Under the pieces are notes generated by a model. It saw only the letters and a list, made by a program, of their open reading frames with translations. It ran no database searches and was not told the origin of the DNA. DNA of 64,000 bases, taken from contig PLWQ01000012.1 in NCBI GenBank assembly GCA_003165595.1, forward strand, positions 90,474 through 154,473. The letters run 5' to 3'. This DNA is from Fibrobacterota bacterium (GTDB taxonomy: Bacteria; Fibrobacterota; Chitinivibrionia; Chitinivibrionales; FEN-1185). Of the stretch, positions 1-64,000 are shown piece by piece; the first letter of the stretch is position 1, and the number at the start of each line of letters is the position of its first letter. The translations under genes and the position numbers were made by a program.

Positions 1-28
1 GTAGAGACGCACGGCCGTGCGTCTCTAC
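1..28. repeat. Perfect 28-bp palindrome
   Basis: The first 14 bases (GTAGAGACGCACGG) are exactly mirrored by the next 14, so the whole stretch is a perfect inverted repeat with no loop. It resembles the short GTAGAGACG-type palindromes that occur dispersed between genes in many environmental bacteria. It directly abuts the module-1 repeat that follows. The window edge may cut a longer element. Confidence 0.75.
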
Positions 29-30
29 AA

Positions 31-148
31 CCGGGGTCGGTCTCTCTGTGGGCTCGGCCTGTTGGCCTCGGTGCCGCCTGCCGCCAGGGCCTGCGGCCGC
101 GGTCAGGCGGCCCTGTGCTCCGGCACACCCGCCGGTCCACCTCACGCG
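31..148 (+). repeat. Structured dispersed repeat, module 1 (copy 1)
   Basis: This copy shares a folded architecture with copies at 5425, 10410, 24537, 24875 (reverse) and 46262. A small hairpin (GGCC-tgtt-GGCC, 56-67) is followed by a long stem (GCCGCCTG 73-80 with CAGGCGGC 104-111). A third hairpin (TGTGC-tccg-GCACA, 114-127) precedes a conserved end of the form GGTCC-n2-CCT-n2-CGC. Stem sequences differ between copies but stay complementary. No coding sequence is evident in it. Confidence 0.7.
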
Positions 149-241
149 CGGGCAGATGTATTGTTGCCGCGATTTTTGCGATGTTTATAGACAAAGGGGG
201 AACTGAAAGAAGGTGCCTCTAGTGAATTTCCGGATCCTTGA

Positions 242-552
242 TTCATGGCCGCGAAGCGGCATACCTTAGCGAAGGCGTTGCGGAAACGTGACACGCGCAC
301 TGCGCCGGCAGGGCGCCTCGTGCACGTTTCCGCTGGGCAGCGACCAAGACAGCATACTGTTCTCTGGGAGCTGAGGCGATTACGCCCGCGTTGGCAGGTT
401 GTGAGCCAACGGGTATGGGTGCAGATCACCTCCAACGCGCTATTGTCAAGTGCGACGCATCAGAATAGCGCGTTGGAGGAAGCTGCACCCTAGGGATTTC
501 GCGCGCCCAACAGGAAGGGCGCACAAGCGACCGCGCAGCGGTTGCCCCACCA
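242..552 (+). repeat. Structured dispersed repeat, module 2 (copy 1)
   Basis: It starts with the hairpin GCCGC-gaa-GCGGC followed by ATACCT. Next come a stem GCGGAAACGTG (280-290) with CACGTTTCCGC (323-333), an outer stem GGGTGCAG (417-424) with CTGCACCC (483-490), and nested inside it a perfect 16-bp stem (429-444 with 464-479). A terminal hairpin (527-534 with 538-545) is followed by CCCCACCA. The short open frames across it look like artefacts of the palindromes. It ends 13 bp before the stop codon of the UPF0182 gene, so it could also act as that gene's 3' structure. Confidence 0.7.
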
Positions 553-564
553 ACTCAAAAATAA

Positions 565-3297
565 TTACTTTACTTTTGTCCCCATCTCCCTCAATATCCT
601 CTGCACTTCACCCATTGCCTGCCCGTAGCCCGCCCAATTCTTCTTGGCCAATTCTTCCTGCGCCTTTTCGAACTCATGATTCGCGTCGGAAATGAGCTTC
701 TTTACGGTTGCGTCGGCGGGTGCGGGAGCGGCTGTTCCCGGCTGCTGCACCGTCTCCGGCTGCTGTTCCTGCGCCGCATTGCCGAAAATATTGGCCAGCG
801 ACCGTTCGAGCGTCGCCTCCATGGCGACGTTGTTGCCGTAGGAGACAATCACGCGCTTGAGCTCGGGCACGCCTCCCCCGCTTTCGGCGGCCAGATACAG
901 CGGCTGGACATACAGGAGAGATTGCTCAACGGGAATAACCAGCAGGCTGCCCCAGATCACGCGCGAACCGCCCTGGTTCCACAGCGTTATCTGCTTGGAA
1001 ATATCCGGGTCCTGGTTGATGCGCGATTCTATCTGCTGCGGGCCGTACACCAGCTGCTGCTTGGGGAAATCGAACACCAGGAGCTTGCCGTAGTTGGGTT
1101 CGTCGCACCGGGCCGCAAGCCAGGCGATCATGTTATCCTTCTTGGCGGGCGAGAACGGCACCATGAGAATGAACTCCTCCTGCTTTCCCACCTCGGCGAG
1201 CTTCATAATGGTGTAATAGGGCGCCATCTGGTCGGTCTGGCCCTCGGCAAAGCTTTCCGGAATGCGCCACAGGTCTTCCTTGTTGTAAAACACCTGCGGA
1301 TCGGTCATGTGATACAGGGCATAGACGCGCGCCTGGATACCGAAGAACGACTGCGGATAACGGATATGGCTTCGCAGGTCTGCCGGCATGTCGCTCATGG
1401 GCTTGAATACTCCGGGGAAGATCTTCTGGTAGCCCCGGATAATCGGGTCGGTGGGATCGGCCACGTAATAGGAAACGGTCCCGTTATAGGCATCGACGGT
1501 CACCTTCACGGAATTCCGGATGTAATTGCCAACGTTGCGCACGTAGGCCGAATACGGATACGCCGCCGTCGTGGTATAGGCGTCCACGAACCAGACGAGC
1601 CGGCCGTCTTTGGCGATCACCATGTACGGATCGCCGTCGTAGTCGAGAAAGGGCATGGCCTTCTTGACCCGCTCGCCGATCTGGCGGCAATACAGGATCT
1701 TGCTGTGCGAAGAAATGTCGGTGGACAGTAGTATCTTGATTTCACCGAACCGGGTGACAAACAGCAACTTCTTGATAAACCCGCCCATGTCCACGCCGCC
1801 GGTACCCTTGTATTCGGTGTACACGTTCTGGTCTCCCGAGGGGTAGTCGAATTCCTTGGAGCGGGTATTGACTATTGCGTATCCGGCGTCGGCCTCCCCG
1901 TAGTAAATCTCAGGCCGCGTCACGGCAATGTTCGCGCTGGACGCCGGCGGAATGTTTTCGACAAAGAACTCCGGAAGGCCCTCGCCGGTCACGTTGTTGA
2001 CCGGCCCCATGCACAGCCCGTACCCGTGCGTGTACGACAGGTGCTCGTTGATCCAGATGCGGCTGGGCAGGCTGGCGGGCACCAATTCTCGGGAAGCAAG
2101 CATCACTTGCCGGTACTTGCCGTTTATCATGTACCGGTCGTTGTCCACGTCGAGGAACTTGTAGTAGGTGCGGATTTCCTGGAGCTGTGAAAACGTGGTG
2201 AGCAGGGGCGCATTATCCCACAGCCGTATGTTCTTGACGGTGAGGTCGTTCGCCTGCAGGAGCTGGGGCGTGAGATTGTTGGTGGGCGAGAAATGTTTCT
2301 GTTCTATGACGTCAAGGTTATACGCGGCGCGCGTGCTGCGGATGCTCCAGTTGATGTAGGGCGTCTCCTTGGACACTTCGTTGGGCGCCACCACGAATTT
2401 CTGCACCAGGCCGCTGGCCCCGCGTCCAACCAGGTTGAGCAAAAACACCAGCAAAATGCCGCCGATGGCAAACTTGAGGGTCTTTGTCCAGATGTTGATC
2501 CATATCAGCAGGGCCGCCGCAAGACAAATGTACCGCATGATCTTGAGGAACGGAAGGTAATAGTGGATATCCGCGAAGCCGGCGCCGTTGACGATGTGGC
2601 CGCCGCCGGTCACCATACCGTACATGCGGAGCTGGAAGAAGAAATACAGCGACCCCACTACGAAACCGGTGAGCACCAGGATGTGTGCCTTTGCGGCACG
2701 TGCCGCGGTAATCCATCTGCCGGTGAAGGTGATGTTCTGCCGCACAAAATACACGATAAAGCTTCCCGCGAGCGACAACAGGGAAATCGCGAGCGCGCCG
2801 TTGTACACAAGCCGGAAGAACGGCAACTTGAATACGTAGAAACTGATGTCCTTGCCTAGAAGGGGGTCGGCCGTTCCGAACGCCACCGCGCCTTTATACT
2901 TGAGATACAGGTCCCAGTAGCCGCTGGCCACGCTGCCGATAAGAAATGCGACTACCACGGCCGCGGCAGGCAGGATAAACTTTACAAAGGGCATAATTCC
3001 GTAGGCTTCGACATACGCGAGAACCGGGGACCGCGACGCATGGGTGAGCGGCCGGGACAATTTCTGGGCGAGCAGCAGGTTGGCGTAAATCACGATGAGC
3101 GCAACGAGCCCGGCGCACACCGTCACGCCCACTTGCGCCGAGAACATGGTGATAAACACCGACCCCAGATGCAGTTCCGAATACCAGAAATAGTCGGTAA
3201 TCAGTGTGGCGATTTGCCCGGCAAACGCGATCGCGGCAACGATCACCACCGCAAGAATCAGCCAACCGATGCGATTCGGTTTCAAGGTACGTGCCAT
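565..3297 (-). CDS. UPF0182 family membrane protein
   Basis: This 910-residue protein belongs to the UPF0182 (COG1615) family, large integral membrane proteins of unknown biochemical role. About seven hydrophobic helices lie in the first 310 residues (for example about 12-33, 48-72 and 103-125). A large, mostly extracytoplasmic domain follows, with family-typical segments such as FYNKEDLWRIPE. The C-terminus (about 860-910) is a charged helix after an alanine/proline linker, also usual for the family. The start is supported by AAAGGAG seven bases before the ATG. Length matches the family norm of 900-1000. It is transcribed alone; the downstream spacer is filled by a module-2 repeat. The family assignment is firm and the function unknown. 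Confidence 0.93.
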   Translation of the reverse strand: MARTLKPNRIGWLILAVVIVAAIAFAGQIATLITDYFWYSELHLGSVFITMFSAQVGVTVCAGLVALIVIYANLLLAQKLSRPLTHASRSPVLAYVEAYGIMPFVKFILPAAAVVVAFLIGSVASGYWDLYLKYKGAVAFGTADPLLGKDISFYVFKLPFFRLVYNGALAISLLSLAGSFIVYFVRQNITFTGRWITAARAAKAHILVLTGFVVGSLYFFFQLRMYGMVTGGGHIVNGAGFADIHYYLPFLKIMRYICLAAALLIWINIWTKTLKFAIGGILLVFLLNLVGRGASGLVQKFVVAPNEVSKETPYINWSIRSTRAAYNLDVIEQKHFSPTNNLTPQLLQANDLTVKNIRLWDNAPLLTTFSQLQEIRTYYKFLDVDNDRYMINGKYRQVMLASRELVPASLPSRIWINEHLSYTHGYGLCMGPVNNVTGEGLPEFFVENIPPASSANIAVTRPEIYYGEADAGYAIVNTRSKEFDYPSGDQNVYTEYKGTGGVDMGGFIKKLLFVTRFGEIKILLSTDISSHSKILYCRQIGERVKKAMPFLDYDGDPYMVIAKDGRLVWFVDAYTTTAAYPYSAYVRNVGNYIRNSVKVTVDAYNGTVSYYVADPTDPIIRGYQKIFPGVFKPMSDMPADLRSHIRYPQSFFGIQARVYALYHMTDPQVFYNKEDLWRIPESFAEGQTDQMAPYYTIMKLAEVGKQEEFILMVPFSPAKKDNMIAWLAARCDEPNYGKLLVFDFPKQQLVYGPQQIESRINQDPDISKQITLWNQGGSRVIWGSLLVIPVEQSLLYVQPLYLAAESGGGVPELKRVIVSYGNNVAMEATLERSLANIFGNAAQEQQPETVQQPGTAAPAPADATVKKLISDANHEFEKAQEELAKKNWAGYGQAMGEVQRILREMGTKVK

Positions 3298-3332
3298 GGT
3301 TTCTCCTTTGTTTACGGAATAACAGGAAAAGA

Positions 3333-3452
3333 TTCACCGCAAAGGCGCAAAGAGCGCAAAGAACGGATATTTGGACTGAGAAATCCTGAGAGCAAAGATT
3401 TTAGTCTTGACTCTATTTCAAATCCCTTGCGAACTTTGCGCCTTTGCGGTGA
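3333..3452. repeat. Inverted repeat with CACCGCAAAGGCGCAAAG arms
   Basis: The left arm (3334-3352, TCACCGCAAAGGCGCAAAG) is matched by its reverse complement at 3434-3452, enclosing about 80 bp without a gene. The left arm continues into a further GCGCAAAG unit. Sequences of the type 'CACCGCAAAGRCGCAAAG' are common intergenic repeats in diverse environmental bacteria. It lies between the promoter side of the UPF0182 gene and the stop of the lipoprotein gene at 3486, so it could form a hairpin at the end of the latter transcript. Confidence 0.7.
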
Positions 3453-3485
3453 GTTCTTCTTTTCCCCGGTTTCTAGCCAACGCCG

Positions 3486-5240
3486 CTACTTCTTCTTCTC
3501 GCCATCATCGGCCGCCGGGGCGGTCTTGGGCTTTATCTTGGGTGCGCACAACTCGCAGGCGGCCGGCACGGGTATTCCCTCAACGTCCCACCGCGCCCGC
3601 GCCTCAATCGTGTCCGGGAAGACCCGGTACTCCTCGGGCGCTACCCAGGGCACGAGACTGCCCGGCGTCGGCCGGCCGTCACGATTGACATCGAGGAAGA
3701 ATGCGATCTTGCCCTTGCCCGCCGCGATCGTGTCGAACCGGAACGCTCCGCCGTTGTCTTTCGTCAGATACGGCTTCTTTCCAAACGGCAAAAACTGCCA
3801 TGTGCGCAGCGAGTCCCCCTTAAGGCATAGAGCGCCGCCGCTCAGGCTAAGGCAGAACTCCTGGTCGGACAGGGTCCGGAATTTTACGGATATCCCCGCC
3901 GTGTCCTTTGGCGAGTTGCCTGCCGCGTCGGCGAACAGTGAATCGGGCATGGACACCATGTAGATCATGCCGGGAACAAGGCTGCGCCGTGCGAAAAAAC
4001 TGGTGGTATCGCAAAATTGCCCCGAGACATCGAGGTCGGTCTTGACCCCGACCGTGTCCTCGCAGAACCATTTTGGCACCCGGCAGATTACCGGCTTGGA
4101 CCAGAACAGCTTTACAACCGGCTTAAGGTCCGCGCCAGATTGCGGATCAGATCCCTTTACAAAAGGAACAGCCGTGTCGGCCGCGGCCAGCCCGTTAAAA
4201 AGGATCGTGTCGCTCCAATACAGGCCTTTGCCGCGCGGGATCGGCGACTGTTTACGGTACACAAGTCGAAACGGCGCAAGTCCGAGCGTATCGGAAAGCT
4301 GGGCGACGAACCGCTCCGTATGGTACACCGGCAGATACTGTTTTACCGCCACATGGCGCTTCGACTCGGTTCCTTCCACGCGCCACTCGTTTGCGTACGC
4401 CGAATCGGGCATGCCCGTGCCGCCAGCCCACTCGCCGCTTACACAGGTTGCCGACAGCGGCCTCAGCGACGCGATGTGCCTGGTTGTGGTGTCGCACACC
4501 ACGCCGAACAGGGTAAGCGGCCCCACAACCTTGTCGAGCGCGAATTTCTTCTTCGCGGGCGCATACACGGCCTCGCGGCCGGGATCTATCTTGTTGTTTC
4601 CATTGTCGTCCGAAAACGCGAGCAGCTCGTATGTCCCGCGGTGAATGTTGTCAAGAGAGAAAACCCCGGCGCTGTCGGTCTGCGTTAGGTAGCTGGGCAA
4701 TCCGAAGAATACGGTGTCGCTGCTGTCCGCCGCGGTCCTCGCAAAAAGGGCGACTTTGGGCTGTATCGGCTTGCCCTCGCCCGCCACCACGCAACCGAAA
4801 ACTCTGCCGCTGTCGATAGTGGGGCCCGTGGAAAAATGAAACTGGTAGGGCGTGCCGATGGAGTTGCCATGGAAATCGGAAAGCGTCGTGTTGAAAACGA
4901 TGTGATAGGTGATGGAATCGGAAAACGCCCGTTTCGGCTTTACCAGCACCTTTCGGCCCGACACGCTGATCTTGACACCGCCTTGCACCGCGGGAAATAC
5001 CGCCAGGCACTTGTCGACATTCTGCGGGTTGATCCACTTTGAAAAATTGAAAACAATCGTGCTCTTGACTGGGACTTTTGTCGATCCCTTGGGCGGCGAG
5101 GTCCACAACACCGAGGGCGGCGTTTTGTCGTCCGGCCCTCCTGAAGGCGGAACTTGATGGGCGCAGACCATCACCAGGCAAGCAAGGGCAGTGACGGAAG
5201 TACCAACGATGGTTCGAAGTTTCATAAGGATAAATTTCAT
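3486..5240 (-). CDS. Ig-like (SbsA-type) domain lipoprotein
   Basis: This protein of about 584 residues starts with a lipoprotein signal (hydrophobic stretch ending LVMVC, then AHQVPPSGGP). An SbsA-type Ig-like domain follows: 'DKTPPSVLWTSPPKGSTKVP', a conserved F-S-K-W-I-N segment, and the closing FHFSTGP. This 'cap-PSGGPxDxxPP' opening is typical of large Bacteroidota/Fibrobacterota surface or periplasmic lipoproteins annotated as Ig-like domain proteins. The middle contains a carboxypeptidase-regulatory-like stretch (DSAGVFSLDNIHRGTYELLA). Two ATGs fit (5240 and 5225); both give a lipobox and neither has a strong ribosome site. The open frame continues upstream through repeat DNA, which is not coding. 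Function is unknown; a cell-envelope structural or anchoring role is inferred. Confidence 0.85.
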   Translation of the reverse strand: MKFILMKLRTIVGTSVTALACLVMVCAHQVPPSGGPDDKTPPSVLWTSPPKGSTKVPVKSTIVFNFSKWINPQNVDKCLAVFPAVQGGVKISVSGRKVLVKPKRAFSDSITYHIVFNTTLSDFHGNSIGTPYQFHFSTGPTIDSGRVFGCVVAGEGKPIQPKVALFARTAADSSDTVFFGLPSYLTQTDSAGVFSLDNIHRGTYELLAFSDDNGNNKIDPGREAVYAPAKKKFALDKVVGPLTLFGVVCDTTTRHIASLRPLSATCVSGEWAGGTGMPDSAYANEWRVEGTESKRHVAVKQYLPVYHTERFVAQLSDTLGLAPFRLVYRKQSPIPRGKGLYWSDTILFNGLAAADTAVPFVKGSDPQSGADLKPVVKLFWSKPVICRVPKWFCEDTVGVKTDLDVSGQFCDTTSFFARRSLVPGMIYMVSMPDSLFADAAGNSPKDTAGISVKFRTLSDQEFCLSLSGGALCLKGDSLRTWQFLPFGKKPYLTKDNGGAFRFDTIAAGKGKIAFFLDVNRDGRPTPGSLVPWVAPEEYRVFPDTIEARARWDVEGIPVPAACELCAPKIKPKTAPAADDGEKKK

Positions 5241-5424
5241 TCCATGATGTGCGGCGGCGCGGCAAGCATGGGTACATAGATTTAGGTATAGAAAACGCGG
5301 ATGCGACGACCGCAGGGAATACAAGAAACTACAATACAGCGGAAGGGCGAGGCTAGGAATTGGTGGGGATGAGGAGGCTTTAGTTTCGAGTGAAGTTAGT
5401 AAAAGGACAGGAATAGAAAGATCT

Positions 5425-5555
5425 GGGCGCCCCGCCTTCGGCGGCGGCCCTCCCTCCGGGCTCGGCTGGTCAGCCTCGGTGCAGCCTGCCGCTATGCCTG
5501 ACGGCGCGGTCAGGTAGCCCTGCGCTTTTGCGCACCCACCGGTCCAGCCTGGCGC
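5425..5555 (+). repeat. Structured dispersed repeat, module 1 (copy 2)
   Basis: This copy has the same order as copy 1: hairpin GGCT-ggtc-AGCC (a compensated version of GGCC/GGCC), a partly decayed long stem (GCAGCCTG with CAGGTAGC), hairpin TGCGC-tttt-GCGCA, and the end GGTCC-n2-CCT-n2-CGC. It lies upstream of the Ig-like lipoprotein and is followed about 55 bp later by a module-3 repeat. Confidence 0.65.
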
Positions 5556-5610
5556 GGCGCGGAAGGTTGATTGCCTGTTTGTCACTAACAGCCGACGCGA
5601 TTTTGAATTC

Positions 5611-5745
5611 CATTGTTTTGCCTTTTCTTCCCTCTCAGTGGCGCAGTCGAGGACGGAGGATCAGCGGCGAGGACGAGTCCCGCCTTTCCCGCAAGGGAAA
5701 GACTTTTCGATATCCTTCCATTGTTCCGCAGCCGCCCGGATGGGA
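5611..5745 (+). repeat. Dispersed repeat, module 3 (copy 1)
   Basis: It is clearly homologous to 46313-46471. Both contain CTCAGTGGCGCAG, ACGGAGGA, GCGAGGAC, a TTTCCC/GGGAAA hairpin, an ATATC block and TGTTCCGCAGCC in the same order. In both places the element follows a module-1 3' end. The remainder up to 5903 (about 160 bp) shows no gene. The region carries short frames on both strands, but none has a ribosome site or recognisable protein. Confidence 0.65.
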
Positions 5746-5903
5746 AGCGGCCCGGAGGACCGGAAGGCGGCGTGAAGATGCGCTTGGAGGGGCTTCCAGA
5801 GCTGCAGTTTGTCATCCCTCCAACATCACACAACAAAGCCCCCGGTCGACGTCATTCCCGCCCACCAGAGGCTTGACAAATCAAGAAGAACCCGTTCTAT
5901 TCC

Positions 5904-6987
5904 CTATTTCGTCAGCACCAGCCTTACCGACACGGTCTTCGTCGCGCTTTTCATGGAGCAATAGTACACTCCGGTGCCCAACTGCCTGTCTCTCATGGAA
6001 AAATCATAGGAGATGCTCGGTTCAACGATGCCGCTGAACAGTGTAGCAACGGTCTTCCCCGAAATCGACGTGAGGGAGATGGTCAGGTTCTCCCGTATTG
6101 ACGAATGGAAACGGATGCCGTCGCCGGCCGGACGCACGCTGTACAATTTTGAGGTAGAGACCTGCACGACAAGGCCGGCGCGTCTGATGCCGGTGGACAT
6201 GGACGTGTCCGGTACCAGAATTCGCGTGGAATCAATCGGCGAAAAGTTCGTGTTGTACCCGAGATCCGAATTACCGCCGCTCATCAGAATCCTGCCGGCC
6301 GAAAGTACGTTGAACCCAACGCTCGAAAGATAGTAGGATTGCGGCAGCGTATCCATTGCAGAGGGCGCCTTGATGGCCCACGTGGCTGTATTGACAATAT
6401 AGCAACAAATCTCAACCGGCGCGGTCTGGACTCCACTCGCTCCATACTTTTCGCCGATGACGTATGCGCGGTTGTGCAGTGTGTCAACGATGGGTGCGGT
6501 GAGGGAAACGGTGGTGTCCGTGATGGGCGAGCCGGCTTTTTCAAATGACTTTGTCGCCGGGTCAAACGTAAACAGCTGGTAGGCTATTCCTTTGAGAGCG
6601 AAGAACAGGTACTTTCCGCCGGCGAGTCTTTGCTGGTCTAGGGAGCGGTCGTACGAGGTCATCGAAGCTCCGTTCCATCCCGTGTCTGCGACGAAAAGGC
6701 TGCTGTCGAGCACGCTGAAGCTCTTGTCTGCCGGATTGTAAAGCTCGACGAGCTGGTTTATTGCTGCCCCGAAAACGCCAACGCCGCCGAACACCACGGC
6801 TTTGCCGTCGTTTGCAGGCGCCACCAGCGGCCAGGCGCGGGGAACGTTGAGTTGGCCGGCGGCGGTGAACGTGCCGGCGTGAGGATCAAAAACCTCGGCG
6901 TATGTTGCGCTGGGGTTGTCGTACCAGCCGCCGACAATAAGCAGCTGCTGCCACGGCAGTGAGGGCCATTGTCACCGCATGTTTCAT
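5904..6987 (-). pseudogene. Frameshifted Kelch-repeat secreted protein
   Basis: From about 6970 down to 5904 one frame encodes Kelch-type beta-propeller repeats: LLIVGGWYDNPSATYAEVFD, AVVFGGVGVFG and GRILMSGGNSDL. It ends in a sorting-like tail (TGVYYCSMKSATKTVSVRLV then LTK). That frame has a stop codon just upstream and no usable start. The only good start, ATG at 6987 preceded by AAAGGACGG, opens another frame (MKHAVTMALTAVAAAAY) that would have to shift near 6940 to enter the Kelch frame. The 5' part reads either as a signal peptide or as the first half of a Kelch repeat, so a single indel, an internal deletion or a sequencing error are all possible. Intact relatives have five or more repeats; about four remain. 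Confidence 0.7.
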
Positions 6988-7129
6988 ACTTCCGTCCTTT
7001 CGATTGCGTGAAGGATTTTGCACGCTTGCTTGAAAATACATCATCCTATGTTGTTCTACTCTCGTCAGGTCATACCACCGGCCGGCGATCCGCGCTACAC
7101 GAGGGGCAAATACATCCGACATTTTTTTC

Positions 7130-7157
7130 CCGACATTTCACCCGCCTATTGTATAAT
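7130..7157 (+). promoter_or_regulatory. Predicted sigma-70-type promoter of the phosphofructokinase gene
   Basis: CCGACA (7130-7135), a 16-bp spacer and a perfect TATAAT (7152-7157) lie 31 bp before the start codon at 7189. The ribosome site AAAGGAG (7175-7181) follows, giving a leader of about 25 bases. Confidence 0.6.
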
Positions 7158-7188
7158 TAGGCGTCAGGATTTTCAAAGGAGAAATATC

Positions 7189-8508
7189 ATGGAACAATAC
7201 GACTTTTCCATACCCATGCTCGGCGTGCCGCACATCACCTCGCCGATCGTGCTGTCGAAGAAGATGGACGACAATATCGCGAATTTCGCAACCGACGACC
7301 AATTCATTTTATACGACGTCACTGCGAAGCCCGATGCCGCCGTGGGGCCTTACACAAAACAGAACCTTGTCGAGGTGGCCGGCCCGCGCGAAAAGATCTT
7401 TTTTGATCCCGCAAAAGTCAATGCGGCCCTCGTCACCTGCGGGGGGTTGTGCCCGGGCCTCAACGACGTTATCTATTCCATTGTGATGAACCTGTGGCAT
7501 CGTTACGGCGTGCGCAGGATCACCGGCATCCAGTATGGCTACCGCGGACTGCTGCCGGAATTCGGCATCCCGACCATAGAGCTCACGCCCAAGGTGGTAG
7601 CCGAGATCCATGCCGTGGGTGGCACGCTGCTCGGTTCCTCGCGCGGGGGCGGCGAAAAGATCCCGCTCATGGTGGACGCCATTGAGCAGATGAACATCAA
7701 CGTACTGTTCGCCATCGGCGGAGACGGCACCATGCGCGGTGCACTTGCCATTTCGCAAGAGGCAAAGAAGCGCGGCACGCGCATCGCAGTTATCGGCGTG
7801 CCCAAGACCATCGACAACGACTTGGCTTTTTGTCAACGAAGTTTCGGATTTGAGACCGCGGTGTCCCTCGCGGTTGATGCAGTGGAAAGCGCGCATGTTG
7901 AGGCGCACGACGTGATGAACGGAATCGGCATTGTGCGCGTGATGGGACGTGAATCCGGTTTCATAGCGGCCTGTACCGCGCTCGCGTCGGGCGACGTCAA
8001 TTATGTCCTTATTCCGGAAGTCCCGTTCGAGCTTGACGGCGACAAAGGGCTTCTTTCATCCCTCAAAAGGCGCCTCGAAGCGCGGCATCATGCCGTGATC
8101 CTTGTGGCCGAAGGCGCGGGCCAGGAATTAGTCGACGAGACAAAAGGCACCGACGCGTCGGGAAACAAGAAGCTCGGCGACATCGGAGCCTACCTTCGCA
8201 AACGCATCGAACAGTACTTCGACCAGATCGACATTGAGATAAGCGTCAAGTACATCGACCCGAGCTACATGATTCGCAGCGCGCCCGCGATCACTACCGA
8301 TTCCATCTACTGCGCACGACTGGGAAGCAATGCGGTGCACGCGGCCATGGCGGGCAAGACGGAAGTGCTTATCTCCCTTGTCAATAACAATTTCGTGCAC
8401 CTGCCCATCCGCCTCGCCGTTTCGAAACGCAACCGCGTGGACCCGGAGAGTCCGCTGTGGCGGGACGTGATTGACCGGACGGGTCAGCCATTGCTGCTTA
8501 AGAGTTAA
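7189..8508 (+). CDS. ATP-type 6-phosphofructokinase (group III)
   Basis: This 439-residue phosphofructokinase phosphorylates fructose 6-phosphate in glycolysis. Visible motifs are the glycine loop CGGLCPGLNDVI near residue 85, GGDGT at 177-181 (the Gly after GGD predicts ATP rather than pyrophosphate as donor), PKTIDND at 205-211 with the catalytic Asp, and MGRESG at 252-257. The length and the PKTIDND form match the long group III enzymes of plants, spirochaetes and trypanosomes rather than the 320-residue E. coli PfkA type. The start is set by AAAGGAG seven bases upstream and a TATAAT promoter. The longer upstream open frame has no ribosome site. It is a single-gene unit; a CCTCTCCCC/GGGGAGAGG hairpin follows at 8541. 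Confidence 0.93.
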   Translation: MEQYDFSIPMLGVPHITSPIVLSKKMDDNIANFATDDQFILYDVTAKPDAAVGPYTKQNLVEVAGPREKIFFDPAKVNAALVTCGGLCPGLNDVIYSIVMNLWHRYGVRRITGIQYGYRGLLPEFGIPTIELTPKVVAEIHAVGGTLLGSSRGGGEKIPLMVDAIEQMNINVLFAIGGDGTMRGALAISQEAKKRGTRIAVIGVPKTIDNDLAFCQRSFGFETAVSLAVDAVESAHVEAHDVMNGIGIVRVMGRESGFIAACTALASGDVNYVLIPEVPFELDGDKGLLSSLKRRLEARHHAVILVAEGAGQELVDETKGTDASGNKKLGDIGAYLRKRIEQYFDQIDIEISVKYIDPSYMIRSAPAITTDSIYCARLGSNAVHAAMAGKTEVLISLVNNNFVHLPIRLAVSKRNRVDPESPLWRDVIDRTGQPLLLKS

Positions 8509-8540
8509 GGCAACTCTTTGCGTCCGACATTTTCACGTAA

Positions 8541-8559
8541 CCTCTCCCCCGGGGAGAGG
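8541..8559. other. GC-rich hairpin downstream of the phosphofructokinase gene
   Basis: CCTCTCCCC is followed after one base by GGGGAGAGG. This gives a 9-bp stem 33 bp after the stop codon. No T-run follows, so it may stabilise the 3' end rather than terminate transcription. Confidence 0.4.
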
Positions 8560-8605
8560 GGTGAAGAAATCCTGACTGTTTATCAGCCTTCCCCTATATT
8601 TTTTC

Positions 8606-8851
8606 CATGCCGCGAAGCGGCATACCTATGAGAAAGCGTTGCGGAAACGTGACGCGCGCAACGCGCAAGCGTTGTGCCTCGCGCACGTTTCCGCTGGAAG
8701 GGGTGTGCCTCCGGATCGCCGGCGCGTAGCGCCGGAGCCAAAGGCCAGGATGGCCGGGAGGCGACCTGCGAAGCAGGGGCCGCCAGGCCACCGAGCCGGA
8801 CGCGAGGTGCAACCCGGGGGCCAGGGGAAACCGGACACGGTTTCCCCACCA
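8606..8851 (+). repeat. Structured dispersed repeat, module 2 (copy 2)
   Basis: It begins GCCGC-gaa-GCGGC-ATACCTATG. The stem GCGGAAACGTG (8641-8651) with CACGTTTCCGC (8684-8694) is followed by several short GC hairpins. A terminal hairpin GGGGAAACC (8824-8832) with GGTTTCCCC (8839-8847) runs straight into CCCCACCA. This is the same ending as the copy at 242-552 but with a different stem sequence. It occupies most of the spacer before ahcY and would be in the 5' leader if transcription starts upstream of it. Confidence 0.7.
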
Positions 8852-8947
8852 GATACCTTTGGAATCTTGAGTTGTTTTGAATTCTCCCCCAGCATCAACT
8901 ATTTTTTTCATCCTGTTTCACCTCAAATAACAAGGAGCACCCGTACC

Positions 8948-10378
8948 ATGGCTACTCACGTCAATATCTGGGAGAATCTTCCCTATCAGGTGGCGGACAT
9001 CGGCCTTGCCGAATGGGGCCGCAAGGAAATGGACATTGCCGAAAAAGAAATGCCCGGGCTCATGGCGGTGCGCGAAAAATACGCGGCGCAGCAGCCGCTT
9101 TCGGGCGTTCGGATTTCCGGATCGCTTCACATGACCATCCAGACCGCGGTGCTCATAGAAACGCTTGTCAAGCTCGGCGCGCAGGTGCGGTGGGCGTCGT
9201 GCAACATTTTCTCCACGCAGGACCACGCCGCCGCGGCCATTGCGCAGGCCGGCGTTCCCGTGTTTGCCTGGAAAGGTGAATCGCTCGAAGATTACTGGGC
9301 GTGCACGTTTCAGGCGCTCACGTTTCCGGGCGGCAAGGGACCGGAACTTATCGTGGACGACGGCGGCGACGCAACGCTCCTCATTCACAAAGGCTACGAG
9401 CTCGAAAACGGCGACACGTGGCTCAATTCCGCTTCGGCAAGCCACGAAGAAGGGGTCATTAAAGACTTACTGAGAAACGTCAACAAGAAGAAGCCCAACC
9501 ACTGGCACGACGTGGTGAAGGACTGGAAAGGCGTTTCCGAGGAAACCACCACGGGCGTGCACCGCTTATACCAGATGGAACAGGCCGGGAAGCTCCTTGT
9601 TCCCGCCATTAACGTCAATGACTCTGTGACAAAATCAAAATTCGACAATATTTACGGATGCCGACATTCGCTCGCCGACGGAATTCTGCGCGCGATGGAC
9701 GTGATGCTTGCCGGCAAAATCGCCGTGATTTGCGGCTACGGCGACGTTGGCAAAGGCTCCGCCGAGTCGCTCTCTTCACAAAAGGCCCAGGTGTGGGTGA
9801 CCGAGGTCGATCCGATCTGCGCGCTGCAGGCCTCCATGGCGGGATACAAGGTGACCACCGTGGAAGACGCGCTCCCCTTTGCAAACATCTTCGTCACCAC
9901 AACCGGCAACTGCGAAATCATCACCATCGACCACATGGTTAAGATGCGCGACCAGTCCATCGTGTGCAACATCGGGCATTTCGACAACGAAATCCAGGTT
10001 GAAAAGCTCAACACCTATCCCGGCATCAAGCGCGTCAACATCAAGCCGCAGGTAGACAAATACATATTCCCCGACGGCCACTGCATTTATCTCCTGGCCG
10101 AAGGGCGTCTTGTGAACCTCGGCTGCGCCACGGGCCACCCCAGCTTCGTGATGTCCAATTCCTTCACAAACCAGACTCTTGCGCAGATCGATTTGTGGAA
10201 GAACCGCGCAACCAGCAAACCCGGAGTTACGCGGCTGTCCAAGCAGCTCGACGAGGAAGTGGCCCGCCTGCACCTCGAAAAAATCGGCGTGAAACTGACG
10301 AAATTGACAAAAAAGCAGGCTGATTACATCGGGGTTCCGGTGGAAGGGCCGTATAAGCCGGAACACTACAGATATTAG
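8948..10378 (+). CDS. ahcY: Adenosylhomocysteinase
   Basis: This 476-residue protein hydrolyses S-adenosylhomocysteine to adenosine and homocysteine, clearing the product inhibitor of methyltransferases. It carries the NAD-binding fingerprint [13 protein letters not shown] at 263-275 and the substrate-domain segments [15 protein letters not shown] and [14 protein letters not shown]. It also has the invariant C-terminal KPEHYRY, whose Lys and Tyr reach into the neighbouring subunit's NAD site. Length is normal. The start is fixed by AAGGAG at 8932-8937, ten bases before the ATG; the open frame continues upstream only through a module-2 repeat. It is monocistronic, flanked on both sides by structured repeats. 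Confidence 0.97.
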
Positions 10379-10409
10379 CTTCAATTTCGCTTTTGTGAGT
10401 AAAGCATTC

Positions 10410-10590
10410 GGGGGAGAGGTACAGCCTGTCTCGAATCTTGGCGGTAGGCTTGGACGTTCCCCTCGCTACGCTCGGGTCGGCCCTCCCTCCGGGCTCGGCC
10501 AGTTGGCCTCGGTGCCGCCTGCCGCAAGGGCCTGCGGCCGCGGTCAGGCGGCCCTGCGCTTTGGCGCACCACTGCGGTCCGGCCTAACGC
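10410..10590 (+). repeat. Structured dispersed repeat, module 1 (copy 3)
   Basis: This is a full-length copy. The left end is GGGGGAGAGGTACAGCCTG, then CCTCGCTACGCTCGGG, hairpin GGCC-agtt-GGCC (10497-10508), and a long stem GCCGCCTG (10514-10521) with CAGGCGGC (10545-10552). Hairpin TGCGC-tttg-GCGCA and the end GGTCCGGCCTAACGC complete it. It starts 32 bp after the ahcY stop and could serve as its 3' structure. A module-2 copy follows about 115 bp later in the same orientation. Confidence 0.75.
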
Positions 10591-10703
10591 ATGGCAGAAG
10601 ATGCTTGCCACAATAGTAAAATCTGCCTTCGCAAATTTAGCGCAAGAGAATGCTGTTAATCTTGGACTTCTGAATTCGTGATGTGGCATTTTCTTGTTTC
10701 TTG

Positions 10704-10862
10704 ATAGCCGCGAAGCGGCATACCTATGTGGATTCGTTGCAAAGGGGTGACGCCTCGCGAGCGTTAAGCGAACGACTTTGGCGCGCCCCTTTGCTGGAAG
10801 GGGTGTGGGTGCAGACCTCCTTACGCCGGTTTCCGGCGGAAGGAAGCTGCACCCCAGGGATA
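10704..10862 (+). repeat. Structured dispersed repeat, module 2 (copy 3)
   Basis: The GCCGC-gaa-GCGGC-ATACCTATG start is the same as in the other copies. The next stem is GCAAAGGGG (10739-10747) with CCCCTTTGC (10786-10794), entirely different from the GGAAACGTG/CACGTTTCC stem of the other copies yet fully paired. The outer stem GGGTGCAG (10807-10814) with CTGCACCC (10847-10854) is conserved. It encloses a different inner stem (TCCTT-CGCCGG with CCGGCG-AAGGA). The element stops 24 bp before the DUF1697 gene. Confidence 0.7.
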
Positions 10863-10885
10863 CTATTTTACACGAGAACTTCACT

Positions 10886-11434
10886 ATGCCCACCTACATC
10901 ACCCTGCTCCGTGGCATCAACGTCGGCGGCAAGAATCCGATCAAGATGGCTAATCTTGTCGCGGCATTTGCTGCGGTTGGATACAAGAGTATCGAGACCC
11001 ACGTGCAAAGCGGTAATGTCGTCTTTGACGGTGAGGAAAAGGATGCTGCCAAGATCGTTTCGGAAATCGAAGCCAAGCTACGACGGTCCTTTGGCACCGA
11101 AATCCGCGTTTTGCTGAGAACCGCCCTGGAATTCGCCAAGATGCCGGGAAAGAATCCGTTTCTTGACAAACCTGCGGGGAGCCTTGAAACCCTGTACGTG
11201 ACCTTCTTGTCAACATCGTTGGAAAAAGGGATTGCCGAAAGTGCGGACCTGCCCAAGGGCAGAGGCGAAGAATTCCGGATCATCGGAGGCGAAGTGTTCC
11301 TGTATCTTCCAAACGGCTATGGCCGCACAAAGCTCAACAACACTTTGTTTGAAAAAAAACTCGGGTGTGTCGCGACAACCAGGAATTGGAAGACGGTGAT
11401 GGCGCTTGTGAATCTGGCAAGCCGCAATAGGTAG
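10886..11434 (+). CDS. DUF1697 domain protein
   Basis: This 182-residue cytoplasmic protein opens with the DUF1697 signature (TYITLLRGINVGGKNPIKMA) and continues with the family pattern HVQSGNVVFDG, GKNPFLDKP and NGYGRTKLNN followed by TTRNWKTV. Members are small alpha/beta proteins of unknown function found widely in bacteria, often in single-gene units. The start is the ATG directly before PTYITLL; no strong ribosome site is visible, and the longer frame upstream is inside repeat DNA. It lies between the repeat cluster and thyX. The family is confident, the function unknown. Confidence 0.88.
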   Translation: MPTYITLLRGINVGGKNPIKMANLVAAFAAVGYKSIETHVQSGNVVFDGEEKDAAKIVSEIEAKLRRSFGTEIRVLLRTALEFAKMPGKNPFLDKPAGSLETLYVTFLSTSLEKGIAESADLPKGRGEEFRIIGGEVFLYLPNGYGRTKLNNTLFEKKLGCVATTRNWKTVMALVNLASRNR

Positions 11435-11553
11435 CAGCCCGCGCAGCAAGGACGCACTTCACTATTGGGGAGGCGCCTTGTATTTTTGATCACACCGAAA
11501 AATCTTCGTTGTCCGGCTGATCATCCATCCCCTATGAGGAGAACAAAAGCCCT

Positions 11554-12378
11554 ATGTCCCATAGCATTTCCCCCGCTGCGGAAAAAATCCTCGACAAGAA
11601 ATTCAAGGTCCTCGACAAAGGATTCGTGCGCCTCGTTGACTACCTCGGTAACGATTCGCGCATCGTTGCCGCCGCGCGGGTGTCGTATGGGAAAGGCACC
11701 AAGACATTCCGAGAAGACAAAGGACTCATCAACTATTTGCTGCGCAACGACCACACATCGCCGTTTGAGCAGGTGGTGTTCACCTTTCACGTCAAGCTGC
11801 CCATCTTCGTTGCGCGCCAATGGGTCCGCCACCGCACGGCGCGGCTCAATGAAATCTCGGGGCGATACAGCGTGATGAAATCGGAGTTCTACCTCCCTTC
11901 CACGACCGATATCGCGTTTCAGAGCAAGAACAACAAGCAGGGACGCGCACATACCGCTGTTCCGGCCGCTCTGCAGAAAAAGGTGCTTGCTATTCTGGAA
12001 AAGTACCAGAAAGAGCTGTACGGCGCATATGAAGACCTGCTCGAAAACAACATCGCGAGAGAACTTGCGCGGATCAACCTGCCGCTTTCTCTGTATACCG
12101 AATTGTACTGGCAGATCGACCTGCACAACCTTTTCCACTTTCTTGCGCTGCGGCTTGACCCGCATGCGCAGATGGAAATCCGCGCCTATGCCGAGGTGAT
12201 GAACACCATCGGTAGAAAGGTATGCCCCATTGCATTTGACGCGTTCGACGAACATATTCTTCACGGCGTGAGGTTTTCGAAAAGTGAGATGGCGGCCGTG
12301 AGGAACTTGCTCAAGGGCAAACCTTCGGGGCTTGAGGGCAAAGCGGAGGAAAGGCTGCAGAAGAAACTGTCGGTCTAG
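11554..12378 (+). CDS. thyX: FAD-dependent thymidylate synthase
   Basis: This 274-residue flavoenzyme methylates dUMP to dTMP using methylene-tetrahydrofolate and reduced FAD. The ThyX motif R-H-R-x7-S is present at residues 92-102 (RHRTARLNEIS). It is preceded by the usual RxxxxHxSPFEQ-like segment (LLRNDHTSPFEQVVFTF). Length is at the upper end of the family. GAGGAG upstream supports the ATG at 11554. No thyA is visible in the window, consistent with organisms that rely on ThyX. It is about 120 bp after the DUF1697 gene on the same strand; co-transcription is possible but not shown. Confidence 0.95.
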   Translation: MSHSISPAAEKILDKKFKVLDKGFVRLVDYLGNDSRIVAAARVSYGKGTKTFREDKGLINYLLRNDHTSPFEQVVFTFHVKLPIFVARQWVRHRTARLNEISGRYSVMKSEFYLPSTTDIAFQSKNNKQGRAHTAVPAALQKKVLAILEKYQKELYGAYEDLLENNIARELARINLPLSLYTELYWQIDLHNLFHFLALRLDPHAQMEIRAYAEVMNTIGRKVCPIAFDAFDEHILHGVRFSKSEMAAVRNLLKGKPSGLEGKAEERLQKKLSV

Positions 12379-12683
12379 ATCCTCCGGATGCGCCGCGCAA
12401 AGCCTCGCGTGTCGAGTTTGTTGCATTCACGCTTCTCGTTGCGCCATGAAACCTTCGTGGCGGATTGAATCTTCTTGCATTTTGCTCAATCATTTCCTAT
12501 TTTGCTTGTCCTTTTTTCTTGTCTTACGAATTCCAGACCATTTCACTCTGCGAAAACTCCCGGAAGTCCCCTCAGGAAATCCAGATTAGTTACGCGTTGT
12601 GATTGCCGTCACAGATTCCGGCCGAACGAATTTCTATTTTTTCAGGAAATCAGACAATTTCACCATTTTCAATTGGAGGCACT
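12379..12683. other. Spacer without a gene
   Basis: About 300 bp between thyX and the repeat lipoprotein. It is relatively AT-rich after 12470. I see no recognisable protein, RNA or strong terminator. The lipoprotein's ribosome site (TTGGAGG, 12674-12680) is at its right end. Confidence 0.5.
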
Positions 12684-15440
12684 ATGAATCTCTTTCGAGG
12701 CATTGCCGTTCTGGCGGGTCTATCGGTTCTCATGCTCTTGCAGTGTTCCTTTGACGCCAACTCCATGAAGCCGGTACAGAGTGCGGGAGGATCAGCAACC
12801 ATAAACCTCGTTGCATCTTCCGGCAGTTCCTTTTCCACTCTGGCGAAAAAGGCGAACGCACTTGTAACCGCCGAGGGAATGGATTCAATTCTTCAGGCAC
12901 TATCGGTGAACTCAACCGGTATTACCGGCACCATCGCGGTGATACCGGCAGGGTTCAACCGGAAATTCGAGGTTTTTGTTTATGATTCAACGAACAAATT
13001 ATGTTACTATGGCAGTTCGTATGCCGACGTCGCCGTCGGCGGCGTAGTGAATGTATCTATGAATATTTACAGGTGCTCCGGTTCAGCCACCGGAGGCGCG
13101 ACAATCACCGGTACCATTATTGACTCTGTTCCCACGGCGACAACAAACAAGCTGCCCGTTGTTGCGATCACCTCCCCGGTTAACAACGCGACCTGTCATA
13201 CTGGCGATACCATTACTATCAATGCAACTGCAACCGATTCGGACGGTACGGTAAAGGTCGTGCGTTTCTACACAGATTCGACTCTCCTTGGCTCGGATTC
13301 AACCTCGCCGTTTTCCTACAAGCTTATCGCTGCGGCCGGCACCTATCGTTTCAAGGCTGTAGCGGTTGACAATCAGAATGGAACCGGAACATCTTCGGTC
13401 ATTACCGTCACCGTCAGCGCCGCCCAATACACCGTTACCGCATCGGCAGGAGCAAACGGCACAATTTCGCCGACCGGAACGGTTACGACAAATGTCGGCA
13501 TGGCAGTGACCTTTACCATAACGCCTAGCAGCGGCTACTCGACGAGCCAGTTGCTCGTGGATGGAGCGAGTGTCACTGTAGCCTCGACCTACACCTTCCC
13601 GGCGACGACCACCGGGTCTCACACGATTTCGGCGACCTTTGCCGCGAGCACAGCTTCCAAGCTGACCATAAGCTCTGCAAAAGCATCTTCTGTCAACGGC
13701 GGAAACGTTGCCGCCAACGCGATTGACAATAACATGGGCACACGCTGGGAAAGCACACAAGGTGTCGATCCGCAATGGATCTATGTCGATATCGGTGCCG
13801 GTAAGACGGTGTCCTCGGTGATTCTCTTCTGGGAAGCGGCAAATGCCAAGAACTACACGTTGGAAGCCTCGAACGATTCCACATTCGCAACCAAGACTAC
13901 GCTCGTAACCAAGACGAACATGGCGAATAAAGCGCGCAATGATACTCTGACAGGATTGAATGCGAGCTTCCGCTACATTCGGATGTACGGCACAGCGCGC
14001 AATTTGACGTATGGGTATTCGATATGGGAATTTCAGGTGTATGGAAGCAACAGCGCTGTGCCTGCGGCGCCGACTCTTTCCGCTCCGGCGAACACCGCCA
14101 CGAATGTATCGCTTAATACGGCATTTTCCTGGAATGCGGCGGCTGGCGCAACCAGCTATTTCTTCGAGGCTTCACCGTCTTCGGATTTTACCACAAATGT
14201 CCTTGAGTCGGCGGGCCTGACCTCGCCTGCTTTTACGGCAACCGGGCTGCTCTCGGGAACATTGTATTACTGGCGCGTCTATGCGTCCAATGCAACCGGC
14301 AACGGCGGATGGTCTGCAACCTGGACATTCACCACGGCCGTGCCGGTCCTTTCGGCTCCGGCGAATGCCGCAACGAACGTGGCAACAAATGCGACATTTT
14401 CCTGGAGCGCAGTGGCCGGCGCAACCAGCTATTTCTTTGAAGCATCTCCATCTTCGGATTTTACCATAAATGTCCTTGAGTCAGCGGGCCTGACCTCGCC
14501 TGCTTTCACGGCAAATTCGCTGCTTTCGGGAACATTGTATTATTGGAGAGTCTACGCGGTTAGCGTAAGCGGTAACGGCTCGTGGTCTCCAACCTGGACT
14601 TTCACCACGGCACCGCCGATTCTTTCCGCTCCGGCGAACGGTGCAACGGGTGTATCGCTCAATACGGCATTTTCCTGGAATGCAGTGCCAGGTGCTACCA
14701 GCTATTTCTTAGAGGCTTCCCCGTCTTCGGATTTTACCATAAATGTCCTTGAGTCGGCAGGACTGACCTCGCCTGCTTTCACGGCAACCGGGCTGATTTC
14801 TGGAACATTGTATTACTGGCGCGTCTACGCATCCAATGCAATCGGCACCGGCGGATGGTCTGCAACCTGGACATTCACCACGGCCCTGCCGGTTCTTTCC
14901 GCTCCGGCGAATGCCGCAACAAACGTGGCAACAAATCCGACATTTTCCTGGAGCGCGGTGCCAGGCGCAACCAGCTATTTCTTCGAAGCTTCCCCATCTT
15001 CGGATTTTACCATAAATGTTTTTGAGGCAGCGGGCTTGACATCGCCCACTGTCACGGCAAACCTGCTGCTTTCCGGAACCAAGTACTATTGGCGTGTCTA
15101 CGCGGTGAGTGTAAGCGGCATCGGCTCGTGGTCTCCAACCTGGACATTCACCACGGCACCGCCGATTCTTTCCGCTCCGGCGAACGGTGCAACGGGTGTA
15201 TCGCTCAATACGGCATTTTCCTGGAACGCGGTGGCTGGCGCGACAAGCTATTTCTTCGAGGCTTCACCGTCTCCGGATTTTACCATAAATGTCCTTGAGT
15301 CGGCGGGCCTGACCTCGCCTGCAGTCACGGCAACCGGGCTGCTTTCGGGAACATTGTATTACTGGCGCGTCTACGCGTCCAATGCAATCGGCAACGGCGG
15401 ATGGTCTGCAACCTGGACATTTACGACAACTGCTCAGTAA
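12684..15440 (+). CDS. Multidomain carbohydrate-binding-type lipoprotein
   Basis: This 918-residue surface lipoprotein has a signal peptide with lipobox LLQC at about residues 16-19. After a variable region it has a bacterial Ig-like domain (about 150-245, DSDGTVKVVRFYTDSTLLGS), an InlB-B-type repeat (YTVTASAGANGTISPTG, about 250-325) and an F5/8 type C (discoidin-like) domain (about 330-455, ANAIDNNMGTRWEST, ending SIWEFQVYG). Five tandem fibronectin-III-like repeats of about 90 residues end the protein. No catalytic domain is visible, so binding or adhesion to polysaccharide at the cell surface is inferred. TTGGAGG four bases before the ATG fixes the start. A classic terminator follows. Confidence 0.88.
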   Translation: MNLFRGIAVLAGLSVLMLLQCSFDANSMKPVQSAGGSATINLVASSGSSFSTLAKKANALVTAEGMDSILQALSVNSTGITGTIAVIPAGFNRKFEVFVYDSTNKLCYYGSSYADVAVGGVVNVSMNIYRCSGSATGGATITGTIIDSVPTATTNKLPVVAITSPVNNATCHTGDTITINATATDSDGTVKVVRFYTDSTLLGSDSTSPFSYKLIAAAGTYRFKAVAVDNQNGTGTSSVITVTVSAAQYTVTASAGANGTISPTGTVTTNVGMAVTFTITPSSGYSTSQLLVDGASVTVASTYTFPATTTGSHTISATFAASTASKLTISSAKASSVNGGNVAANAIDNNMGTRWESTQGVDPQWIYVDIGAGKTVSSVILFWEAANAKNYTLEASNDSTFATKTTLVTKTNMANKARNDTLTGLNASFRYIRMYGTARNLTYGYSIWEFQVYGSNSAVPAAPTLSAPANTATNVSLNTAFSWNAAAGATSYFFEASPSSDFTTNVLESAGLTSPAFTATGLLSGTLYYWRVYASNATGNGGWSATWTFTTAVPVLSAPANAATNVATNATFSWSAVAGATSYFFEASPSSDFTINVLESAGLTSPAFTANSLLSGTLYYWRVYAVSVSGNGSWSPTWTFTTAPPILSAPANGATGVSLNTAFSWNAVPGATSYFLEASPSSDFTINVLESAGLTSPAFTATGLISGTLYYWRVYASNAIGTGGWSATWTFTTALPVLSAPANAATNVATNPTFSWSAVPGATSYFFEASPSSDFTINVFEAAGLTSPTVTANLLLSGTKYYWRVYAVSVSGIGSWSPTWTFTTAPPILSAPANGATGVSLNTAFSWNAVAGATSYFFEASPSPDFTINVLESAGLTSPAVTATGLLSGTLYYWRVYASNAIGNGGWSATWTFTTTAQ
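14071..15437 (+). repeat. Five near-identical 270-bp coding repeats (A-B-A-B-A)
   Basis: Units begin near 14071, 14341, 14611, 14883 and 15158, each encoding an FN3-like domain that opens with LSAPAN and closes with WTFTTA. Units 1, 3 and 5 share the variant SLNTAFSWNA and ASNA-x-GxGGWSATW. Units 2 and 4 share NVATNxTFSWSA and AVSVSGxGSWSPTW. DNA identity is very high, which indicates recent duplication of a two-unit block of about 540 bp. Confidence 0.9.
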
Positions 15441-15488
15441 TGATTGGCGAATGCTGAGATCTTGATTCCAGGAGTGGTTAGATCTTCG

Positions 15489-15523
15489 AAGCCCGCTTCA
15501 GATTCCCTAAAGCGGGCTTTTTC
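15489..15523 (+). terminator. Rho-independent terminator after the lipoprotein gene
   Basis: AAGCCCGCTT (15489-15498) pairs with AAGCGGGCTT (15510-15519) and is followed by a T-rich run (TTTCTTCCTTT). It lies about 50 bp after the stop codon. Confidence 0.85.
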
Positions 15524-15546
15524 TTCCTTTATATTATTTTCCCCCC

Positions 15547-16377
15547 ATGACTTCTCCCCACCCCGTCTACATCTCGGCCTCCCGCCGCACCGACATCCCG
15601 CGGTTCTTTGCCGACGACTTCTTTGACGCATGGCAAAAAGGCGACGTCTCCTACGACGGCGGGTACGGCCGGCGGTACACGGTTTCACTTCGCCGTGAGC
15701 ACGTTCTCGGCTACATCTTCTGGTCCAAGGACTTTTCGAGGTTCATCGCCCATCCGGAATTCGGCAACCTGATTGCGGCCAACAACGCCGTCTTTCATTT
15801 CACCATCAATGACTGCCCGGACCTGGAGCCGAACGTGCCCCGGCTTGGCGACCGCCTGGCAACGCTGCGCCGGCTTTGTGATATGGTCGGGCCGCAGCGC
15901 GTTTTGTGGCGATACGATCCGATCTGTAAATACCGCGCCCCAAACGGCCAGCTTGCCGTGAATGCCGAACCGTTTTTCAGAATTCTGCCCCTCGTGAAAG
16001 CGGAAGGCGTGACTCGCTGCTATTTCTCGTTCATGACCCGGTATGCAAAACTGCTTAAGCGCGACGCGGTGTTCGGCGAGTTTGACGAAAGCGAAAAGGC
16101 GGATATGGCGCTGAGGATGCTCAGTGCCGCGACCGGCGCAGGAATGGTGCTTTACAACTGCTGCAACCCCGAAGTCCTCGGCCTGGCGCCCGGCATACGC
16201 CAGGCTCACTGCATTGACGGTGGGGTTCTCCGGAAGACCGACCGTTTCGGCGTTCACCCCTCCCTGTCGCTCAAGCCGACGCGCGAGGGCTGCGGGTGCT
16301 TTGAGAGCCGGGACATCGGGTCGTATTTGCAAAGGTGTCTGCACCGGTGCGCGTATTGCTACGCCAATCCGGGGTAA
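15547..16377 (+). CDS. DUF1848 family protein with a C-terminal cysteine cluster
   Basis: This 276-residue protein has the DUF1848 signature: ISASRRTDIPRFF near the start, a FWSKDF segment, and VLWRYDPI in the middle. The C-terminus holds cysteines spaced as CGCF...CLHRCAYCYANPG. The CxxC-x2-C-like arrangement suggests a bound iron-sulphur cluster or zinc, and the family is sometimes compared with radical-SAM-type barrels. Substrate and reaction are unknown. It stands alone immediately after the terminator of the previous gene, which makes an independent promoter within the AT-rich 15520-15545 stretch likely. No strong ribosome site is visible before the ATG. Confidence 0.85.
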   Translation: MTSPHPVYISASRRTDIPRFFADDFFDAWQKGDVSYDGGYGRRYTVSLRREHVLGYIFWSKDFSRFIAHPEFGNLIAANNAVFHFTINDCPDLEPNVPRLGDRLATLRRLCDMVGPQRVLWRYDPICKYRAPNGQLAVNAEPFFRILPLVKAEGVTRCYFSFMTRYAKLLKRDAVFGEFDESEKADMALRMLSAATGAGMVLYNCCNPEVLGLAPGIRQAHCIDGGVLRKTDRFGVHPSLSLKPTREGCGCFESRDIGSYLQRCLHRCAYCYANPG

Positions 16378-16500
16378 ATTCGCAGGGAATTCCGGCGTGA
16401 TACGTCCAGAGAAAGCGAACATTGCGAGGTCGACAGGAACCGTATGTTTCGGCCACGGCTCACTTCGGCGATGAGCCCGTTGGCCGTACGCCTTTACGGA

Positions 16501-16716
16501 TCAGCTGTTCTTCTTTTCCTCGCCCGTTTTCGCGTCCAGATACTTCTTGCCCAGCAACAAACCGACCACGATCACGGCGACCGTGCCTAGTCTCCTGTTT
16601 GAAACAAAACGGAACAGGCCAAAGCCGGTCCTCACTCCGAGCCCGAAAATCGCGAAAACCGCGCCAACCACTTTCCAGACAACCCAAAACGGCAGGGCAA
16701 TGATCTTCCCGATCAT
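16501..16716 (-). CDS. Small membrane protein, unknown
   Basis: This 71-residue protein has two hydrophobic helices (about 4-32 and 44-58) and a charged tail (KKYLDAKTGEEKKNS). An excellent ribosome site (AAGGAGG, six bases before the ATG) shows that it is translated. The positive residues between the helices (SNRRLG) predict a cytoplasmic loop. I do not recognise a family. It is about 90 bp downstream of the CHASE2 cyclase gene on the same strand and may be co-transcribed with it. Confidence 0.75.
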   Translation of the reverse strand: MIGKIIALPFWVVWKVVGAVFAIFGLGVRTGFGLFRFVSNRRLGTVAVIVVGLLLGKKYLDAKTGEEKKNS

Positions 16717-16808
16717 ACTTTCCTCCTTGGTCCCTCTGTGCTAGGACAATACGCGCTCTTGCGCCAGTAAATTGCATGTGGAAAGGCGACACTGCCCGAT
16801 ACTAGCCC

Positions 16809-19742
16809 CTATTTCGAGGTCAGCCGGTTGACTCCGTCCCAATCCGGGCCCGGCGGGTTGTCTTTGTATTTCCGGCAGTGCGCGATGAGTTCCCGGCTCG
16901 GGGTTGTTTTCGCGAAACTGCGGTACGGTTCGAGCTTTTCCGCTTCGACAAGCGTTTCCACGGCGGCGTCCCATTCCTGTTTGTAGAAATGCGCCATGCC
17001 TTCGGAATACAGGCCCCGCATTTTTTCAAGATCGGCGGAGAGCTTGCCCTTCCGGGCCATCAGTTCATAAACTACAACGGGCTCGGATTTGCCCACAACC
17101 GTTATCTTGTCGAGCTGCCTTGCCTCGAAATCCTCTTTGATCATATTATGCGTGAAGTGGCTGATCATCACGAACACGCCGTACTGCTTTGCGGCGCTTT
17201 CCAAACGGGCGGCCAAGTTCACGGTATCCCCCATCATGGTGTAGTTCATGCGCGTCTTGGACCCCATGTTTCCCGTGACGATGGGACCGCTGTTGATGCC
17301 GATGCGCATGCGCATCTCGTGTACGATGGATGGCCACTTATCGCCTTCGGAAATCCATTTCTTCCGCAAGTCGGCGAGCCGCAGCTGCATGTCGAGCGCC
17401 GTGAGACAGGCCTGCCTGGCATGATCCTGCATGGGCATGGGCGCGCCAAAGAACGCGATGATGGCGTCACCTTCGTATTTATCAAGCGTCCCGTAGTGCG
17501 ACAGCAGCGTGTCGGTCATGGCAGTGAGATATTCGTTGAGCAGCTCCACCAGCCGCGTGGGCGAACCGAGTTTTTCGGAAAACGTGGAAAAGCCCTGGAT
17601 GTCGGTGAAATACGCGGTTCGGACACCCTCGTCGCCCCCGAGCTTCGGCTGCTGTTTCGAGTTGTACATCATGTCGATAAGCTCGGGCGACAGATACTGC
17701 TTGAAGGTGTTCTGCAGGAATTTGCGGTCTTTCTCCTCCGTGATGTAACGGAATGCCATGACGCCCGTGAACGTTATGACAATTGCGAAAATGGGCCGTG
17801 CGATTTCGATCCAGAGGTGGCTGCTTCCGAAAACGGTCATTGCGATGAGGAAATAAGCGAAGACGGCCACAACGCTGAGAATGGAGCCCCACAGCGGTTT
17901 GAGAAAGAACGACAGGAACCCGATGACGATGGCGACCGCCAGCAGGATGAGCAGATCCTGCCAGTCGGAAAGCCGCCTGATAAACGTGTTGGTGAGAAAC
18001 GAGTTGATGAGCGACGCGTGCACCTCCACACCCGGATAGTGGCTGTCGATTGGCGTCGATACCAGGTCGAACAGGCCCTGCACGGTTGAGCCGACGAGAA
18101 AAATCTTGCCCTCCAGGGCACCCTGCACCCGGTCCTTCATGATGTCGTAGTAGCTGTAGCGCGTAAAGGTTTTCGCCTTTGGCCCCGCATAGGTGACAAT
18201 ATGCCGGTCCCTGTTTTCTTTTGTGAACTGGTCTTTGATAAGCGGTATGCGCACCGTTCGGCCGAAATCCATGCGCATGCCGGGCGTCATGGATTCGATG
18301 ACGCTCCACGGGGTAGCGCAGAGCTCGCGGAGGACCGACTCGTTCATCACCGGAAGCGTCGAGACGAGTGTGCCGTTGATATTCTTGACCGTAAAGGAAT
18401 AGAACAGCAGTTTCGACTCGCCCGGTTTCACCGTGTCGAAATCCTTGTCGGAAACGCGCCCGATGGTTTCGAGGTCCAGTTTCGACAACGACCACTCGCC
18501 GTCGCCCTGCGGCGCGGTGAGCGCCCATTCCACGTTGGTATTCCGCCGGACTGAAATCGACGGCCCCAGAAGCAGCGAGTCTTTGTTCGCCATGCCCAGG
18601 ATTTTGCCCACATCTTGCTTGAGCAGCAGAATCGCCACCGGGCCAGGCAGAACCCCGTTGTACATCTCGATGAAGCAGGCCCCGGCTGAGTCTTTTCCTA
18701 TTTTTAGATGCGTGCTCACTTCAACGGGTTTTCCGGGCTCGCATTGCCGAATCTGCGCCGCCTTGTCGATAATGGCCTTCACCTGCAGCGCGGTAACGTT
18801 CGGATACGAGAACGTGAGCCGGCCGGCCGAATCCTTGAAGGCCTTGAAAGGCTTTCCGATGTCAACATACCTGCCCGGCTCAAAGACGATCTCCTTGTTG
18901 GGCGTGCCGAACAGCGTTGCAACGGTCCTGATGCTCAGGGGAAGGTACACGGGCGGATTCCTGCCGAACCCGTACAACAGGGGAATCTGCCGGATGACAC
19001 CGTCGGCGTTCGGGGGAATATTGACAAAGCCGACATCGCGCGCGACCTGTGCAAGGCGCGGGAAAGTGCCGTCTATCACCCGTTTGGAATCGAAGATGGA
19101 ACGCCGCACCTGCGGCGAAGGCTCGATCGCCGACGACGGGTGCAACGAATCGTGCCATGCCATGGTCATCATGGTTTGTATTTGCGATTGCGCGTAACTC
19201 GAATAGTCGGTGGTATCGGCCAGCATCACCGCATGGAAGACGTTGCCGCCCTTTCTGGTGGCATCGATGAACTGCTGGTCGTAGTCTATGGCCGAGATGA
19301 GCGGCTTGTACACCTTGTCGGGCATGGAGAACGCGGGCGACGTCGCTTTGCATTTATCAACAAGCTTGTCTATCCGCGCGACATAGTTCTTGTCGTCGGG
19401 GTCAAAGAACATGACGTCGAACACGATTGCGGCCGGATCATGCTTTTCCAGCGAGTTGATCATTTCCGCGTGAAACGAGCGGTCCCAGCTCCAGTATTTT
19501 CCCAGCTTGTGCAGGCTCCGCTCGTCGATGTCCACGATGCAGATGCCGTTGTCGTTCTCCAGAACTTCCTTCTCCTTTGCCGCGGAAAGTTCCTGAAACT
19601 CCCACCGGTATCGCATGTAATACGTCTGATCTTCGAGCCGGTCGATGAGATCCTTTACAAAAAAGTTGGTCACCAGCGCCACGCCGATGCCCATTGCCGA
19701 ACCTATGAGCAGGCTTTTCCCCAGCCGCTTGAGCCATTTCAT
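16809..19742 (-). CDS. CHASE2-domain adenylate/guanylate cyclase
   Basis: This 977-residue class III nucleotide cyclase has an N-terminal helix (about 10-30) and an extracytoplasmic CHASE2 sensor domain (about 35-590, with NGICIVDIDERSLHKLGKY and PAAIVFDVMFFD). Three transmembrane helices (about 605-685) precede the cyclase domain (about 705-890). Catalytic features are FTDIQGFSTF with the metal-binding Asp near 714, DKYEGDAIIAFFGAP with the second metal Asp, GINSGPIVTGNMGS, and MMGDTVNLAARLES. The Lys before the second Asp favours ATP as substrate. A helical TPR-like tail follows. The ATG at 19742 is preferred over the in-frame TTG at 19745 because AAGGAG is then spaced correctly. A good promoter lies at 19805-19833. 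Confidence 0.93.
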   Translation of the reverse strand: MKWLKRLGKSLLIGSAMGIGVALVTNFFVKDLIDRLEDQTYYMRYRWEFQELSAAKEKEVLENDNGICIVDIDERSLHKLGKYWSWDRSFHAEMINSLEKHDPAAIVFDVMFFDPDDKNYVARIDKLVDKCKATSPAFSMPDKVYKPLISAIDYDQQFIDATRKGGNVFHAVMLADTTDYSSYAQSQIQTMMTMAWHDSLHPSSAIEPSPQVRRSIFDSKRVIDGTFPRLAQVARDVGFVNIPPNADGVIRQIPLLYGFGRNPPVYLPLSIRTVATLFGTPNKEIVFEPGRYVDIGKPFKAFKDSAGRLTFSYPNVTALQVKAIIDKAAQIRQCEPGKPVEVSTHLKIGKDSAGACFIEMYNGVLPGPVAILLLKQDVGKILGMANKDSLLLGPSISVRRNTNVEWALTAPQGDGEWSLSKLDLETIGRVSDKDFDTVKPGESKLLFYSFTVKNINGTLVSTLPVMNESVLRELCATPWSVIESMTPGMRMDFGRTVRIPLIKDQFTKENRDRHIVTYAGPKAKTFTRYSYYDIMKDRVQGALEGKIFLVGSTVQGLFDLVSTPIDSHYPGVEVHASLINSFLTNTFIRRLSDWQDLLILLAVAIVIGFLSFFLKPLWGSILSVVAVFAYFLIAMTVFGSSHLWIEIARPIFAIVITFTGVMAFRYITEEKDRKFLQNTFKQYLSPELIDMMYNSKQQPKLGGDEGVRTAYFTDIQGFSTFSEKLGSPTRLVELLNEYLTAMTDTLLSHYGTLDKYEGDAIIAFFGAPMPMQDHARQACLTALDMQLRLADLRKKWISEGDKWPSIVHEMRMRIGINSGPIVTGNMGSKTRMNYTMMGDTVNLAARLESAAKQYGVFVMISHFTHNMIKEDFEARQLDKITVVGKSEPVVVYELMARKGKLSADLEKMRGLYSEGMAHFYKQEWDAAVETLVEAEKLEPYRSFAKTTPSRELIAHCRKYKDNPPGPDWDGVNRLTSK

Positions 19743-19804
19743 CAAGGTCTCCTTGCCGAGAGACGTTCGCCTTGTTTGCCGTGCGGGACAGAGTCAACAT
19801 TACC

Positions 19805-19833
19805 ATTATATAGGAAGGAGGCGGAAATTACAA
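19805..19833 (-). promoter_or_regulatory. Predicted promoter of the CHASE2 cyclase gene
   Basis: On the minus strand, TTGTAA (19833-19828), a 17-bp spacer and a perfect TATAAT (19810-19805) precede the cyclase start by about 60 bp. Confidence 0.65.
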
Positions 19834-20024
19834 GGTTCATGCTTGGAGAACGGCATGCCCTTGGTGGGCAGGTAAATTGTGTTCTTTCTCTCCCGCCCCT
19901 GCCGATGGAACGCATGCCGTGGCGCGACACGGTTTCCGGCGCCGGCACGCGAAAAGGGGCGGTTGCGGTAACGTTACCGACGGTTTTGAGACTGGTCGCG
20001 CTGTCATTCATTTATTTTATCCCC

Positions 20025-20948
20025 ATGAAATCAACCTCTCGCTGCCTCTCGTGCTACCTGGACGACATCGCGGGCGCGCTCGATATTCTTGACGTACCGG
20101 AAAAGCCCAGGGCAAAGGTGCTCAAACAAAGCCTGCTCTGCATCGCCGAAACCCTTGCGCACAAGGACCCGCCCTCCTACACAATTACCGCGCTGCACAG
20201 GATACTCAAGCGCACGCTCGGCCTCGCCATGCCGTTTGCCGACCTGAGAGCGGCCTGCCTCAAAGCGGGTATGGCAATAGCGCGAGGGGTGGAAAAGAAG
20301 GCATCCTCAATGTCCGGCGTGCAGCGATTCCGGTTTCTTGCACGATGGGCGGTAGCGGCGAACAGCCTCGATTTCCGCACCGCGGGCGCGGGCTACGGGC
20401 TTACCGAATCCGCGGTCAAGAAAACCTTGACCGGATATTTCGATACCGGCCTCGCCGTCGACCACACCGCGCGGATATATGCCGCGGCACGCAAAGCCCG
20501 GTCGGTGGTTTACATTCCGGACAACGTGGGCGAGTTGCCGTTCGACAAGCTTCTCGTCGGCTTGATATCGTCCTTTGGAGCCGGGGTCACGGTGCCCATG
20601 CGGGGCGGCCCGATCACCAGCGATGCCGTCATGGCCGACGCGAAAGCCGTGTCCATGAACAGCGCTGCCAGGGTAATCCTTGCCGGACCGGACACGCTCG
20701 GCATTTCTTTTTCGGAAATGAGCAAACCCATGGCTGCCGCCCTGGCGTCCGCGGACCTCATCGTCGCAAAGGGACAGGCCAACTACTACGTGCTGTCGGA
20801 ATTTGGAAACAGGTATCCGACCGCCACCATCGCCTGTTTGTTTACCGCAAAATGCGGACTCGTGTGGAATGTTTTCGGCTGCACCGGCAAGTCGTCGATT
20901 GCGGCAATCATCCAGCAGGGGTCACGCGCGCGCGGAGGCCGGGCATGA
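20025..20948 (+). CDS. DUF89 family (ARMT1-like) damage-control phosphatase
   Basis: This 307-residue protein carries the DUF89 hallmarks: an N-terminal CLSCYL segment, DNVGELPFDKLLVG (the family's DNAGE-x-x-FD metal/phosphate motif) at about 168-181, and KGQANYYVLSE near 250. DUF89 proteins are metal-dependent phosphatases that hydrolyse damaged or excess sugar phosphates and related metabolites. The start is the ATG before KSTSRCLSC; the longer upstream frame runs antisense through the cyclase gene and is not coding. Its stop overlaps the next gene's start by ATGA, so it is translationally coupled to the phosphatidyltransferase. Substrate is unknown. Its place beside rpe fits a sugar-phosphate housekeeping role, which is inference. 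Confidence 0.88.
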   Translation: MKSTSRCLSCYLDDIAGALDILDVPEKPRAKVLKQSLLCIAETLAHKDPPSYTITALHRILKRTLGLAMPFADLRAACLKAGMAIARGVEKKASSMSGVQRFRFLARWAVAANSLDFRTAGAGYGLTESAVKKTLTGYFDTGLAVDHTARIYAAARKARSVVYIPDNVGELPFDKLLVGLISSFGAGVTVPMRGGPITSDAVMADAKAVSMNSAARVILAGPDTLGISFSEMSKPMAAALASADLIVAKGQANYYVLSEFGNRYPTATIACLFTAKCGLVWNVFGCTGKSSIAAIIQQGSRARGGRA

Positions 20949-21562
20949 GGCCGTTCAACCTTGCAATCGCGCTCACCCTTTCCCGAATACTTATTGCCCC
21001 GGTCTTCGCATTCTTTTTCGTGCGCAGCTTTCATGCCGCATCGCCCGCGCTATGGCTGTGGATCGCCATCGGGATGGCCGCACTTATCGAACTGTCCGAC
21101 GCGCTCGACGGGTTCGTTGCGCGCAGCCGCAACCAGGTTTCCGATTTCGGCAAGCTGCTCGATCCCATGGCCGACAGCCTCTCACGCCAGACCATTTTTC
21201 TTTCCTTTATGGTATGCGCCGACCACATTATTCCGCTCTGGATGTTTCTCCTGTTTTTGTACCGGGACGCCGTCCTTTCCATCCTTCGCACCATGTGCGC
21301 ATATCACGGCACCGTGCTTGCCGCGCGGCGTGCGGGCAAACTCAAGGCGGTTGTCCAGGCCGTTGGCGCGTTTGCCGTGCTTTTCCTGTGCCTGGGAATT
21401 TCGTGCAAGGTGCCATGGATTCCTCGCAGCGTCTGGGGGCGACATCCGGGGTTCTGGGTCATGCTCGTTCCCGCTGCGGTCACCGTGCTGTCGGTCTACG
21501 ACTACATTGCCTCCAACTGGCGCGTGGTAAAGGTAATGGCGGTTTCGCAGTTCTTCAAATAA
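20945..21562 (+). CDS. CDP-alcohol phosphatidyltransferase (PgsA-like)
   Basis: This 205-residue integral membrane enzyme has the full CDP-alcohol phosphotransferase signature D-G-x2-A-R-x8-G-x3-D-x3-D, spelled DALDGFVARSRNQVSDFGKL followed by LDPMAD (about 56-81). Six or so hydrophobic segments surround it. The best guess is CDP-diacylglycerol-glycerol-3-phosphate 3-phosphatidyltransferase, which makes phosphatidylglycerol phosphate for anionic phospholipids. Related enzymes using inositol phosphate or serine cannot be excluded from the motif alone. It overlaps the DUF89 gene by 4 bases and is 34 bp before rpe, so these genes form an operon. Confidence 0.88.
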   Translation: MRPFNLAIALTLSRILIAPVFAFFFVRSFHAASPALWLWIAIGMAALIELSDALDGFVARSRNQVSDFGKLLDPMADSLSRQTIFLSFMVCADHIIPLWMFLLFLYRDAVLSILRTMCAYHGTVLAARRAGKLKAVVQAVGAFAVLFLCLGISCKVPWIPRSVWGRHPGFWVMLVPAAVTVLSVYDYIASNWRVVKVMAVSQFFK

Positions 21563-21596
21563 ACGTTGCCGGGCGCAGAACAGAAAGCTTTCGCAT

Positions 21597-22262
21597 ATGT
21601 CATCATCCATCATTCATATAGCGCCATCCATTCTTTCCGCAGATTTCCGGCATCTGGAACGCGAAGTGAAAGACGCCGAGGCTGCGGGCGCAGACCGCAT
21701 TCACTGCGACGTGATGGACGGTCATTTTGTTCCCAACCTCACCTTTGGCCCGTTTGTTATCGAGGCGGTGAAGAAATGCGTGTCGATCCCTCTTGACGTG
21801 CATCTCATGATATCCAATCCGCAGGACTATATAGCCACGTACTGCAACGCGGGCGCGAACGTTCTGCTGGTGCACGCCGAAGTGTGTCCCGACCTGGCGC
21901 AGGTGCTTCTCGACATTCGCAAACACGGCGCTAAGGCCGGCGCGGCCGTAAACCCGGACAAGAGCATCGACCTCCTTGTGCCGCACTTTGATGCCATGGA
22001 CCAGGTGCTCATTATGACCGTGTTCGCGGGATTCGGCGGGCAGAAATTCATTCCCGACATGCTTCCAAAAATAAGGTCGGTCCGCGACGAAGCGGCACGG
22101 CGCGGCCTTTCCCTTGCCATCGAAGTCGACGGCGGCATCAACGACCAGACGGCGCGGCCGTGTTTCGAAAACGGGGCAACGGTTTTTGTCGCGGGCAATT
22201 ACGTGTTCGGCGGCGACAGCTACAAAGACCGCATCGACGCCATCCGGCGCGCGGTACGTTGA
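21597..22262 (+). CDS. rpe: Ribulose-phosphate 3-epimerase
   Basis: This 221-residue TIM-barrel enzyme interconverts ribulose 5-phosphate and xylulose 5-phosphate in the pentose phosphate pathway. Family motifs are clear: IAPSILSADF with the substrate Ser, HCDVMDGHFVPNLTFGP with the metal His and catalytic Asp, VHLMI, MTVFAGFGGQKF (normally MSVxPGFGGQ), and EVDGGIN with the second catalytic Asp. The A for P in the GFGGQ loop is a small deviation. Start and length are normal. It lies in the DUF89-pgsA-rpe-S41 operon. Its product also links the xylose operon at 33.6-37.8 kb to central metabolism. Confidence 0.96.
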   Translation: MSSSIIHIAPSILSADFRHLEREVKDAEAAGADRIHCDVMDGHFVPNLTFGPFVIEAVKKCVSIPLDVHLMISNPQDYIATYCNAGANVLLVHAEVCPDLAQVLLDIRKHGAKAGAAVNPDKSIDLLVPHFDAMDQVLIMTVFAGFGGQKFIPDMLPKIRSVRDEAARRGLSLAIEVDGGINDQTARPCFENGATVFVAGNYVFGGDSYKDRIDAIRRAVR

Positions 22263-22265
22263 CGC

Positions 22266-23321
22266 ATGCGCAGGCGCACCGCACTTCTTGCGAGTACGGC
22301 GGTTGCGCTGGCCGGGGCATTTTGTTTCGGGTGCGCGCGCTACCCCGTGGCCGCAGACGGCGCCAACCTGCTCGAACTCGAAAGCGTGTGGCAGTATCTC
22401 AAGGCCTACAGCGTCTGGCAGGACAGCATTCCTCTTGCGCAGAACCCGTTCGCATTCGACTCGGCCGAGCAGCTTCTCGCAAGCGTAAACGATACGTTTC
22501 ACGGCTATAATTATACCAGGTACACCGACGACACAGTGGCTTTACCGCAAGCAAAGCTGGCCGCGGTAGCGGCGGGCGCGGAAAGTACGACGGTGCTGTG
22601 GTCGGGAATTACCGACTCAACGGCCTACGTGCGGATCACCGAATTCAAGCACGACACAACGGATTCGGCATTTAGAAGCGCAATGCCGTTTTTCTCCCAG
22701 TTTCCCAAACTTATCGTGGACCTGAGAAGCAATCTCGGCGGCGACATTGACGCCGTGGATTCAATTCTCGAATATTTTCTCCCTGCGAACACCCCATTCA
22801 TATTTGCAAGATACCGAGCCTACGACGATTCAACGCGCACGGCTAAAACCGTGGGGTGGGAACAATGGACCACAAAGCACGACCACTCGCCCACGCTCGT
22901 CAACGCCCGCGTTGCAGTGCTCATGAACCGACTCTCGGCCAGCGCATCGGAAATTCTTGTGGCCGGGCTCAAGGACGGCCGCCGCGACCGCGGCATCGAC
23001 ACGGCGATCCTGGTGGGCGAAACCACCTTCGGCAAAGGCATAGGCCAAATCGTCATTTCGCGCTCGTTTCTTGGCAAACGCGACCTCAAGATCACGTTCC
23101 TGCGGCTCAAGGGGATCAGCGACAGGATCGGCGTTTATCACCGGAAAGGGATTGCTCCGGATGTGCAGGCGACAAATTCCCTGGCTCAACTCAACGCCGC
23201 GCTGCTCGCGCTGGAACCTTCGGCGCAACCCCTCACCGGCTCTCTGCCGATGGTTGCGGCGGGTTCCGCAAATGCTGAGGCAAGCGTTCGTGTTCCTGCG
23301 GACCCGCGTCTTGAAAAGTGA
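22266..23321 (+). CDS. S41 (C-terminal processing type) peptidase, lipoprotein
   Basis: This 351-residue exported protein has a lipobox-like AGAFCFGC at about residues 17-24 and an S41 serine protease domain. Motifs are LIVDLRSNLGGDIDAVDSI, NRLSASASEILVAGL at about 221-235 with the catalytic Ser, and GETTFGKGIGQIV with the general-base Lys near 257. No PDZ domain is visible between the N-terminus and the core, unlike classical CtpA/Prc, and the N-terminal part is short. It begins 3 bp after the rpe stop. The natural substrate is unknown; S41 proteases of this kind trim envelope proteins or act on peptides in the periplasm. Confidence 0.88.
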   Translation: MRRRTALLASTAVALAGAFCFGCARYPVAADGANLLELESVWQYLKAYSVWQDSIPLAQNPFAFDSAEQLLASVNDTFHGYNYTRYTDDTVALPQAKLAAVAAGAESTTVLWSGITDSTAYVRITEFKHDTTDSAFRSAMPFFSQFPKLIVDLRSNLGGDIDAVDSILEYFLPANTPFIFARYRAYDDSTRTAKTVGWEQWTTKHDHSPTLVNARVAVLMNRLSASASEILVAGLKDGRRDRGIDTAILVGETTFGKGIGQIVISRSFLGKRDLKITFLRLKGISDRIGVYHRKGIAPDVQATNSLAQLNAALLALEPSAQPLTGSLPMVAAGSANAEASVRVPADPRLEK

Positions 23322-23400
23322 GGAAGCATTGCAAACGGAAGTGTCCGGTTTCGCGGGCCATACTTGCACCCGGGTTTCCTGCGTGCACGCCACATAATGG

Positions 23401-23429
23401 TTGAACACGGGTACGGTTCTTGGTATAAT
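23401..23429 (+). promoter_or_regulatory. Predicted promoter of the sigma-54-type activator gene
   Basis: TTGAAC (23401-23406), a 17-bp spacer and a perfect TATAAT (23424-23429). The ATG is only 14 bases after the -10 box, so the transcript would have a leader of well under ten bases. Confidence 0.65.
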
Positions 23430-23443
23430 CATATACGCTCTCC

Positions 23444-24454
23444 ATGGAAAAGACACCCCACACACCAGTGATTCCCCTCGACGCCAACCTCGGTCTCGTC
23501 GGCGCATCCTCCTATCTCCAGGAACTCCGTCAGGATATTCGCGGCGTCGCGGAAGGTGATTTTCCCGTTTTGATCCAGGGAGATTCGGGCACGGGAAAAG
23601 ACATCATCGCGCACGCCATCCATGCATGCGGGAAGCGAAACGGCCGCCGCATGATGGTGCTCAACTGCTCGGCCATTCCAAAGCACCTTGAGGAAGCGGA
23701 GTATTTCGGGTATGCAAAGGGCGCGTTTTCGGGTGCGACCGTGATGAAGGAAGGCATCATCGAAACCGCCGACGGCTCCACCCTGTTTCTCGACGAAGTG
23801 GGCGACATGTCGCCCGACATCCAGGCCAAGCTGCTCCGCGTTCTTGATAAAGGCGAATTTGTGCCCCTGGGTTCGACCGCGGTGAGAAAAGTGGACCTCC
23901 GCGTGGTGAGCGCCACGAACCGCGACCTGGAGGCGATGGTAAAGAATCAATCCTTCCGGCAGGACCTGTACTTCAGGCTCAAGGGCGCACTCATCGCGAC
24001 GCAGCCCCTTGCACGCCACAAAGACGATATTCCCGTTCTCATCAGCCATTTTCTCAGCATGCAAGACGACCCGAAAATCCCGCGGCACATATCGCCCCCG
24101 GCGCTTGAGATTCTCACGAACTACTCCTGGCCCGGCAACGAGCGCGAACTCAAGTACACCGTGGAAGTGCTATGCATGGCGAGCATCGGAATGAAGTTGA
24201 TTCAGGAGAAAACGGTCCGGGCGGTGCTCAAAATGAACGAGACGGTTCCTCATCAGCCGCTCACCTACAAAGAGGCCAAGGCCGCCATGATGCACGACTT
24301 CGAAACGAGGTATTTTTCCAAACTCCTCACCCAATTCAAGGGCAACCTGAATCAGGCTTCCAAGGTGGCGGGCATGTATCGTCCCAACCTTCTCAAGAAG
24401 CTCAAGCAATTGAGCATTTCGCAGAACGCGTTCAGACCGCAAAAGAGATCATAG
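23444..24454 (+). CDS. Sigma-54-dependent (bEBP-type) transcriptional activator
   Basis: This 336-residue protein is a compact AAA+ activator of RNA polymerase sigma-54. Walker A is GDSGTGKD at 46-53. The sigma-contacting loop reads GAFSGA at 93-98, a conservative Ser-for-Thr change from GAFTGA. Walker B is TLFLDEVGDM near 110-120, and the arginine-finger region is FRQDLYFRL. A Fis-type helix-turn-helix is predicted at the C-terminus (about 285-330, GNLNQASKVAGMYRPNLLKK). There is no N-terminal receiver, PAS or GAF domain; the AAA+ core starts by residue 17. Activity must therefore be set by a partner or by expression. No ribosome site precedes the ATG. The target is unknown. Confidence 0.9.
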   Translation: MEKTPHTPVIPLDANLGLVGASSYLQELRQDIRGVAEGDFPVLIQGDSGTGKDIIAHAIHACGKRNGRRMMVLNCSAIPKHLEEAEYFGYAKGAFSGATVMKEGIIETADGSTLFLDEVGDMSPDIQAKLLRVLDKGEFVPLGSTAVRKVDLRVVSATNRDLEAMVKNQSFRQDLYFRLKGALIATQPLARHKDDIPVLISHFLSMQDDPKIPRHISPPALEILTNYSWPGNERELKYTVEVLCMASIGMKLIQEKTVRAVLKMNETVPHQPLTYKEAKAAMMHDFETRYFSKLLTQFKGNLNQASKVAGMYRPNLLKKLKQLSISQNAFRPQKRS

Positions 24455-24493
24455 TAATCAAATCTATTCACGAGAAAATTTGGTCACTCTTGC

Positions 24494-24718
24494 CGGGGGA
24501 AGTGCAGTGCCTGGACAATACCACAAATTAGTCTTTGGTGGGGGAAGTGCAGCCTGTCTCAAATCTTGACAGTGGGTTTGGGCGTTCCCCTCGCTACGCT
24601 CGGGTCGGCCCTCCCTCCGTGCTCGGCCGTTCGGCCTCGGTGCCGGACCGCCCGGATTGCCTTCGGCGCGGGTCGGCCGGTACCGCGCTTTGGCGCGCAC
24701 TGCGGTCCTTCCTAACGC
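24494..24718 (+). repeat. Structured dispersed repeat, module 1 (copy 4) with a doubled left end
   Basis: The full copy runs 24537-24718. Its left end is GGTGGGGGAAGTGCAGCCTG, then CCTCGCTACGCTCGGG, hairpin GGCC-gttc-GGCC, a stem GTGCCGG with CCGGTAC (one G-U pair), hairpin CGCGC-tttg-GCGCG, and the end CCTAACGC. A second, isolated left-end fragment (GGGGGAAGTGCAGTGCCTG) lies at 24495-24513. The element follows the stop codon of the activator gene. Confidence 0.7.
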
Positions 24719-24874
24719 ATGCGTGCAAACGTCGGTGGCAGATAAGTGCTGCGGTGAAACTTTGAGAGTGGTTTTGAACTATTCCCTGCTCGACAAACAG
24801 CAATTCACAGAATAGACAGGAATGCGAAAGTGGGCGACAACTGTTTGTGGGGGAGATGGAGAGGATGGTTTCTT

Positions 24875-25045
24875 GCGCCAGGGGCGACGGAAGGTGTGCC
24901 CGAGCACAGTGCCGGCCGACCCGGCCGCCAGGCATAGGGCGGACCGGCACCGAGGCGAATAGCCGAGCCTGGAGAGCCGGAGCACAGGATGTGCGGAGAC
25001 CACGCACGAAGCGCGCCCGAAGGGTGCTGAGCCGGACGCGAAGCA
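24875..25045 (-). repeat. Structured dispersed repeat, module 1 (copy 5, inverted)
   Basis: Read on the minus strand it shows GGCT-att-CGCC, the long stem GTGCCGG with CCGGCAC, the hairpin TGTGC-tcgg-GCACA and a decayed 3' end. It faces copy 4 across about 150 bp. The rest of the spacer from 24719 to 25252 holds no recognisable gene. Confidence 0.6.
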
Positions 25046-25252
25046 TGAACAAAGAACCGGTGCTGCAAGGCAGGCGCCCAGATTTAACGGGGTTACGAGA
25101 CGACCTCAGTTTCCCCCTCGCTCCGGCCTTAGGCGTACTGCGCTACCCCTCTCGGCTGGCAGATTCTTGTTTCTCATCCCTCTTTGTCTCTCAACAGAAG
25201 CGTATTCTATATTATAAATTCTTCCATTTCTTAACCGGGGTACGGCATCGGA

Positions 25253-26335
25253 GTGTTCAAGAACAACTACCGGCTGGTAATAGGCCCAAAAACCCTCGTA
25301 CGACATTTCCGGACAATCGGAACCAGCGCCTCTCCAACGCGTCTCGCCCTTTTCGCAATGCCCCTCATGTTCACGGGCCTTCTTGTTCTTGCGCAACAGT
25401 CAACGCACGTCCTCCAGCCAAACTTTCTCGGAAACAAGAGTTACACCGAAATCTATACGCTCGATCTGTTTTCCGAAGACAGCACGTTTGTCCAGGTACA
25501 ATTCACCTTCACCAATCTCGGCCTGGAGAGCAGGAACGCCGCCTGCAAAGCGCTCGTGCTTCATGAATCGAAAAAGCCCTGGAAAGTGAACGAGAAATTC
25601 ACCGAGAAACAATGGAAGTATGCCGATGCGCCGAATCCAATTATCTCGATTGGTTCCAACGAAATCTCGGTGCTCTGCGACAAGACCGTCCTGCGCTCCG
25701 TGGTAGGCGGCGGGCGGATAGACATTACACTCTTCGCAGCCGTGGCGACCCGCAAGCCGCCCGACATCGACTACCCGGCCACCACGTCCGGTGCGCTTTA
25801 CGGATACGAAATTCTCACGCCCTGGTCGCGCGCGCAAGCCACGCTGGTTCTCCCCGGAAGCCCGCCGCGCAACCTTTCGGGCTTCGGCATCCTCGACCGG
25901 GCCCGCTCGGTGGGCACGTCACGGGACATCTGCCGGGGATGGGTCACGTTCCGGGGATGCAAGGAGCCTTGTTTTTTCCTGCTGGATCTCAGGCTCCCGC
26001 CCCAGAAAAATGCCCCGGCAACAGGCTGGGCGTGGAGGACCGGCGACCAAAAGCCTTTGCCCATGAGAGGCATCGAGGTCAGGAACGAATCATCCGTAAT
26101 TGACGGAAAAGAAGTCTCTCGCCCTGTGGCTATTGCCGGCGACCGATCGTTCACAATTACCGGAACGCAACCGCTGTACCAGTACTCCTTTGTAGACGAA
26201 CTGGGCATGTTTACCGGATCGCTCGTGAAGATGGTGATCGGAAAGCCGATCACCACGTACTATCAGGCCACCGCGCAATTTGCCGACGGCACGCCGTCGG
26301 TGCCCGGCATTCTGGAACTGATGAGCATCGAGTAG
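25253..26335 (+). CDS. Exported protein of unknown function, possibly lipocalin-like
   Basis: This protein of up to 360 residues is predicted to be exported, with a hydrophobic segment (LALFAMPLMFTGLLVLAQQ) near residues 31-49. The frame opens with GTG at 25253. ATG at 25358 gives a cleaner signal peptide (MPLMFTGLLVLAQQS), so the true start is uncertain. The body is beta-rich. The stretch SGFGILDRARSVGTSRDICR followed by GWVTFRG is reminiscent of two-lobed lipocalin-like (AttH/Svf1-type) folds, but this is only a resemblance. The next gene is 28 bp downstream and probably co-transcribed. I cannot assign a function. Confidence 0.65.
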   Translation: MFKNNYRLVIGPKTLVRHFRTIGTSASPTRLALFAMPLMFTGLLVLAQQSTHVLQPNFLGNKSYTEIYTLDLFSEDSTFVQVQFTFTNLGLESRNAACKALVLHESKKPWKVNEKFTEKQWKYADAPNPIISIGSNEISVLCDKTVLRSVVGGGRIDITLFAAVATRKPPDIDYPATTSGALYGYEILTPWSRAQATLVLPGSPPRNLSGFGILDRARSVGTSRDICRGWVTFRGCKEPCFFLLDLRLPPQKNAPATGWAWRTGDQKPLPMRGIEVRNESSVIDGKEVSRPVAIAGDRSFTITGTQPLYQYSFVDELGMFTGSLVKMVIGKPITTYYQATAQFADGTPSVPGILELMSIE

Positions 26336-26363
26336 GCAGCCGCAGCAGCAGCCAGGAACTACC

Positions 26364-27026
26364 ATGCGCCCTCGCTTCCTTAAACGCAAGGAATGCCTTG
26401 TCCCAACCGCCTGGGCATGGTGCGCCGCTCTTGCCGCGTTCGCGACGGTCCTCCTGGTTTTCGTTTTCACGATTCATTCGTTTCTCGCGCCTGTAAGGCC
26501 GGTGCGGTCCGATATCCTCGTTGTGGAAGGGTGGGTCCCGGAATATGCGCTCGAACAGGCGGTCGCGGATTTCGGGAGTAAAGGCTATCGGCTTGCGGTG
26601 GTCACCGGCGGACCGGTCGAAACAGGCCATTTTCTAAGCGGCTACAAATCACTTGCGACCGTGGGGGCGGCAACGCTCAGGAAGCTCGGGATCGACAGTT
26701 CACGCGTCGTGGAGGTGCCCTCCACGTTTGTTCAAAAGGACCGTACCTACGAAGAGGCCCTTGCGCTCAAACTCTGGCTGGCACTCTCGCGCATTCCGGA
26801 AAAATCCATCAATCTGTATTCGATCGGCTGTCACGCAAGGCGATCACATCTGTTGTATTCGCGGGTGTTGGGCAGGGAGTATTCCGTGGGAATCGTGTCG
26901 TGCGCCGACCGCGGATACGACGCCCGGCGATGGTGGCACTACAGTAACGGAGTTCGCGCCGTTGCGGACGAAACGCTGGCGTTCTGCTATGCGTGGATTT
27001 TCTCGCTGTTTGCATCCGGCCAGTGA
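26364..27026 (+). CDS. DUF218 (YdcF/ElyC/SanA-type) membrane-anchored protein
   Basis: This 220-residue protein has one N-terminal transmembrane helix (about 14-36) and an extracytoplasmic DUF218 domain. The opening SDILVVEGWVPEYALEQA, the VVTGGP turn, the DRTYEEALALK helix and the SIGCHARRSHLLYSRVLG segment follow the family pattern. Relatives such as ElyC and SanA affect cell-envelope integrity or vancomycin permeability, but the biochemical reaction is not settled. It probably forms a two-gene unit with the unknown exported protein upstream (28 bp apart). Confidence 0.8.
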   Translation: MRPRFLKRKECLVPTAWAWCAALAAFATVLLVFVFTIHSFLAPVRPVRSDILVVEGWVPEYALEQAVADFGSKGYRLAVVTGGPVETGHFLSGYKSLATVGAATLRKLGIDSSRVVEVPSTFVQKDRTYEEALALKLWLALSRIPEKSINLYSIGCHARRSHLLYSRVLGREYSVGIVSCADRGYDARRWWHYSNGVRAVADETLAFCYAWIFSLFASGQ

Positions 27027-27089
27027 TCTACCCCTGCCCGTAGTCCCCTCTGCGCGTTTCCTCCTCCCCATTTTTCCAAGCCAGCATGC

Positions 27090-27118
27090 TTGAAAAATGT
27101 CGGTCAGCGGTGTACAAT
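27090..27118 (+). promoter_or_regulatory. Predicted promoter of the hybrid histidine kinase gene
   Basis: TTGAAA (27090-27095), a 17-bp spacer and TACAAT (27113-27118), each 5/6 to consensus, about 35 bp before the kinase start. Confidence 0.65.
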
Positions 27119-27157
27119 TGATAGTTGGCGAAAAAACTGCCGAGGCCCATTGTGAGT

Positions 27158-29359
27158 ATGAAGAAGTCAGATCAAATTCTACAGGCAGACGATGGGCGTG
27201 CCGACGTCACAATGCACACGGGCGATACCGCGTCAATTTTCCGGCGGATATCACGTTTCGTTCTTGGCCCCAACCAAGACGGCGTAGAACTGGAGCAACG
27301 TCTTTTCACAATAACCATGCTCCTCGTCGGATGCGCCGGGCTGGCATCCTTCGTTGAGAACAGTCTCCTGGGGTTCAATCTCTCGCTCCAAATTGTGACG
27401 ATAGTAATAGCGATAGTGTTTGTCATTCTGTGGCTGTTTGCCAGAAGCGGGAAACCATTCACGATCCTGATTTACCCCTCGGCGGTGGGCCTCGTTGTCC
27501 TCCTTTCGGTTGCGTGGGTCTACAACGGCGGAAGCCGAGGCGGCGCTAACCTATTCCTCCTGGTTGCTCCTCTGGCCCTTTCGGTGTTCTCCAAGGGTGT
27601 CGGCCGCGTCGTCCTTCTTGGTGTGTACTCCATAATGATCGTTTTTCTCTTCATGTTGGAGTATGTCAACCCACACCTGATAACGGGGTATGCCTCGGAA
27701 TCCGACAGGCTGATAGATGTCTCCGTATCCCTTTTCATAAGCCTGGTACTTTCCATAACCTTCATTCTCACGATCCACAGCGGCTACCGGAAAGCCGTCA
27801 AGAAGGCCAACGTGGCCAAGGCTGCCAGCGACGCGCGCTTCTTCGAAACCGCAGACATGCTGCCCGTTATGATCTGCGAGACCGGCCGCGACCTGTCTAT
27901 ATCCTTTATCAACAGGGCCGGCAGCGATCTCACCGGATATGCGCAGGGCGAACTCGGCCACGACCACACCGTGCTGGACATCATCCACGCCGACGACGTG
28001 CTTCGAGCCGAAAGGGAGTTCACGCAAACGCTGTCCGGCGAGCACCTGCCCCTGCAGGAATACCGGATCGTCCGCAAGGACGGAAAAGCGGTGAGGGCAC
28101 TGCTGCAATGCAACCATGTGCTGGCCGAAAACGGGGTTGCCGGCCTGCGCATGTGCTTTGTTGATATAACGGAACAAAAGACTCTCGAGGAGCAATACCG
28201 GCAAGCCCAGAAAATGGAATCGGTCGGACTCTTGGCCGGTGGTGTCGCCCACGATTTCAACAACATCTTGTCGGCCATTCTCGGCTACGCAACGCTTATT
28301 AAGATCCAGAATTCTGCCAGGGAAAGAGACGCCTTTGGCGAAAAACTCGACGAGCAGATATCGTCGATCCTCAAGGCGGGTGACCGGGCGACCGACCTGG
28401 TGCGTAAGCTTCTGGCCTTCTCGCGGCAGGGGTCGTACGAGGTAAATCCGGTCAATGTCCATTCGCTCATCGACGAGGTCACGGCGCTCCTCGCCCACAG
28501 CATCGACAAACGAATCACCATTGCCAAGAACCTCACAGCGCTTAGTCCCGTGGTCTCCGGTGACCAGGCCCTGCTGCAAAGCGCGCTTCTCAACCTCGCC
28601 ATCAACGCCCGCGACGCGATGCCCGGCGGCGGCACGCTCACCTTTTCCACCAAGGGCGTCACCGTCGACAAACTATTCATCGACCGGCGGACGTTCGCCA
28701 TTGCGCCCGGTTCCTACGTTGCCGTTACCGTGGCCGACAACGGTGTTGGAATCGACGAGAACGTCAAGAAGCACCTCTTTGAGCCGTTCTTTACAACAAA
28801 AGAACCAGGCAAAGGCACGGGCCTGGGGCTCGCGAGCGTTTTCGGCACGGTAAAAAGGCACGGCGGGTTTATTGAAGTCCAATCGGAAAAGGGCAAGGGT
28901 GCGGCCATGACCTTCTACCTGCCCCAGGCCGATGTTAAGACGATGTTCGAGACCGCGGCGCCCGGGACGCGTAAGCCGGGCCGGCCCCTGCACGTGCTGG
29001 TGGTGGACGACGAATCGATGATTTGCGATTTTGTGAAGGAGTATCTGGCGGCGGAAGGGTATCGCGCCACGACGTTTACAAACCCGCAGGAAGCGGTTGA
29101 CTGGTACCGGCGGTCGTACGCCGATGTCGACTGCATCGTTCTGGACATGAACATGCCCGTCATGGACGGCAAGGCGTGTTTCTCGGCAATGCGAAGAATC
29201 AATCCGCAGGCCAAGGGCATTTTTTCCACGGGGTTCATGGTGGGAGACACCGCCGCCATAATCCGGCTGCCGGGAATCCGGGGATACGTGCAGAAACCGT
29301 TTTCACTGGAGGGCCTCGTGGAGACGATTGTCCAGGCGGTTGACGGAGACGAGGTCTGA
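27158..29359 (+). CDS. Hybrid sensor histidine kinase with PAS and receiver domains
   Basis: This protein of about 733 residues has roughly six transmembrane helices (about 50-210). A PAS domain follows (about 225-345, ending FVDITEQKTLEEQY). The HisKA dimerisation helix (GLLAGGVAHDFNNILSAILG) has the phospho-accepting His near 365. The HATPase domain shows NARDAMPGGG, DNGVGI and GKGTGLGLASVFG. A C-terminal receiver (VLVVDDESM...) has its phospho-Asp at about 663 (DMNMP) and Lys in QKPFS. No output domain follows the receiver, so signalling must pass to a separate phosphotransfer partner or feed back on the kinase. ATG at 27158 and GTG at 27152 are both plausible; GAGG at 27142-27145 favours the GTG. 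The signal is unknown. Confidence 0.92.
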   Translation: MKKSDQILQADDGRADVTMHTGDTASIFRRISRFVLGPNQDGVELEQRLFTITMLLVGCAGLASFVENSLLGFNLSLQIVTIVIAIVFVILWLFARSGKPFTILIYPSAVGLVVLLSVAWVYNGGSRGGANLFLLVAPLALSVFSKGVGRVVLLGVYSIMIVFLFMLEYVNPHLITGYASESDRLIDVSVSLFISLVLSITFILTIHSGYRKAVKKANVAKAASDARFFETADMLPVMICETGRDLSISFINRAGSDLTGYAQGELGHDHTVLDIIHADDVLRAEREFTQTLSGEHLPLQEYRIVRKDGKAVRALLQCNHVLAENGVAGLRMCFVDITEQKTLEEQYRQAQKMESVGLLAGGVAHDFNNILSAILGYATLIKIQNSARERDAFGEKLDEQISSILKAGDRATDLVRKLLAFSRQGSYEVNPVNVHSLIDEVTALLAHSIDKRITIAKNLTALSPVVSGDQALLQSALLNLAINARDAMPGGGTLTFSTKGVTVDKLFIDRRTFAIAPGSYVAVTVADNGVGIDENVKKHLFEPFFTTKEPGKGTGLGLASVFGTVKRHGGFIEVQSEKGKGAAMTFYLPQADVKTMFETAAPGTRKPGRPLHVLVVDDESMICDFVKEYLAAEGYRATTFTNPQEAVDWYRRSYADVDCIVLDMNMPVMDGKACFSAMRRINPQAKGIFSTGFMVGDTAAIIRLPGIRGYVQKPFSLEGLVETIVQAVDGDEV

Positions 29360-29657
29360 TCTTTCCCCGCTCCGCGCAAAGAACCGCATCTGTCAATAAT
29401 CAAATCCCGCCCTCGGGCAGCACTATTGACGCGACAGGGCATCGCGCTCCATGGTCATGACGCAAGGCACGAACGCCGGCATCTTCCGACTCGTCGACGC
29501 ACATAAAACCTGCCCTTCTCATTGCGCCGGGCCAGACCGGGTCGCCCCACCGATGAACCACGGCAACAAAAGTGAATGACAGGCCACTAGGTGCAACCTA
29601 TTTTTATCTTAGTAATTCCAACCGATCAACCGGCAGCGACACGCAGGGAGACCGCTC
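29360..29657. other. Spacer with a possible hairpin and a relic reading frame
   Basis: An extended hairpin (GTCAATA 29392-29398 with TATTGAC 29424-29430, enclosing GCCC-tc-GGGC) follows the kinase gene and may act as a weak terminator. On the minus strand a 40-codon frame begins MRRAGFMCVDESED but has no ribosome site or recognisable family, so I treat it as a relic or chance frame. The next gene's ribosome site (AGGGAGA) is at the right edge. Confidence 0.4.
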
Positions 29658-30518
29658 ATGAACTGCTTTAACCATAACGAAGCGCCGGCCATTGCTATTT
29701 GCAAACAATGCGGAAAGGGCCTGTGCGAAGAATGTGTCACCGAAACACCCAACGGGGTTTTCTGCAAAGGGGCGTGCGGGCATGGCGCTTCCGCAACCCG
29801 TCCCGCAGCGGCGCCGGGTACGCATAGATTCGCGGCGCTCGGGTTGACGGTGAAGGTCCTTTCGAGCATGCTGGTGATTGCGGCGGCGATCGTGCTCGCC
29901 GCGTTCATAATCCGGGCGGTAAGACAAGCCAACACCGACTCGGCCGACATCGAAGACCTGGAAACCAGAATCGAAAAAGGCGTGTACAACACACCCTCGC
30001 TCGATACGCTTCTCTTTCGGCAGAGAAAGATATATTTCAGCAATGACATCAACGAGCTCACCTGTTCGTGGCTTGTCAAGCAACTGCTCCTCCTTGCGGG
30101 CACCAGGGAGAAAACGGATATCAGTCTCTATTTGTGCTCCTCGGGCGGCAACATCGCCGACGCAAAAGCGGCCTGCAACGTCATTCGCAGCCTGGGCGTG
30201 CGGGTGAACATCTTCGCCTCCGGCTTCTGCGCCTCGTCGGGCGTGCGGATACTGGCCGCGGGAACCGGGACCCGTGCCGCCTACGAGAACACGGTATTCA
30301 TGTTTCACGGCCAGGACTTGCGGTATGCCGGGAAAGACCATTCGTACGACGCCGTCGCGAAGGAACTTGATATAAAGGAATGGCGGTCGATGACCGATAT
30401 CCCGGAATCCACGATTCTGGACACAGCGGAAGTCTACTGGACGCCTCAGGAGGCGCTGAAACTCGGCGTTATCGACACCGTTCTAGCACTTCCGGAAAAG
30501 AAGTCCAGCCCGAAGTAG
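29658..30518 (+). CDS. Membrane-anchored ClpP-like protease with an N-terminal zinc finger
   Basis: This 286-residue protein opens with a B-box-like zinc finger (C3, H6, C15, C18, C23, C26, C36 and C40), then a linker, one transmembrane helix (about 55-80) and a ClpP/crotonase-fold domain (about 110-280). ClpP landmarks are present: KIYFSNDINELTCSWLVKQL, the oxyanion-loop-like CSSGGNIADAKAACNVIRSL, GFCASSGVRILAAG with the nucleophile-position Ser at 193, and FMFHGQD with His 217. At the triad-Asp position the sequence appears to have Glu 258, with Asp 254 nearby. The length exceeds a plain ClpP (about 200) because of the added modules. It lies 12 bp upstream of the Nramp transporter gene. Proteolytic activity is plausible but unproven. 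Confidence 0.8.
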   Translation: MNCFNHNEAPAIAICKQCGKGLCEECVTETPNGVFCKGACGHGASATRPAAAPGTHRFAALGLTVKVLSSMLVIAAAIVLAAFIIRAVRQANTDSADIEDLETRIEKGVYNTPSLDTLLFRQRKIYFSNDINELTCSWLVKQLLLLAGTREKTDISLYLCSSGGNIADAKAACNVIRSLGVRVNIFASGFCASSGVRILAAGTGTRAAYENTVFMFHGQDLRYAGKDHSYDAVAKELDIKEWRSMTDIPESTILDTAEVYWTPQEALKLGVIDTVLALPEKKSSPK

Positions 30519-30530
30519 GAAGGCCTGGTC

Positions 30531-31853
30531 ATGACCGCTGCGCAACGGAGCAAACCGGGCCGTTCGGCACCCACGCCACAGGGAGTGGCCGACGCCCGCA
30601 CAATCGAAGCCGCAGGCCGCGCTCTTGACGGACGCGGCAAACGCGGCATCCCGCGAATGCTTCCCTTTCTCGGGCCCGCATTTGTCGCCAGCGTCGCCTA
30701 TGTCGACCCGGGCAATTTCGCCACCAACATTCAGGCCGGTTCCGAATTCGGGTACATGCTCCTGTGGGTTGTGGTGGCCAGCAACCTCATGGCCATGCTC
30801 ATCCAAACCCTTTCCGCCAAGCTCGGCATCGCAACCGGAAAGAACCTTGCCGAATTGTGCCGGCTGCGGTTTCCCCGCTGGGTGGCGGTATGCATGTGGG
30901 TGCTCATGGAGCTGGTCGCCATGGCAACCGACCTCGCGGAGTTCATCGGCGCGGCGGTCGCTTTCAATCTGCTGTTCGGCATGCCGCTGCTTGCCGGCGG
31001 CCTGCTCACCGCGGTCGCCACATTCCTCATTCTGGGCCTGGAACGGTTCGGGTTCAGGCCATTCGAGGCGGTGATCGCGGCGCTGGTGAGCGTGATAGCT
31101 ATCTGCTACTGCATTGAAACGTTTCTTGACGTACCGGATTTTACCGCGGTGATCGCCCACGCCGTGGTGCCGCGGCTTTCCGGACGCGAAAGCGTGCTGC
31201 TGGCCGCCGGAATCCTTGGCGCCACCGTGATGCCGCATGCGATTTTCCTGCACTCCGCACTTACCCAGGGCCGCGTCGTTGTTGCGGACCCGAAGCGCTT
31301 GAGACGGCTTTTCGGGTTCGAAGTCGCCGACGTTACCATTGCCATGAGCATTGCAGGGCTTGTCAACATGGCTATGCTTGTGATGGCCGCGGCAACCTTC
31401 CACGGCCACGGCTACACCGCTGTCGCCACCATCCAGGACGCGCACAAGACGCTGGAACCGCTTCTCGGAAGGGGCGCAAGCGTGATCTTTGCGGTGTCGC
31501 TGCTCGCGTCCGGGCTTTCCTCATCCACGGTCGGCACGAGCGCGGGCCAGGTCATCATGCAGGGCTTTGTGCGGCGTGAGATTCCGATCTGGCTGCGGCG
31601 GCTGGTTACCCTTGCGCCGTCGATTGTCGTCATCGCCTTGGGACTCGACCCGACGCGTACGCTAGTAATCAGTCAGGTTTTGCTCAGCTTCGGGTTGCCG
31701 TTTGCCCTGGTGCCGCTGCTTATGTTTACGGCAAATCGCAACCTGATGGGACCGCTTGTCAACCGCAGGATAACCACCGCGGCCATGACCGCAATCACGC
31801 TCACCGTACTCACGCTCAACGTGTATCTCGTTTTACTTACCATAAGGGGATAG
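30531..31853 (+). CDS. mntH: Nramp-family divalent metal transporter (MntH-like)
   Basis: This 440-residue transporter has about 11 transmembrane helices. The metal-binding motifs of the family are present: DPGN in helix 1 (AYVDPGNFATNIQAGSEFGY) and MPH in helix 6 (GATVMPHAIFLHSALTQGR) with the metal-selective Met. This predicts proton-coupled uptake of Mn2+ or Fe2+ rather than Mg2+. The helix 6 Asn after MPH is replaced by Ala. A 35-residue hydrophilic N-terminal extension precedes helix 1. It is the middle gene of a tight operon with the ClpP-like protein (12 bp) and a universal stress protein (4 bp). No Mn-responsive riboswitch or MntR-type operator is evident upstream. Confidence 0.93.
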   Translation: MTAAQRSKPGRSAPTPQGVADARTIEAAGRALDGRGKRGIPRMLPFLGPAFVASVAYVDPGNFATNIQAGSEFGYMLLWVVVASNLMAMLIQTLSAKLGIATGKNLAELCRLRFPRWVAVCMWVLMELVAMATDLAEFIGAAVAFNLLFGMPLLAGGLLTAVATFLILGLERFGFRPFEAVIAALVSVIAICYCIETFLDVPDFTAVIAHAVVPRLSGRESVLLAAGILGATVMPHAIFLHSALTQGRVVVADPKRLRRLFGFEVADVTIAMSIAGLVNMAMLVMAAATFHGHGYTAVATIQDAHKTLEPLLGRGASVIFAVSLLASGLSSSTVGTSAGQVIMQGFVRREIPIWLRRLVTLAPSIVVIALGLDPTRTLVISQVLLSFGLPFALVPLLMFTANRNLMGPLVNRRITTAAMTAITLTVLTLNVYLVLLTIRG

Positions 31854-31857
31854 CGTC

Positions 31858-32763
31858 ATGTTCAAACACCTGCTCGTCCCGCTCGACGGCTCGCACCTGG
31901 CCGAGGCAGCGCTGCCCGCAGCCCGCTTCCTGTCACGATCCTTCGGCGCCAGCGTGACTCTGGTGCACCTGATGGAAAAGGGGCGGCCCCAGACCGTGCA
32001 CGACCAGCCGCACCTGCACGATGCAAACGAGGCTGCGGCCTACCTGTCGCGCGTCGCCGCGTCGTTTCCCGAGGGCATACCGGTGGATTGGCACGTGCAC
32101 GAAGACGAGGTGCGCCGGGTAGCCCCGAGTATCGTGGAGCATTGCATGAAGGAGCTGTATTCCGATCTTGTCATCATGTGCTCGCATGGCGAAGGAGGCA
32201 CGAGGCGTTTTGTGCAGAGCAGCATCGCGCAGCAGGTGACCGCGTTTGGCACCGTGCCGGTGCTCGTTCTCCACGCCGAGCGATCGTTGCACCGGGAATT
32301 CGCGTGCAACAAGATCCTTATGCCGGTAGAGGGCGGGCAACAGCATGGCGACATCTTCGGCATAGCCGAGAAATTTGCGACCACCTGCGCCGCCGTTGTT
32401 CGGCTGATCTCCGTGGCGCCCACCAACGGTACGATCAAAGGCAAATGGCTCCAGGTAGGGAGGCTTCTTCCGGGAGCCACCGCCGAGCTGCTCGACCTCG
32501 AGGCCGATCAACTGGGGGAATTCCTCCGCTCAAAGGCGTCGGCGCTCCGGGCCGCTGGCGTCACGGCAGAAACCGCGGTGCTTCGCGGCGACCCCGGCCC
32601 CGTGATTTCTCTTGACGCAGAAGAATCGGACGCAGACATTATCGTGATGGCAACGCACGGGAAATCGGGCATGTCGGCGCTGTGGGAAGGGAGCGTTGCG
32701 TCACGGGTGTTTGCCGAAAGCAAGACGCCCCTGCTGCTTGTTCCTGTTGCCGTAACGTCATGA
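31858..32763 (+). CDS. Tandem universal stress protein (UspA-type)
   Basis: This 301-residue protein is a fusion of two Usp domains (about 1-140 and 148-300). The first begins FKHLLVPLDGSHLAEAALPA and ends GTVPVLVLHA. The second ends DIIVMATHGKSGMSALWEGS then VASRVFAESKTPLLLVPV, which matches the G-x2-G-x9-G-S/T ATP-binding pattern of nucleotide-binding Usp proteins. It is translationally linked to mntH (4-bp gap). Usp genes are often paired with transporters, where the protein may tune activity under stress. Such a role here is inferred. Confidence 0.9.
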   Translation: MFKHLLVPLDGSHLAEAALPAARFLSRSFGASVTLVHLMEKGRPQTVHDQPHLHDANEAAAYLSRVAASFPEGIPVDWHVHEDEVRRVAPSIVEHCMKELYSDLVIMCSHGEGGTRRFVQSSIAQQVTAFGTVPVLVLHAERSLHREFACNKILMPVEGGQQHGDIFGIAEKFATTCAAVVRLISVAPTNGTIKGKWLQVGRLLPGATAELLDLEADQLGEFLRSKASALRAAGVTAETAVLRGDPGPVISLDAEESDADIIVMATHGKSGMSALWEGSVASRVFAESKTPLLLVPVAVTS

Positions 32764-32830
32764 AGCCGACCGGAGGCCTGCCACGCGGAAATCGATCCTG
32801 GAGGACCGCGGCCGTTTTGGCCCCCTCATC

Positions 32831-32859
32831 TTGACTTACCCGTTGTCATATAGTAGAAT
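32831..32859 (+). promoter_or_regulatory. Predicted promoter of the DUF2846-like lipoprotein gene
   Basis: TTGACT (32831-32836), a 17-bp spacer and TAGAAT (32854-32859), each 5/6 to consensus, 46 bp before the start codon at 32906. A GGAGG ribosome site follows. Confidence 0.65.
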
Positions 32860-32905
32860 AACAGCATTCACCATTTACCATTCACCTAATTCACATGGAG
32901 GTCGT

Positions 32906-33487
32906 ATGAAGCGTATCTGTGTACTGACTCTCGCCATCGCATCCCTTTTCGTCATGGGATGCGTTTCAAAATTGATTTATAACAAGGAGCTTCCGGAAAT
33001 CAAACCCCCGGCCGACAAGGCCCTGTGCGTGATCGTTCGCCCCACTGCCTTCATGGGTGCGACATTCGTGCCTGTCTACTGCGACCAGAAGTACGTGGGC
33101 GGCACCGAGGGAAATACCATGCTCACATTCCCGGTTGACCCGGGTGAGCACTACATTATCGGCGACGCAACCAACAAATCCAAGATCAAATACAATTTCG
33201 TGGCAGGCAAGGTCTACTTCATCTTTCATACGGTAGTAACGGTGAGCGCCGGGTACGTGACGATAAACACCAGCACCTTTGCGCCGATGGACGGAAAATC
33301 GGCAACGGAAAAAATAGAATCCGAGAAGGGCAAGATCACATGGGTGCAGAAGAATCCTGAAGACAAGGACACCAAGGACATGAGCACCGGCGATTTCGAA
33401 GACGTGAAAAAGGATTACACAAAATGGGCGTCCGAGAGCAAGAACGCGGAAGACGCCAAGAAGGAATCCGAGTATCCGGGCTACTGA
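32906..33487 (+). CDS. DUF2846-like lipoprotein
   Basis: This 193-residue protein has a lipoprotein signal peptide (lipobox FVMGC near residue 18). The core of about 100 residues resembles DUF2846: KALCVIVRPTAFMGATFVPV, a DGK-like turn (CDQKYVGGTEGNTMLTFPVD), and PGEHYIIGDA followed by a membrane-like beta segment. The C-terminal 60 residues are lysine- and glutamate-rich with no fold I recognise. GGAGG and a good promoter support the start. It is a single-gene unit, separated from the convergent symporter gene by a palindromic terminator. Function is unknown. Confidence 0.82.
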   Translation: MKRICVLTLAIASLFVMGCVSKLIYNKELPEIKPPADKALCVIVRPTAFMGATFVPVYCDQKYVGGTEGNTMLTFPVDPGEHYIIGDATNKSKIKYNFVAGKVYFIFHTVVTVSAGYVTINTSTFAPMDGKSATEKIESEKGKITWVQKNPEDKDTKDMSTGDFEDVKKDYTKWASESKNAEDAKKESEYPGY

Positions 33488-33504
33488 CCCGACCAGTATG
33501 ATGG

Positions 33505-33530
33505 AGGCATCACCCGCGCGGGTGATGCCT
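33505..33530. terminator. Palindromic bidirectional terminator between convergent genes
   Basis: AGGCATCACCCGC and GCGGGTGATGCCT form a perfect 26-bp palindrome between the lipoprotein stop (33487) and the symporter stop (33572). T-runs are short on both sides, so termination strength is uncertain. Confidence 0.65.
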
Positions 33531-33571
33531 TCCCCGCCTCGCCAACCCGGCGAATCTCCCCTGTCCGGCTT

Positions 33572-34966
33572 TCATCCCTCCATTGCCTCAAGCTCTTTCC
33601 CCTTTGTCTCGTGCGAAAACTTAAAGACAAAGAAGAACGAGATAACCGCGAATACCGTGTAGATTGCATACGCGCCGCCCAGGCCGATGCCGGAAAGCAT
33701 CATGGGAAACGTCATGGTAATTGCGAAATTGGAAAGCCATTGGGCAAGCCCGCTCACGGCAAGTCCGGATCCGCGGATCTGATTGGGGAACATTTCGCCG
33801 AGCATCACCCACATCACCGGTCCCCACGAGAAGTTGAAGAACATCACATACAGATTTGCGCAAATCAATGCGATTGTGCCGGCGCCTGCGCCGAGCGCGA
33901 GCGTCCCCGACGCGCCTGATGCCGCGGTCGCGAAGACGACGGCCAATGTTCCCAGGGTAAGGGCCATGCCCACCGACCCGATCAGCAGCATGGGCTTTCT
34001 TCCCACTTTGTCTATAATCGCGGTCGCGACAAGACAAGAGCAGATGCTGAGCGCCGACGAGATTACATTTATCAATAACGCATTCGATTCCGAAAATCCG
34101 GCCGATTGCCACAGAACAGCACCGTAGTAGAAAACGACGTTGATGCCCACCAACTGCTGGAACGTGGCCAGGCCTATTCCGAGCCACACGATGGGGCGAA
34201 TTCCGTTGGGGCCCAATAGATCGCGCAACGCCGGCCGGTGATGGTCCGACGCCAGGGACTGCCGGATCTCGTTGTATTTTGCTTCCGCACCGCTGCCCAT
34301 GAGCCGGTTAAGCACCGCCAGCGCCTTGTCTCTCTTGTTGGTGGCCACAAGATAGCGTGGACTTTCAGGAATAGCAAGCAATGCGAAGAAGAAAACAACC
34401 GACGGAATCAATTCCATCCAGAACATCCAGCGCCAGGCCTGAAAGCCGAGCGCGAAATCGTGCATGGAGCCGCCGGCTTTAAAGGCAATGAGGTAGTTGC
34501 TGAGGAACGAAAAGAACAATCCGGCGATAATGGCGATCTGCTGAACGGACGACAACCGTCCGCGAACACGCGCGGGAGCTATTTCGCTGATATAGGCGGG
34601 AGCAAGAACCGAAGCGGCTCCTACGGCAAACCCGCCGATCAGGCGGTAGACGATGAACTCGATCGATCCGTGAGCGATCCCGGAACCGAGTGATGTGATA
34701 CAGAAGAATATCGCGGAAATAATAAGAATAGATCTTCGACCGAATGTGTCCGCGGCTCTTCCTGCAATAAAGGCGCCCGCGGCGCAGCCGAGCAGCATGG
34801 ATGCAACATTGAATCCGGTGCCCATGCTGTTGGAGTGAAATGCCGTCCGTAAACCGTCAACGGTACCGTTGATGACACCGGAATCGTATCCGAACAGAAA
34901 GCCTCCGATGGTCGCCACCAGCGTTATTAGAAATATGAACCCGGTATTGTGCATGGAGTTTGACAT
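33572..34966 (-). CDS. Sugar porter (MFS), probable D-xylose:H+ symporter
   Basis: This 464-residue transporter has 12 transmembrane helices and the sugar-porter signatures: GGFLFGYDSGVINGT in helix 1, a G-R-A-D-x-F-G-R-R loop (AGRAADTFGRRSILI), PESPRYLV, the QQLVGIN helix 7 segment for sugar binding, and KFSHETKGKELE at the C-terminus. It resembles XylE/GLUT-type symporters. The ATG at 34966 starts directly before helix 1; the longer frame upstream has no ribosome site. It is the last gene of the xylulokinase-isomerase-symporter unit, 137 bp after the isomerase, so xylose is the likely substrate (inference from context). Confidence 0.92.
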   Translation of the reverse strand: MSNSMHNTGFIFLITLVATIGGFLFGYDSGVINGTVDGLRTAFHSNSMGTGFNVASMLLGCAAGAFIAGRAADTFGRRSILIISAIFFCITSLGSGIAHGSIEFIVYRLIGGFAVGAASVLAPAYISEIAPARVRGRLSSVQQIAIIAGLFFSFLSNYLIAFKAGGSMHDFALGFQAWRWMFWMELIPSVVFFFALLAIPESPRYLVATNKRDKALAVLNRLMGSGAEAKYNEIRQSLASDHHRPALRDLLGPNGIRPIVWLGIGLATFQQLVGINVVFYYGAVLWQSAGFSESNALLINVISSALSICSCLVATAIIDKVGRKPMLLIGSVGMALTLGTLAVVFATAASGASGTLALGAGAGTIALICANLYVMFFNFSWGPVMWVMLGEMFPNQIRGSGLAVSGLAQWLSNFAITMTFPMMLSGIGLGGAYAIYTVFAVISFFFVFKFSHETKGKELEAMEG

Positions 34967-35103
34967 GAAGAGCTGCCCTTTCGTTGGTTGTGGAAGGGTA
35001 ATCGATTTTCGGCACATTCCGGCGGGAAATCCGGGACGCCATCCGCAAATCTTCCTGGGGGAAAAGGGCAGAGCGGGGGCGCCCCGGACGTTCATTCACA
35101 CGA

Positions 35104-36240
35104 TTATTTATACATCTCCCTGAACGCCGCGCTCGCCTCCACCACCGACTCGCGCATCATGTCTTCGGCCTTTGCCGTCTCCCTGTTCGCAAGATGTTTC
35201 ATGAGCAGAGCGGTGTCGAGTTTTGCCGCGGCCTTTTCGCACGCTTCCCACGAAAGGATGCTGCGCACGACGCGATCGATACCCTGCTTCTCGCTGTCGT
35301 ACGGCCGCACCTGCATGTCGTGGCCTTTCCATCTGCGATACCCGGCGGTTGCGAGCAGTCCGGCAATGGCGATGTTCATGCCGTTTATCCTGACGCCGTG
35401 ATCGATGTCGAACTTGCCCGGTCCTCCCAGGATGATGCCGTCGTTATTGCCCTGGCTGTTCATGTGCATGTGCAGTAATGCGTTATTGTCAAGTTCTTCC
35501 ACCGTGTCGTATACATGGTCCAGACCGATCATTTCCGAATGGCCGAATTCCTTGTTTATTCCCTTCTTGTCACGGCTGATGCCGAATTCCTTTTCGAGAT
35601 TGTACCACAGCAGAAGTCCGCTGGCGACCGTCGGCAGCATGAGAGCGGGATGCCCCTCGTTGGGCTTGGGCTCAATGGCAATATAAAGTTTGCCCCCTTT
35701 GGTCGCCTCATAGTTGCACAGCGCCGCAATGTTTTCCTTGAGGTTCTGGTACATCTTTTTGATTCCAACGGTTGCGATATCGTAACCGTAGGAGCCGTTC
35801 CACAGGACAAACGCGGGGGCGAGGCCCGGGTCCGGATGCCAGGCGCGCGCAAGCGGCCCGTAGGTAAGGTCGACCGCCTTTTCGCCGAGCTCGGCGGCGG
35901 CGGTCTTTTCCTTTTCGTCCAGCGACGCAATCCCGCCATAGGCAAAATGGCTGTGTGCGCCCGGCGTCATCATTGCGAGATAGATGCCGGTTTCGCCCAA
36001 AGCGTCCGCAACCGCGGAGGCGTTCTTTTCGTCGATTTCGGTGTCGTAGTGAACTTCATACCCGAGTTCAATATGCGAGGGAAGCCGCGGGGCGATTTCC
36101 TTCTTGATAAGGCGGACAATGCTTGCCGAATCGATCTTCGTTGCGCCCCACTCCTTCCGGATGTCGCTCGGAACGAATCCGCCTTTCCCCGCGTGGAACG
36201 TCCATCTGCATAGGCTGTGATGAGATTTTGTTTCTGCCAT
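35104..36240 (-). CDS. xylA: Xylose isomerase (divergent, Streptomyces-like class)
   Basis: This 378-residue TIM-barrel enzyme probably converts xylose to xylulose. Aligning by eye to class I xylose isomerase: FVLWNGSYGYD corresponds to the F/YWGGREGY segment, and IEPKPNEGHP carries the E181/K183 pair. GINKEFGHSEMIGLD carries E217 and H220, FDID carries the D255-x-D257 pair, and GHDMQVRPYDSE the D287 region. The position of metal ligand D245 appears to be His (LHMHMNSQ versus FHIDLNGQ). Its place between xylulokinase (38 bp upstream) and a sugar symporter supports the assignment. Another aldose isomerase activity is possible given the divergence. A weak AAGG lies upstream of the ATG. Confidence 0.82.
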   Translation of the reverse strand: MAETKSHHSLCRWTFHAGKGGFVPSDIRKEWGATKIDSASIVRLIKKEIAPRLPSHIELGYEVHYDTEIDEKNASAVADALGETGIYLAMMTPGAHSHFAYGGIASLDEKEKTAAAELGEKAVDLTYGPLARAWHPDPGLAPAFVLWNGSYGYDIATVGIKKMYQNLKENIAALCNYEATKGGKLYIAIEPKPNEGHPALMLPTVASGLLLWYNLEKEFGISRDKKGINKEFGHSEMIGLDHVYDTVEELDNNALLHMHMNSQGNNDGIILGGPGKFDIDHGVRINGMNIAIAGLLATAGYRRWKGHDMQVRPYDSEKQGIDRVVRSILSWEACEKAAAKLDTALLMKHLANRETAKAEDMMRESVVEASAAFREMYK

Positions 36241-36278
36241 ACAAAGGTGTCCTTCTGTGAGATTGAAAAATAGTGTGA

Positions 36279-37829
36279 TTAATCCAGCACTGCTTGTTTC
36301 ATTGTTTTTACAGATCGGGAGAGCGACCTGGCCGTTTGCAGCTTGTCGAGCCATGTTGCATAACAATCGGCGTACGTTCCCGCAAGCTTAGGGTTTGGAG
36401 AAACCCTCCGGGTGATTGCAAGGCTTTTGAAGGCTTCCTGGGCCGACCGGTATATCCCGGCGCCCATGCCAGCGCCACGGGCCGCTCCTGCAGCGCCGTC
36501 GGTGTTGCACAGCTCAAGATCGGCATTGCACACCGTGGCAAATACTTCGGCAAAAAGGCCACTCCTGAACATGTTGGCATGCCCGGCGCGAACGGTTTTG
36601 ACCGAAACGCCGGTTGTGCGCAGGATGTCGAGTCCAAACCGCAGCGCGAACACGATCCCTTCCTGGGCCGCACGCAGCAAATGACCGCGCGAATGTACCG
36701 AAAAGTCCAACCCGCAGAGCGATGCATGCACATTGGCGTTTTCGAGCGTGCGCTCTGCGCCGTTGCCATAGGGAAAAACCTGCAGGCCGTCGCTTCCCGG
36801 CGCGACCTTCTGCGCTTCCGCGTTCATCTGCTCGTAGGTCATGCTCTCGCTGCCCGTGACGCACAGGTTCTGTTTGAGCCAGCGGTTCAGGATGCCGGCC
36901 CCATTGACGCAGAGGAGAACGCCGTACCGGGGAGAACGCTCGGTGTAGTTGACATGAGCGAATGTGTTCACCCGGAACGCAGGATCGGCGGCCGGCGTGT
37001 CTGCAACGCCGTACACCACCCCGGATGTCCCGGCCGTCGCGGCAACCTCGCCCGGGTTGAGCACGTACAGCGACAGGGCGTTGTTGGGCTGGTCTCCGGC
37101 GCGGTAGGAAACGGGAATTCCCGCAGGTATCCCGAGGTCCGAAGCCGCACCAACCATAACGGTTCCCTGAATGCCAAAACAGGGAACGATCGAGGGAACA
37201 ACTTCGTAATTGAGATCGAAGTAGTCAAACAGGAAATCCGCGAGCCTATGGTGCTTGTAGTCCCACATGATGCCTTCGGACAACCCGCTTTGTGTGGTGG
37301 TGATGTCGCCGGTGAGCTTCATGGCTATGTAGTCACCCGGCAGCATCACCTTGTGGATCCTGGCATACGTGCCGGGTTCATTGTTCTTTACCCACGCGAG
37401 TTTCGAGGCGGTGAAATTGCCGGGCGAATTGAGCAGGCGTTCGATGCACTTGTGCTGGCCGATTTCTTCGAATGCCCGGTTGCCGATATCGACCGCCCTG
37501 CTGTCGCACCAGATGATGGCGTTTGCAACGGGTGCGCCCTTCTTGTCCACCATCACCAGCCCGTGCATCTGATAGGCAATGCCGATCGCGCGTACACGCT
37601 TGAGGTCGACCGACGGATCGGAGCGAAGCATGCCGATTGCAAGCAGCACATGTTTCCACCAGGTTTCCGGTGCCTGCTCGGCAAAGCCAGCCTGAGGGGA
37701 GATGATGTCGAGTTCGGTTTGCGGTGACGTTGACGAAGCGGCAAGCTGCTGGCTCTCGATGTCGAGGAGAGATGCTTTGATCGACGAGCTGCCGATGTCC
37801 AGCCCAAGAAGATATCCGGTGTCCGCCAT
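36279..37829 (-). CDS. xylB: Xylulokinase (FGGY family)
   Basis: This 516-residue sugar kinase phosphorylates D-xylulose to xylulose 5-phosphate, which Rpe and the pentose phosphate pathway then use. The N-terminal phosphate loop is LGLDIGSSSIKASLLD. XylB-like segments are AIGIAYQMHGLVMVDKKG, AIIWCDSRAVDIG, LNSPGNFTASKLAWVKNNEP and AGDQPNNALSLYVLNPG, and TAGTSGVVYG is the FGGY ATP-binding part. Length is typical (about 500). GGGGGA before the ATG at 37829 supports the start. It is the first gene of the xylose operon, with an inverted repeat upstream at 37871-37889. Confidence 0.93.
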   Translation of the reverse strand: MADTGYLLGLDIGSSSIKASLLDIESQQLAASSTSPQTELDIISPQAGFAEQAPETWWKHVLLAIGMLRSDPSVDLKRVRAIGIAYQMHGLVMVDKKGAPVANAIIWCDSRAVDIGNRAFEEIGQHKCIERLLNSPGNFTASKLAWVKNNEPGTYARIHKVMLPGDYIAMKLTGDITTTQSGLSEGIMWDYKHHRLADFLFDYFDLNYEVVPSIVPCFGIQGTVMVGAASDLGIPAGIPVSYRAGDQPNNALSLYVLNPGEVAATAGTSGVVYGVADTPAADPAFRVNTFAHVNYTERSPRYGVLLCVNGAGILNRWLKQNLCVTGSESMTYEQMNAEAQKVAPGSDGLQVFPYGNGAERTLENANVHASLCGLDFSVHSRGHLLRAAQEGIVFALRFGLDILRTTGVSVKTVRAGHANMFRSGLFAEVFATVCNADLELCNTDGAAGAARGAGMGAGIYRSAQEAFKSLAITRRVSPNPKLAGTYADCYATWLDKLQTARSLSRSVKTMKQAVLD

Positions 37830-37870
37830 TAATTCCCCCGCCACAAGTGAACACTTCCGGCTGCTCACGC

Positions 37871-37889
37871 CGGCATGGATCTGATGCCG
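37871..37889. promoter_or_regulatory. Operator-like inverted repeat upstream of xylB
   Basis: CGGCAT, seven bases, ATGCCG: a 6-bp perfect inverted repeat centred about 50 bp before the xylB start. The position suits a repressor site for the xylose operon. The cognate regulator is not identified in this window. Confidence 0.4.
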
Positions 37890-37963
37890 ATTAATGTTAG
37901 CAGTAATTTACGAAATTGGGCCGGGGAATCCTCTCAGGAAATGTCGAGTTCCTTTAGTTGGAA

Positions 37964-37976
37964 ATATATTATTAAA
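37964..37976 (-). promoter_or_regulatory. AT-rich motif shared with the upstream region of the GH67-like gene
   Basis: On the minus strand TTTAATAATATAT lies about 135 bp before xylB. The identical 13-mer is at 43311-43323, about 205 bp before the gene ending at 40677, and a shortened form (ATTAATATAT, 50421-50430) precedes the GH30 gene. It may be a promoter or binding site. The short spacer also holds a decayed CTCTGTGTTCTGCGTGCCTC-type repeat at about 38018-38045. Confidence 0.35.
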
Positions 37977-38063
37977 TGAGCCTTTTCAGTTGATCGAGAA
38001 CCTGGGCGTTGCGCATCTCTCTGTGTTCTGCGTGCCTCCGAGGCAAAGGATTCCTCACTCTCC

Positions 38064-40607
38064 TCAGTACATTTCTTCGGAACCCACACTATGCACTTTC
38101 GCAATATACACCGCATGCGCGTCCGTCAACCTATGCCACGCGAGCGTCGATCCCAGCTTCACGAGTCTTCTCGACAGCAGCTTCCCTGCCACGTCGTACA
38201 CTTCCACCTGTGCGGTTCTGCCTACCAGGTTCCGAGGTACGGCCATCGATTGCGCCGACGAAACCATGGCGCCGATCGAGAAGACTGTTGCTCCAGAAGC
38301 GCCTGTTGGTCCTGCGGCCCGGCCTGTGCCGAGAACGGACACCTTTGGTCCTGCGGGTTGTGTCATGAGGCTGTAAATTGTCTGCAATGACGTGCCCGAC
38401 GGCGCGAAATACAGGGTGTCGCCGGCCGATGTGGCAACGGTGAGCGTGGCCCCGGTCTTTGTCCCGCCGTCGGCGCCGTTCCTGTACATCTGGACCGCGG
38501 CATTTCCCCAGGGGTTGACAAGGACCAAATCCCTACCGCGGTTGCTTATCGCGCGGGCATACTGCACCGAACCTGCCCTGAAGTCGCTTGACACAAGGAA
38601 TCCGCCATAGGCGCCAAGATCTCCGAATTTCGCGTACGAGGTCATGGACCAATCGGCAAAGAGCTTGACTTTCCCCTGAAACGACTGCGCGAGCATTTCG
38701 CACAGCCCGGCCGGGACAGGCGAAAGATTTTCGATGCCGCCGCCGCCGGTATGGATATGCAGATTGTTGTAGGAATTGTTGACCGCAAAGCTTTTCAGGT
38801 GATTGAGAATTGAGTCGGCCGGATACCCAGCGCGCGCAGCCGCCGGGTAAAACGAGTTGGTGCCGTTTCCGTCGTTCCACCGCCGCATTTGGTCTATCAT
38901 GTTCCACGCGATCTTCAATGAAGCGGAATCGCTGAACAACCCGATTTGGCTTGCCGGGTAGATGTGTTGGCATCCTATAACATTGCCGTCGTTCCAGTCG
39001 CGGCCCGTTTCGGTGTACCTGAAGACGGTCTGAATCTGGCCCGTAAACGTATTCTGACGTGTAAAGGTTGGAAACGCGCTCATTTTCGACAGGATGGTCT
39101 GCCAGGTAGTCCGCTTGTTGGCGTCAAGGTTGAGCGCCGTACTAATGTCGATGCATCCCTGAAGCAGGAACCGCACCAGCCCCAGAGACATGACGCCGTT
39201 TGTTTGCGGGTACGCATCTCCCTCATGCTGCGCGTCGTTGACAATAACGTATCTGACACCGTCCCATTGCAGATAGTTCTCCCAAAACAGCGCCGACTGC
39301 TTGAGGTAGTCGTACACGGTGTTTGCATAGGAGACATCGGCCGTGTAATACCAGTGGTACAGGATGGGAACCGCGGCAAACGCGGTCATGGATTTCTGGT
39401 TCCAGAAATTCTTGTCGGCGCTGCCGTCGGGCAGCGGGCCGATGTGTACGCCGTAGTACAGGCCGCTAAAACTGTTCGCCTGTGCCGCCGCTTGACCGTT
39501 TGTAATCCAGTCGAGCACTGGTTTGTCGTAACAGGCGGAGATGTCCGCGTGGTTCAGGTTGCACAGGCTGAAAAAGGGAGCTTCATAATTGTAATTGAGG
39601 GTAAAGTCCCCGTTCCAGTCCATGTTGCCCAGCGACCAGTTTCCCCACAGGCCGGGAGGATACTCGCCTCCGCGCATGCAGCACCCGAGTAGATACAATG
39701 ACCCGTAGAAGAATTTCTCAATTGTTTTGTCGGGAATCTCTATAAAAGATTTCCCATAGTAATCCGCCCACCACTGGCGATGTGCGGCATTGAGCGCCGC
39801 GACGTCCGCGGCGGTCATGCTCTGGATCATGGCAGGTGCGGCCGCCTGATAGTTGCCTGAGTCGATATTGCTGAGCACGGCGCTCACGATGTAGCAGGTG
39901 TCAGAAACGGTCGGACTCATCGAAAACGTGAGCGTGCCCTGGTTGAATGTTCCGGCCGCGCCGATCACTCGGGCGGCCAGCCTGCCTTTACGGGTAGGAT
40001 ATCCCTTGTAGGCATCCACGTTGTCCGAGGCGGCGACGTCAAGACACGCGACTCCTCCCGAGGCTGTCACCTTTGATTGGTCTAGGGCGCCAAAGCCGTC
40101 GGTGAGCCGGACCCTCACCGCGATCACGGAGTCTCCAGTGAGAACGAGTCTGGTTACAAGCACATTCTTAGTGGCCGACATCCAGGACTGCAATCCCAGG
40201 TTATTTCGGCCCACCGAAAACGAACCTGTACATTCCGCAAACTTGAGCACCTGCTGCATGGAATAACTCGATCCTTTCATTTGCGGCATGCTCACAACAA
40301 CTTTTCCAAGCGGTTGTGTCTTCCCTTGCGTCAATGACCACCATTCGTTCTTCCCGAGACAAAACGACATGCTGTCGATGGTTCCGGTGATCGCGACGCC
40401 GACATCGCCGTTGCCGAGCAGCGGAGCGTCGGTGGTCTGGGCCGTGGTCACGAGCGTGGGTGCCGAGGTCCACGCGCCGCTGTATGGAGTGATGACACGA
40501 AGCGCATTGGATTGCACATACTCATCGGCACAGGCCGTTGCGACCGCGGCAATAGCAACGATGCTTGCGATCGTGCAGGAAAAAGGAAACCAACGGGATG
40601 CATTCAT
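38064..40607 (-). CDS. Secreted GH95/DUF5703-like glycoside hydrolase
   Basis: This 847-residue secreted protein has a signal peptide (to about residue 27). The N-terminal beta-sandwich contains LLGNGDVGVAITGTIDSMSFCLGKNEWWS, typical of GH95-type and DUF5703 proteins. An (alpha/alpha)6-barrel follows (about 290-700, with GNWSLGNMDWNGDFTLNYNY and VNDAQHEGDAYPQTNG). The C-terminus is a beta domain with a sorting-like tail (VEVYDVAGKLLSRRLVKLGS...AVYIAKVHS). GH95 enzymes remove alpha-L-fucose or related residues from plant xyloglucan and other glycans; the exact specificity here is not readable. It lies 69 bp downstream of the GH67-like gene on the same strand, so co-transcription is likely. Confidence 0.8.
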   Translation of the reverse strand: MNASRWFPFSCTIASIVAIAAVATACADEYVQSNALRVITPYSGAWTSAPTLVTTAQTTDAPLLGNGDVGVAITGTIDSMSFCLGKNEWWSLTQGKTQPLGKVVVSMPQMKGSSYSMQQVLKFAECTGSFSVGRNNLGLQSWMSATKNVLVTRLVLTGDSVIAVRVRLTDGFGALDQSKVTASGGVACLDVAASDNVDAYKGYPTRKGRLAARVIGAAGTFNQGTLTFSMSPTVSDTCYIVSAVLSNIDSGNYQAAAPAMIQSMTAADVAALNAAHRQWWADYYGKSFIEIPDKTIEKFFYGSLYLLGCCMRGGEYPPGLWGNWSLGNMDWNGDFTLNYNYEAPFFSLCNLNHADISACYDKPVLDWITNGQAAAQANSFSGLYYGVHIGPLPDGSADKNFWNQKSMTAFAAVPILYHWYYTADVSYANTVYDYLKQSALFWENYLQWDGVRYVIVNDAQHEGDAYPQTNGVMSLGLVRFLLQGCIDISTALNLDANKRTTWQTILSKMSAFPTFTRQNTFTGQIQTVFRYTETGRDWNDGNVIGCQHIYPASQIGLFSDSASLKIAWNMIDQMRRWNDGNGTNSFYPAAARAGYPADSILNHLKSFAVNNSYNNLHIHTGGGGIENLSPVPAGLCEMLAQSFQGKVKLFADWSMTSYAKFGDLGAYGGFLVSSDFRAGSVQYARAISNRGRDLVLVNPWGNAAVQMYRNGADGGTKTGATLTVATSAGDTLYFAPSGTSLQTIYSLMTQPAGPKVSVLGTGRAAGPTGASGATVFSIGAMVSSAQSMAVPRNLVGRTAQVEVYDVAGKLLSRRLVKLGSTLAWHRLTDAHAVYIAKVHSVGSEEMY

Positions 40608-40676
40608 GAGTTCACCTCAACGGATCGGCTGGATATCTGCGCAAACAAAATTGATGCCTACAATATCATGCCCTTG

Positions 40677-43106
40677 CTACTCAGCTTGCGCAATCAGGCT
40701 TCGCCTTTCGGTAATGCATCTCCTGGCAAAGGTCACGGCGCCGGACTCATCCCGGACCTTAACGATATACACACCCGGCCGGTTGAGCAGGGCGCCCTGA
40801 GGCCGGGCGTGGCCGCTGAGCCGCGCAACGCACCGTCCGTCAATGGCGTACACGGATATTTCACGCACGCAACGGCCGGACTGCCGCGACGGTGCCGGCG
40901 CCGCCGATATGCCGACCGTTCCGCCGTTTGACCGGATAAACTGCATAAGCACATCATAATCGAGAATGTTGATCTGGCCGATGAGCCCCAGATCGCTGTT
41001 GTTGCGCGCACATTCGGCCAGCTTGAGTATCGCCTGGTACATCTGGGAAAGTGCATTGTTGAGAACCGTGCATGCCGACGCCTTGGCCTGCGTCGTTCCC
41101 GATGCTTTGGCCGTTGTATTGTACGTAATGTACGACTGGTTGATATCGATAAGCGCCTGAACGTACAATGCTCGAAAATCAAGACGGTTAATGATGAGGT
41201 CCAGCCAGTACTGTCCGGTTTGGGTGAGCTGTGGTTTCAGGCTTTTGAGGGTCGCGGAAAACGCCTGGTCGCGGGCGATGAGCGCCTGCTGCTTGGTGAT
41301 GAGCGTCTGGCATTCGGAAACTATGGTGCTCCACGCGCCTGTGGTGACGTCGGCGGAATACGGGGAAAGCTGCAACGTGCACCATCCCTCGGAAATGTTC
41401 ATGTCCCGGTAGTCACCCGTTGTCGCGGCGGGGATGGAGGGTTCGATGCTGTCGTTAACATAGTAGAAATTTGAAAGCGTGGCAGCAGCCTGCTGGCCAT
41501 ACACGTTCCGGCTGTAGTCGGCATAGAACTGCGACCCCGTGAGAGTCGGGTTCCACACGAATTCGGCGAGGTATTTTATGTTGTGCTCCACGCCGGATTG
41601 TTTCCATCCGTCGAGGGTGATGCACTCCACGTTGTTGGCAACGCAGCCTTTGTAAATTTGTTCCTGTTTCATTGCCCTGAATTCGGGGAACCACACCAGG
41701 CCGTCGTATTCCCACCAATCGGTAATCCAGCCGCGCCTCGTGCCGGCTTTTGCAAAGGTGTAGTGGCTGGCGGCCTCGGTGATGCCCTCCCGCGTGTCCC
41801 ACGAATTCATGCCGTGGAAGATGATCTCCTTAGGGCAGTCCTTGTCGTAGCCGTTGAACAGCTCCGACATGTCCCATCCGCCGGTGGCGATCTTGCTCCG
41901 TTCCGCTGATGTCAATTGGTTGACCGTCTGGAGAAACAGGTATCCGTAGTCGATGTCGCCTTTCTTGTTCGCGTCCGTAACCCAGGAAGCATACTGGTTG
42001 CGCATTGCCGTTGCCGACGCGTCGTTGGTGACCGTCTTCCACAGGTTGCCGCCAGCCTCGGCTTGCCACATCCAATAATAATCGGAATTCGGGTAGAGCT
42101 GCACCAGGCGGCGGTAGCGCTGAACTTCCAGCGCCGCGTTGTTGGCAATGAGCGGGTCGGGCATCGGGTCCCAGCCTCTGGTGCTCGTCGTTGCAAAGGA
42201 GCCGCCGCGCGGCTGCATGAGGCAGAACCCGGTAACCGTGGAAAGTCCGCGGCTGTGCGCATAATCGAGTACCCGTCGAAGCATTGCCTCGCACGAATCG
42301 GTCTGGACCCTTTGCCCCTTGCCCTGGTTCTGCCACCATTGACGCGTGCCGAACGTGGTCACCGAGCCGAACGCGCCGCCGCCAACCATGGTGTCGGTGC
42401 GGAAGTAGTTGGCCCAATCGGCAATGTGGTCCGAGGTGGCGCTTGATCCATCGGAATAGGTTTCGTTGTAATACCCGAGCCCCGGGTAGAAATGGAACTC
42501 GATAAAGTTAAGGCGCAGGCGCACCATGCGGTCGATGAACAGCCGGAAGTCCTCTTCGTTCCAGCCCGACATTCCGCTGAGGAAATTGTCCCATGGCAGT
42601 AGACCGTAGTACCGGAAAGCTGGCGCGACGCTCACGTTGATGTTCTTGACCGAAAACGCGTCCCGTAGGGGGAAAATTTCTCCGGAGATCTGGAAATACG
42701 CGCCGTACTGCTGGAGAAGATCGTAGACGCCGGGCGAGATTCCGGTATCGCTGGACGCTGCAAGGTATATGGTGCTGCCGACCGTCTTTATCGCATACCC
42801 TTGCGAGGCGTATTTGCCCGTAGGCAGCGAGATGTCGCCGGCGGATATCCTCTGCGATATGAGCTCGTTATTCTGCGGGGTCCCGATCACGATGTCGAAA
42901 ACCGTGCCCGACCCGGACGTGTCGATGGCGTCCGAGAACATCTTTGACATTAAGGAAACCGCGTCTCCTATCACGTATGACTCCAGCGAGGTCTTCGGCG
43001 ACCCCGTCTTGATCCTTACCGCTGCAAGGCTCTGCTGGAAAATTATTCCATCGACGCACACCGCAAGCATTGCGGCAATCGCCGCACAACGCACGGTTCG
43101 ATTCAT
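40677..43106 (-). CDS. Secreted GH67/GH20-like hydrolase with sorting tail
   Basis: This 809-residue secreted protein has a signal peptide to about residue 28. An N-terminal alpha/beta domain resembles those before GH67, GH20 and GH115 catalytic barrels (IVIGTPQNNELI, GYAIKTVGSTIYLAASSDTG then GVYDLLQQYGAYF). A TIM-barrel-like region follows (about 160-560, with FRYYGLLPWDNFL, GWNEEDFRLFIDRMVRLRLN and FIEFHFYP). A helical domain (about 580-740) precedes the tail GVYIVKVRDESGAVTFARR. The order fits alpha-glucuronidase-like enzymes that strip glucuronic acid from xylan, but I cannot place the catalytic residues. It is upstream of, and probably co-transcribed with, the GH95-like gene. Confidence 0.72.
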   Translation of the reverse strand: MNRTVRCAAIAAMLAVCVDGIIFQQSLAAVRIKTGSPKTSLESYVIGDAVSLMSKMFSDAIDTSGSGTVFDIVIGTPQNNELISQRISAGDISLPTGKYASQGYAIKTVGSTIYLAASSDTGISPGVYDLLQQYGAYFQISGEIFPLRDAFSVKNINVSVAPAFRYYGLLPWDNFLSGMSGWNEEDFRLFIDRMVRLRLNFIEFHFYPGLGYYNETYSDGSSATSDHIADWANYFRTDTMVGGGAFGSVTTFGTRQWWQNQGKGQRVQTDSCEAMLRRVLDYAHSRGLSTVTGFCLMQPRGGSFATTSTRGWDPMPDPLIANNAALEVQRYRRLVQLYPNSDYYWMWQAEAGGNLWKTVTNDASATAMRNQYASWVTDANKKGDIDYGYLFLQTVNQLTSAERSKIATGGWDMSELFNGYDKDCPKEIIFHGMNSWDTREGITEAASHYTFAKAGTRRGWITDWWEYDGLVWFPEFRAMKQEQIYKGCVANNVECITLDGWKQSGVEHNIKYLAEFVWNPTLTGSQFYADYSRNVYGQQAAATLSNFYYVNDSIEPSIPAATTGDYRDMNISEGWCTLQLSPYSADVTTGAWSTIVSECQTLITKQQALIARDQAFSATLKSLKPQLTQTGQYWLDLIINRLDFRALYVQALIDINQSYITYNTTAKASGTTQAKASACTVLNNALSQMYQAILKLAECARNNSDLGLIGQINILDYDVLMQFIRSNGGTVGISAAPAPSRQSGRCVREISVYAIDGRCVARLSGHARPQGALLNRPGVYIVKVRDESGAVTFARRCITERRSLIAQAE

Positions 43107-43402
43107 TGAAATTCCCTTCTCCCGTGGGTGAAACTGCGGACAATTTTCCGCCCGCTGCAGCGGGGCATAGTCGCCACACTCCTGCGTCCGGGGAACCTTG
43201 GACGCGGCAGTGAACGCGCGGCGGATGGAAGCTTTGAATCTGCACAGATTAATTTAAGAAATGAGGGAGTTTGCCGTGGCCGCGAATTGCGCAGCTTATT
43301 CAATTCAACGATATATTATTAAAATACGTGTTCGCCTCATCAAAGCCTGGCTGTCCTTGTCCGCGACACGCCTTGGGTGATGAGGCGAAACGCCGATGAT
43401 CC
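43107..43402. promoter_or_regulatory. Upstream region of the GH67-like gene
   Basis: This 296-bp spacer contains no gene. Visible signals are the AT-rich 13-mer at 43311-43323 (TTTAATAATATAT on the minus strand) and a GGTGAAAC half-site near 43130 that matches half of the palindrome at 57698-57714. Both are candidates for coordinated control of the hydrolase genes. Confidence 0.35.
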
Positions 43403-46210
43403 TTACCTCAGAAGGGCAACCCGCTTTGCGTATGCGACACCATCCACGGTGCAGCGCACCACATACATGCCGGTCCCCGGATTCGCCGCTTTGGGCACCT
43501 TGATGGCATGCCACCCCTGTTGCTGCCTCGATCCCGCGATTCGTGCAACCACTCTGCCGTTGACCCCGAGGATTTCGGCAGACACGAATGATGCTGCGCC
43601 AATGAAATAGCGCACCATTGCACCGACCGCAACTATTTTGCAAATATTGACAGAAGCGAGTTGCGCGGAGGACGCTATGCGCCTGTACACGGGCGTGGAG
43701 CCCAATGCAATCGTTACAAACGTTGTTGTTCCTGATGTCAATCCTGCGGAAGCAGCGCTCACCGTTACCGTGCCCGCGGCAAAGGTCGAGCGCACCGCCA
43801 CCTTGCACATGCCGCCTTCGGCCGCAAGTTCCGGATCGAGGGGCGAATGGTATCCGAGCGGCTTGCCTGTCGTCACATACGCATCGGATCCGCCGCGGTA
43901 ATTGCCCTGTCCGGAAACGCTCCAAGTAATGTTGTTGTTTGCCGTGGGACACAGGTTGCCCTGCGCATCGACCACCTTGGCGACGATAAACGCGGCGTCG
44001 GAACCGTTTGCCTTTATCTGAAAGACCTCGCCGGTCTGCTTTACAATTGCAGAATCGACCGAAAGGACGATGTGGTCGGGGTTGCCGGCGGTTATCTTGC
44101 GGTCGCTGCACACCACGGTTCCGTTTGCATCAAGGCCCTCGGCCAGAAGCGTTCCGGCCGCCCACGCCACATCCCAATTACATTGGAACGGCAGTTGGGT
44201 GGTGGTCTGGGTAAGGTCGTTGTTGCTGCCGACACCCGTTGCCCCGTTCGGTGTCTTGGTGCCGATGACCGTGCCGTTAAGCGTTAGCCGTACGCTCGGG
44301 CAGTTGCTGAACACGTTGACACGCGCGGTTCCGGACCTGTTCCAATGGTGCGCAATGGACACCACGGGCCTAATCGAAAACGGCGTCCAGGCCGCCTGAT
44401 AGATTTTGTAGAGCATCTTGGGAAACCGGTTGAAATCCATCATCGACGTCCCGGTGGATCTCACGCCGGCCGCGAGCACTCCTTCCAGATAATCGGCCTG
44501 CTCGCCCGGGGTGTCGGCCATGTACCACTGGCACACGCCGAAGCAGTTGGCCGCCACGCTCGCCCTCCAATTCTGGAAGTACTGCGCGGCGAAGGCGATT
44601 TCGTAGTCGTAGGCGAACCTCGCAGAGCTCCTGTTCCACGCCTCGGCGCACCAGGCCGGGTTGTCGGGGTACTGACTCTTCACTCCGATTTCGCAACCAG
44701 AAAGCGTGCAGGAGAGAATGTCGCCATTGGCAGGATTCGGGGTCCTGTCGGCCTGCGCGCGCGTATTGACGGGGTCCCACAGCACGGATATGGCTTTGAG
44801 CGCCTGCGCCACCGGCGTTGCCGTGACGCCGTTGTCGGCCTCCCACGCGAGAATCGACGGATTGTTTCTGTCGCGAATGATCATGTCCCGGTGAAGTTCG
44901 GACTTAAGAATGTATTTTGCGTCGGTCACGGCCGTATTGGCAAAACCGTTTTCGCCGTCGCCGCTGGGCTGCACCAGCATGATTCCGTAGTTGTCGCACG
45001 CGCTCACGAACCCCTTGCTGCACGACGAATGGCCGGGCCGCCACAGGCTGCCGCCGCATTGGGCCATGATCTTTGCGTCCCGGAACTCCTGCTCGTTGGG
45101 TACCGCCGACCCCAGGGCCGGATAATCGTACCGGGAGGCGCCGCCGAACAGCAGGTGTTTGTGTCCGTTGATATAGGGGAAGTTGTGGTCCCAGGTGATT
45201 ACTCGTATGCCCAGCGGACTCTCGAACACGTCAAGGGTGGTGTTCCCTACCTTGACTATGTGGTATACCTTGTACATATACGGCGTGCCAAACGTGCTGT
45301 TGTTGGGATACCACAGCGTTGGATTGGTCACGTCGCCGGTCTGGTCGAACACATGGCTCTGGCCCGCGGCGACGGACTGCGTGTCGGTGAGGCTCAGAAC
45401 CACGGTGTTGCCGTTGCGTATGTCGACAACTTTTGTCGTGAGCGTCACGTTCTGCGCCGCGCCGCTCTCGTTGAGCACGTTCGTCTGGATCTCGACGGTT
45501 GCGGAAGATCCGTCGCTTGTCACGGTTTTGGTCACAACATAGGTTCCCCATTGGTTAAGGACCGAGTACACATTCTGGGGAACATGCACCTTGTCGGTGA
45601 TATGCATCCACACCGGCCTGAAAAGTCCTCCGTCCTCCTGACCAAACCGAAACACCTCGGAAAAGCCCGGGTCGGTGTAGAACCCGCCGCTCTTGGCGAC
45701 TCGTACCGCAAAAACGTTGTCGGCTCCGCCGAATTGCACCTTTGACGTGACATCGACGATAAATCCGATAAATCCGATCACGTGGGTGGCATTGGGATTG
45801 AGGGCGCTGTTGCCGGGTATGAGCGTTCCGTTGATGTACGCCTGCGCCGCGACGTGCGCACCCTCGACTTCTATCAATATCTTCCTGTCCGAGTATTGAT
45901 TGTCAAGCGTAAAGTGTTTTCTGTACCAGCAAATGCCGCCGAGCATGGAGCCGTCGCCGCCGCCGCTGCCCTGATTGATAAATGTGTCGGTGTCGTTCCA
46001 GCAATGAGGTATGCCCACATCCTTCCACCCGGCGTCGGTAAAGCCGGTGCTCTGCGCGTTCACGGGGTCGCCTTTTGTGAATTTCCACGGCGTCTCCCCG
46101 AGGTTGATCGTCACACGGTTGCTCGGCTCGGGAGAATAGGTTTCCGCGAAACAAACAATGACAAGCGAGAGGATGAAACCCAAAAGCGGGGCAATTCTTT
46201 TCGTGATCAT
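43403..46210 (-). CDS. Secreted GH2 family glycoside hydrolase
   Basis: This 935-residue secreted enzyme has a signal peptide (about 1-22) and the GH2 layout: a sugar-binding domain (about 30-210, TPWKFTKGDPVNAQSTGFTD, WKDVGIPHCWND, RKILIEVEGAHVAAQAYING), an Ig-like domain (about 215-340) and a TIM barrel (about 345-640, FPYINGHKHLLFGGASRYDY). Bacterial Ig-like C-terminal domains and a sorting tail (GMYVVRCTVDGVAYAKRVAL) follow. A beta-galactosidase-like or related exo-activity is likely. At the usual acid/base position (N-E) the sequence reads NPSILAWEADNG, so the catalytic Glu may be missing or shifted. The nucleophile region may be WCAEAWN. GGAGG seven bases before the ATG sets the start. 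Confidence 0.85.
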   Translation of the reverse strand: MITKRIAPLLGFILSLVIVCFAETYSPEPSNRVTINLGETPWKFTKGDPVNAQSTGFTDAGWKDVGIPHCWNDTDTFINQGSGGGDGSMLGGICWYRKHFTLDNQYSDRKILIEVEGAHVAAQAYINGTLIPGNSALNPNATHVIGFIGFIVDVTSKVQFGGADNVFAVRVAKSGGFYTDPGFSEVFRFGQEDGGLFRPVWMHITDKVHVPQNVYSVLNQWGTYVVTKTVTSDGSSATVEIQTNVLNESGAAQNVTLTTKVVDIRNGNTVVLSLTDTQSVAAGQSHVFDQTGDVTNPTLWYPNNSTFGTPYMYKVYHIVKVGNTTLDVFESPLGIRVITWDHNFPYINGHKHLLFGGASRYDYPALGSAVPNEQEFRDAKIMAQCGGSLWRPGHSSCSKGFVSACDNYGIMLVQPSGDGENGFANTAVTDAKYILKSELHRDMIIRDRNNPSILAWEADNGVTATPVAQALKAISVLWDPVNTRAQADRTPNPANGDILSCTLSGCEIGVKSQYPDNPAWCAEAWNRSSARFAYDYEIAFAAQYFQNWRASVAANCFGVCQWYMADTPGEQADYLEGVLAAGVRSTGTSMMDFNRFPKMLYKIYQAAWTPFSIRPVVSIAHHWNRSGTARVNVFSNCPSVRLTLNGTVIGTKTPNGATGVGSNNDLTQTTTQLPFQCNWDVAWAAGTLLAEGLDANGTVVCSDRKITAGNPDHIVLSVDSAIVKQTGEVFQIKANGSDAAFIVAKVVDAQGNLCPTANNNITWSVSGQGNYRGGSDAYVTTGKPLGYHSPLDPELAAEGGMCKVAVRSTFAAGTVTVSAASAGLTSGTTTFVTIALGSTPVYRRIASSAQLASVNICKIVAVGAMVRYFIGAASFVSAEILGVNGRVVARIAGSRQQQGWHAIKVPKAANPGTGMYVVRCTVDGVAYAKRVALLR

Positions 46211-46261
46211 TTTATACCTCCAGATAAGGGCTATGTTCTTGATAATATAGAACTGATCCGG

Positions 46262-46303
46262 GCAGCACCGCGCTTTTGCGCGGCTCCCAGTCCTGCCTTG
46301 CGC
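46262..46303 (+). repeat. Structured dispersed repeat, module 1 (3' end fragment)
   Basis: Only the last part remains: hairpin CCGCGC-tttt-GCGCGG (46268-46283) followed by GTCC-n2-CCT-n2-CGC. It is immediately followed by module 3, as at 5425-5745. Confidence 0.55.
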
Positions 46304-46312
46304 CGGGCAGAG

Positions 46313-46471
46313 GTCCATTGCCGTCTTTTGTCTTCTTCCCCCTCAGTGGCGCAGACGCGCACGGAGGACATGGAGCGAGGACAAGTCCGCATTTCCCGGA
46401 GGGAAATGCTTTACAATATCTCTTCCCCTGTTCCGCAGCCCCCCAGAGTGCGCGGCGATTTTGCGCCACTG
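46313..46471 (+). repeat. Dispersed repeat, module 3 (copy 2), with terminal inverted repeats
   Basis: It is homologous to 5611-5745 over CTCAGTGGCGCAG through TGTTCCGCAGCC. In this copy CAGTGGCGCA (46344-46353) is matched exactly by TGCGCCACTG (46462-46471), so the 128-bp core has perfect 10-bp inverted ends, like a miniature mobile element. Internal hairpin TTTCCC-gga-GGGAAA. Confidence 0.65.
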
Positions 46472-46488
46472 CGGGGCGGCGTTCTTTG

Positions 46489-46520
46489 CCTACTTTCTGT
46501 CGCTGGAGACAGAAAGTAGG
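46489..46520. terminator. Strong hairpin between the GH2 and Reg-domain protein genes
   Basis: CCTACTTTCTGTC pairs perfectly with GACAGAAAGTAGG around a 6-base loop. It lies 26 bp after the stop codon of the minus-strand gene ending at 46546. No clear T-run follows on either strand, so a processing or stability role is also possible. Similar TACTTTCTGTC-type palindromes are common dispersed repeats in bacteria. Confidence 0.5.
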
Positions 46521-46545
46521 GCGTCGCGCGGGGGCGCATCCCCGC

Positions 46546-48159
46546 TTACTTCGAGATCCACGCCGCCGATTGCGTCACGGTCTGGACGGGCGAATCATCC
46601 TGATAGGAAACGACCACGGAATCCTCGTCCTGGACGGCGATAAATCCCGGCCGGGGCAATCCGGTGGTAAACCCGACCGTACCGGTAAAATTCCTGATCG
46701 TCGTTCCGGAAACATGGAGCGTGTCCGAAATTCCTGTTGGGTCTTTTTTGCTCCTGACGTTTACAATTGCGGTGCTGTCCGCGATGTCATCGTCGCTCAG
46801 GTTGATGGTCATGGCGCTGGCCGTTCCATGGTAAGCGGACGAGTCCAGGAACATGATGCCAAGAACCGGCTGCCATATGCAGGCGCCTGCCGCGACGTTG
46901 GCGACAGGCGTCAGGTCGTGGTAGATTATGGAAATGGTGTCGGCAAGAGAGCCCATCACGGCCAGGACGCTGTCGGCAGTAGACCCCTTGAGGGAAAACC
47001 AGATGTGGCCGTAGAAGTCGCCGTCAGACCCGCCTGCGGCATGCAAAGCGACGGAGAAACCGGTTTTGTCCTTAAGGCTGGAAACATGCACTGCGACCGT
47101 GGAATCTGCAACATCGGAATCCCAGACATGAATCGACAGCGGCCGTACAACGCCCAAAACCGGCGAACCGCCGGGCTGGACTGTGCCCGCGACGCCGTTC
47201 CAGGTTGTCGAAACGGAATCAACTTGCGTTGGTGAAGCCGTGTACACGGCGGTCACATTGTCGCCATCGGCAACGTATATGGTTTTCTTGATGGAATCCG
47301 ATTTTGCTATCGAGAAAGAAATGCTGTCTGCATATGTTGCAACAGCACCCGCCACCGCCGCGAGTGTCACGGAGAAACCTTTTGGGTCGGAGGTGCTTTT
47401 CACCCTCGCCCGGACCGACGCGGCCGAAACCTGCGAGTCAACCACCGTGATCACGAGCGGGACAATGCAGCTTTGGTATGATCCGTTGGGGAACAAGATG
47501 CTTGCCGCATGACCGCCGCTTGCAGCCAGCAGGAAATCGTTGGCACCGGCGTAGGCCGCGATTGCCTTGCGCACGCTTGCATGGCCGCCAGCCGAAACCA
47601 CAAGCGTGTCGATTGCGGCGGCTGTCTTGGCAAGCGCGCCCGATGCGTCAGCCACTGCACGCAGGCCGGCCGCTTCCCTGGCGCCATCCTTTACAAAGAG
47701 CACCCGGAACGTGCCAAGAAACGCCCCGACCCTGAGCCGTACGAAGCACAGCCCCGCGCCGTGGCCGGAGCCGCCCGGGTAAAAACGGTAGGTACCGCGG
47801 GCCGGTCGGGCTTCAACATGCGGCGACAGGATCATGCCCAGAGCGTCGAACACGTCGATGTGAACCGTCTCGCTGCCGTCAACGCCGAATTCAAGGCCGC
47901 CGCGCCCGACAACGGGGAGTTTGCTCGCAGGAGCGGCGTTCTGCCGCACGGGTCGCAAGCCGGAACCGGTAAGCACGTATACTCCGTTGGTGTCCGTAAG
48001 CGTAGACAGCCCGGCAACAGCGAGACTCACCTGAGCGCCCGCAACACCAGCCCTCGTCGCGGAATCCCGTACCGTTCCGGTAAGACTGACGGTCTCGGCG
48101 AAGGAGAGAAATAATCCGCCGGCGATAAGCACGAGTGAGGGAATAACGATTAGTTTCAT
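46546..48159 (-). CDS. Secreted carboxypeptidase-regulatory-like domain protein, unknown
   Basis: This 537-residue exported protein has a signal peptide (about 1-22). A carboxypeptidase regulatory-like domain follows (SLTGTVRDSATRAGVAGAQV, VSLAVAGLSTLTDTNGVYVL). Then comes a beta segment resembling a sorting or FlgD-type domain (ETVHIDVFDALGMILS...GLCFVRLRVGAFLGTFRVLF). The rest is a series of repeated beta-rich units of about 95 residues, each with a 'DSxVxDSTVxVxVxSxKDxTGxS' motif (for example DDDIADSTAIVNVRSKKDPT). No enzyme domain is seen. ATG at 48159 is preferred to TTG at 48168. Its upstream region is a repeat fragment. It follows the GH30 gene by 47 bp and is probably in the same operon. 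Confidence 0.78.
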   Translation of the reverse strand: MKLIVIPSLVLIAGGLFLSFAETVSLTGTVRDSATRAGVAGAQVSLAVAGLSTLTDTNGVYVLTGSGLRPVRQNAAPASKLPVVGRGGLEFGVDGSETVHIDVFDALGMILSPHVEARPARGTYRFYPGGSGHGAGLCFVRLRVGAFLGTFRVLFVKDGAREAAGLRAVADASGALAKTAAAIDTLVVSAGGHASVRKAIAAYAGANDFLLAASGGHAASILFPNGSYQSCIVPLVITVVDSQVSAASVRARVKSTSDPKGFSVTLAAVAGAVATYADSISFSIAKSDSIKKTIYVADGDNVTAVYTASPTQVDSVSTTWNGVAGTVQPGGSPVLGVVRPLSIHVWDSDVADSTVAVHVSSLKDKTGFSVALHAAGGSDGDFYGHIWFSLKGSTADSVLAVMGSLADTISIIYHDLTPVANVAAGACIWQPVLGIMFLDSSAYHGTASAMTINLSDDDIADSTAIVNVRSKKDPTGISDTLHVSGTTIRNFTGTVGFTTGLPRPGFIAVQDEDSVVVSYQDDSPVQTVTQSAAWISK

Positions 48160-48185
48160 TTGAGACAAGCTGCACTTCCCCCACC
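48158..48185 (-). repeat. Left-end fragment of module 1 at the start of a gene
   Basis: On the minus strand this 28-mer matches the left end of the module-1 copy at 24537-24564 in 27 of 28 positions (GGTGGGGGAAGTGCAGC then T/C, TGTCTCAAAT). Its final AT are the first bases of the start codon of the gene at 46546-48159. Confidence 0.75.
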
Positions 48186-48206
48186 TAAAGAACTTCTTAG
48201 GTATTC

Positions 48207-50195
48207 TTAGTAAATAAAATCCATTATCCCGTGCGCCGGGATCGTCGGCTTGACAATCTGCGTTCCCTGCTTAATTTTGAACGAAATTGCGGCGGCGGTA
48301 TTATTATATGCGACAACCGCGATCCTGCCGTTGGTATTTGCAAACGCGGTTGTCTCAAGGCTGGGCGAGTTGCTCACGCAGGAAATCCGCAGTGCACCGG
48401 GCCGCAGGTATCTGCTGAAATGCGCGATGTAGAAGTACGACGGATTGTAATGCACCGAATCGTTGTTGAAATCGATATCCACTGAAGAAGCGCAGCCCGT
48501 GTAGGGATCGTGGCGCGGCATGCCGTTCTGGTCCAGCACCAAGTTCCACTCGACCCAGCCTTCGGCCCAGCTGTTGAGGTCGCCGATTATGTCGTGCGCA
48601 TACATTTCGCCGATTGTCCAATTGTACATAGGCAAGCCCCATGCTTCTTCCGAGGCCAACAGATGTTTTGCCGGAAAATTATCGTGCGTGGTGGAGACAT
48701 TTTCAAACTGGTCTCCCGAATACCAGTGGAACGCGGTGCCCCAGGCGTACTTTGCAGCTGCAGTGTCGCCGAGAATCGTACTGGCCCAGGTGGCGACGTG
48801 GTCCTTGTTGTGATCGAAAATCATGACCTTTACGTCTACGTGGTTGTCGGCCAGCGCCGGGCCGAGATTGTTTTTCAGAAAGTCGCGTTCCGATGCCGCC
48901 GTGTATATGCACGATTCCCATGTTTGGGTCGCTTCCGGCTCGTTCTGGATGGTAACGCCCCAGATAGGAATGCCGGCGGCGTCCATTGCCTCGATGTACT
49001 TGACAAAGAATAATGCCCAGGCATTTGCGCATGCGGGCAGTAGCGACCCGCCGTTGAGCATGTTGTTGTTGGTCTTCATCCAGGCGGAGGGCGACCAGGG
49101 TGAGGCGAAGATCTTGATGGCGGCGCCGGGCACCGTCATCGCCTCTTTGATGGTGGGAATCATCCACTGGGTTTCGTGCTGAATTGAAAAATTGTTCAGG
49201 GCGTAGTCGCCCGGAATACTGTCGTAGGAATATTTCGCAACGCAAAAGTCGCAACTCTGAAGGTTGGTGCGGCACACCGTATAGCCCGACCCGAAGTACG
49301 GGCTAAAATAGGACTTGAGGATCGCCGCGCGTTTCTGCGCTCCAATTTTGGAAAGGTTTGAGGTGGCGGCTTCGGTAAACGCGCCGCCGAACCCGAGAAT
49401 CGCCTGGTACTTGTGCGTGGTGTCGATGGTGACGGTCGGAAGAGACGACCCATCGTCGGTTGCAAACGTCAAGGCAGGTTCGGCGGCCAGGAAATCGCCC
49501 GCCGGCGAGGTCTGCACAACCTGCACCGACCCGGCTCCCACAGTCTTCTGGAGCACGAAATTGATGGTCCCGGAGTAGGTGTCGGTCGACTGGGCCAGCA
49601 CGTTGTAGCCGACCGCCCATACAAGAAACGAATCCAGCGACGCCGCGGCTTTGGCAAGCGACCGGCTATCTGTCGGGGCGCCCCTGACAAGTGATGATCC
49701 CTTGGGCGCACGGTACGCAAACGGTGCGACCACAACGTACATTTGCGACCCCACGCTCAGCCGCAGCACATACTGTTGCGCCGGCAAATTGTTTGCAAAT
49801 GGACAGATGTGGTAATCGCCATGCGTGAGCGGGGATTCGAAAACCTTGAGAACATGCCTGCCGGACAGCGTATACACGTCGAGGCAAACCTTGGAAATCC
49901 CGGCATTCACGCTGAAGGAGAGAGCGCGTCCATCAAACCACGGTGGTTGCGGCACGGTACGGCAATACGGTCCACCGCCGTTCACATTGGTGAATCCGCC
50001 CGTGATTGAATAGGCGCCGAGCGAGTCCGTGGTTGCGTTTTTCTGCGCCGCGACCAGGCTCACGATTGCTCCCGCGATTCCCTTCCCTGCCGCGTCGGTC
50101 ACGGTCCCCGTAACGGCGATCTGCTGCGCCCGGATGACGCACAGCATTCCCGTGAGGCAAACCAGGATCGCGGCGGTGTTTCTTCTTCGTCGCAT
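48207..50195 (-). CDS. Secreted GH30 family glycoside hydrolase
   Basis: This 662-residue secreted enzyme has a signal peptide (about 1-25), a carboxypeptidase regulatory-like domain (about 26-80) and a short sorting/FlgD-like beta segment (about 90-150, VCLDVYTLSGRHVLKVFESP). A GH30 barrel with its side beta domain follows (about 240-660). GH30 landmarks are LGFGGAFTEAA, FASPWSPSAWMKTNNNMLNG, the acid/base Glu in GVTIQNEPEA and the nucleophile Glu in LLASEEAWG. Subfamily 1-like beta-glucosylceramidase/beta-1,6-glucanase or a xylanase activity are the main options. AAGGAGG before the ATG sets the start. It is the first gene of a two-gene operon with the Reg-domain protein. It lacks the C-terminal sorting tail. 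Confidence 0.88.
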   Translation of the reverse strand: MRRRRNTAAILVCLTGMLCVIRAQQIAVTGTVTDAAGKGIAGAIVSLVAAQKNATTDSLGAYSITGGFTNVNGGGPYCRTVPQPPWFDGRALSFSVNAGISKVCLDVYTLSGRHVLKVFESPLTHGDYHICPFANNLPAQQYVLRLSVGSQMYVVVAPFAYRAPKGSSLVRGAPTDSRSLAKAAASLDSFLVWAVGYNVLAQSTDTYSGTINFVLQKTVGAGSVQVVQTSPAGDFLAAEPALTFATDDGSSLPTVTIDTTHKYQAILGFGGAFTEAATSNLSKIGAQKRAAILKSYFSPYFGSGYTVCRTNLQSCDFCVAKYSYDSIPGDYALNNFSIQHETQWMIPTIKEAMTVPGAAIKIFASPWSPSAWMKTNNNMLNGGSLLPACANAWALFFVKYIEAMDAAGIPIWGVTIQNEPEATQTWESCIYTAASERDFLKNNLGPALADNHVDVKVMIFDHNKDHVATWASTILGDTAAAKYAWGTAFHWYSGDQFENVSTTHDNFPAKHLLASEEAWGLPMYNWTIGEMYAHDIIGDLNSWAEGWVEWNLVLDQNGMPRHDPYTGCASSVDIDFNNDSVHYNPSYFYIAHFSRYLRPGALRISCVSNSPSLETTAFANTNGRIAVVAYNNTAAAISFKIKQGTQIVKPTIPAHGIMDFIY

Positions 50196-50572
50196 GAGGA
50201 ACCTCCTTGTGGACCGGCACCTTGCGGCACAACCGCGCAGCGCATCTCGAAAAGCTTCCGACGGTTGTCGTTTATGTGCGATGCCGCTTTCCTGTTTTGG
50301 ATTGTCGGCGCACGCGCCGGTGCTGGACCCCGTGGCGATGTTCCGCGCCTCGATAGTACTAATATATGGAAATATGCCGGGAAAATCAGAACTACCACGT
50401 TAAGCAAGCTCAGACAGCCGATATATTAATGAACTCGGGGAAAACGTTCATGAGAGGCAAGGGGCCGCTGGCCGGTCTGGCATGCACGACTTTCATCTTT
50501 GTATGCCACCCTTTGACTGAAGAGCAAGCCGCACAGTCCAAGAATGGGACAACCGGTTCTAAGGTCCACAGG
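50196..50572. other. Spacer upstream of the GH30 gene
   Basis: No gene is recognisable. An AT-rich motif (ATTAATATAT on the minus strand, 50421-50430) about 225 bp before the GH30 start resembles the elements at 37964 and 43311. A second AT-rich stretch (TAATATATGG) is at about 50360. A 97-codon plus-strand frame across 50366-50662 has no ribosome site and overlaps the next gene antisense. Confidence 0.4.
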
Positions 50573-51130
50573 CTAGAATGTGTAGAACAGCGTGAACGAC
50601 GGATGCAGGAACGACTGGAGGTTCATGGTGATTCCGTTGTGATTAACGTAACCGCTGTGTGAATAGTCATACTCAAAGTCAACTGCCTTGTCGCTGATTC
50701 TCATGGTCCATTTCGAATTGAAGATGAAATCGACATTCACGGGCATTCCCGCATCGAGCGTGATCGATTCCGTGCTGAACCAGAATTCACCTCCCACATC
50801 CGGCCCCAGGGAAAACTTCAGGAACGAGTTCGAAAGCACAAAAAAGTTGAATCCGAATCCCAGGTCAAGTGCTTCCTGCGTGGTTGTCGTCGAACTTGAA
50901 TTGACGCGGATTGCGGCCTCAGGCGAGATTTCGCATACCGGGGAAAGCCCGATCCGGAAAATTGGACCAAGGGCAAGATCAAAGGTCGAACCCTGTGTGG
51001 TCTGGCTGTTGGGCGGTTGGTATTGATCACTGTAGGAGGTGAGGCTGGATTGCAGCGTCAGTCCAAGCGACACTTCCGCGTTCGTTGCAGACACGAGGAA
51101 CAGAAAAAGGACGAGGGCACTGCGCTTCAT
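50573..51130 (-). CDS. Outer-membrane beta-barrel protein, unknown
   Basis: This 185-residue protein has a signal peptide (MKRSALVLFLFLVSATNA). Alternating hydrophobic/polar beta strands follow, and the chain ends in a C-terminal aromatic (TLFYTF), the usual ending of outer-membrane barrels that insert through BamA. Eight or so strands fit a small barrel of the OmpA/OmpW size class. ATG at 51130 is preferred over 51136 because AAAGGAG is six bases upstream of the former and directly abuts the latter. The role is unknown; the gene stands alone between the hydrolase operon and the dehydrogenase. Confidence 0.78.
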   Translation of the reverse strand: MKRSALVLFLFLVSATNAEVSLGLTLQSSLTSYSDQYQPPNSQTTQGSTFDLALGPIFRIGLSPVCEISPEAAIRVNSSSTTTTQEALDLGFGFNFFVLSNSFLKFSLGPDVGGEFWFSTESITLDAGMPVNVDFIFNSKWTMRISDKAVDFEYDYSHSGYVNHNGITMNLQSFLHPSFTLFYTF

Positions 51131-51281
51131 GAGCATCTCCTTTGTCGGGCTATCTTGATTAGTGTTTCTTGGCTGCGCGCTGGTTCGAAGTTGGAAAACA
51201 AAGGGACCGCGCCGAGTCTGACTTCTGCATAATCCAAGCCACAGCCAAGCCTTGCCCCGATTGTCATACTCGATGCGTTTG

Positions 51282-52268
51282 TCAGGTCTTGTTTTCAGGC
51301 ACCACAGTTATTACTACTTTCCCCCGCGCGTGCCCCTCTTCGAGATACCGGAGAGCCTCGGGAACCTCGCCGAGCGGGTAACGCTTGTCTATGACAGACG
51401 TTATCTTCCCCGCTTCAAGCAGTTCCTTAATGTGAATCAAATCCTTCTGGCTCGGCTTTGACGACAACCCGCCCATTTTCTTTCTGCCTGTTATGGAGAT
51501 AAGCGGCCCCAGCAGTATGGCCTGGAACATTTGAGCGCCTGAACCTCCGGTCATCACATAAATACCGCTGGGACTTAATGCCCGTTTGTAATGCAAGATA
51601 GGATGAAATCCGTTGGCGCCGATAATCAAGTCGTACCGTTGTCCGTTCCTGGTGAAATCTTCCTGCGTGTAATCAATGACGTGGTCTGCCCCAATGGAGC
51701 GTACCATGTCCAGGTTCCTCGTGCTGCACACGGCCGTGACCTGGGCGCCTAGCGATTTGGCAATCTGCACCGCAAACGCACCGACACCGCCGGATGCGCC
51801 GTTGATCAGAACCTTTTGACCCGACCGGATTCTTCCTTTGTCGCGAAGGGCGCGCAGGGCGGTGACGGCAGCCACCGGTGCAGCCGCAGCTTGCTCAAAG
51901 GATATTTTGGCAGGCTTCAAAACCACGGCTTGCTCGCGGGCGCAAACATACTCGGCAAACCCGCCCAGGCCGCAGGCAAATATGTCCCCGAACACGTCAT
52001 CACCCGGCTTGAGTTCCTTTACGCCTTTGCCGATTGCTTCAACTCGCCCTGCAACGTCGGCCCCGAGTATCGAATATTTTGGCTTTAGAAGCCCGGCGTA
52101 CAGGCGGGCGAGGAACGGATCCGCTCTCAGAAGATGCCAGTCCAACGCATTCAAGGATGATGCAAAGACCTTCACCAGGACCTCATCATTCTTCGGAACG
52201 GGCTTTTCAACTTCCCTTAGTTCAAGAACGTCAGGAGATCCGTATTTTGTGTAGACAATGGCTTTCAT
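51282..52268 (-). CDS. Zinc-less MDR alcohol dehydrogenase/quinone oxidoreductase
   Basis: This 328-residue medium-chain dehydrogenase/reductase has the GroES-like domain (KAIVYTKYGSPDVLELREVE, SLNALDWHLLRADPFLARLY, ILGADVAGRVEAIGKGV) and a Rossmann domain with the NADPH loop INGASGGVGAFAVQIAKSLG. The catalytic-zinc Cys found in true alcohol dehydrogenases is absent, which points to the quinone oxidoreductase/enone reductase subgroup that reduces activated double bonds with NADPH. ATG at 52268 is preferred to the TTG six codons upstream. Its short linker motif (LLRADPFLARLYAGLLKPKY) is typical of proteins labelled NAD(P)-dependent alcohol dehydrogenase. It is unrelated to the hydrolases around it. 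Confidence 0.9.
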   Translation of the reverse strand: MKAIVYTKYGSPDVLELREVEKPVPKNDEVLVKVFASSLNALDWHLLRADPFLARLYAGLLKPKYSILGADVAGRVEAIGKGVKELKPGDDVFGDIFACGLGGFAEYVCAREQAVVLKPAKISFEQAAAAPVAAVTALRALRDKGRIRSGQKVLINGASGGVGAFAVQIAKSLGAQVTAVCSTRNLDMVRSIGADHVIDYTQEDFTRNGQRYDLIIGANGFHPILHYKRALSPSGIYVMTGGSGAQMFQAILLGPLISITGRKKMGGLSSKPSQKDLIHIKELLEAGKITSVIDKRYPLGEVPEALRYLEEGHARGKVVITVVPENKT

Positions 52269-52596
52269 GGGAGCGCCTTCTTTCAAGGTTGATATGAGGC
52301 ACTGATTTAGTATTCACCTGACACTTGATCTCATCCACCATGATATTATTTGGCCGCACTGGGATTCCGACCCGGCATCCCTAAACCTCCAACCCAAAAA
52401 AAATACGGTCCCCCGCACTTTTTGTCAAATTCCCGTGCATTCCCGAAATTCAGCGCAGTACAGGAGAAATTTTGTCTCGTGTGGCCGGAATTTTAAGAGC
52501 ATATCGGGAAAGTGCGCGCGTGTAGCGGACAGCGTTCGTCGGGGCAATTTTTACATCCAGCCTCCGCGAAGGCGCGGAAGGGAATCCCAACCCCGG
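52269..52596. other. Spacer without a recognisable gene
   Basis: 328 bp between the dehydrogenase start and the propeller-protein stop. It contains an A-tract (about 52397-52404) and AT-rich blocks that may hold the dehydrogenase promoter. I see no RNA, repeat or terminator that I can support. Confidence 0.4.
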
Positions 52597-55014
52597 CTAT
52601 TTGAGAACCATCCTGGATCTCGCCAGCCGTGAACCCTGGAATGTCTCAACAAGGTATATTCCCTTTGCGCAATCACGGAGGAGCATGCTGGAATTCGGAT
52701 CGATCCGATCGGACTCGACGATGCGAACAACCCTCCCCTGCACGTTTATGACCCGGACAGTGTATTGCTGCCGGACCTCAAACGCAGCATGCGGGCTCAT
52801 GCCGTGCGGTGCAACGGCCGAGGCGCCAGCGACAAAAATCACCGCCTTGCAGTTGTCAATGCTCAGCACATGCGCTCCCGGTGACAGGGCGGCAACGGCA
52901 AACGTGACCACCGTGTCGGTATTGGCCGCGCAATGAATGCGCCTGGTGTCGAGGGCGACCCCGTCGCTTGCAAGCGTGACCGTGTCGTCGCCGTCCGCGT
53001 CGCCATAGTTCCACACGGTGGCTTTCACGTCTACCTGCGCACCGGGATTGACCGTTACGGTATCCACCGCAAGCGACGCGCACCGAAACTCCGGGATCAC
53101 ATACGCGGTGGAAAGATTGATCGTGTTCTCTTCTCCCCAATAGCAATAGATCTTCTTTTCCTCCGCAACCCACACGAAGCAGGCAGGCCATTCGTATTTG
53201 CCGCCGTACCACGAGGCGCCGGCCTTATCACGCACGATGTGCCAGTTGCCCCAATAGTAGGGAAATCCGGGAATCGTCTGCAACGCTTTTACCTTCCAGG
53301 GTTGTTTGCCGTCGAGAACAGCCTCCAGAGGTACGGCTTTTTCGTAAATCGTTCCGTCTTTGAAGGTCATCACTCGTATGTTGCTGTCGAGCGCCACGGC
53401 GCTGCTTGTCGCGGAATTAAGGCACTCTTCCATCCAGAGGTTCTTCTTTTCCAGGGGATTGTTGGTGGCATTTCCGTACAAATCGGTGCATTCGATCTTA
53501 ACGTAATTAACTTCATCATTTGTTAACTTGATCATCGTGCTGCCGCCGTGCCCTACGTCTCCTTCGAGGATGCTCAGAAAACGGTAGGCTGTTCCATTGT
53601 AGGAAATCGGACCGAGCGTCGGCCAGTCTTTGGTGTCGAGGAAGACGTGCTCGCGCCCGCAGTCGGGAAGCCCCGGGTGCTCTCCCCATTTTATCCAGCT
53701 GCCGCTTGACGGATCGGTAGTGTAGAAGATCTGAACCGGCGCAAAACAGCAGCCATCGCATGAAGCAAGATACGTCTTGCCGTCGTTCCAGGGATTTCCC
53801 GACACCCCGAGCGTCGCGGGGTCCATAATGCTCACCGGCGGCGCGCTGGCGGTTTGGGCCGACCAGTTGATGCCGTCGGTGCTCCACCGGATCTTGTTGT
53901 CGGTGCGGGCGGTCATCCACCACTTCTTGTCGGCATCGCGCCAAACCGCCGGATTGAACCCGCTCCAGGCGGGGTTAAGTGGTCCCTGATGTGGCACCCA
54001 GTTGTACGACCATCTGTCGAGAAGCTGATACCTGAAATCGTCGACACGCGCGTTGCCGTTCCTGATGATGAACATTGGATGCGGCGTGTACACGTCGTCG
54101 AGAAAACTCCGTACCGAGCACACAACCGTACTGTCGGTCTTTTCCACAATCGCCTGCGCCGCTTTGCCCATAGATGGAAGGCGGTTGGACATCTGGAACT
54201 TGAGTATGTACTTAGTTCCCTGAATAAGCGTCGGAAGCGGCTGCGTGTCGGAGCACCAGACGTAGAAACCGTTTTCCTGGCGTTCGGTCCAGTTTGAGCG
54301 GGTAAACCCGCTTTCCGTATGCGAATAAATGGAATACGACGCACGGCGCTCTATGTTGATGCTCTTGTTCGCCCGGTCGATTATGGCATAGCACCACACA
54401 CCGTTCTCATCGGCAAAGCCGACGCCCACGTCGGCAGTGGCGTCGTCCAGCGAAAACAGAACCGACGCTTCGGCCTCCTGCGTATTTGTGAAGGCCGGAT
54501 TGCAGGCAAAGTGCATCACCATGTCGGATGAAGTCCCGTAGCTTGCAGAGTTCGTTCCGTCAAGCGCGTTTGTGGTAACGGAGATGCCGTTAGAAATGTA
54601 ATCGTTGAGGTCTCCCCGTTCGAATCCATCGGTGAAGTCCCACAGGTGCGCCGGCGGCGCTCCGATGATAAAGGAACCGGTGTCGGCGCTCGAAACCGTG
54701 GTTCCGCTCCCGGTTGCCTTTACGAACCAGGTATGCCGTCCGTCGGAAAGCGGCTGCGGCGAGACCTGATACGTTTGAGACAGCGTGGCCGCAACCTGCG
54801 AGCCGTCGATCCACAGCGAATACTGAGCGGCGCCGCTGCTTGACTGCCAGGAAAATGCCGGCGAATGCGTCTTGGTCCATACGCTGTCCGGACCAAGAAT
54901 GCGAAACGCTCCGGGCGCAGCATGCAGGGTCGAGACCGGAACCAGCAGCAATGCGCAGGTCACAAGCGCTCCGAACGTTGTTGAGAAAGGAAAGAATGCA
55001 GGTCGTGGTTTCAT
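52597..55014 (-). CDS. Secreted beta-propeller (GH43-like) protein with CARDB and sorting tail
   Basis: This 805-residue secreted protein has a signal peptide (about 1-32) and an Ig/FN3-like domain (about 35-115). A laminin-G-like beta sandwich follows (about 120-320, LWDFTDGFERGDLNDYISNG). Next is a five-bladed-propeller-like region (about 325-640, GFNPAVWRDADKKWWMTART, IRWSTDGINWSAQ, CREHVFLDTKDWP-like DCGREHVFLDTKDWPTLGP). A CARDB adhesion domain (about 645-730, VNPGAQVDVKATVWNYGDAD) and a sorting tail (GIYLVETFQGSRLARSRMVL) end it. The propeller resembles GH43/GH32-type arabinanase or xylosidase folds, but catalytic acids are not certain. Its ATG overlaps the upstream GH95-like stop by ATGA, so the two are translated together. 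Confidence 0.78.
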   Translation of the reverse strand: MKPRPAFFPFSTTFGALVTCALLLVPVSTLHAAPGAFRILGPDSVWTKTHSPAFSWQSSSGAAQYSLWIDGSQVAATLSQTYQVSPQPLSDGRHTWFVKATGSGTTVSSADTGSFIIGAPPAHLWDFTDGFERGDLNDYISNGISVTTNALDGTNSASYGTSSDMVMHFACNPAFTNTQEAEASVLFSLDDATADVGVGFADENGVWCYAIIDRANKSINIERRASYSIYSHTESGFTRSNWTERQENGFYVWCSDTQPLPTLIQGTKYILKFQMSNRLPSMGKAAQAIVEKTDSTVVCSVRSFLDDVYTPHPMFIIRNGNARVDDFRYQLLDRWSYNWVPHQGPLNPAWSGFNPAVWRDADKKWWMTARTDNKIRWSTDGINWSAQTASAPPVSIMDPATLGVSGNPWNDGKTYLASCDGCCFAPVQIFYTTDPSSGSWIKWGEHPGLPDCGREHVFLDTKDWPTLGPISYNGTAYRFLSILEGDVGHGGSTMIKLTNDEVNYVKIECTDLYGNATNNPLEKKNLWMEECLNSATSSAVALDSNIRVMTFKDGTIYEKAVPLEAVLDGKQPWKVKALQTIPGFPYYWGNWHIVRDKAGASWYGGKYEWPACFVWVAEEKKIYCYWGEENTINLSTAYVIPEFRCASLAVDTVTVNPGAQVDVKATVWNYGDADGDDTVTLASDGVALDTRRIHCAANTDTVVTFAVAALSPGAHVLSIDNCKAVIFVAGASAVAPHGMSPHAAFEVRQQYTVRVINVQGRVVRIVESDRIDPNSSMLLRDCAKGIYLVETFQGSRLARSRMVLK

Positions 55015-57641
55015 GGAAGCGCCTTGACTCTCACGATGTAGACGGCGGCACCGATGCCGAGGTCTCTTTTCACATCGAGCAAGCTCCTGGAAGTGACTGT
55101 CTCGCGAATCTTGCGGCCGGCCAGATCGTACACCGTTACAAGGCAGTCCCGCCCCCCAAAGCCGGCAGGCACGATCAGGCGCTCTCCATTTGTCTTGAAG
55201 GTTGCCGCGTTTAAAAGCGATGCATGCCCTGGCGCCGCCGCCCGTAGCGCCGTTACCGGGTTTCCCTGGCCTGAGCCGAGCGTGACGGTCGTGCCGTTGT
55301 ACGACATGGTTTTTGCAGACCCATTCGCAGTCGCGGTGAGTTGTGCGAAGGTGTAAGCGGAAAGCGTTTTCGCTGATCGTTCGACTACATACACGCCGTT
55401 TACCGCGGTGGGAAAAGAAACCAGGCTCCCGGATGTGATAAGCGCGATTGAATTGTCGGACGTTTTGCGCACTTGCACTTGCTGGCCCTGCCACGGATTG
55501 ACAAGCACGGCCTGGGAGCCGTACAGGCTCTTTATGCCCACATATTTTGTTTCTCCGGATTCCCGCTCCGAACTCACCAGGAATCCGCCCCTGGCAAGAA
55601 GGGTAAACGCCGTGGAGAACGTCGAGTTGTTAGGGAGTGCCGGAAATACCCGAATCGTGTCGTCATAGCTTTGCAAAAGGGATTCGTTCATCGCCAGAAG
55701 GTGCACGCCCACGAATTCGAAAACGCCGTTGGAGTTGTTGGTAAAACCGTTGGGATAGCTCTGGTAGGACGCAAGCATCCGCTTCATGCCGTCCAGAACG
55801 TTGTCGCCCATGCCGAGCCGAGCCGCCTGGATCGCGTCCGGCGACCAGATGTTCGAATATGGATTTGGTCTGCTGGTCCACGAGTTCACCGCGGTCTGGT
55901 AATCCGGTTTGCCGATTCCGGTGACGTTGTACGGCCACGCAAGCTCGCAGGTGATGTTTTCTCCATTGCTCTGCTGCACCGTCGGCGGATCGTAGGCAAG
56001 GTATCGAGTTCCGCCGTTGTACGCTTCGGTCTTGTACGGAACCAGGCTGTCCAAAATGCCCTGCCACTGCCGGCAAAGCGCTCCGTCCACGTTGAGCGCG
56101 GTGCTCACCTGGATCGCCTGGGGAAACAGCGACCGCACGGCTGCCAGGTCGGTAATGGCATTCTTGACATTCCAGTAGGTCTCGTGCGCGTTGGAATTCG
56201 CCATGTAGTACTGGTGCGCGGATGGGTCGAACGACAGCTTCGCGGCCATGAATTTGGCGGTTTCGCGCATGAACGGATACGCGGTATCGCGGAGAAATGC
56301 CGAATCGTTGGTGCAGGCGAAACGCATGAACATGTTCGAGGCGACTTCCGCGCCCGTCGTGTAGATCTTGTTTGTGTAGGTGCTGGAGGTGGTCCAGGTG
56401 TTGCTCCCATTCCAGCCCATGGTTTCGGGCGTCCACGCGCCGTCGATGTTGAAAAGGCTTTTCGTGTACGTAGCTATTACGGGAAGATTTCTCGTATACA
56501 AACGATACATTCCCGACAGGGCGTCGGGGTGATTTGACGCAAGGAAGGAATTATACACGTCTCGCTGGTTCCAGTACCAGTACGCGCCGCTCCAGTGAAT
56601 GCCCATGTCTGCGTTGCTTTTGTACACCCCGTTAATGAAATGGAACGGATAGTTTCCCCATGCCCCCGACGCGATGATGTAGCTGGACAGGTAATAGTAG
56701 TTCTCCAGATAGTCTGCGTCGCCGGCAGCATCCGAATAACGCACAAAGGATTTGTTCCAGAACCCGTGCCACCACGACTCGAACGAACCGAGCGTGGCGG
56801 CGTAGCCGGCCACCTTTGCCGCTGCGAGAAGCGACTCGGCCTGGACCGTGGAATTGTGGCTTGGGGCGTTGAGCCTGCTGGCGCAAGCGATCCAGACCGT
56901 ATAACTTGACGAAGGGGTAATCTGAAACTGCACCGCCCGGTTGTCCACTTGTTTGGTGGTGAATGGGGCGCCTTCCACGGACGCGGCAAGCGTGTAGCCG
57001 AAATTGTTGACATCGGTCTGCCCGCGGGATATTCCTGCCGAAGTCTGATCGGCGAACGACGAAATGGTCTTCCACGTAGTGATGTCCGGCACGTCGCACG
57101 CCATGGAGTTCCAGCCGCCGGTGGAGGTCATCTGCGACGACGGGTCCCACATGGCAAGCTGCACCGTGACAGACTTGACGGATGAACGGCTGTCGTCAAC
57201 GTGAACACCAAGAACTTCGGAGTTGGGCGATCCGAAAATAGTCACCTGCCTAGTATTGTCGTATTTTGTGACCACCACACCGTCGTAAAGGTCAAGGTAC
57301 TGCTGAAACGTGGAATATCCTGTATCCATTCCGGGAAGAGTGGAAAGGGTCACCCACCCTTCGGAAAAACACGACTGCGGCGCGGCGTCAACGCCGGTTA
57401 CCTGCATGGTTATTCCCTTGGCATTCCATACCATGGCGCCCAGGCGACCGTTGCCCACGGTAAGGGCATTGGTTGGAGCCGTTACGGGTGAGTTGAATAC
57501 CACATTTTGTTTCGAGAGATACCGGCCGTAGTCCACCGATAGCCCGCCCGCATTCTGGTCAAACGCCTGATTTGCAGCGTGCGCACCGCCTGCAAAAAGT
57601 ACGGCCACCAGCACGCAGAACAATGGGAAAGCGCGTTTCAT
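55011..57641 (-). CDS. Secreted GH95-like glycoside hydrolase with sorting tail
   Basis: This 876-residue secreted protein has a signal peptide (about 1-23). The GH95-type N-terminal sandwich carries LTVGNGRLGAMVWNAKGITM. An (alpha/alpha)6 barrel follows (about 280-700, GNYPFHFINGVYKSNADMGI, HWSGAYWYWNQRDVYNSFLA, ENITCELAWPYNVTG, PNPYSNIWSPDAIQAARLGM). C-terminal beta domains end in the tail AAVYIVRVKALP. GH95 members are alpha-L-fucosidases or alpha-L-galactosidases acting on xyloglucan-type side chains; substrate here is inferred. ATG at 57641 is preferred to GTG at 57647 because the AAAGG site is better spaced. It is first in a two-gene operon and divergent from the regulator at 57894; a palindromic operator candidate lies between. 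Confidence 0.82.
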   Translation of the reverse strand: MKRAFPLFCVLVAVLFAGGAHAANQAFDQNAGGLSVDYGRYLSKQNVVFNSPVTAPTNALTVGNGRLGAMVWNAKGITMQVTGVDAAPQSCFSEGWVTLSTLPGMDTGYSTFQQYLDLYDGVVVTKYDNTRQVTIFGSPNSEVLGVHVDDSRSSVKSVTVQLAMWDPSSQMTSTGGWNSMACDVPDITTWKTISSFADQTSAGISRGQTDVNNFGYTLAASVEGAPFTTKQVDNRAVQFQITPSSSYTVWIACASRLNAPSHNSTVQAESLLAAAKVAGYAATLGSFESWWHGFWNKSFVRYSDAAGDADYLENYYYLSSYIIASGAWGNYPFHFINGVYKSNADMGIHWSGAYWYWNQRDVYNSFLASNHPDALSGMYRLYTRNLPVIATYTKSLFNIDGAWTPETMGWNGSNTWTTSSTYTNKIYTTGAEVASNMFMRFACTNDSAFLRDTAYPFMRETAKFMAAKLSFDPSAHQYYMANSNAHETYWNVKNAITDLAAVRSLFPQAIQVSTALNVDGALCRQWQGILDSLVPYKTEAYNGGTRYLAYDPPTVQQSNGENITCELAWPYNVTGIGKPDYQTAVNSWTSRPNPYSNIWSPDAIQAARLGMGDNVLDGMKRMLASYQSYPNGFTNNSNGVFEFVGVHLLAMNESLLQSYDDTIRVFPALPNNSTFSTAFTLLARGGFLVSSERESGETKYVGIKSLYGSQAVLVNPWQGQQVQVRKTSDNSIALITSGSLVSFPTAVNGVYVVERSAKTLSAYTFAQLTATANGSAKTMSYNGTTVTLGSGQGNPVTALRAAAPGHASLLNAATFKTNGERLIVPAGFGGRDCLVTVYDLAGRKIRETVTSRSLLDVKRDLGIGAAVYIVRVKALP

Positions 57642-57697
57642 GGTCACGACCTTTCACGTCTCATCATATTTATGGTTAATTGACCGCTGCGATAGAG

Positions 57698-57714
57698 GTG
57701 AAACGCTGTTTCAC
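57698..57714. promoter_or_regulatory. Operator-like palindrome between the GH95-like gene and the regulator
   Basis: GTGAAAC-gct-GTTTCAC is a perfect 7+7 inverted repeat 57 bp before the GH95-like start and 180 bp before the divergent regulator. The form matches LacI/GntR-type operators. A GGGCT/AGCCC hairpin follows at 57723-57737. Confidence 0.6.
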
Positions 57715-57817
57715 ATTTTCTTGGGCTTGGCGAGCCCAGGAGGCTGGCTCGACCACCATGCTTCAGCAATTCGGACATTGATAATTTAAGGTAAAAGACC
57801 AATCAAACCATTTTAAG

Positions 57818-57846
57818 TTGATTAATTTCATTCAGGCAATTATATA
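57818..57846 (+). promoter_or_regulatory. Predicted promoter of the double-winged-helix regulator gene
   Basis: TTGATT (57818-57823), a 17-bp spacer and TATATA (57841-57846) in a markedly AT-rich stretch. The start codon is at 57894 with AAGGAGAG just upstream. The -10 box could also be TATATT two bases later. Confidence 0.5.
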
Positions 57847-57893
57847 TTTATATATGTTGTAGTTCATTTGAGCGCAAGAAGGAGAGTTCCTTC

Positions 57894-59477
57894 ATGAAGA
57901 AGAAACCGGGTATTCAAAAAGCCGTCGACTACATCAGCGGCGGCATTGCCTCGGGGATTCTCAAGAACAAGCTCCCGCCGATCAAATCTCTTGCAAGCGC
58001 CGCCGACGTCTCTTTCGTTACGATGTGGAAAGCGATCGATCACCTCAGATCGCAGGGAATTCTATCGGGAACAAAACAAGGAACCTTCCTTCCCGGCGCG
58101 GCCACAACCGTGGATTCGTCGGGAAAAGTTGAATCCCACGCCGCTCCCGCCCTTCCACATCTGGCGTTCGAGGCTTTTGAGCCCCTGTGGCAAAAGATGC
58201 TCCTCCGGATCAAGAAGGACATTCTCACCGGCAGGTTTCAGCCGGGCCTCCCCCTGCCTTCCCACAAGGAGCTGCAGGGCCTTTACAATGTATCGTACCC
58301 AACGCTCAAAAAAGTGGTGGAAACGCTTTCATCTCAGGGCATCATCAAGACGTACCAACGCGGATACATGGTGCCGATGCTTTCCAAATCGGAATCAACC
58401 GCCCGGATCGTAGCCATCGGATGCGGGTGGGAAGACGGAACGCTCTGGATCGATTACCAGGACAAGAACTATTTCCGCATCCTGGAGGCCGAGTGCATTC
58501 AGTCGAGACTTTCACTTGACATAGTGGTATACTGCCGTCAAAAGGGCAAACTCTGCTTTGTCGACTCGATAACCAGGAAACCCTACGACCTTTCGAACGA
58601 GAACATCCTCAGCTTTGCGCTCATCGTTGCAAACCTGGAAATTCATCCTGAGGAAGTCCTCCAAAGACTTCTGATCCTCAGGAAACCGGTTGCCGTTCTT
58701 GACGTCGTGGGCGGCTGGGAGGCGTCGTACCGAACCATGAACAACTACTACCTCCAACTCTTTACCGTCACCATGTCCAAATTTCCGCCGCAACGCGTTG
58801 GCCAGTACCTTCTCAACCTCGGCCACAGGAACATCGCATTCCTGTCTCCGTTTCACAAGGCGCTTTGGTCGATCATCCGTTACAAAGGCATAGAAGACAT
58901 GTACCGCGACGCCGGTTACGGCGATACCGTCTTTACTTATACGATGGACCGTTACGCGTTTCAGTGGGATTTCCTGCAGGAAAACCACGACAATTCGGAG
59001 GACATCGCCGCTCTTGTTGCGGCATATAACAAATGGCAGAAGTATGCCGACTCCAACTTTTTCAGGAAATTCGGCCACATCAGTTACAACATTTCCAAAT
59101 ATCTCACCGCATGGAATTGCGCAACCGGCGAAATTTATCACCGGATGATTCCCCTGTTCAAAAGGGCTCTCGAAAACAGGAGTATCACCGCCTGGGTGCT
59201 GGCAAACGACTACTCGGCCACGCTCGCCCTGGACTACCTCAAGCAGCAACATGTTCGCGTGCCCGAGGACCTCTCGGTAATCTCCTTCGACAACACCCTC
59301 GACGCAATGGAATATAAGTTGACATCGTACGATTTCAACCTGAACGGCATCGTGAGCATCATGCTGCGGTACGCGCTGCGGCCGTCATCGGTGTCGTCGC
59401 CGCGGCGGAAAACCGTGATCGAGGCGGAAGGCGCGATAATCGAGAGGCGTTCCACGATGCGCGTCACCTCGAAGTGA
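57894..59477 (+). CDS. Transcriptional regulator with two GntR-type winged helices and a LacI-like sensor
   Basis: This 527-residue regulator begins with one GntR-type winged helix (about 4-66, GGIASGILKNKLPPIKSLAS... then GTKQGTFLPG). A second lies at about 95-160 (RIKKDILTGRFQPGLPLPSH then KELQGLYNVSYPTLKKVVET). A periplasmic-binding-type ligand domain follows (about 165-510), with LacI-family features such as GHRNIAFLSPFHKALWSIIR near the middle, AWVLANDYSATLALDYLKQQ and VPEDLSVISFDNTLDAMEY. GntR and LacI modules are combined in sugar regulators such as AraR, but there with one winged helix. It is divergent from the GH95-like operon, with an operator-like palindrome between them. The likely ligand is a sugar released by the hydrolases (inference). 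An AAGGAGAG ribosome site is present. Confidence 0.88.
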   Translation: MKKKPGIQKAVDYISGGIASGILKNKLPPIKSLASAADVSFVTMWKAIDHLRSQGILSGTKQGTFLPGAATTVDSSGKVESHAAPALPHLAFEAFEPLWQKMLLRIKKDILTGRFQPGLPLPSHKELQGLYNVSYPTLKKVVETLSSQGIIKTYQRGYMVPMLSKSESTARIVAIGCGWEDGTLWIDYQDKNYFRILEAECIQSRLSLDIVVYCRQKGKLCFVDSITRKPYDLSNENILSFALIVANLEIHPEEVLQRLLILRKPVAVLDVVGGWEASYRTMNNYYLQLFTVTMSKFPPQRVGQYLLNLGHRNIAFLSPFHKALWSIIRYKGIEDMYRDAGYGDTVFTYTMDRYAFQWDFLQENHDNSEDIAALVAAYNKWQKYADSNFFRKFGHISYNISKYLTAWNCATGEIYHRMIPLFKRALENRSITAWVLANDYSATLALDYLKQQHVRVPEDLSVISFDNTLDAMEYKLTSYDFNLNGIVSIMLRYALRPSSVSSPRRKTVIEAEGAIIERRSTMRVTSK

Positions 59478-59503
59478 GGCACCGCGGACCGACGCGCAGA
59501 GTC

Positions 59504-61117
59504 CTAGTTCTTCCTGTGGTCGACCGCCATAACCACTACCCTATTCAAGATCTCGCGTCCGTCCGCCCGTACCTTCACGACGTAAGTTCCGTTCGCATTT
59601 GTCGCGTTGTCAAACAGCGGAATCCTGGTTTCTCCGCCGTTCACACACCGCGTAACGGCCTTCACGCGCTTGCCGTCCAGCGAATAGAGCACGGCCGAAA
59701 TTATTCGCGGACCTGCCATTGACGAAAAGTACAGGATTCCGTTGCACATTGTGGGGCGACCGGACTCGACGGCGGCCCGAGGCGCTTTCTCTACTGCCGA
59801 CGTCCCGGAATCCGGGTTGTTGGGATTGAGCGGCATGGACTTTGACACAGGAATCTGCCTATTGAGCATCTTCTTGGCACAGCCGGCAAGCCGGAGGTAC
59901 CAGTCGCTGGGCAGGTTGTACCCGTCGGCGTCCAGGGTGAGCCACCACCCGTCCGACGGCGCAAGTGATTTCTTCGGGCATGCCTTAAGGATGGCGGTGC
60001 CTTCGTCGACTTCATCAAACATCGCGCCGTACAGCATTGTTGCCCCGGCGCTCACGGCATTGTAGGCCTGCTCCCAATAGAAGGTCCCGCCCTTTCGCGG
60101 AATTTGATTTTGGGGAGTACTGCCCTGATGCATGTTCGACCATGAAAAACCGGGCCAGACCACGGGCAGGTAGTCTTTCCCGAGCCTTTTGCATTCCGCC
60201 AGATCGGGCACAATATTGTTTGTTCTCCAGGAGTCCGCGCCTGCAACGTCGCCGAACCTGCCTACAAACCACGGGCTTATGATGTCCACCGACCTGCACA
60301 CCGAGTCCCACGGCGAGGCTGCAGTCCGCCAGTTGTCGTTGACACCGCCCATGATGGTTGCCCGGTACTTGGCTGGCGCGGCCGTCTTGAACCAGTCTAT
60401 TATTTGTGAAGCTACGTCGCCGGTTATCGAACGGTCGGGAAAACCGAATCCCCAAACGGACACCAGCGGCTTGCCGTTGTGCTTCAGGTACCGGGGACTT
60501 GCCGTCACCTTGAAGGTGTCGACCAGGTACTTCCAGTCGCTGGTCATGTCGTCAAAGAGCGTGCTGTTGTTCGCGCCGGACACATCGTACATCACGACAA
60601 AGACCCTGCCGTAGGTTTCGGCTGCCTGCTTGCAATTGAGCAAGACCTTGTTTGTAAAGTCGGTCCATCCGATGTGCTTCGGACCGAACCGTTGAACCCA
60701 CACGCCGTCAATGCCGTAATCCTTCATCCACTTGAAATGCCGCAGCTCGGTGGCTACCGGATACGAGGAGTTCAGCTTTACCAGGGAGCCGTCGGCGTAA
60801 TGCATGCTGGTGGGGTAAAGTTCGCTCGCCGCGTACTCGCTGAAATCGGGAAACAGATCGGTGTTCAGGGACGAATGGACCGGGGTCTGGCTGTTGAACC
60901 AGTGAAACCATCCACCGCCCGACCCGTCACCCGGGCATTCGAACCAACCTTGATAACCGCACATGTACTTGCCCGTAAGCGTCGTCGCGTCGACCGTGTC
61001 TTGGGCAATTGTCAATGACACGTCCGCGCCAAGCAGCACGAACACGGCCACAAGAATCCCTGACGCTATTGCGGATACCGAAAATCCGGCAGCCATACGA
61101 GTGCGCACATCCATCAT
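59504..61117 (-). CDS. Secreted GH71/99-like glycoside hydrolase with sorting tail
   Basis: This 537-residue secreted protein has an N-terminal signal anchor (about 12-38) and a TIM-barrel-like domain of the GH71/99-like group. Markers are LTGKYMCGYQGWFECPGDGS, GGGWFHWF, FSEYAASELYPTS, LRHFKWMKDYGIDGVWVQRF and, near the end of the barrel, YGAMFDEVDEGTAI with candidate acidic residues. Relatives are annotated as xylosidase/arabinosidase or endo-acting mannanase-like enzymes; specificity is not readable. The C-terminus is a beta domain with the tail GTYVVKVRADGREILNRVVV. Two adjacent ATGs (61117 and 61114) fit the AAAGGAG site, the second with better spacing. It is downstream of the barrel-protein gene (93 bp). 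Confidence 0.83.
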   Translation of the reverse strand: MMDVRTRMAAGFSVSAIASGILVAVFVLLGADVSLTIAQDTVDATTLTGKYMCGYQGWFECPGDGSGGGWFHWFNSQTPVHSSLNTDLFPDFSEYAASELYPTSMHYADGSLVKLNSSYPVATELRHFKWMKDYGIDGVWVQRFGPKHIGWTDFTNKVLLNCKQAAETYGRVFVVMYDVSGANNSTLFDDMTSDWKYLVDTFKVTASPRYLKHNGKPLVSVWGFGFPDRSITGDVASQIIDWFKTAAPAKYRATIMGGVNDNWRTAASPWDSVCRSVDIISPWFVGRFGDVAGADSWRTNNIVPDLAECKRLGKDYLPVVWPGFSWSNMHQGSTPQNQIPRKGGTFYWEQAYNAVSAGATMLYGAMFDEVDEGTAILKACPKKSLAPSDGWWLTLDADGYNLPSDWYLRLAGCAKKMLNRQIPVSKSMPLNPNNPDSGTSAVEKAPRAAVESGRPTMCNGILYFSSMAGPRIISAVLYSLDGKRVKAVTRCVNGGETRIPLFDNATNANGTYVVKVRADGREILNRVVVMAVDHRKN

Positions 61118-61210
61118 TATTCTCCTTTGGAAAGTTAGCCGTTTAAATCAAGTCTGCCTCAAGACTCCTTTTTCCGGCAAATCAAAACGCCAACCTGTTG
61201 CTTTCCTTCG

Positions 61211-62572
61211 CTAATAACTGAACTGCGCCCTGAGCGTAAACTGCCAGTCTCCCAGACTCGGGCACTCTTCGCGCGTGTCCCTGTAATATTGGAGATTCCC
61301 TGTTGTGAAGTAATGGGTGCGGCCCACATCACCCATCACTTTTAGCCCGTACACAATGGTTCTTTCAAAGTAAATGTCCCAGTACCAGGGATAGTGCGGC
61401 GGTTCGTATCCTCCGACGGGCTGGGGTAATTTTGGAGTATTGAAATAGACATTTTTGTAGTTGTTGGAATATTTGCTATTGTACCATTCGACTTCGGCGG
61501 AAAGCACGTCCAACAACTTGAAAGTGGGGACATTAAATCCCAACATGATTGGTATCCGCCTCCAGAGCGTGTCGTAGAAGTGGGGATAGTTTTGGGTTCC
61601 CAGAATGCACGCCTCGCCATAGAGCTTCAGGTCCTGGTCGCCAAATATTCTTGGCGCTCCAAAAAGCTGTTTGGGATCGAATGAAAAACGCGCCATGACT
61701 TTTGTCGAGGCAAAGGAAGGGTATGAGGTGTCTGAGCTGACGATCTCGGTGTCGACACCGTTGACTTGCGTGTGTGTGGTGTCGAACAAAACAACCTGAT
61801 CTTGCGGATATCGAGGGTGGGTGAGAGCGGAATTAATGGCAATGAGTCTCGAAAAGCTTACACCGGCACCGACCTCAACAAGGGGATGATTTCCACTGCC
61901 GCCTATGCCGTAGCTCGCTACGAGAGAAGGCGTCATGTCTCCAACCGGATATTGGGTTTCGGCAGTGAACAGCCCATCAATTTTCAAATTACTGATGGGA
62001 GTAAACTCCAGGCAAAGTCCTGGGAGCCGCGCGTACACCGAAGCAAAGCTGTTTATGATATATCCAGGATAAGGCGTGGCTCGGAAAAGGTATTCTCCCA
62101 GGCTCTTGACATCATGATTATAGGTATACTTAAAATATCCCAGAGTTGCTTTCAGAAGCGGTTTATCCAAATCGCCGAATGTGTAGGTACCTTTCATTTG
62201 ATTCGCATAGAATCTGTAGTACATGTTGTACGAATCAAGGTCCTGGGCGTATTCCGTTGACGACGAAAGATCGAAAACGCTCTGAGCCAATTCGGCTTCC
62301 GTCCCTATATCAATCTGCAACCTCTTGTTCAATGTTGCAATTATGTCGAACCCCCCAAAGAAAAAGTTCTGCCATTGATGGTCCAAAATGTCCCAACTGT
62401 TTCCATACATGCCCTTCACTATTTCGCCATCCTGGTAAGCAACGTATCCGGTATAGTCGAAGGTAATGTCGGGCTTTACCGCACTGCAGGGCCTGTGCGC
62501 ACAGAAAAGAAATGCGATGCCGAGAACCGAAATGTTCAATTTCTGCAGAAGGGTGCTTTTGGTTATCACCAT
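61211..62572 (-). CDS. Outer-membrane beta-barrel protein, possible porin
   Basis: This 453-residue protein has a signal peptide (about 1-31, ending CAHRPCSA). Many amphipathic beta strands follow, and the chain ends in an aromatic residue (WQFTLRAQFSY), as expected for an outer-membrane barrel of about 16-18 strands. Segments such as GGFDIIATLNKRLQIDIGTE are porin-like in character. I do not recognise a named family. ATG at 62572 starts the signal peptide; a TTG 21 codons upstream has no support. It lies between two secreted hydrolase genes on the same strand, so oligosaccharide uptake or surface display is a reasonable guess. Confidence 0.72.
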   Translation of the reverse strand: MVITKSTLLQKLNISVLGIAFLFCAHRPCSAVKPDITFDYTGYVAYQDGEIVKGMYGNSWDILDHQWQNFFFGGFDIIATLNKRLQIDIGTEAELAQSVFDLSSSTEYAQDLDSYNMYYRFYANQMKGTYTFGDLDKPLLKATLGYFKYTYNHDVKSLGEYLFRATPYPGYIINSFASVYARLPGLCLEFTPISNLKIDGLFTAETQYPVGDMTPSLVASYGIGGSGNHPLVEVGAGVSFSRLIAINSALTHPRYPQDQVVLFDTTHTQVNGVDTEIVSSDTSYPSFASTKVMARFSFDPKQLFGAPRIFGDQDLKLYGEACILGTQNYPHFYDTLWRRIPIMLGFNVPTFKLLDVLSAEVEWYNSKYSNNYKNVYFNTPKLPQPVGGYEPPHYPWYWDIYFERTIVYGLKVMGDVGRTHYFTTGNLQYYRDTREECPSLGDWQFTLRAQFSY

Positions 62573-62746
62573 GTGAAAAACATCCTTTGTTAAGAATTGG
62601 TATTGACACTTGCGACACTTGGGCAAAGCGCACAACAGGCTAGTATCAATAACTCGAGGGCGTCTCCAGGAAGTTTTCTTCGCCTGATATTCACCGCTTG
62701 CGGCGTCCCTTGTACAAAATCGGCTGCGACTTTCCGGCGCCAGAAA

Positions 62747-64000
62747 CTACTTCAGCATGATCTTCTGGAGCCCGCCAACTCTTTCGGAATTCCACTTGAT
62801 AATGTAGGAGCCGGGCACAAGCATGTGGTTGCTTATTGCGATAATCCCATTTGCCGTATTAAATTCACCCATGCGCTTCCCGGTAAGGGAATAGAACACG
62901 GCATCGACCTTCTGGCACGAACCAAAGGTGAGACTCATGCCCTGGTTCGAAATGCCGGATACCTTGATCCTGCTGCTTTCCAAGGCGTTGGAACCGAGAG
63001 AGTTCAAAGTGCCCACCGGCGAATTGGTCATTGTCATCACAATCGTGTGCTTGCCTGTTAGGGTTGCCGGGAAGAAAGGGGCCGTTGAGGCGCCATCCAA
63101 TGTAAATGACTGGAGATACTTCCCGGGTCCGGTTACTGTCATGTTAAGGGTATCTTTTCGGTAAATGAAATTGTTGAGCGTCATTGCATTCTTGAAGGTG
63201 TCGGGAACAATTGGATCGAACCTGACCCCGTCCACGTCGAATTTCATCCCAAAAAGCCCGTGAATAACCATGGAGAAGTATCCTGCCGCGCTCCACAACT
63301 GACGGTGACCGCCGTCGGGCACACCATCTTCGGGATGATAGAATTCCAAGAATTCCTGGCCGTTGGTCGGCTTGTCGGAAGAAGTATTTCGCGTGTCGGG
63401 TTTCGCCCAAAGCTGTGCCAATTTATCAATTTGATACATGAAAACATTCACGTTTTTCTCTTTCGAAGCGGCCCAGGCATAATATCCCATGACGAACGGC
63501 CAGACCATTCCCGTGTGGTAATAATCCGCGTCCTGCGCCGAAGGACACCCGGTCTTGTAGCACTCCCAGTCCGGGTCCTGAGGATACTGGCACATGACGC
63601 CCCATGCGCAGGGAATCGTATTATTTAGAATACTCGCTTTTTTGGCAGAATCGGCAATATCATAGAGAATCGCAAAAGCATCTGCAAGCCCTTCGTTACG
63701 ATCGAGCAACGTCGTGCCGTCTTGATACTTTATGTAATAGTAATAACCTTTCGAAGCATTCCATAACTGCTTGTTGATTGCATTCTTTATTGTCATTGCT
63801 CGCGCGTTGAGTGTATCCAGCGTCGCCTGCGATTTCCCGAGAAGTTTTGCCATGGAATCCGCCACTATCCATGCATGATAGTAAAGCATGTTCGTGCTGC
63901 CGCATTTGGTGTTGCCTACCGCCGGTTTAGTCATATCCGTATAGCTTTGATTGCCCGCAAATGGTTTGGGATACCCGCTGTTCGATTCCATGAAAGACGA
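62747..64000 (-). CDS. (alpha/alpha)6-barrel glycoside hydrolase with sorting tail (5' end outside window)
   Basis: The visible 417 residues are the C-terminal part of a secreted hydrolase; the frame stays open to the window edge, so the N-terminus is missing. The barrel segment carries SGYPKPFAG...NMLYYHAWIVADSMAKLLGK, RNEGLADAFAILYDIADSAK, DADYYHTGMVWPFVMGYYAW and LEFYHPEDGVPDGGHRQLWS, a pattern of GH37/63/78-related barrels including mannosylglycerate-hydrolase-like proteins. A beta domain and the tail GSYIIKWNSERVGGLQKIML follow. It is upstream of the barrel-protein and GH71/99-like genes on the same strand, with 174 bp to the next gene. Confidence 0.8.
   Translation of the reverse strand, partial: SSFMESNSGYPKPFAGNQSYTDMTKPAVGNTKCGSTNMLYYHAWIVADSMAKLLGKSQATLDTLNARAMTIKNAINKQLWNASKGYYYYIKYQDGTTLLDRNEGLADAFAILYDIADSAKKASILNNTIPCAWGVMCQYPQDPDWECYKTGCPSAQDADYYHTGMVWPFVMGYYAWAASKEKNVNVFMYQIDKLAQLWAKPDTRNTSSDKPTNGQEFLEFYHPEDGVPDGGHRQLWSAAGYFSMVIHGLFGMKFDVDGVRFDPIVPDTFKNAMTLNNFIYRKDTLNMTVTGPGKYLQSFTLDGASTAPFFPATLTGKHTIVMTMTNSPVGTLNSLGSNALESSRIKVSGISNQGMSLTFGSCQKVDAVFYSLTGKRMGEFNTANGIIAISNHMLVPGSYIIKWNSERVGGLQKIMLK

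Follow-up and report, generated by a model that had tools for sequence, protein, structure and literature searches.

A 64,000-nucleotide stretch of a Fibrobacterota genome (contig PLWQ01000012.1, positions 90,474 to 154,473; the whole stretch is referred to here as the window) carries several copies of a short, dispersed element, module 1, whose putatively paired positions differ between copies in a concerted manner. The question raised by this locus is what the folded form is kept for, and whether the molecule that folds is RNA or DNA. The original prediction, made from the sequence alone, had put copies at six places, each read as a hairpin, a long stem and a second hairpin, and had proposed that the folded form is under selection and that the element may be mobilized from elsewhere.

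Limits and architecture of module 1

All six places do contain module 1, with limits that had to be corrected: the covariance model R1 found five of the copies at E 8e-10 or better, and nhmmer recovered the sixth, a truncated plus-strand copy (46260..46303) that retains the 3' side of stem P5 together with P6, P3 and P1 (stems as defined below). The copy predicted to begin at 10410 is present but begins later, since bases 10410-10450 are upstream sequence found only in one subclass of copies; the complete copy, TGGACGTT...CCTAACGC, lies at 10451..10590 on the plus strand and scores 123.9 bits (E 1.6e-19) with R1, of which it is one of the building sequences. A further plus-strand copy runs over the start of the window (1..147, beginning 24 bases upstream of it) and holds the palindrome GTAGAGACGC nested in P2, and another, at 5424..5555 on the same strand (E 4.5e-17), belongs to a subfamily with GCGCC/GGCGC ends. 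The remaining two form the halves of a composite (24538..25117) in which modules in inverted orientation lie between imperfect GGGGGAAGTGCAG..CTCAGTTTCCCCC ends, the left half at 24579..24718 on the plus strand (E 3.3e-18) and the right half at 24875..25080 on the minus strand (24888-24974 in the covariance model match, E 8e-10), the latter about 70 bases above the norm through an internal insertion. The composite constitutes the long class of copies, of which about 12 were counted in the genome by their left end. Its imperfect inverted ends read GGGGGAAGTTCAG.., with one module per end in opposite orientation, and a solitary composite end lies at window 48158-48188.

The predicted order of stems is correct for the three stems that it names and is incomplete: missing from it were the closing stem, another hairpin immediately within that stem and the GGYY/RRCC stem that encloses the three. 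In the plus-strand copy at 10451-10590, P1 (10454..10458, paired with 10586..10590) closes the element, and within it lie the hairpin P2 (CCC..GGG, 10460..10476) and the stem P3 (GGCC at 10479..10482 with GGCC at 10581..10584). Inward of P3 follow a Y-R pair, a short helix and then a four-way junction where P4, P5 and P6 meet. This inner helix (5' side 10486..10493; 3' partners 10569..10577, overlapping the GGTCC box) is composed of P3b, 10486-10487 with 10576-10577, and P3c, 10491-10493 with 10569-10572. P4 (GGCC/GGCC, 10497..10508) and P6 (TGCGC/GCGCA, 10555..10568) are the first and last hairpins of the original prediction and P5 (10512..10554, 10512-10524 with 10541-10554) is its long stem; they correspond to covariation helices 6, 9 and 7-8, respectively.

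Alternative paired forms occur throughout this structure. P1 is either GCGTT/AACGC or GCGCC/GGCGC (in full GGGCGTT..AACGC and GGGCGCC..GGCGC), its inner bases being TT/AA in 44 and CC/GG in 23 of the 73 copies tabulated, with TA 33 and CG 22 at pair 7-178 and TA 31 and CG 21 at pair 8-177. The P2 pair 11-56 is CG in 31 copies, GC in 24 and GU in one, and P3 is GGT/ACC, GGCT/AGCC or GGTT/AACC in other copies. Further inside, in the P3b/P3c helix, pair 68-167 is CG 31, TA 21, GC 2 and UG 1 and pair 73-161 is GC 41, UA 7, AU 5 and CG 1, the P5 pair 99-136 is GC 29 and CG 26, and the P6 pair 144-159 is UA 35 and CG 18.

When 36 pairs were scored in an alignment of 56 copies, 93% of cells were paired, and both sides had changed in 21 of the 36. 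Cells changed on both sides numbered 245. Shuffles gave 88 +/- 6.5 and alignments with the partners slid by 1-3 columns no more than 49, so the compensatory change that had been claimed for the paired positions lies far above chance. In a covariation search made without any assumed structure, the highest-ranking pairs were likewise Watson-Crick (68-167, 11-56, 144-159, 105-128, 73-161, 7-178, 99-136 and 93-143). Because the shuffles ignore kinship among copies, switches were also reconstructed on a tree made from the remaining columns. Parsimony requires at least 16 of them at pair 68-167 and at least eight at each of the two varying P1 pairs; weak resolution of the tree and possible recombination among copies make these counts a guide, and a single event may account for the variation at pair 99-136. 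Single copies did not fold with better energy than their shuffles (z -1.6 to -0.05), a measure that is uninformative here, and the structural case rests on covariation. With compensatory change seen in the organism's own genome, in its genus-mate and across phyla, selection on the folded form is strongly supported, as the original prediction had proposed.

Dispersal of the element and the repeats around it

Module 1 is dispersed in more than 100 intergenic copies. There are 130 occurrences of its 10-base core, GCCTCGGTGC, in a genome of 5,392,472 bases, compared with nine of the reversed control, and nhmmer gave 133 matches (105 distinct sequences) over the parts of the genome that were fetched. 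The median distances to the nearest open reading frame on the two sides were 55 and 104 bases. The module is also abundant in the only other genome of the genus. Upstream, similarity among copies starts at TGGGCG, and downstream of CGC most copies continue with GGCAGAAG..TTGCC, whereas the long class has the unrelated ATGCGTGCGAGCGAC; in the window the linker common to most short-class copies, GGCAGAAG..TTGCCACAATAGTAAA, occupies 10593..10620 on the plus strand. P1 thus marks both ends of the element.

Copy number differs widely among carrier genomes: four from Algoriphagus have one or two each, whereas an Algibacter genome has at least 121 and one from Spirochaetales at least 150. This range, and the finding of no transposase among the 40 large open reading frames of the window that were scanned, agree with mobilization from elsewhere; the lack of a transposase in the window had been remarked on when the element was first described. 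In one Bacteroidales genome (G183) the context GAAT..AGCAAAGCG was found both with and without TGGGCG..ACGC between its two parts, and the filled and empty sites are joined without target duplication; as these contexts are themselves repeats, mosaic recombination could have produced them instead of transposition. At several loci of that genome (L183, L256, L276 and others) the short repeats TAGAATTTAGAAT, TTGTCAATTG and GGCTGACGC form a mosaic, with the element as one of its exchangeable blocks, and GGCTGACGC might be a remnant of its two ends.

A Flavo-1-like element (the family is discussed below) lies at the start of ileS, antisense to the gene, in seven Algoriphagus genomes (L193, L203, L209, L237, L239, L240 and L267). 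Its framework is constant, and the inner hairpin is wholly different between some of these genomes, a pattern that suggests either exchange between copies or a local role that has been kept.

Other repeats are interwoven with module 1. In the organism's own genome the tips of P2 and P6 can carry other palindromic repeats, and in several copies the P2 tip has been swapped for one. One type, GTAGAGRCGCA..TGCGYCTCTAC, lies in the tip of P2 (or P5), a repeat nested in the loop of a repeat; it occurs at window 1-28 and at L008, L006, L018, L047, L128, L035 and L110, and in some copies Ns in the assembly coincide with it. Palindromic inserts of two more kinds, TATAACACGCCC..GGGCGTGTTGAAT and GCGCTTTCCGCCC..GGGCGGGCGC, are found at fixed places of the module (L104, L089 and L064; L109, L035 and L110). 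Another dispersed repeat, GCCGCGAAGCGGCATACCT..GCGTTGCGGAAACGTGAC, is present at window 242-292, 8603-8653 and 10701-10751, often 100-200 bases 3' of module 1. An open reading frame of the window (12603-15440), with F5/8 type C and fibronectin type III domains, also contains a 273-base unit repeated five times in tandem (14068-15459), the copies being 78-90% alike.

Relatives in other phyla and the link to Flavo-1

Full-length matches to R1 were found in nine of 168 genomes of the phylum, from several families. A similar repeat in Bacteroidetes, which we presumed to exist, prompted a scan of 84,980 species with a pattern describing the framework of P1 and P2 alone, the last base of P1 being left free and the 3' end unspecified. 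At least 118 stretches matched, mostly in Bacteroidota; the other taxa among the matches listed were Spirochaetota, Fibrobacter, Gemmatimonadota, Myxococcales and a few others, and the pattern also occurred on six viral contigs. These elements share the ends and framework TGGGCGTN-P2-TCGGG..CCCTNACGC. Among the matches listed, 115 had an identifiable end, and in all 115 the freely varying closing pair was Watson-Crick (G-C 72, T-A 37, C-G 4, A-T 2). A second free pair, in P3, was A-T in 45, T-A in 38, C-G in 15 and G-C in 12, with five mismatches and no wobble pair, and a separate alignment of 54 sequences showed like covariation behaviour.

The Rfam search that had been recommended gave a divided answer, the window copy having no match and some of its relatives matching Flavo-1 (RF01705) on the opposite strand. 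The region of the window copy (10380-10640) had no Flavo-1 match up to E 10, and RF01705 was absent from the whole window at its gathering score. On the opposite strand of the scan elements, Flavo-1 was found once above the gathering score of 42 (L180, 44.7 bits) and several times below it. Neither the window nor the relatives matched HEARO/IscB guide RNA (RF02033) or any other Rfam family apart from Flavo-1; a match to twister-sister was below threshold and was taken as chance.

The two groups of elements are connected in both directions by covariance models, the E-values of which are rough because calibration was short. R2, from which sequences of this phylum had been left out, gave full-length matches to copies of the genus-mate (L049, E 1.1e-5; L047, 7e-4) and to order-mate copies (L172 and L169, E 3-4e-4), and R1 found elements in Leptospiraceae (L243, E 6e-5) and Chitinophagaceae (L226, E 1e-3), together with viral elements within the same range. 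R2 gave no meaningful match to the window copies, so the link to Flavo-1 runs via intermediates. The Rfam model of Flavo-1 spans P3 and its interior only, with P1 and P2 lying outside it, and the window copy has the four-way junction of P4-P6 where Flavo-1 has an interior of its own. The framework is common to elements of several phyla, Flavo-1 included, and on these sequence comparisons module 1 is a divergent, enlarged relative of Flavo-1 rather than a member of RF01705.

The folded molecule and its proposed mobility

We think it somewhat probable (about 0.6) that module 1 is a non-autonomous mobile cassette, the folded strand of which is recognized by machinery acting in trans. The strand that folds is probably the minus strand of the window, on which 76-77% of the conserved unpaired bases are purines (23-24% on the plus strand) and which folds more stably in 79% of the organism's own copies and 90% of the others; this is also the strand chosen for Flavo-1.

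Of the other explanations, the one with most in its favour, although clearly less probable, is that of a structured non-coding RNA family, in which a minus-strand transcript acts as a small RNA or leader and copies have been multiplied by duplication. Flavo-1 was one of 104 candidate RNAs reported by Weinberg et al. (2010; PMC2864571), who rated it a probable RNA with no cis-regulatory role; it is listed by Rfam as a small RNA, and in a survey of 2022 it ranked with the most abundant small-RNA families of bacteria (PMC9029176). The purine-rich loops of the minus strand and the conserved copy at ileS in Algoriphagus would also suit an RNA. However, in the transcriptome of Flavobacterium psychrophilum Flavo-1 matches were indistinctly sense or antisense and many lay outside transcribed regions, although some were in transcribed 5' regions, and no function could be assigned (PMC9723704). 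Nor is there any bias in orientation relative to neighbouring genes, the four classes numbering 18/18/17/9 in the organism's own genome and its genus-mate and 23/23/17/14 in other genomes, and a terminator or leader role was rejected on this ground. An excess of wobble pairs is likewise absent: G-T and A-C occupied 16 and 21 paired cells, respectively, near-equal counts that would also be expected from neutral drift of old copies, and no wobble pair was seen in 230 cells at the two freely varying positions, although low wobble counts and the G+C richness of the element make this a weak guide to DNA as against RNA. Copy numbers above 100, varying greatly between related genomes, also speak against an RNA family. 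On balance we lean towards an element acting at the level of DNA rather than one with a transcribed function, single-stranded DNA being what we infer and not what the pair counts establish.

A retroelement resembling a bacterial SINE, in which the minus-strand RNA would be reverse-transcribed and inserted and the fold would be needed by the reverse transcriptase, seems improbable. RNA-like purine-rich loops and spread without an open reading frame would fit, and the organism's own genome has one reverse transcriptase match; however, this is a single locus whose link to the modules is conjectural, there is no poly-A-like tail, and the missing wobble excess tells against this explanation too.

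Slightly less probable still, and largely refuted, is the view that module 1 is a REP-type element mobilized by a Y1 (RAYT/TnpA-REP) transposase. These enzymes suggested themselves first as partners, since in Bacteroidetes Y1 genes of subclass 2.6 are flanked by unnamed atypical structures with copies elsewhere in the genome (PMC6006769). Module 1 resembles REP/BIME sequences in being folded, intergenic, high in copy number, non-coding and mosaic with other repeats, and, at the sites compared in one Bacteroidales genome, in its joining without target duplication. However, REPs are hairpins of 21-65 bases and module 1 is multi-branched and of 130-200 bases; the consensus of its foot and flank has no GT[AG]G tetranucleotide (the GTAG/GTGG guide box), and it has no linked Y1 gene. 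The complete Y1 gene of the organism's own genome (L141, G000:C33:23560-26904) is ringed by REP-like repeats of its own, ATGCAACCCTTTCAGGGTAGCC and CTTGCCCCTTCAGGGCAAG, which differ from module 1, and no repeats of the module 1 kind surround the second Y1 gene. In carrier genomes part of the element was near two of 30 Y1 loci and one of 20 further loci, several of these subclass 2.6-like, which is about background (3/50), and eight of 30 carriers, some of them incomplete, had no PF01797 match. Y1/RAYT transposases were rejected as partner on the ground that the element does not flank the Y1 genes of its carriers. Other partners were sought in two ways: recurrent protein families beside elements at 124 loci were only orthologous housekeeping loci, and no autonomous element with an internal gene was found among elements lacking a near 3' end. 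A literature search with the consensus sequence returned nothing relevant.

Least probable is a cis-acting DNA site (for recombination, replication arrest or chromosome organization) kept by homogenization rather than transposition, which could explain the exchange of inner hairpins between unchanged flanks at one orthologous locus and the exact placing of other palindromic repeats in hairpin tips, but the element is absent or single-copy in many relatives, which indicates no general chromosomal need.

Returning to the mobile cassette, we propose that a unit of about 130-200 bases (about 140 in the window copy), ending at the two sides of P1, folds on one of its strands. On that strand, which is probably the minus one, P1, P2 and P3 would meet in a three-way junction enclosing the four-way junction of P4, P5 and P6. 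An enzyme supplied in trans would recognize the stem geometry and a few fixed bases of the folded strand and would move the cassette without target duplication. Copies competent to fold would keep spreading, so that paired bases change together, and inserted copies would drift afterwards. In this scheme the property under selection would be mobility rather than transcription. Four observations tell against it: no mobilizing enzyme was found in the searches made, the copy kept at ileS possibly has a local function, the folding energy of single copies is no more favourable than that of shuffles, and the filled and empty sites lie in repetitive contexts from which mosaic recombination could yield them.

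Two further systems offer partial parallels. Like MITEs, module 1 is short, non-coding and dispersed, and the composite at 24538-25117 has imperfect inverted ends; unlike them, it has only a 5-bp closing stem at its ends, its conserved part is the internal structure, and target duplication was not seen at the sites compared in one Bacteroidales genome. Integron attC sites are recognized as a folded single strand and have a GTT/AAC pair near the foot, as has module 1, in which, unlike attC, GTT comes first and AAC last on both strands and the fold is branched.

Our data suggest that Flavo-1, though catalogued as a small RNA, is a mobile folding DNA element of several phyla. A bolder extension, which we advance as a tentative and rather less than even proposition, is that Flavo-1 would be the core of a large superfamily of DNA cassettes with P1 ends, folded and recognized as single strands, that would belong to an undescribed transposition system in Bacteroidota, Spirochaetota, this phylum and others. 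The occurrence of all four Watson-Crick closing pairs makes these elements an unusually clean test case for compensatory evolution. If they are indeed mobile folded DNA, they would represent a widespread mobile system with no known enzyme, and the annotation of Flavo-1 would be wrong in many genomes.
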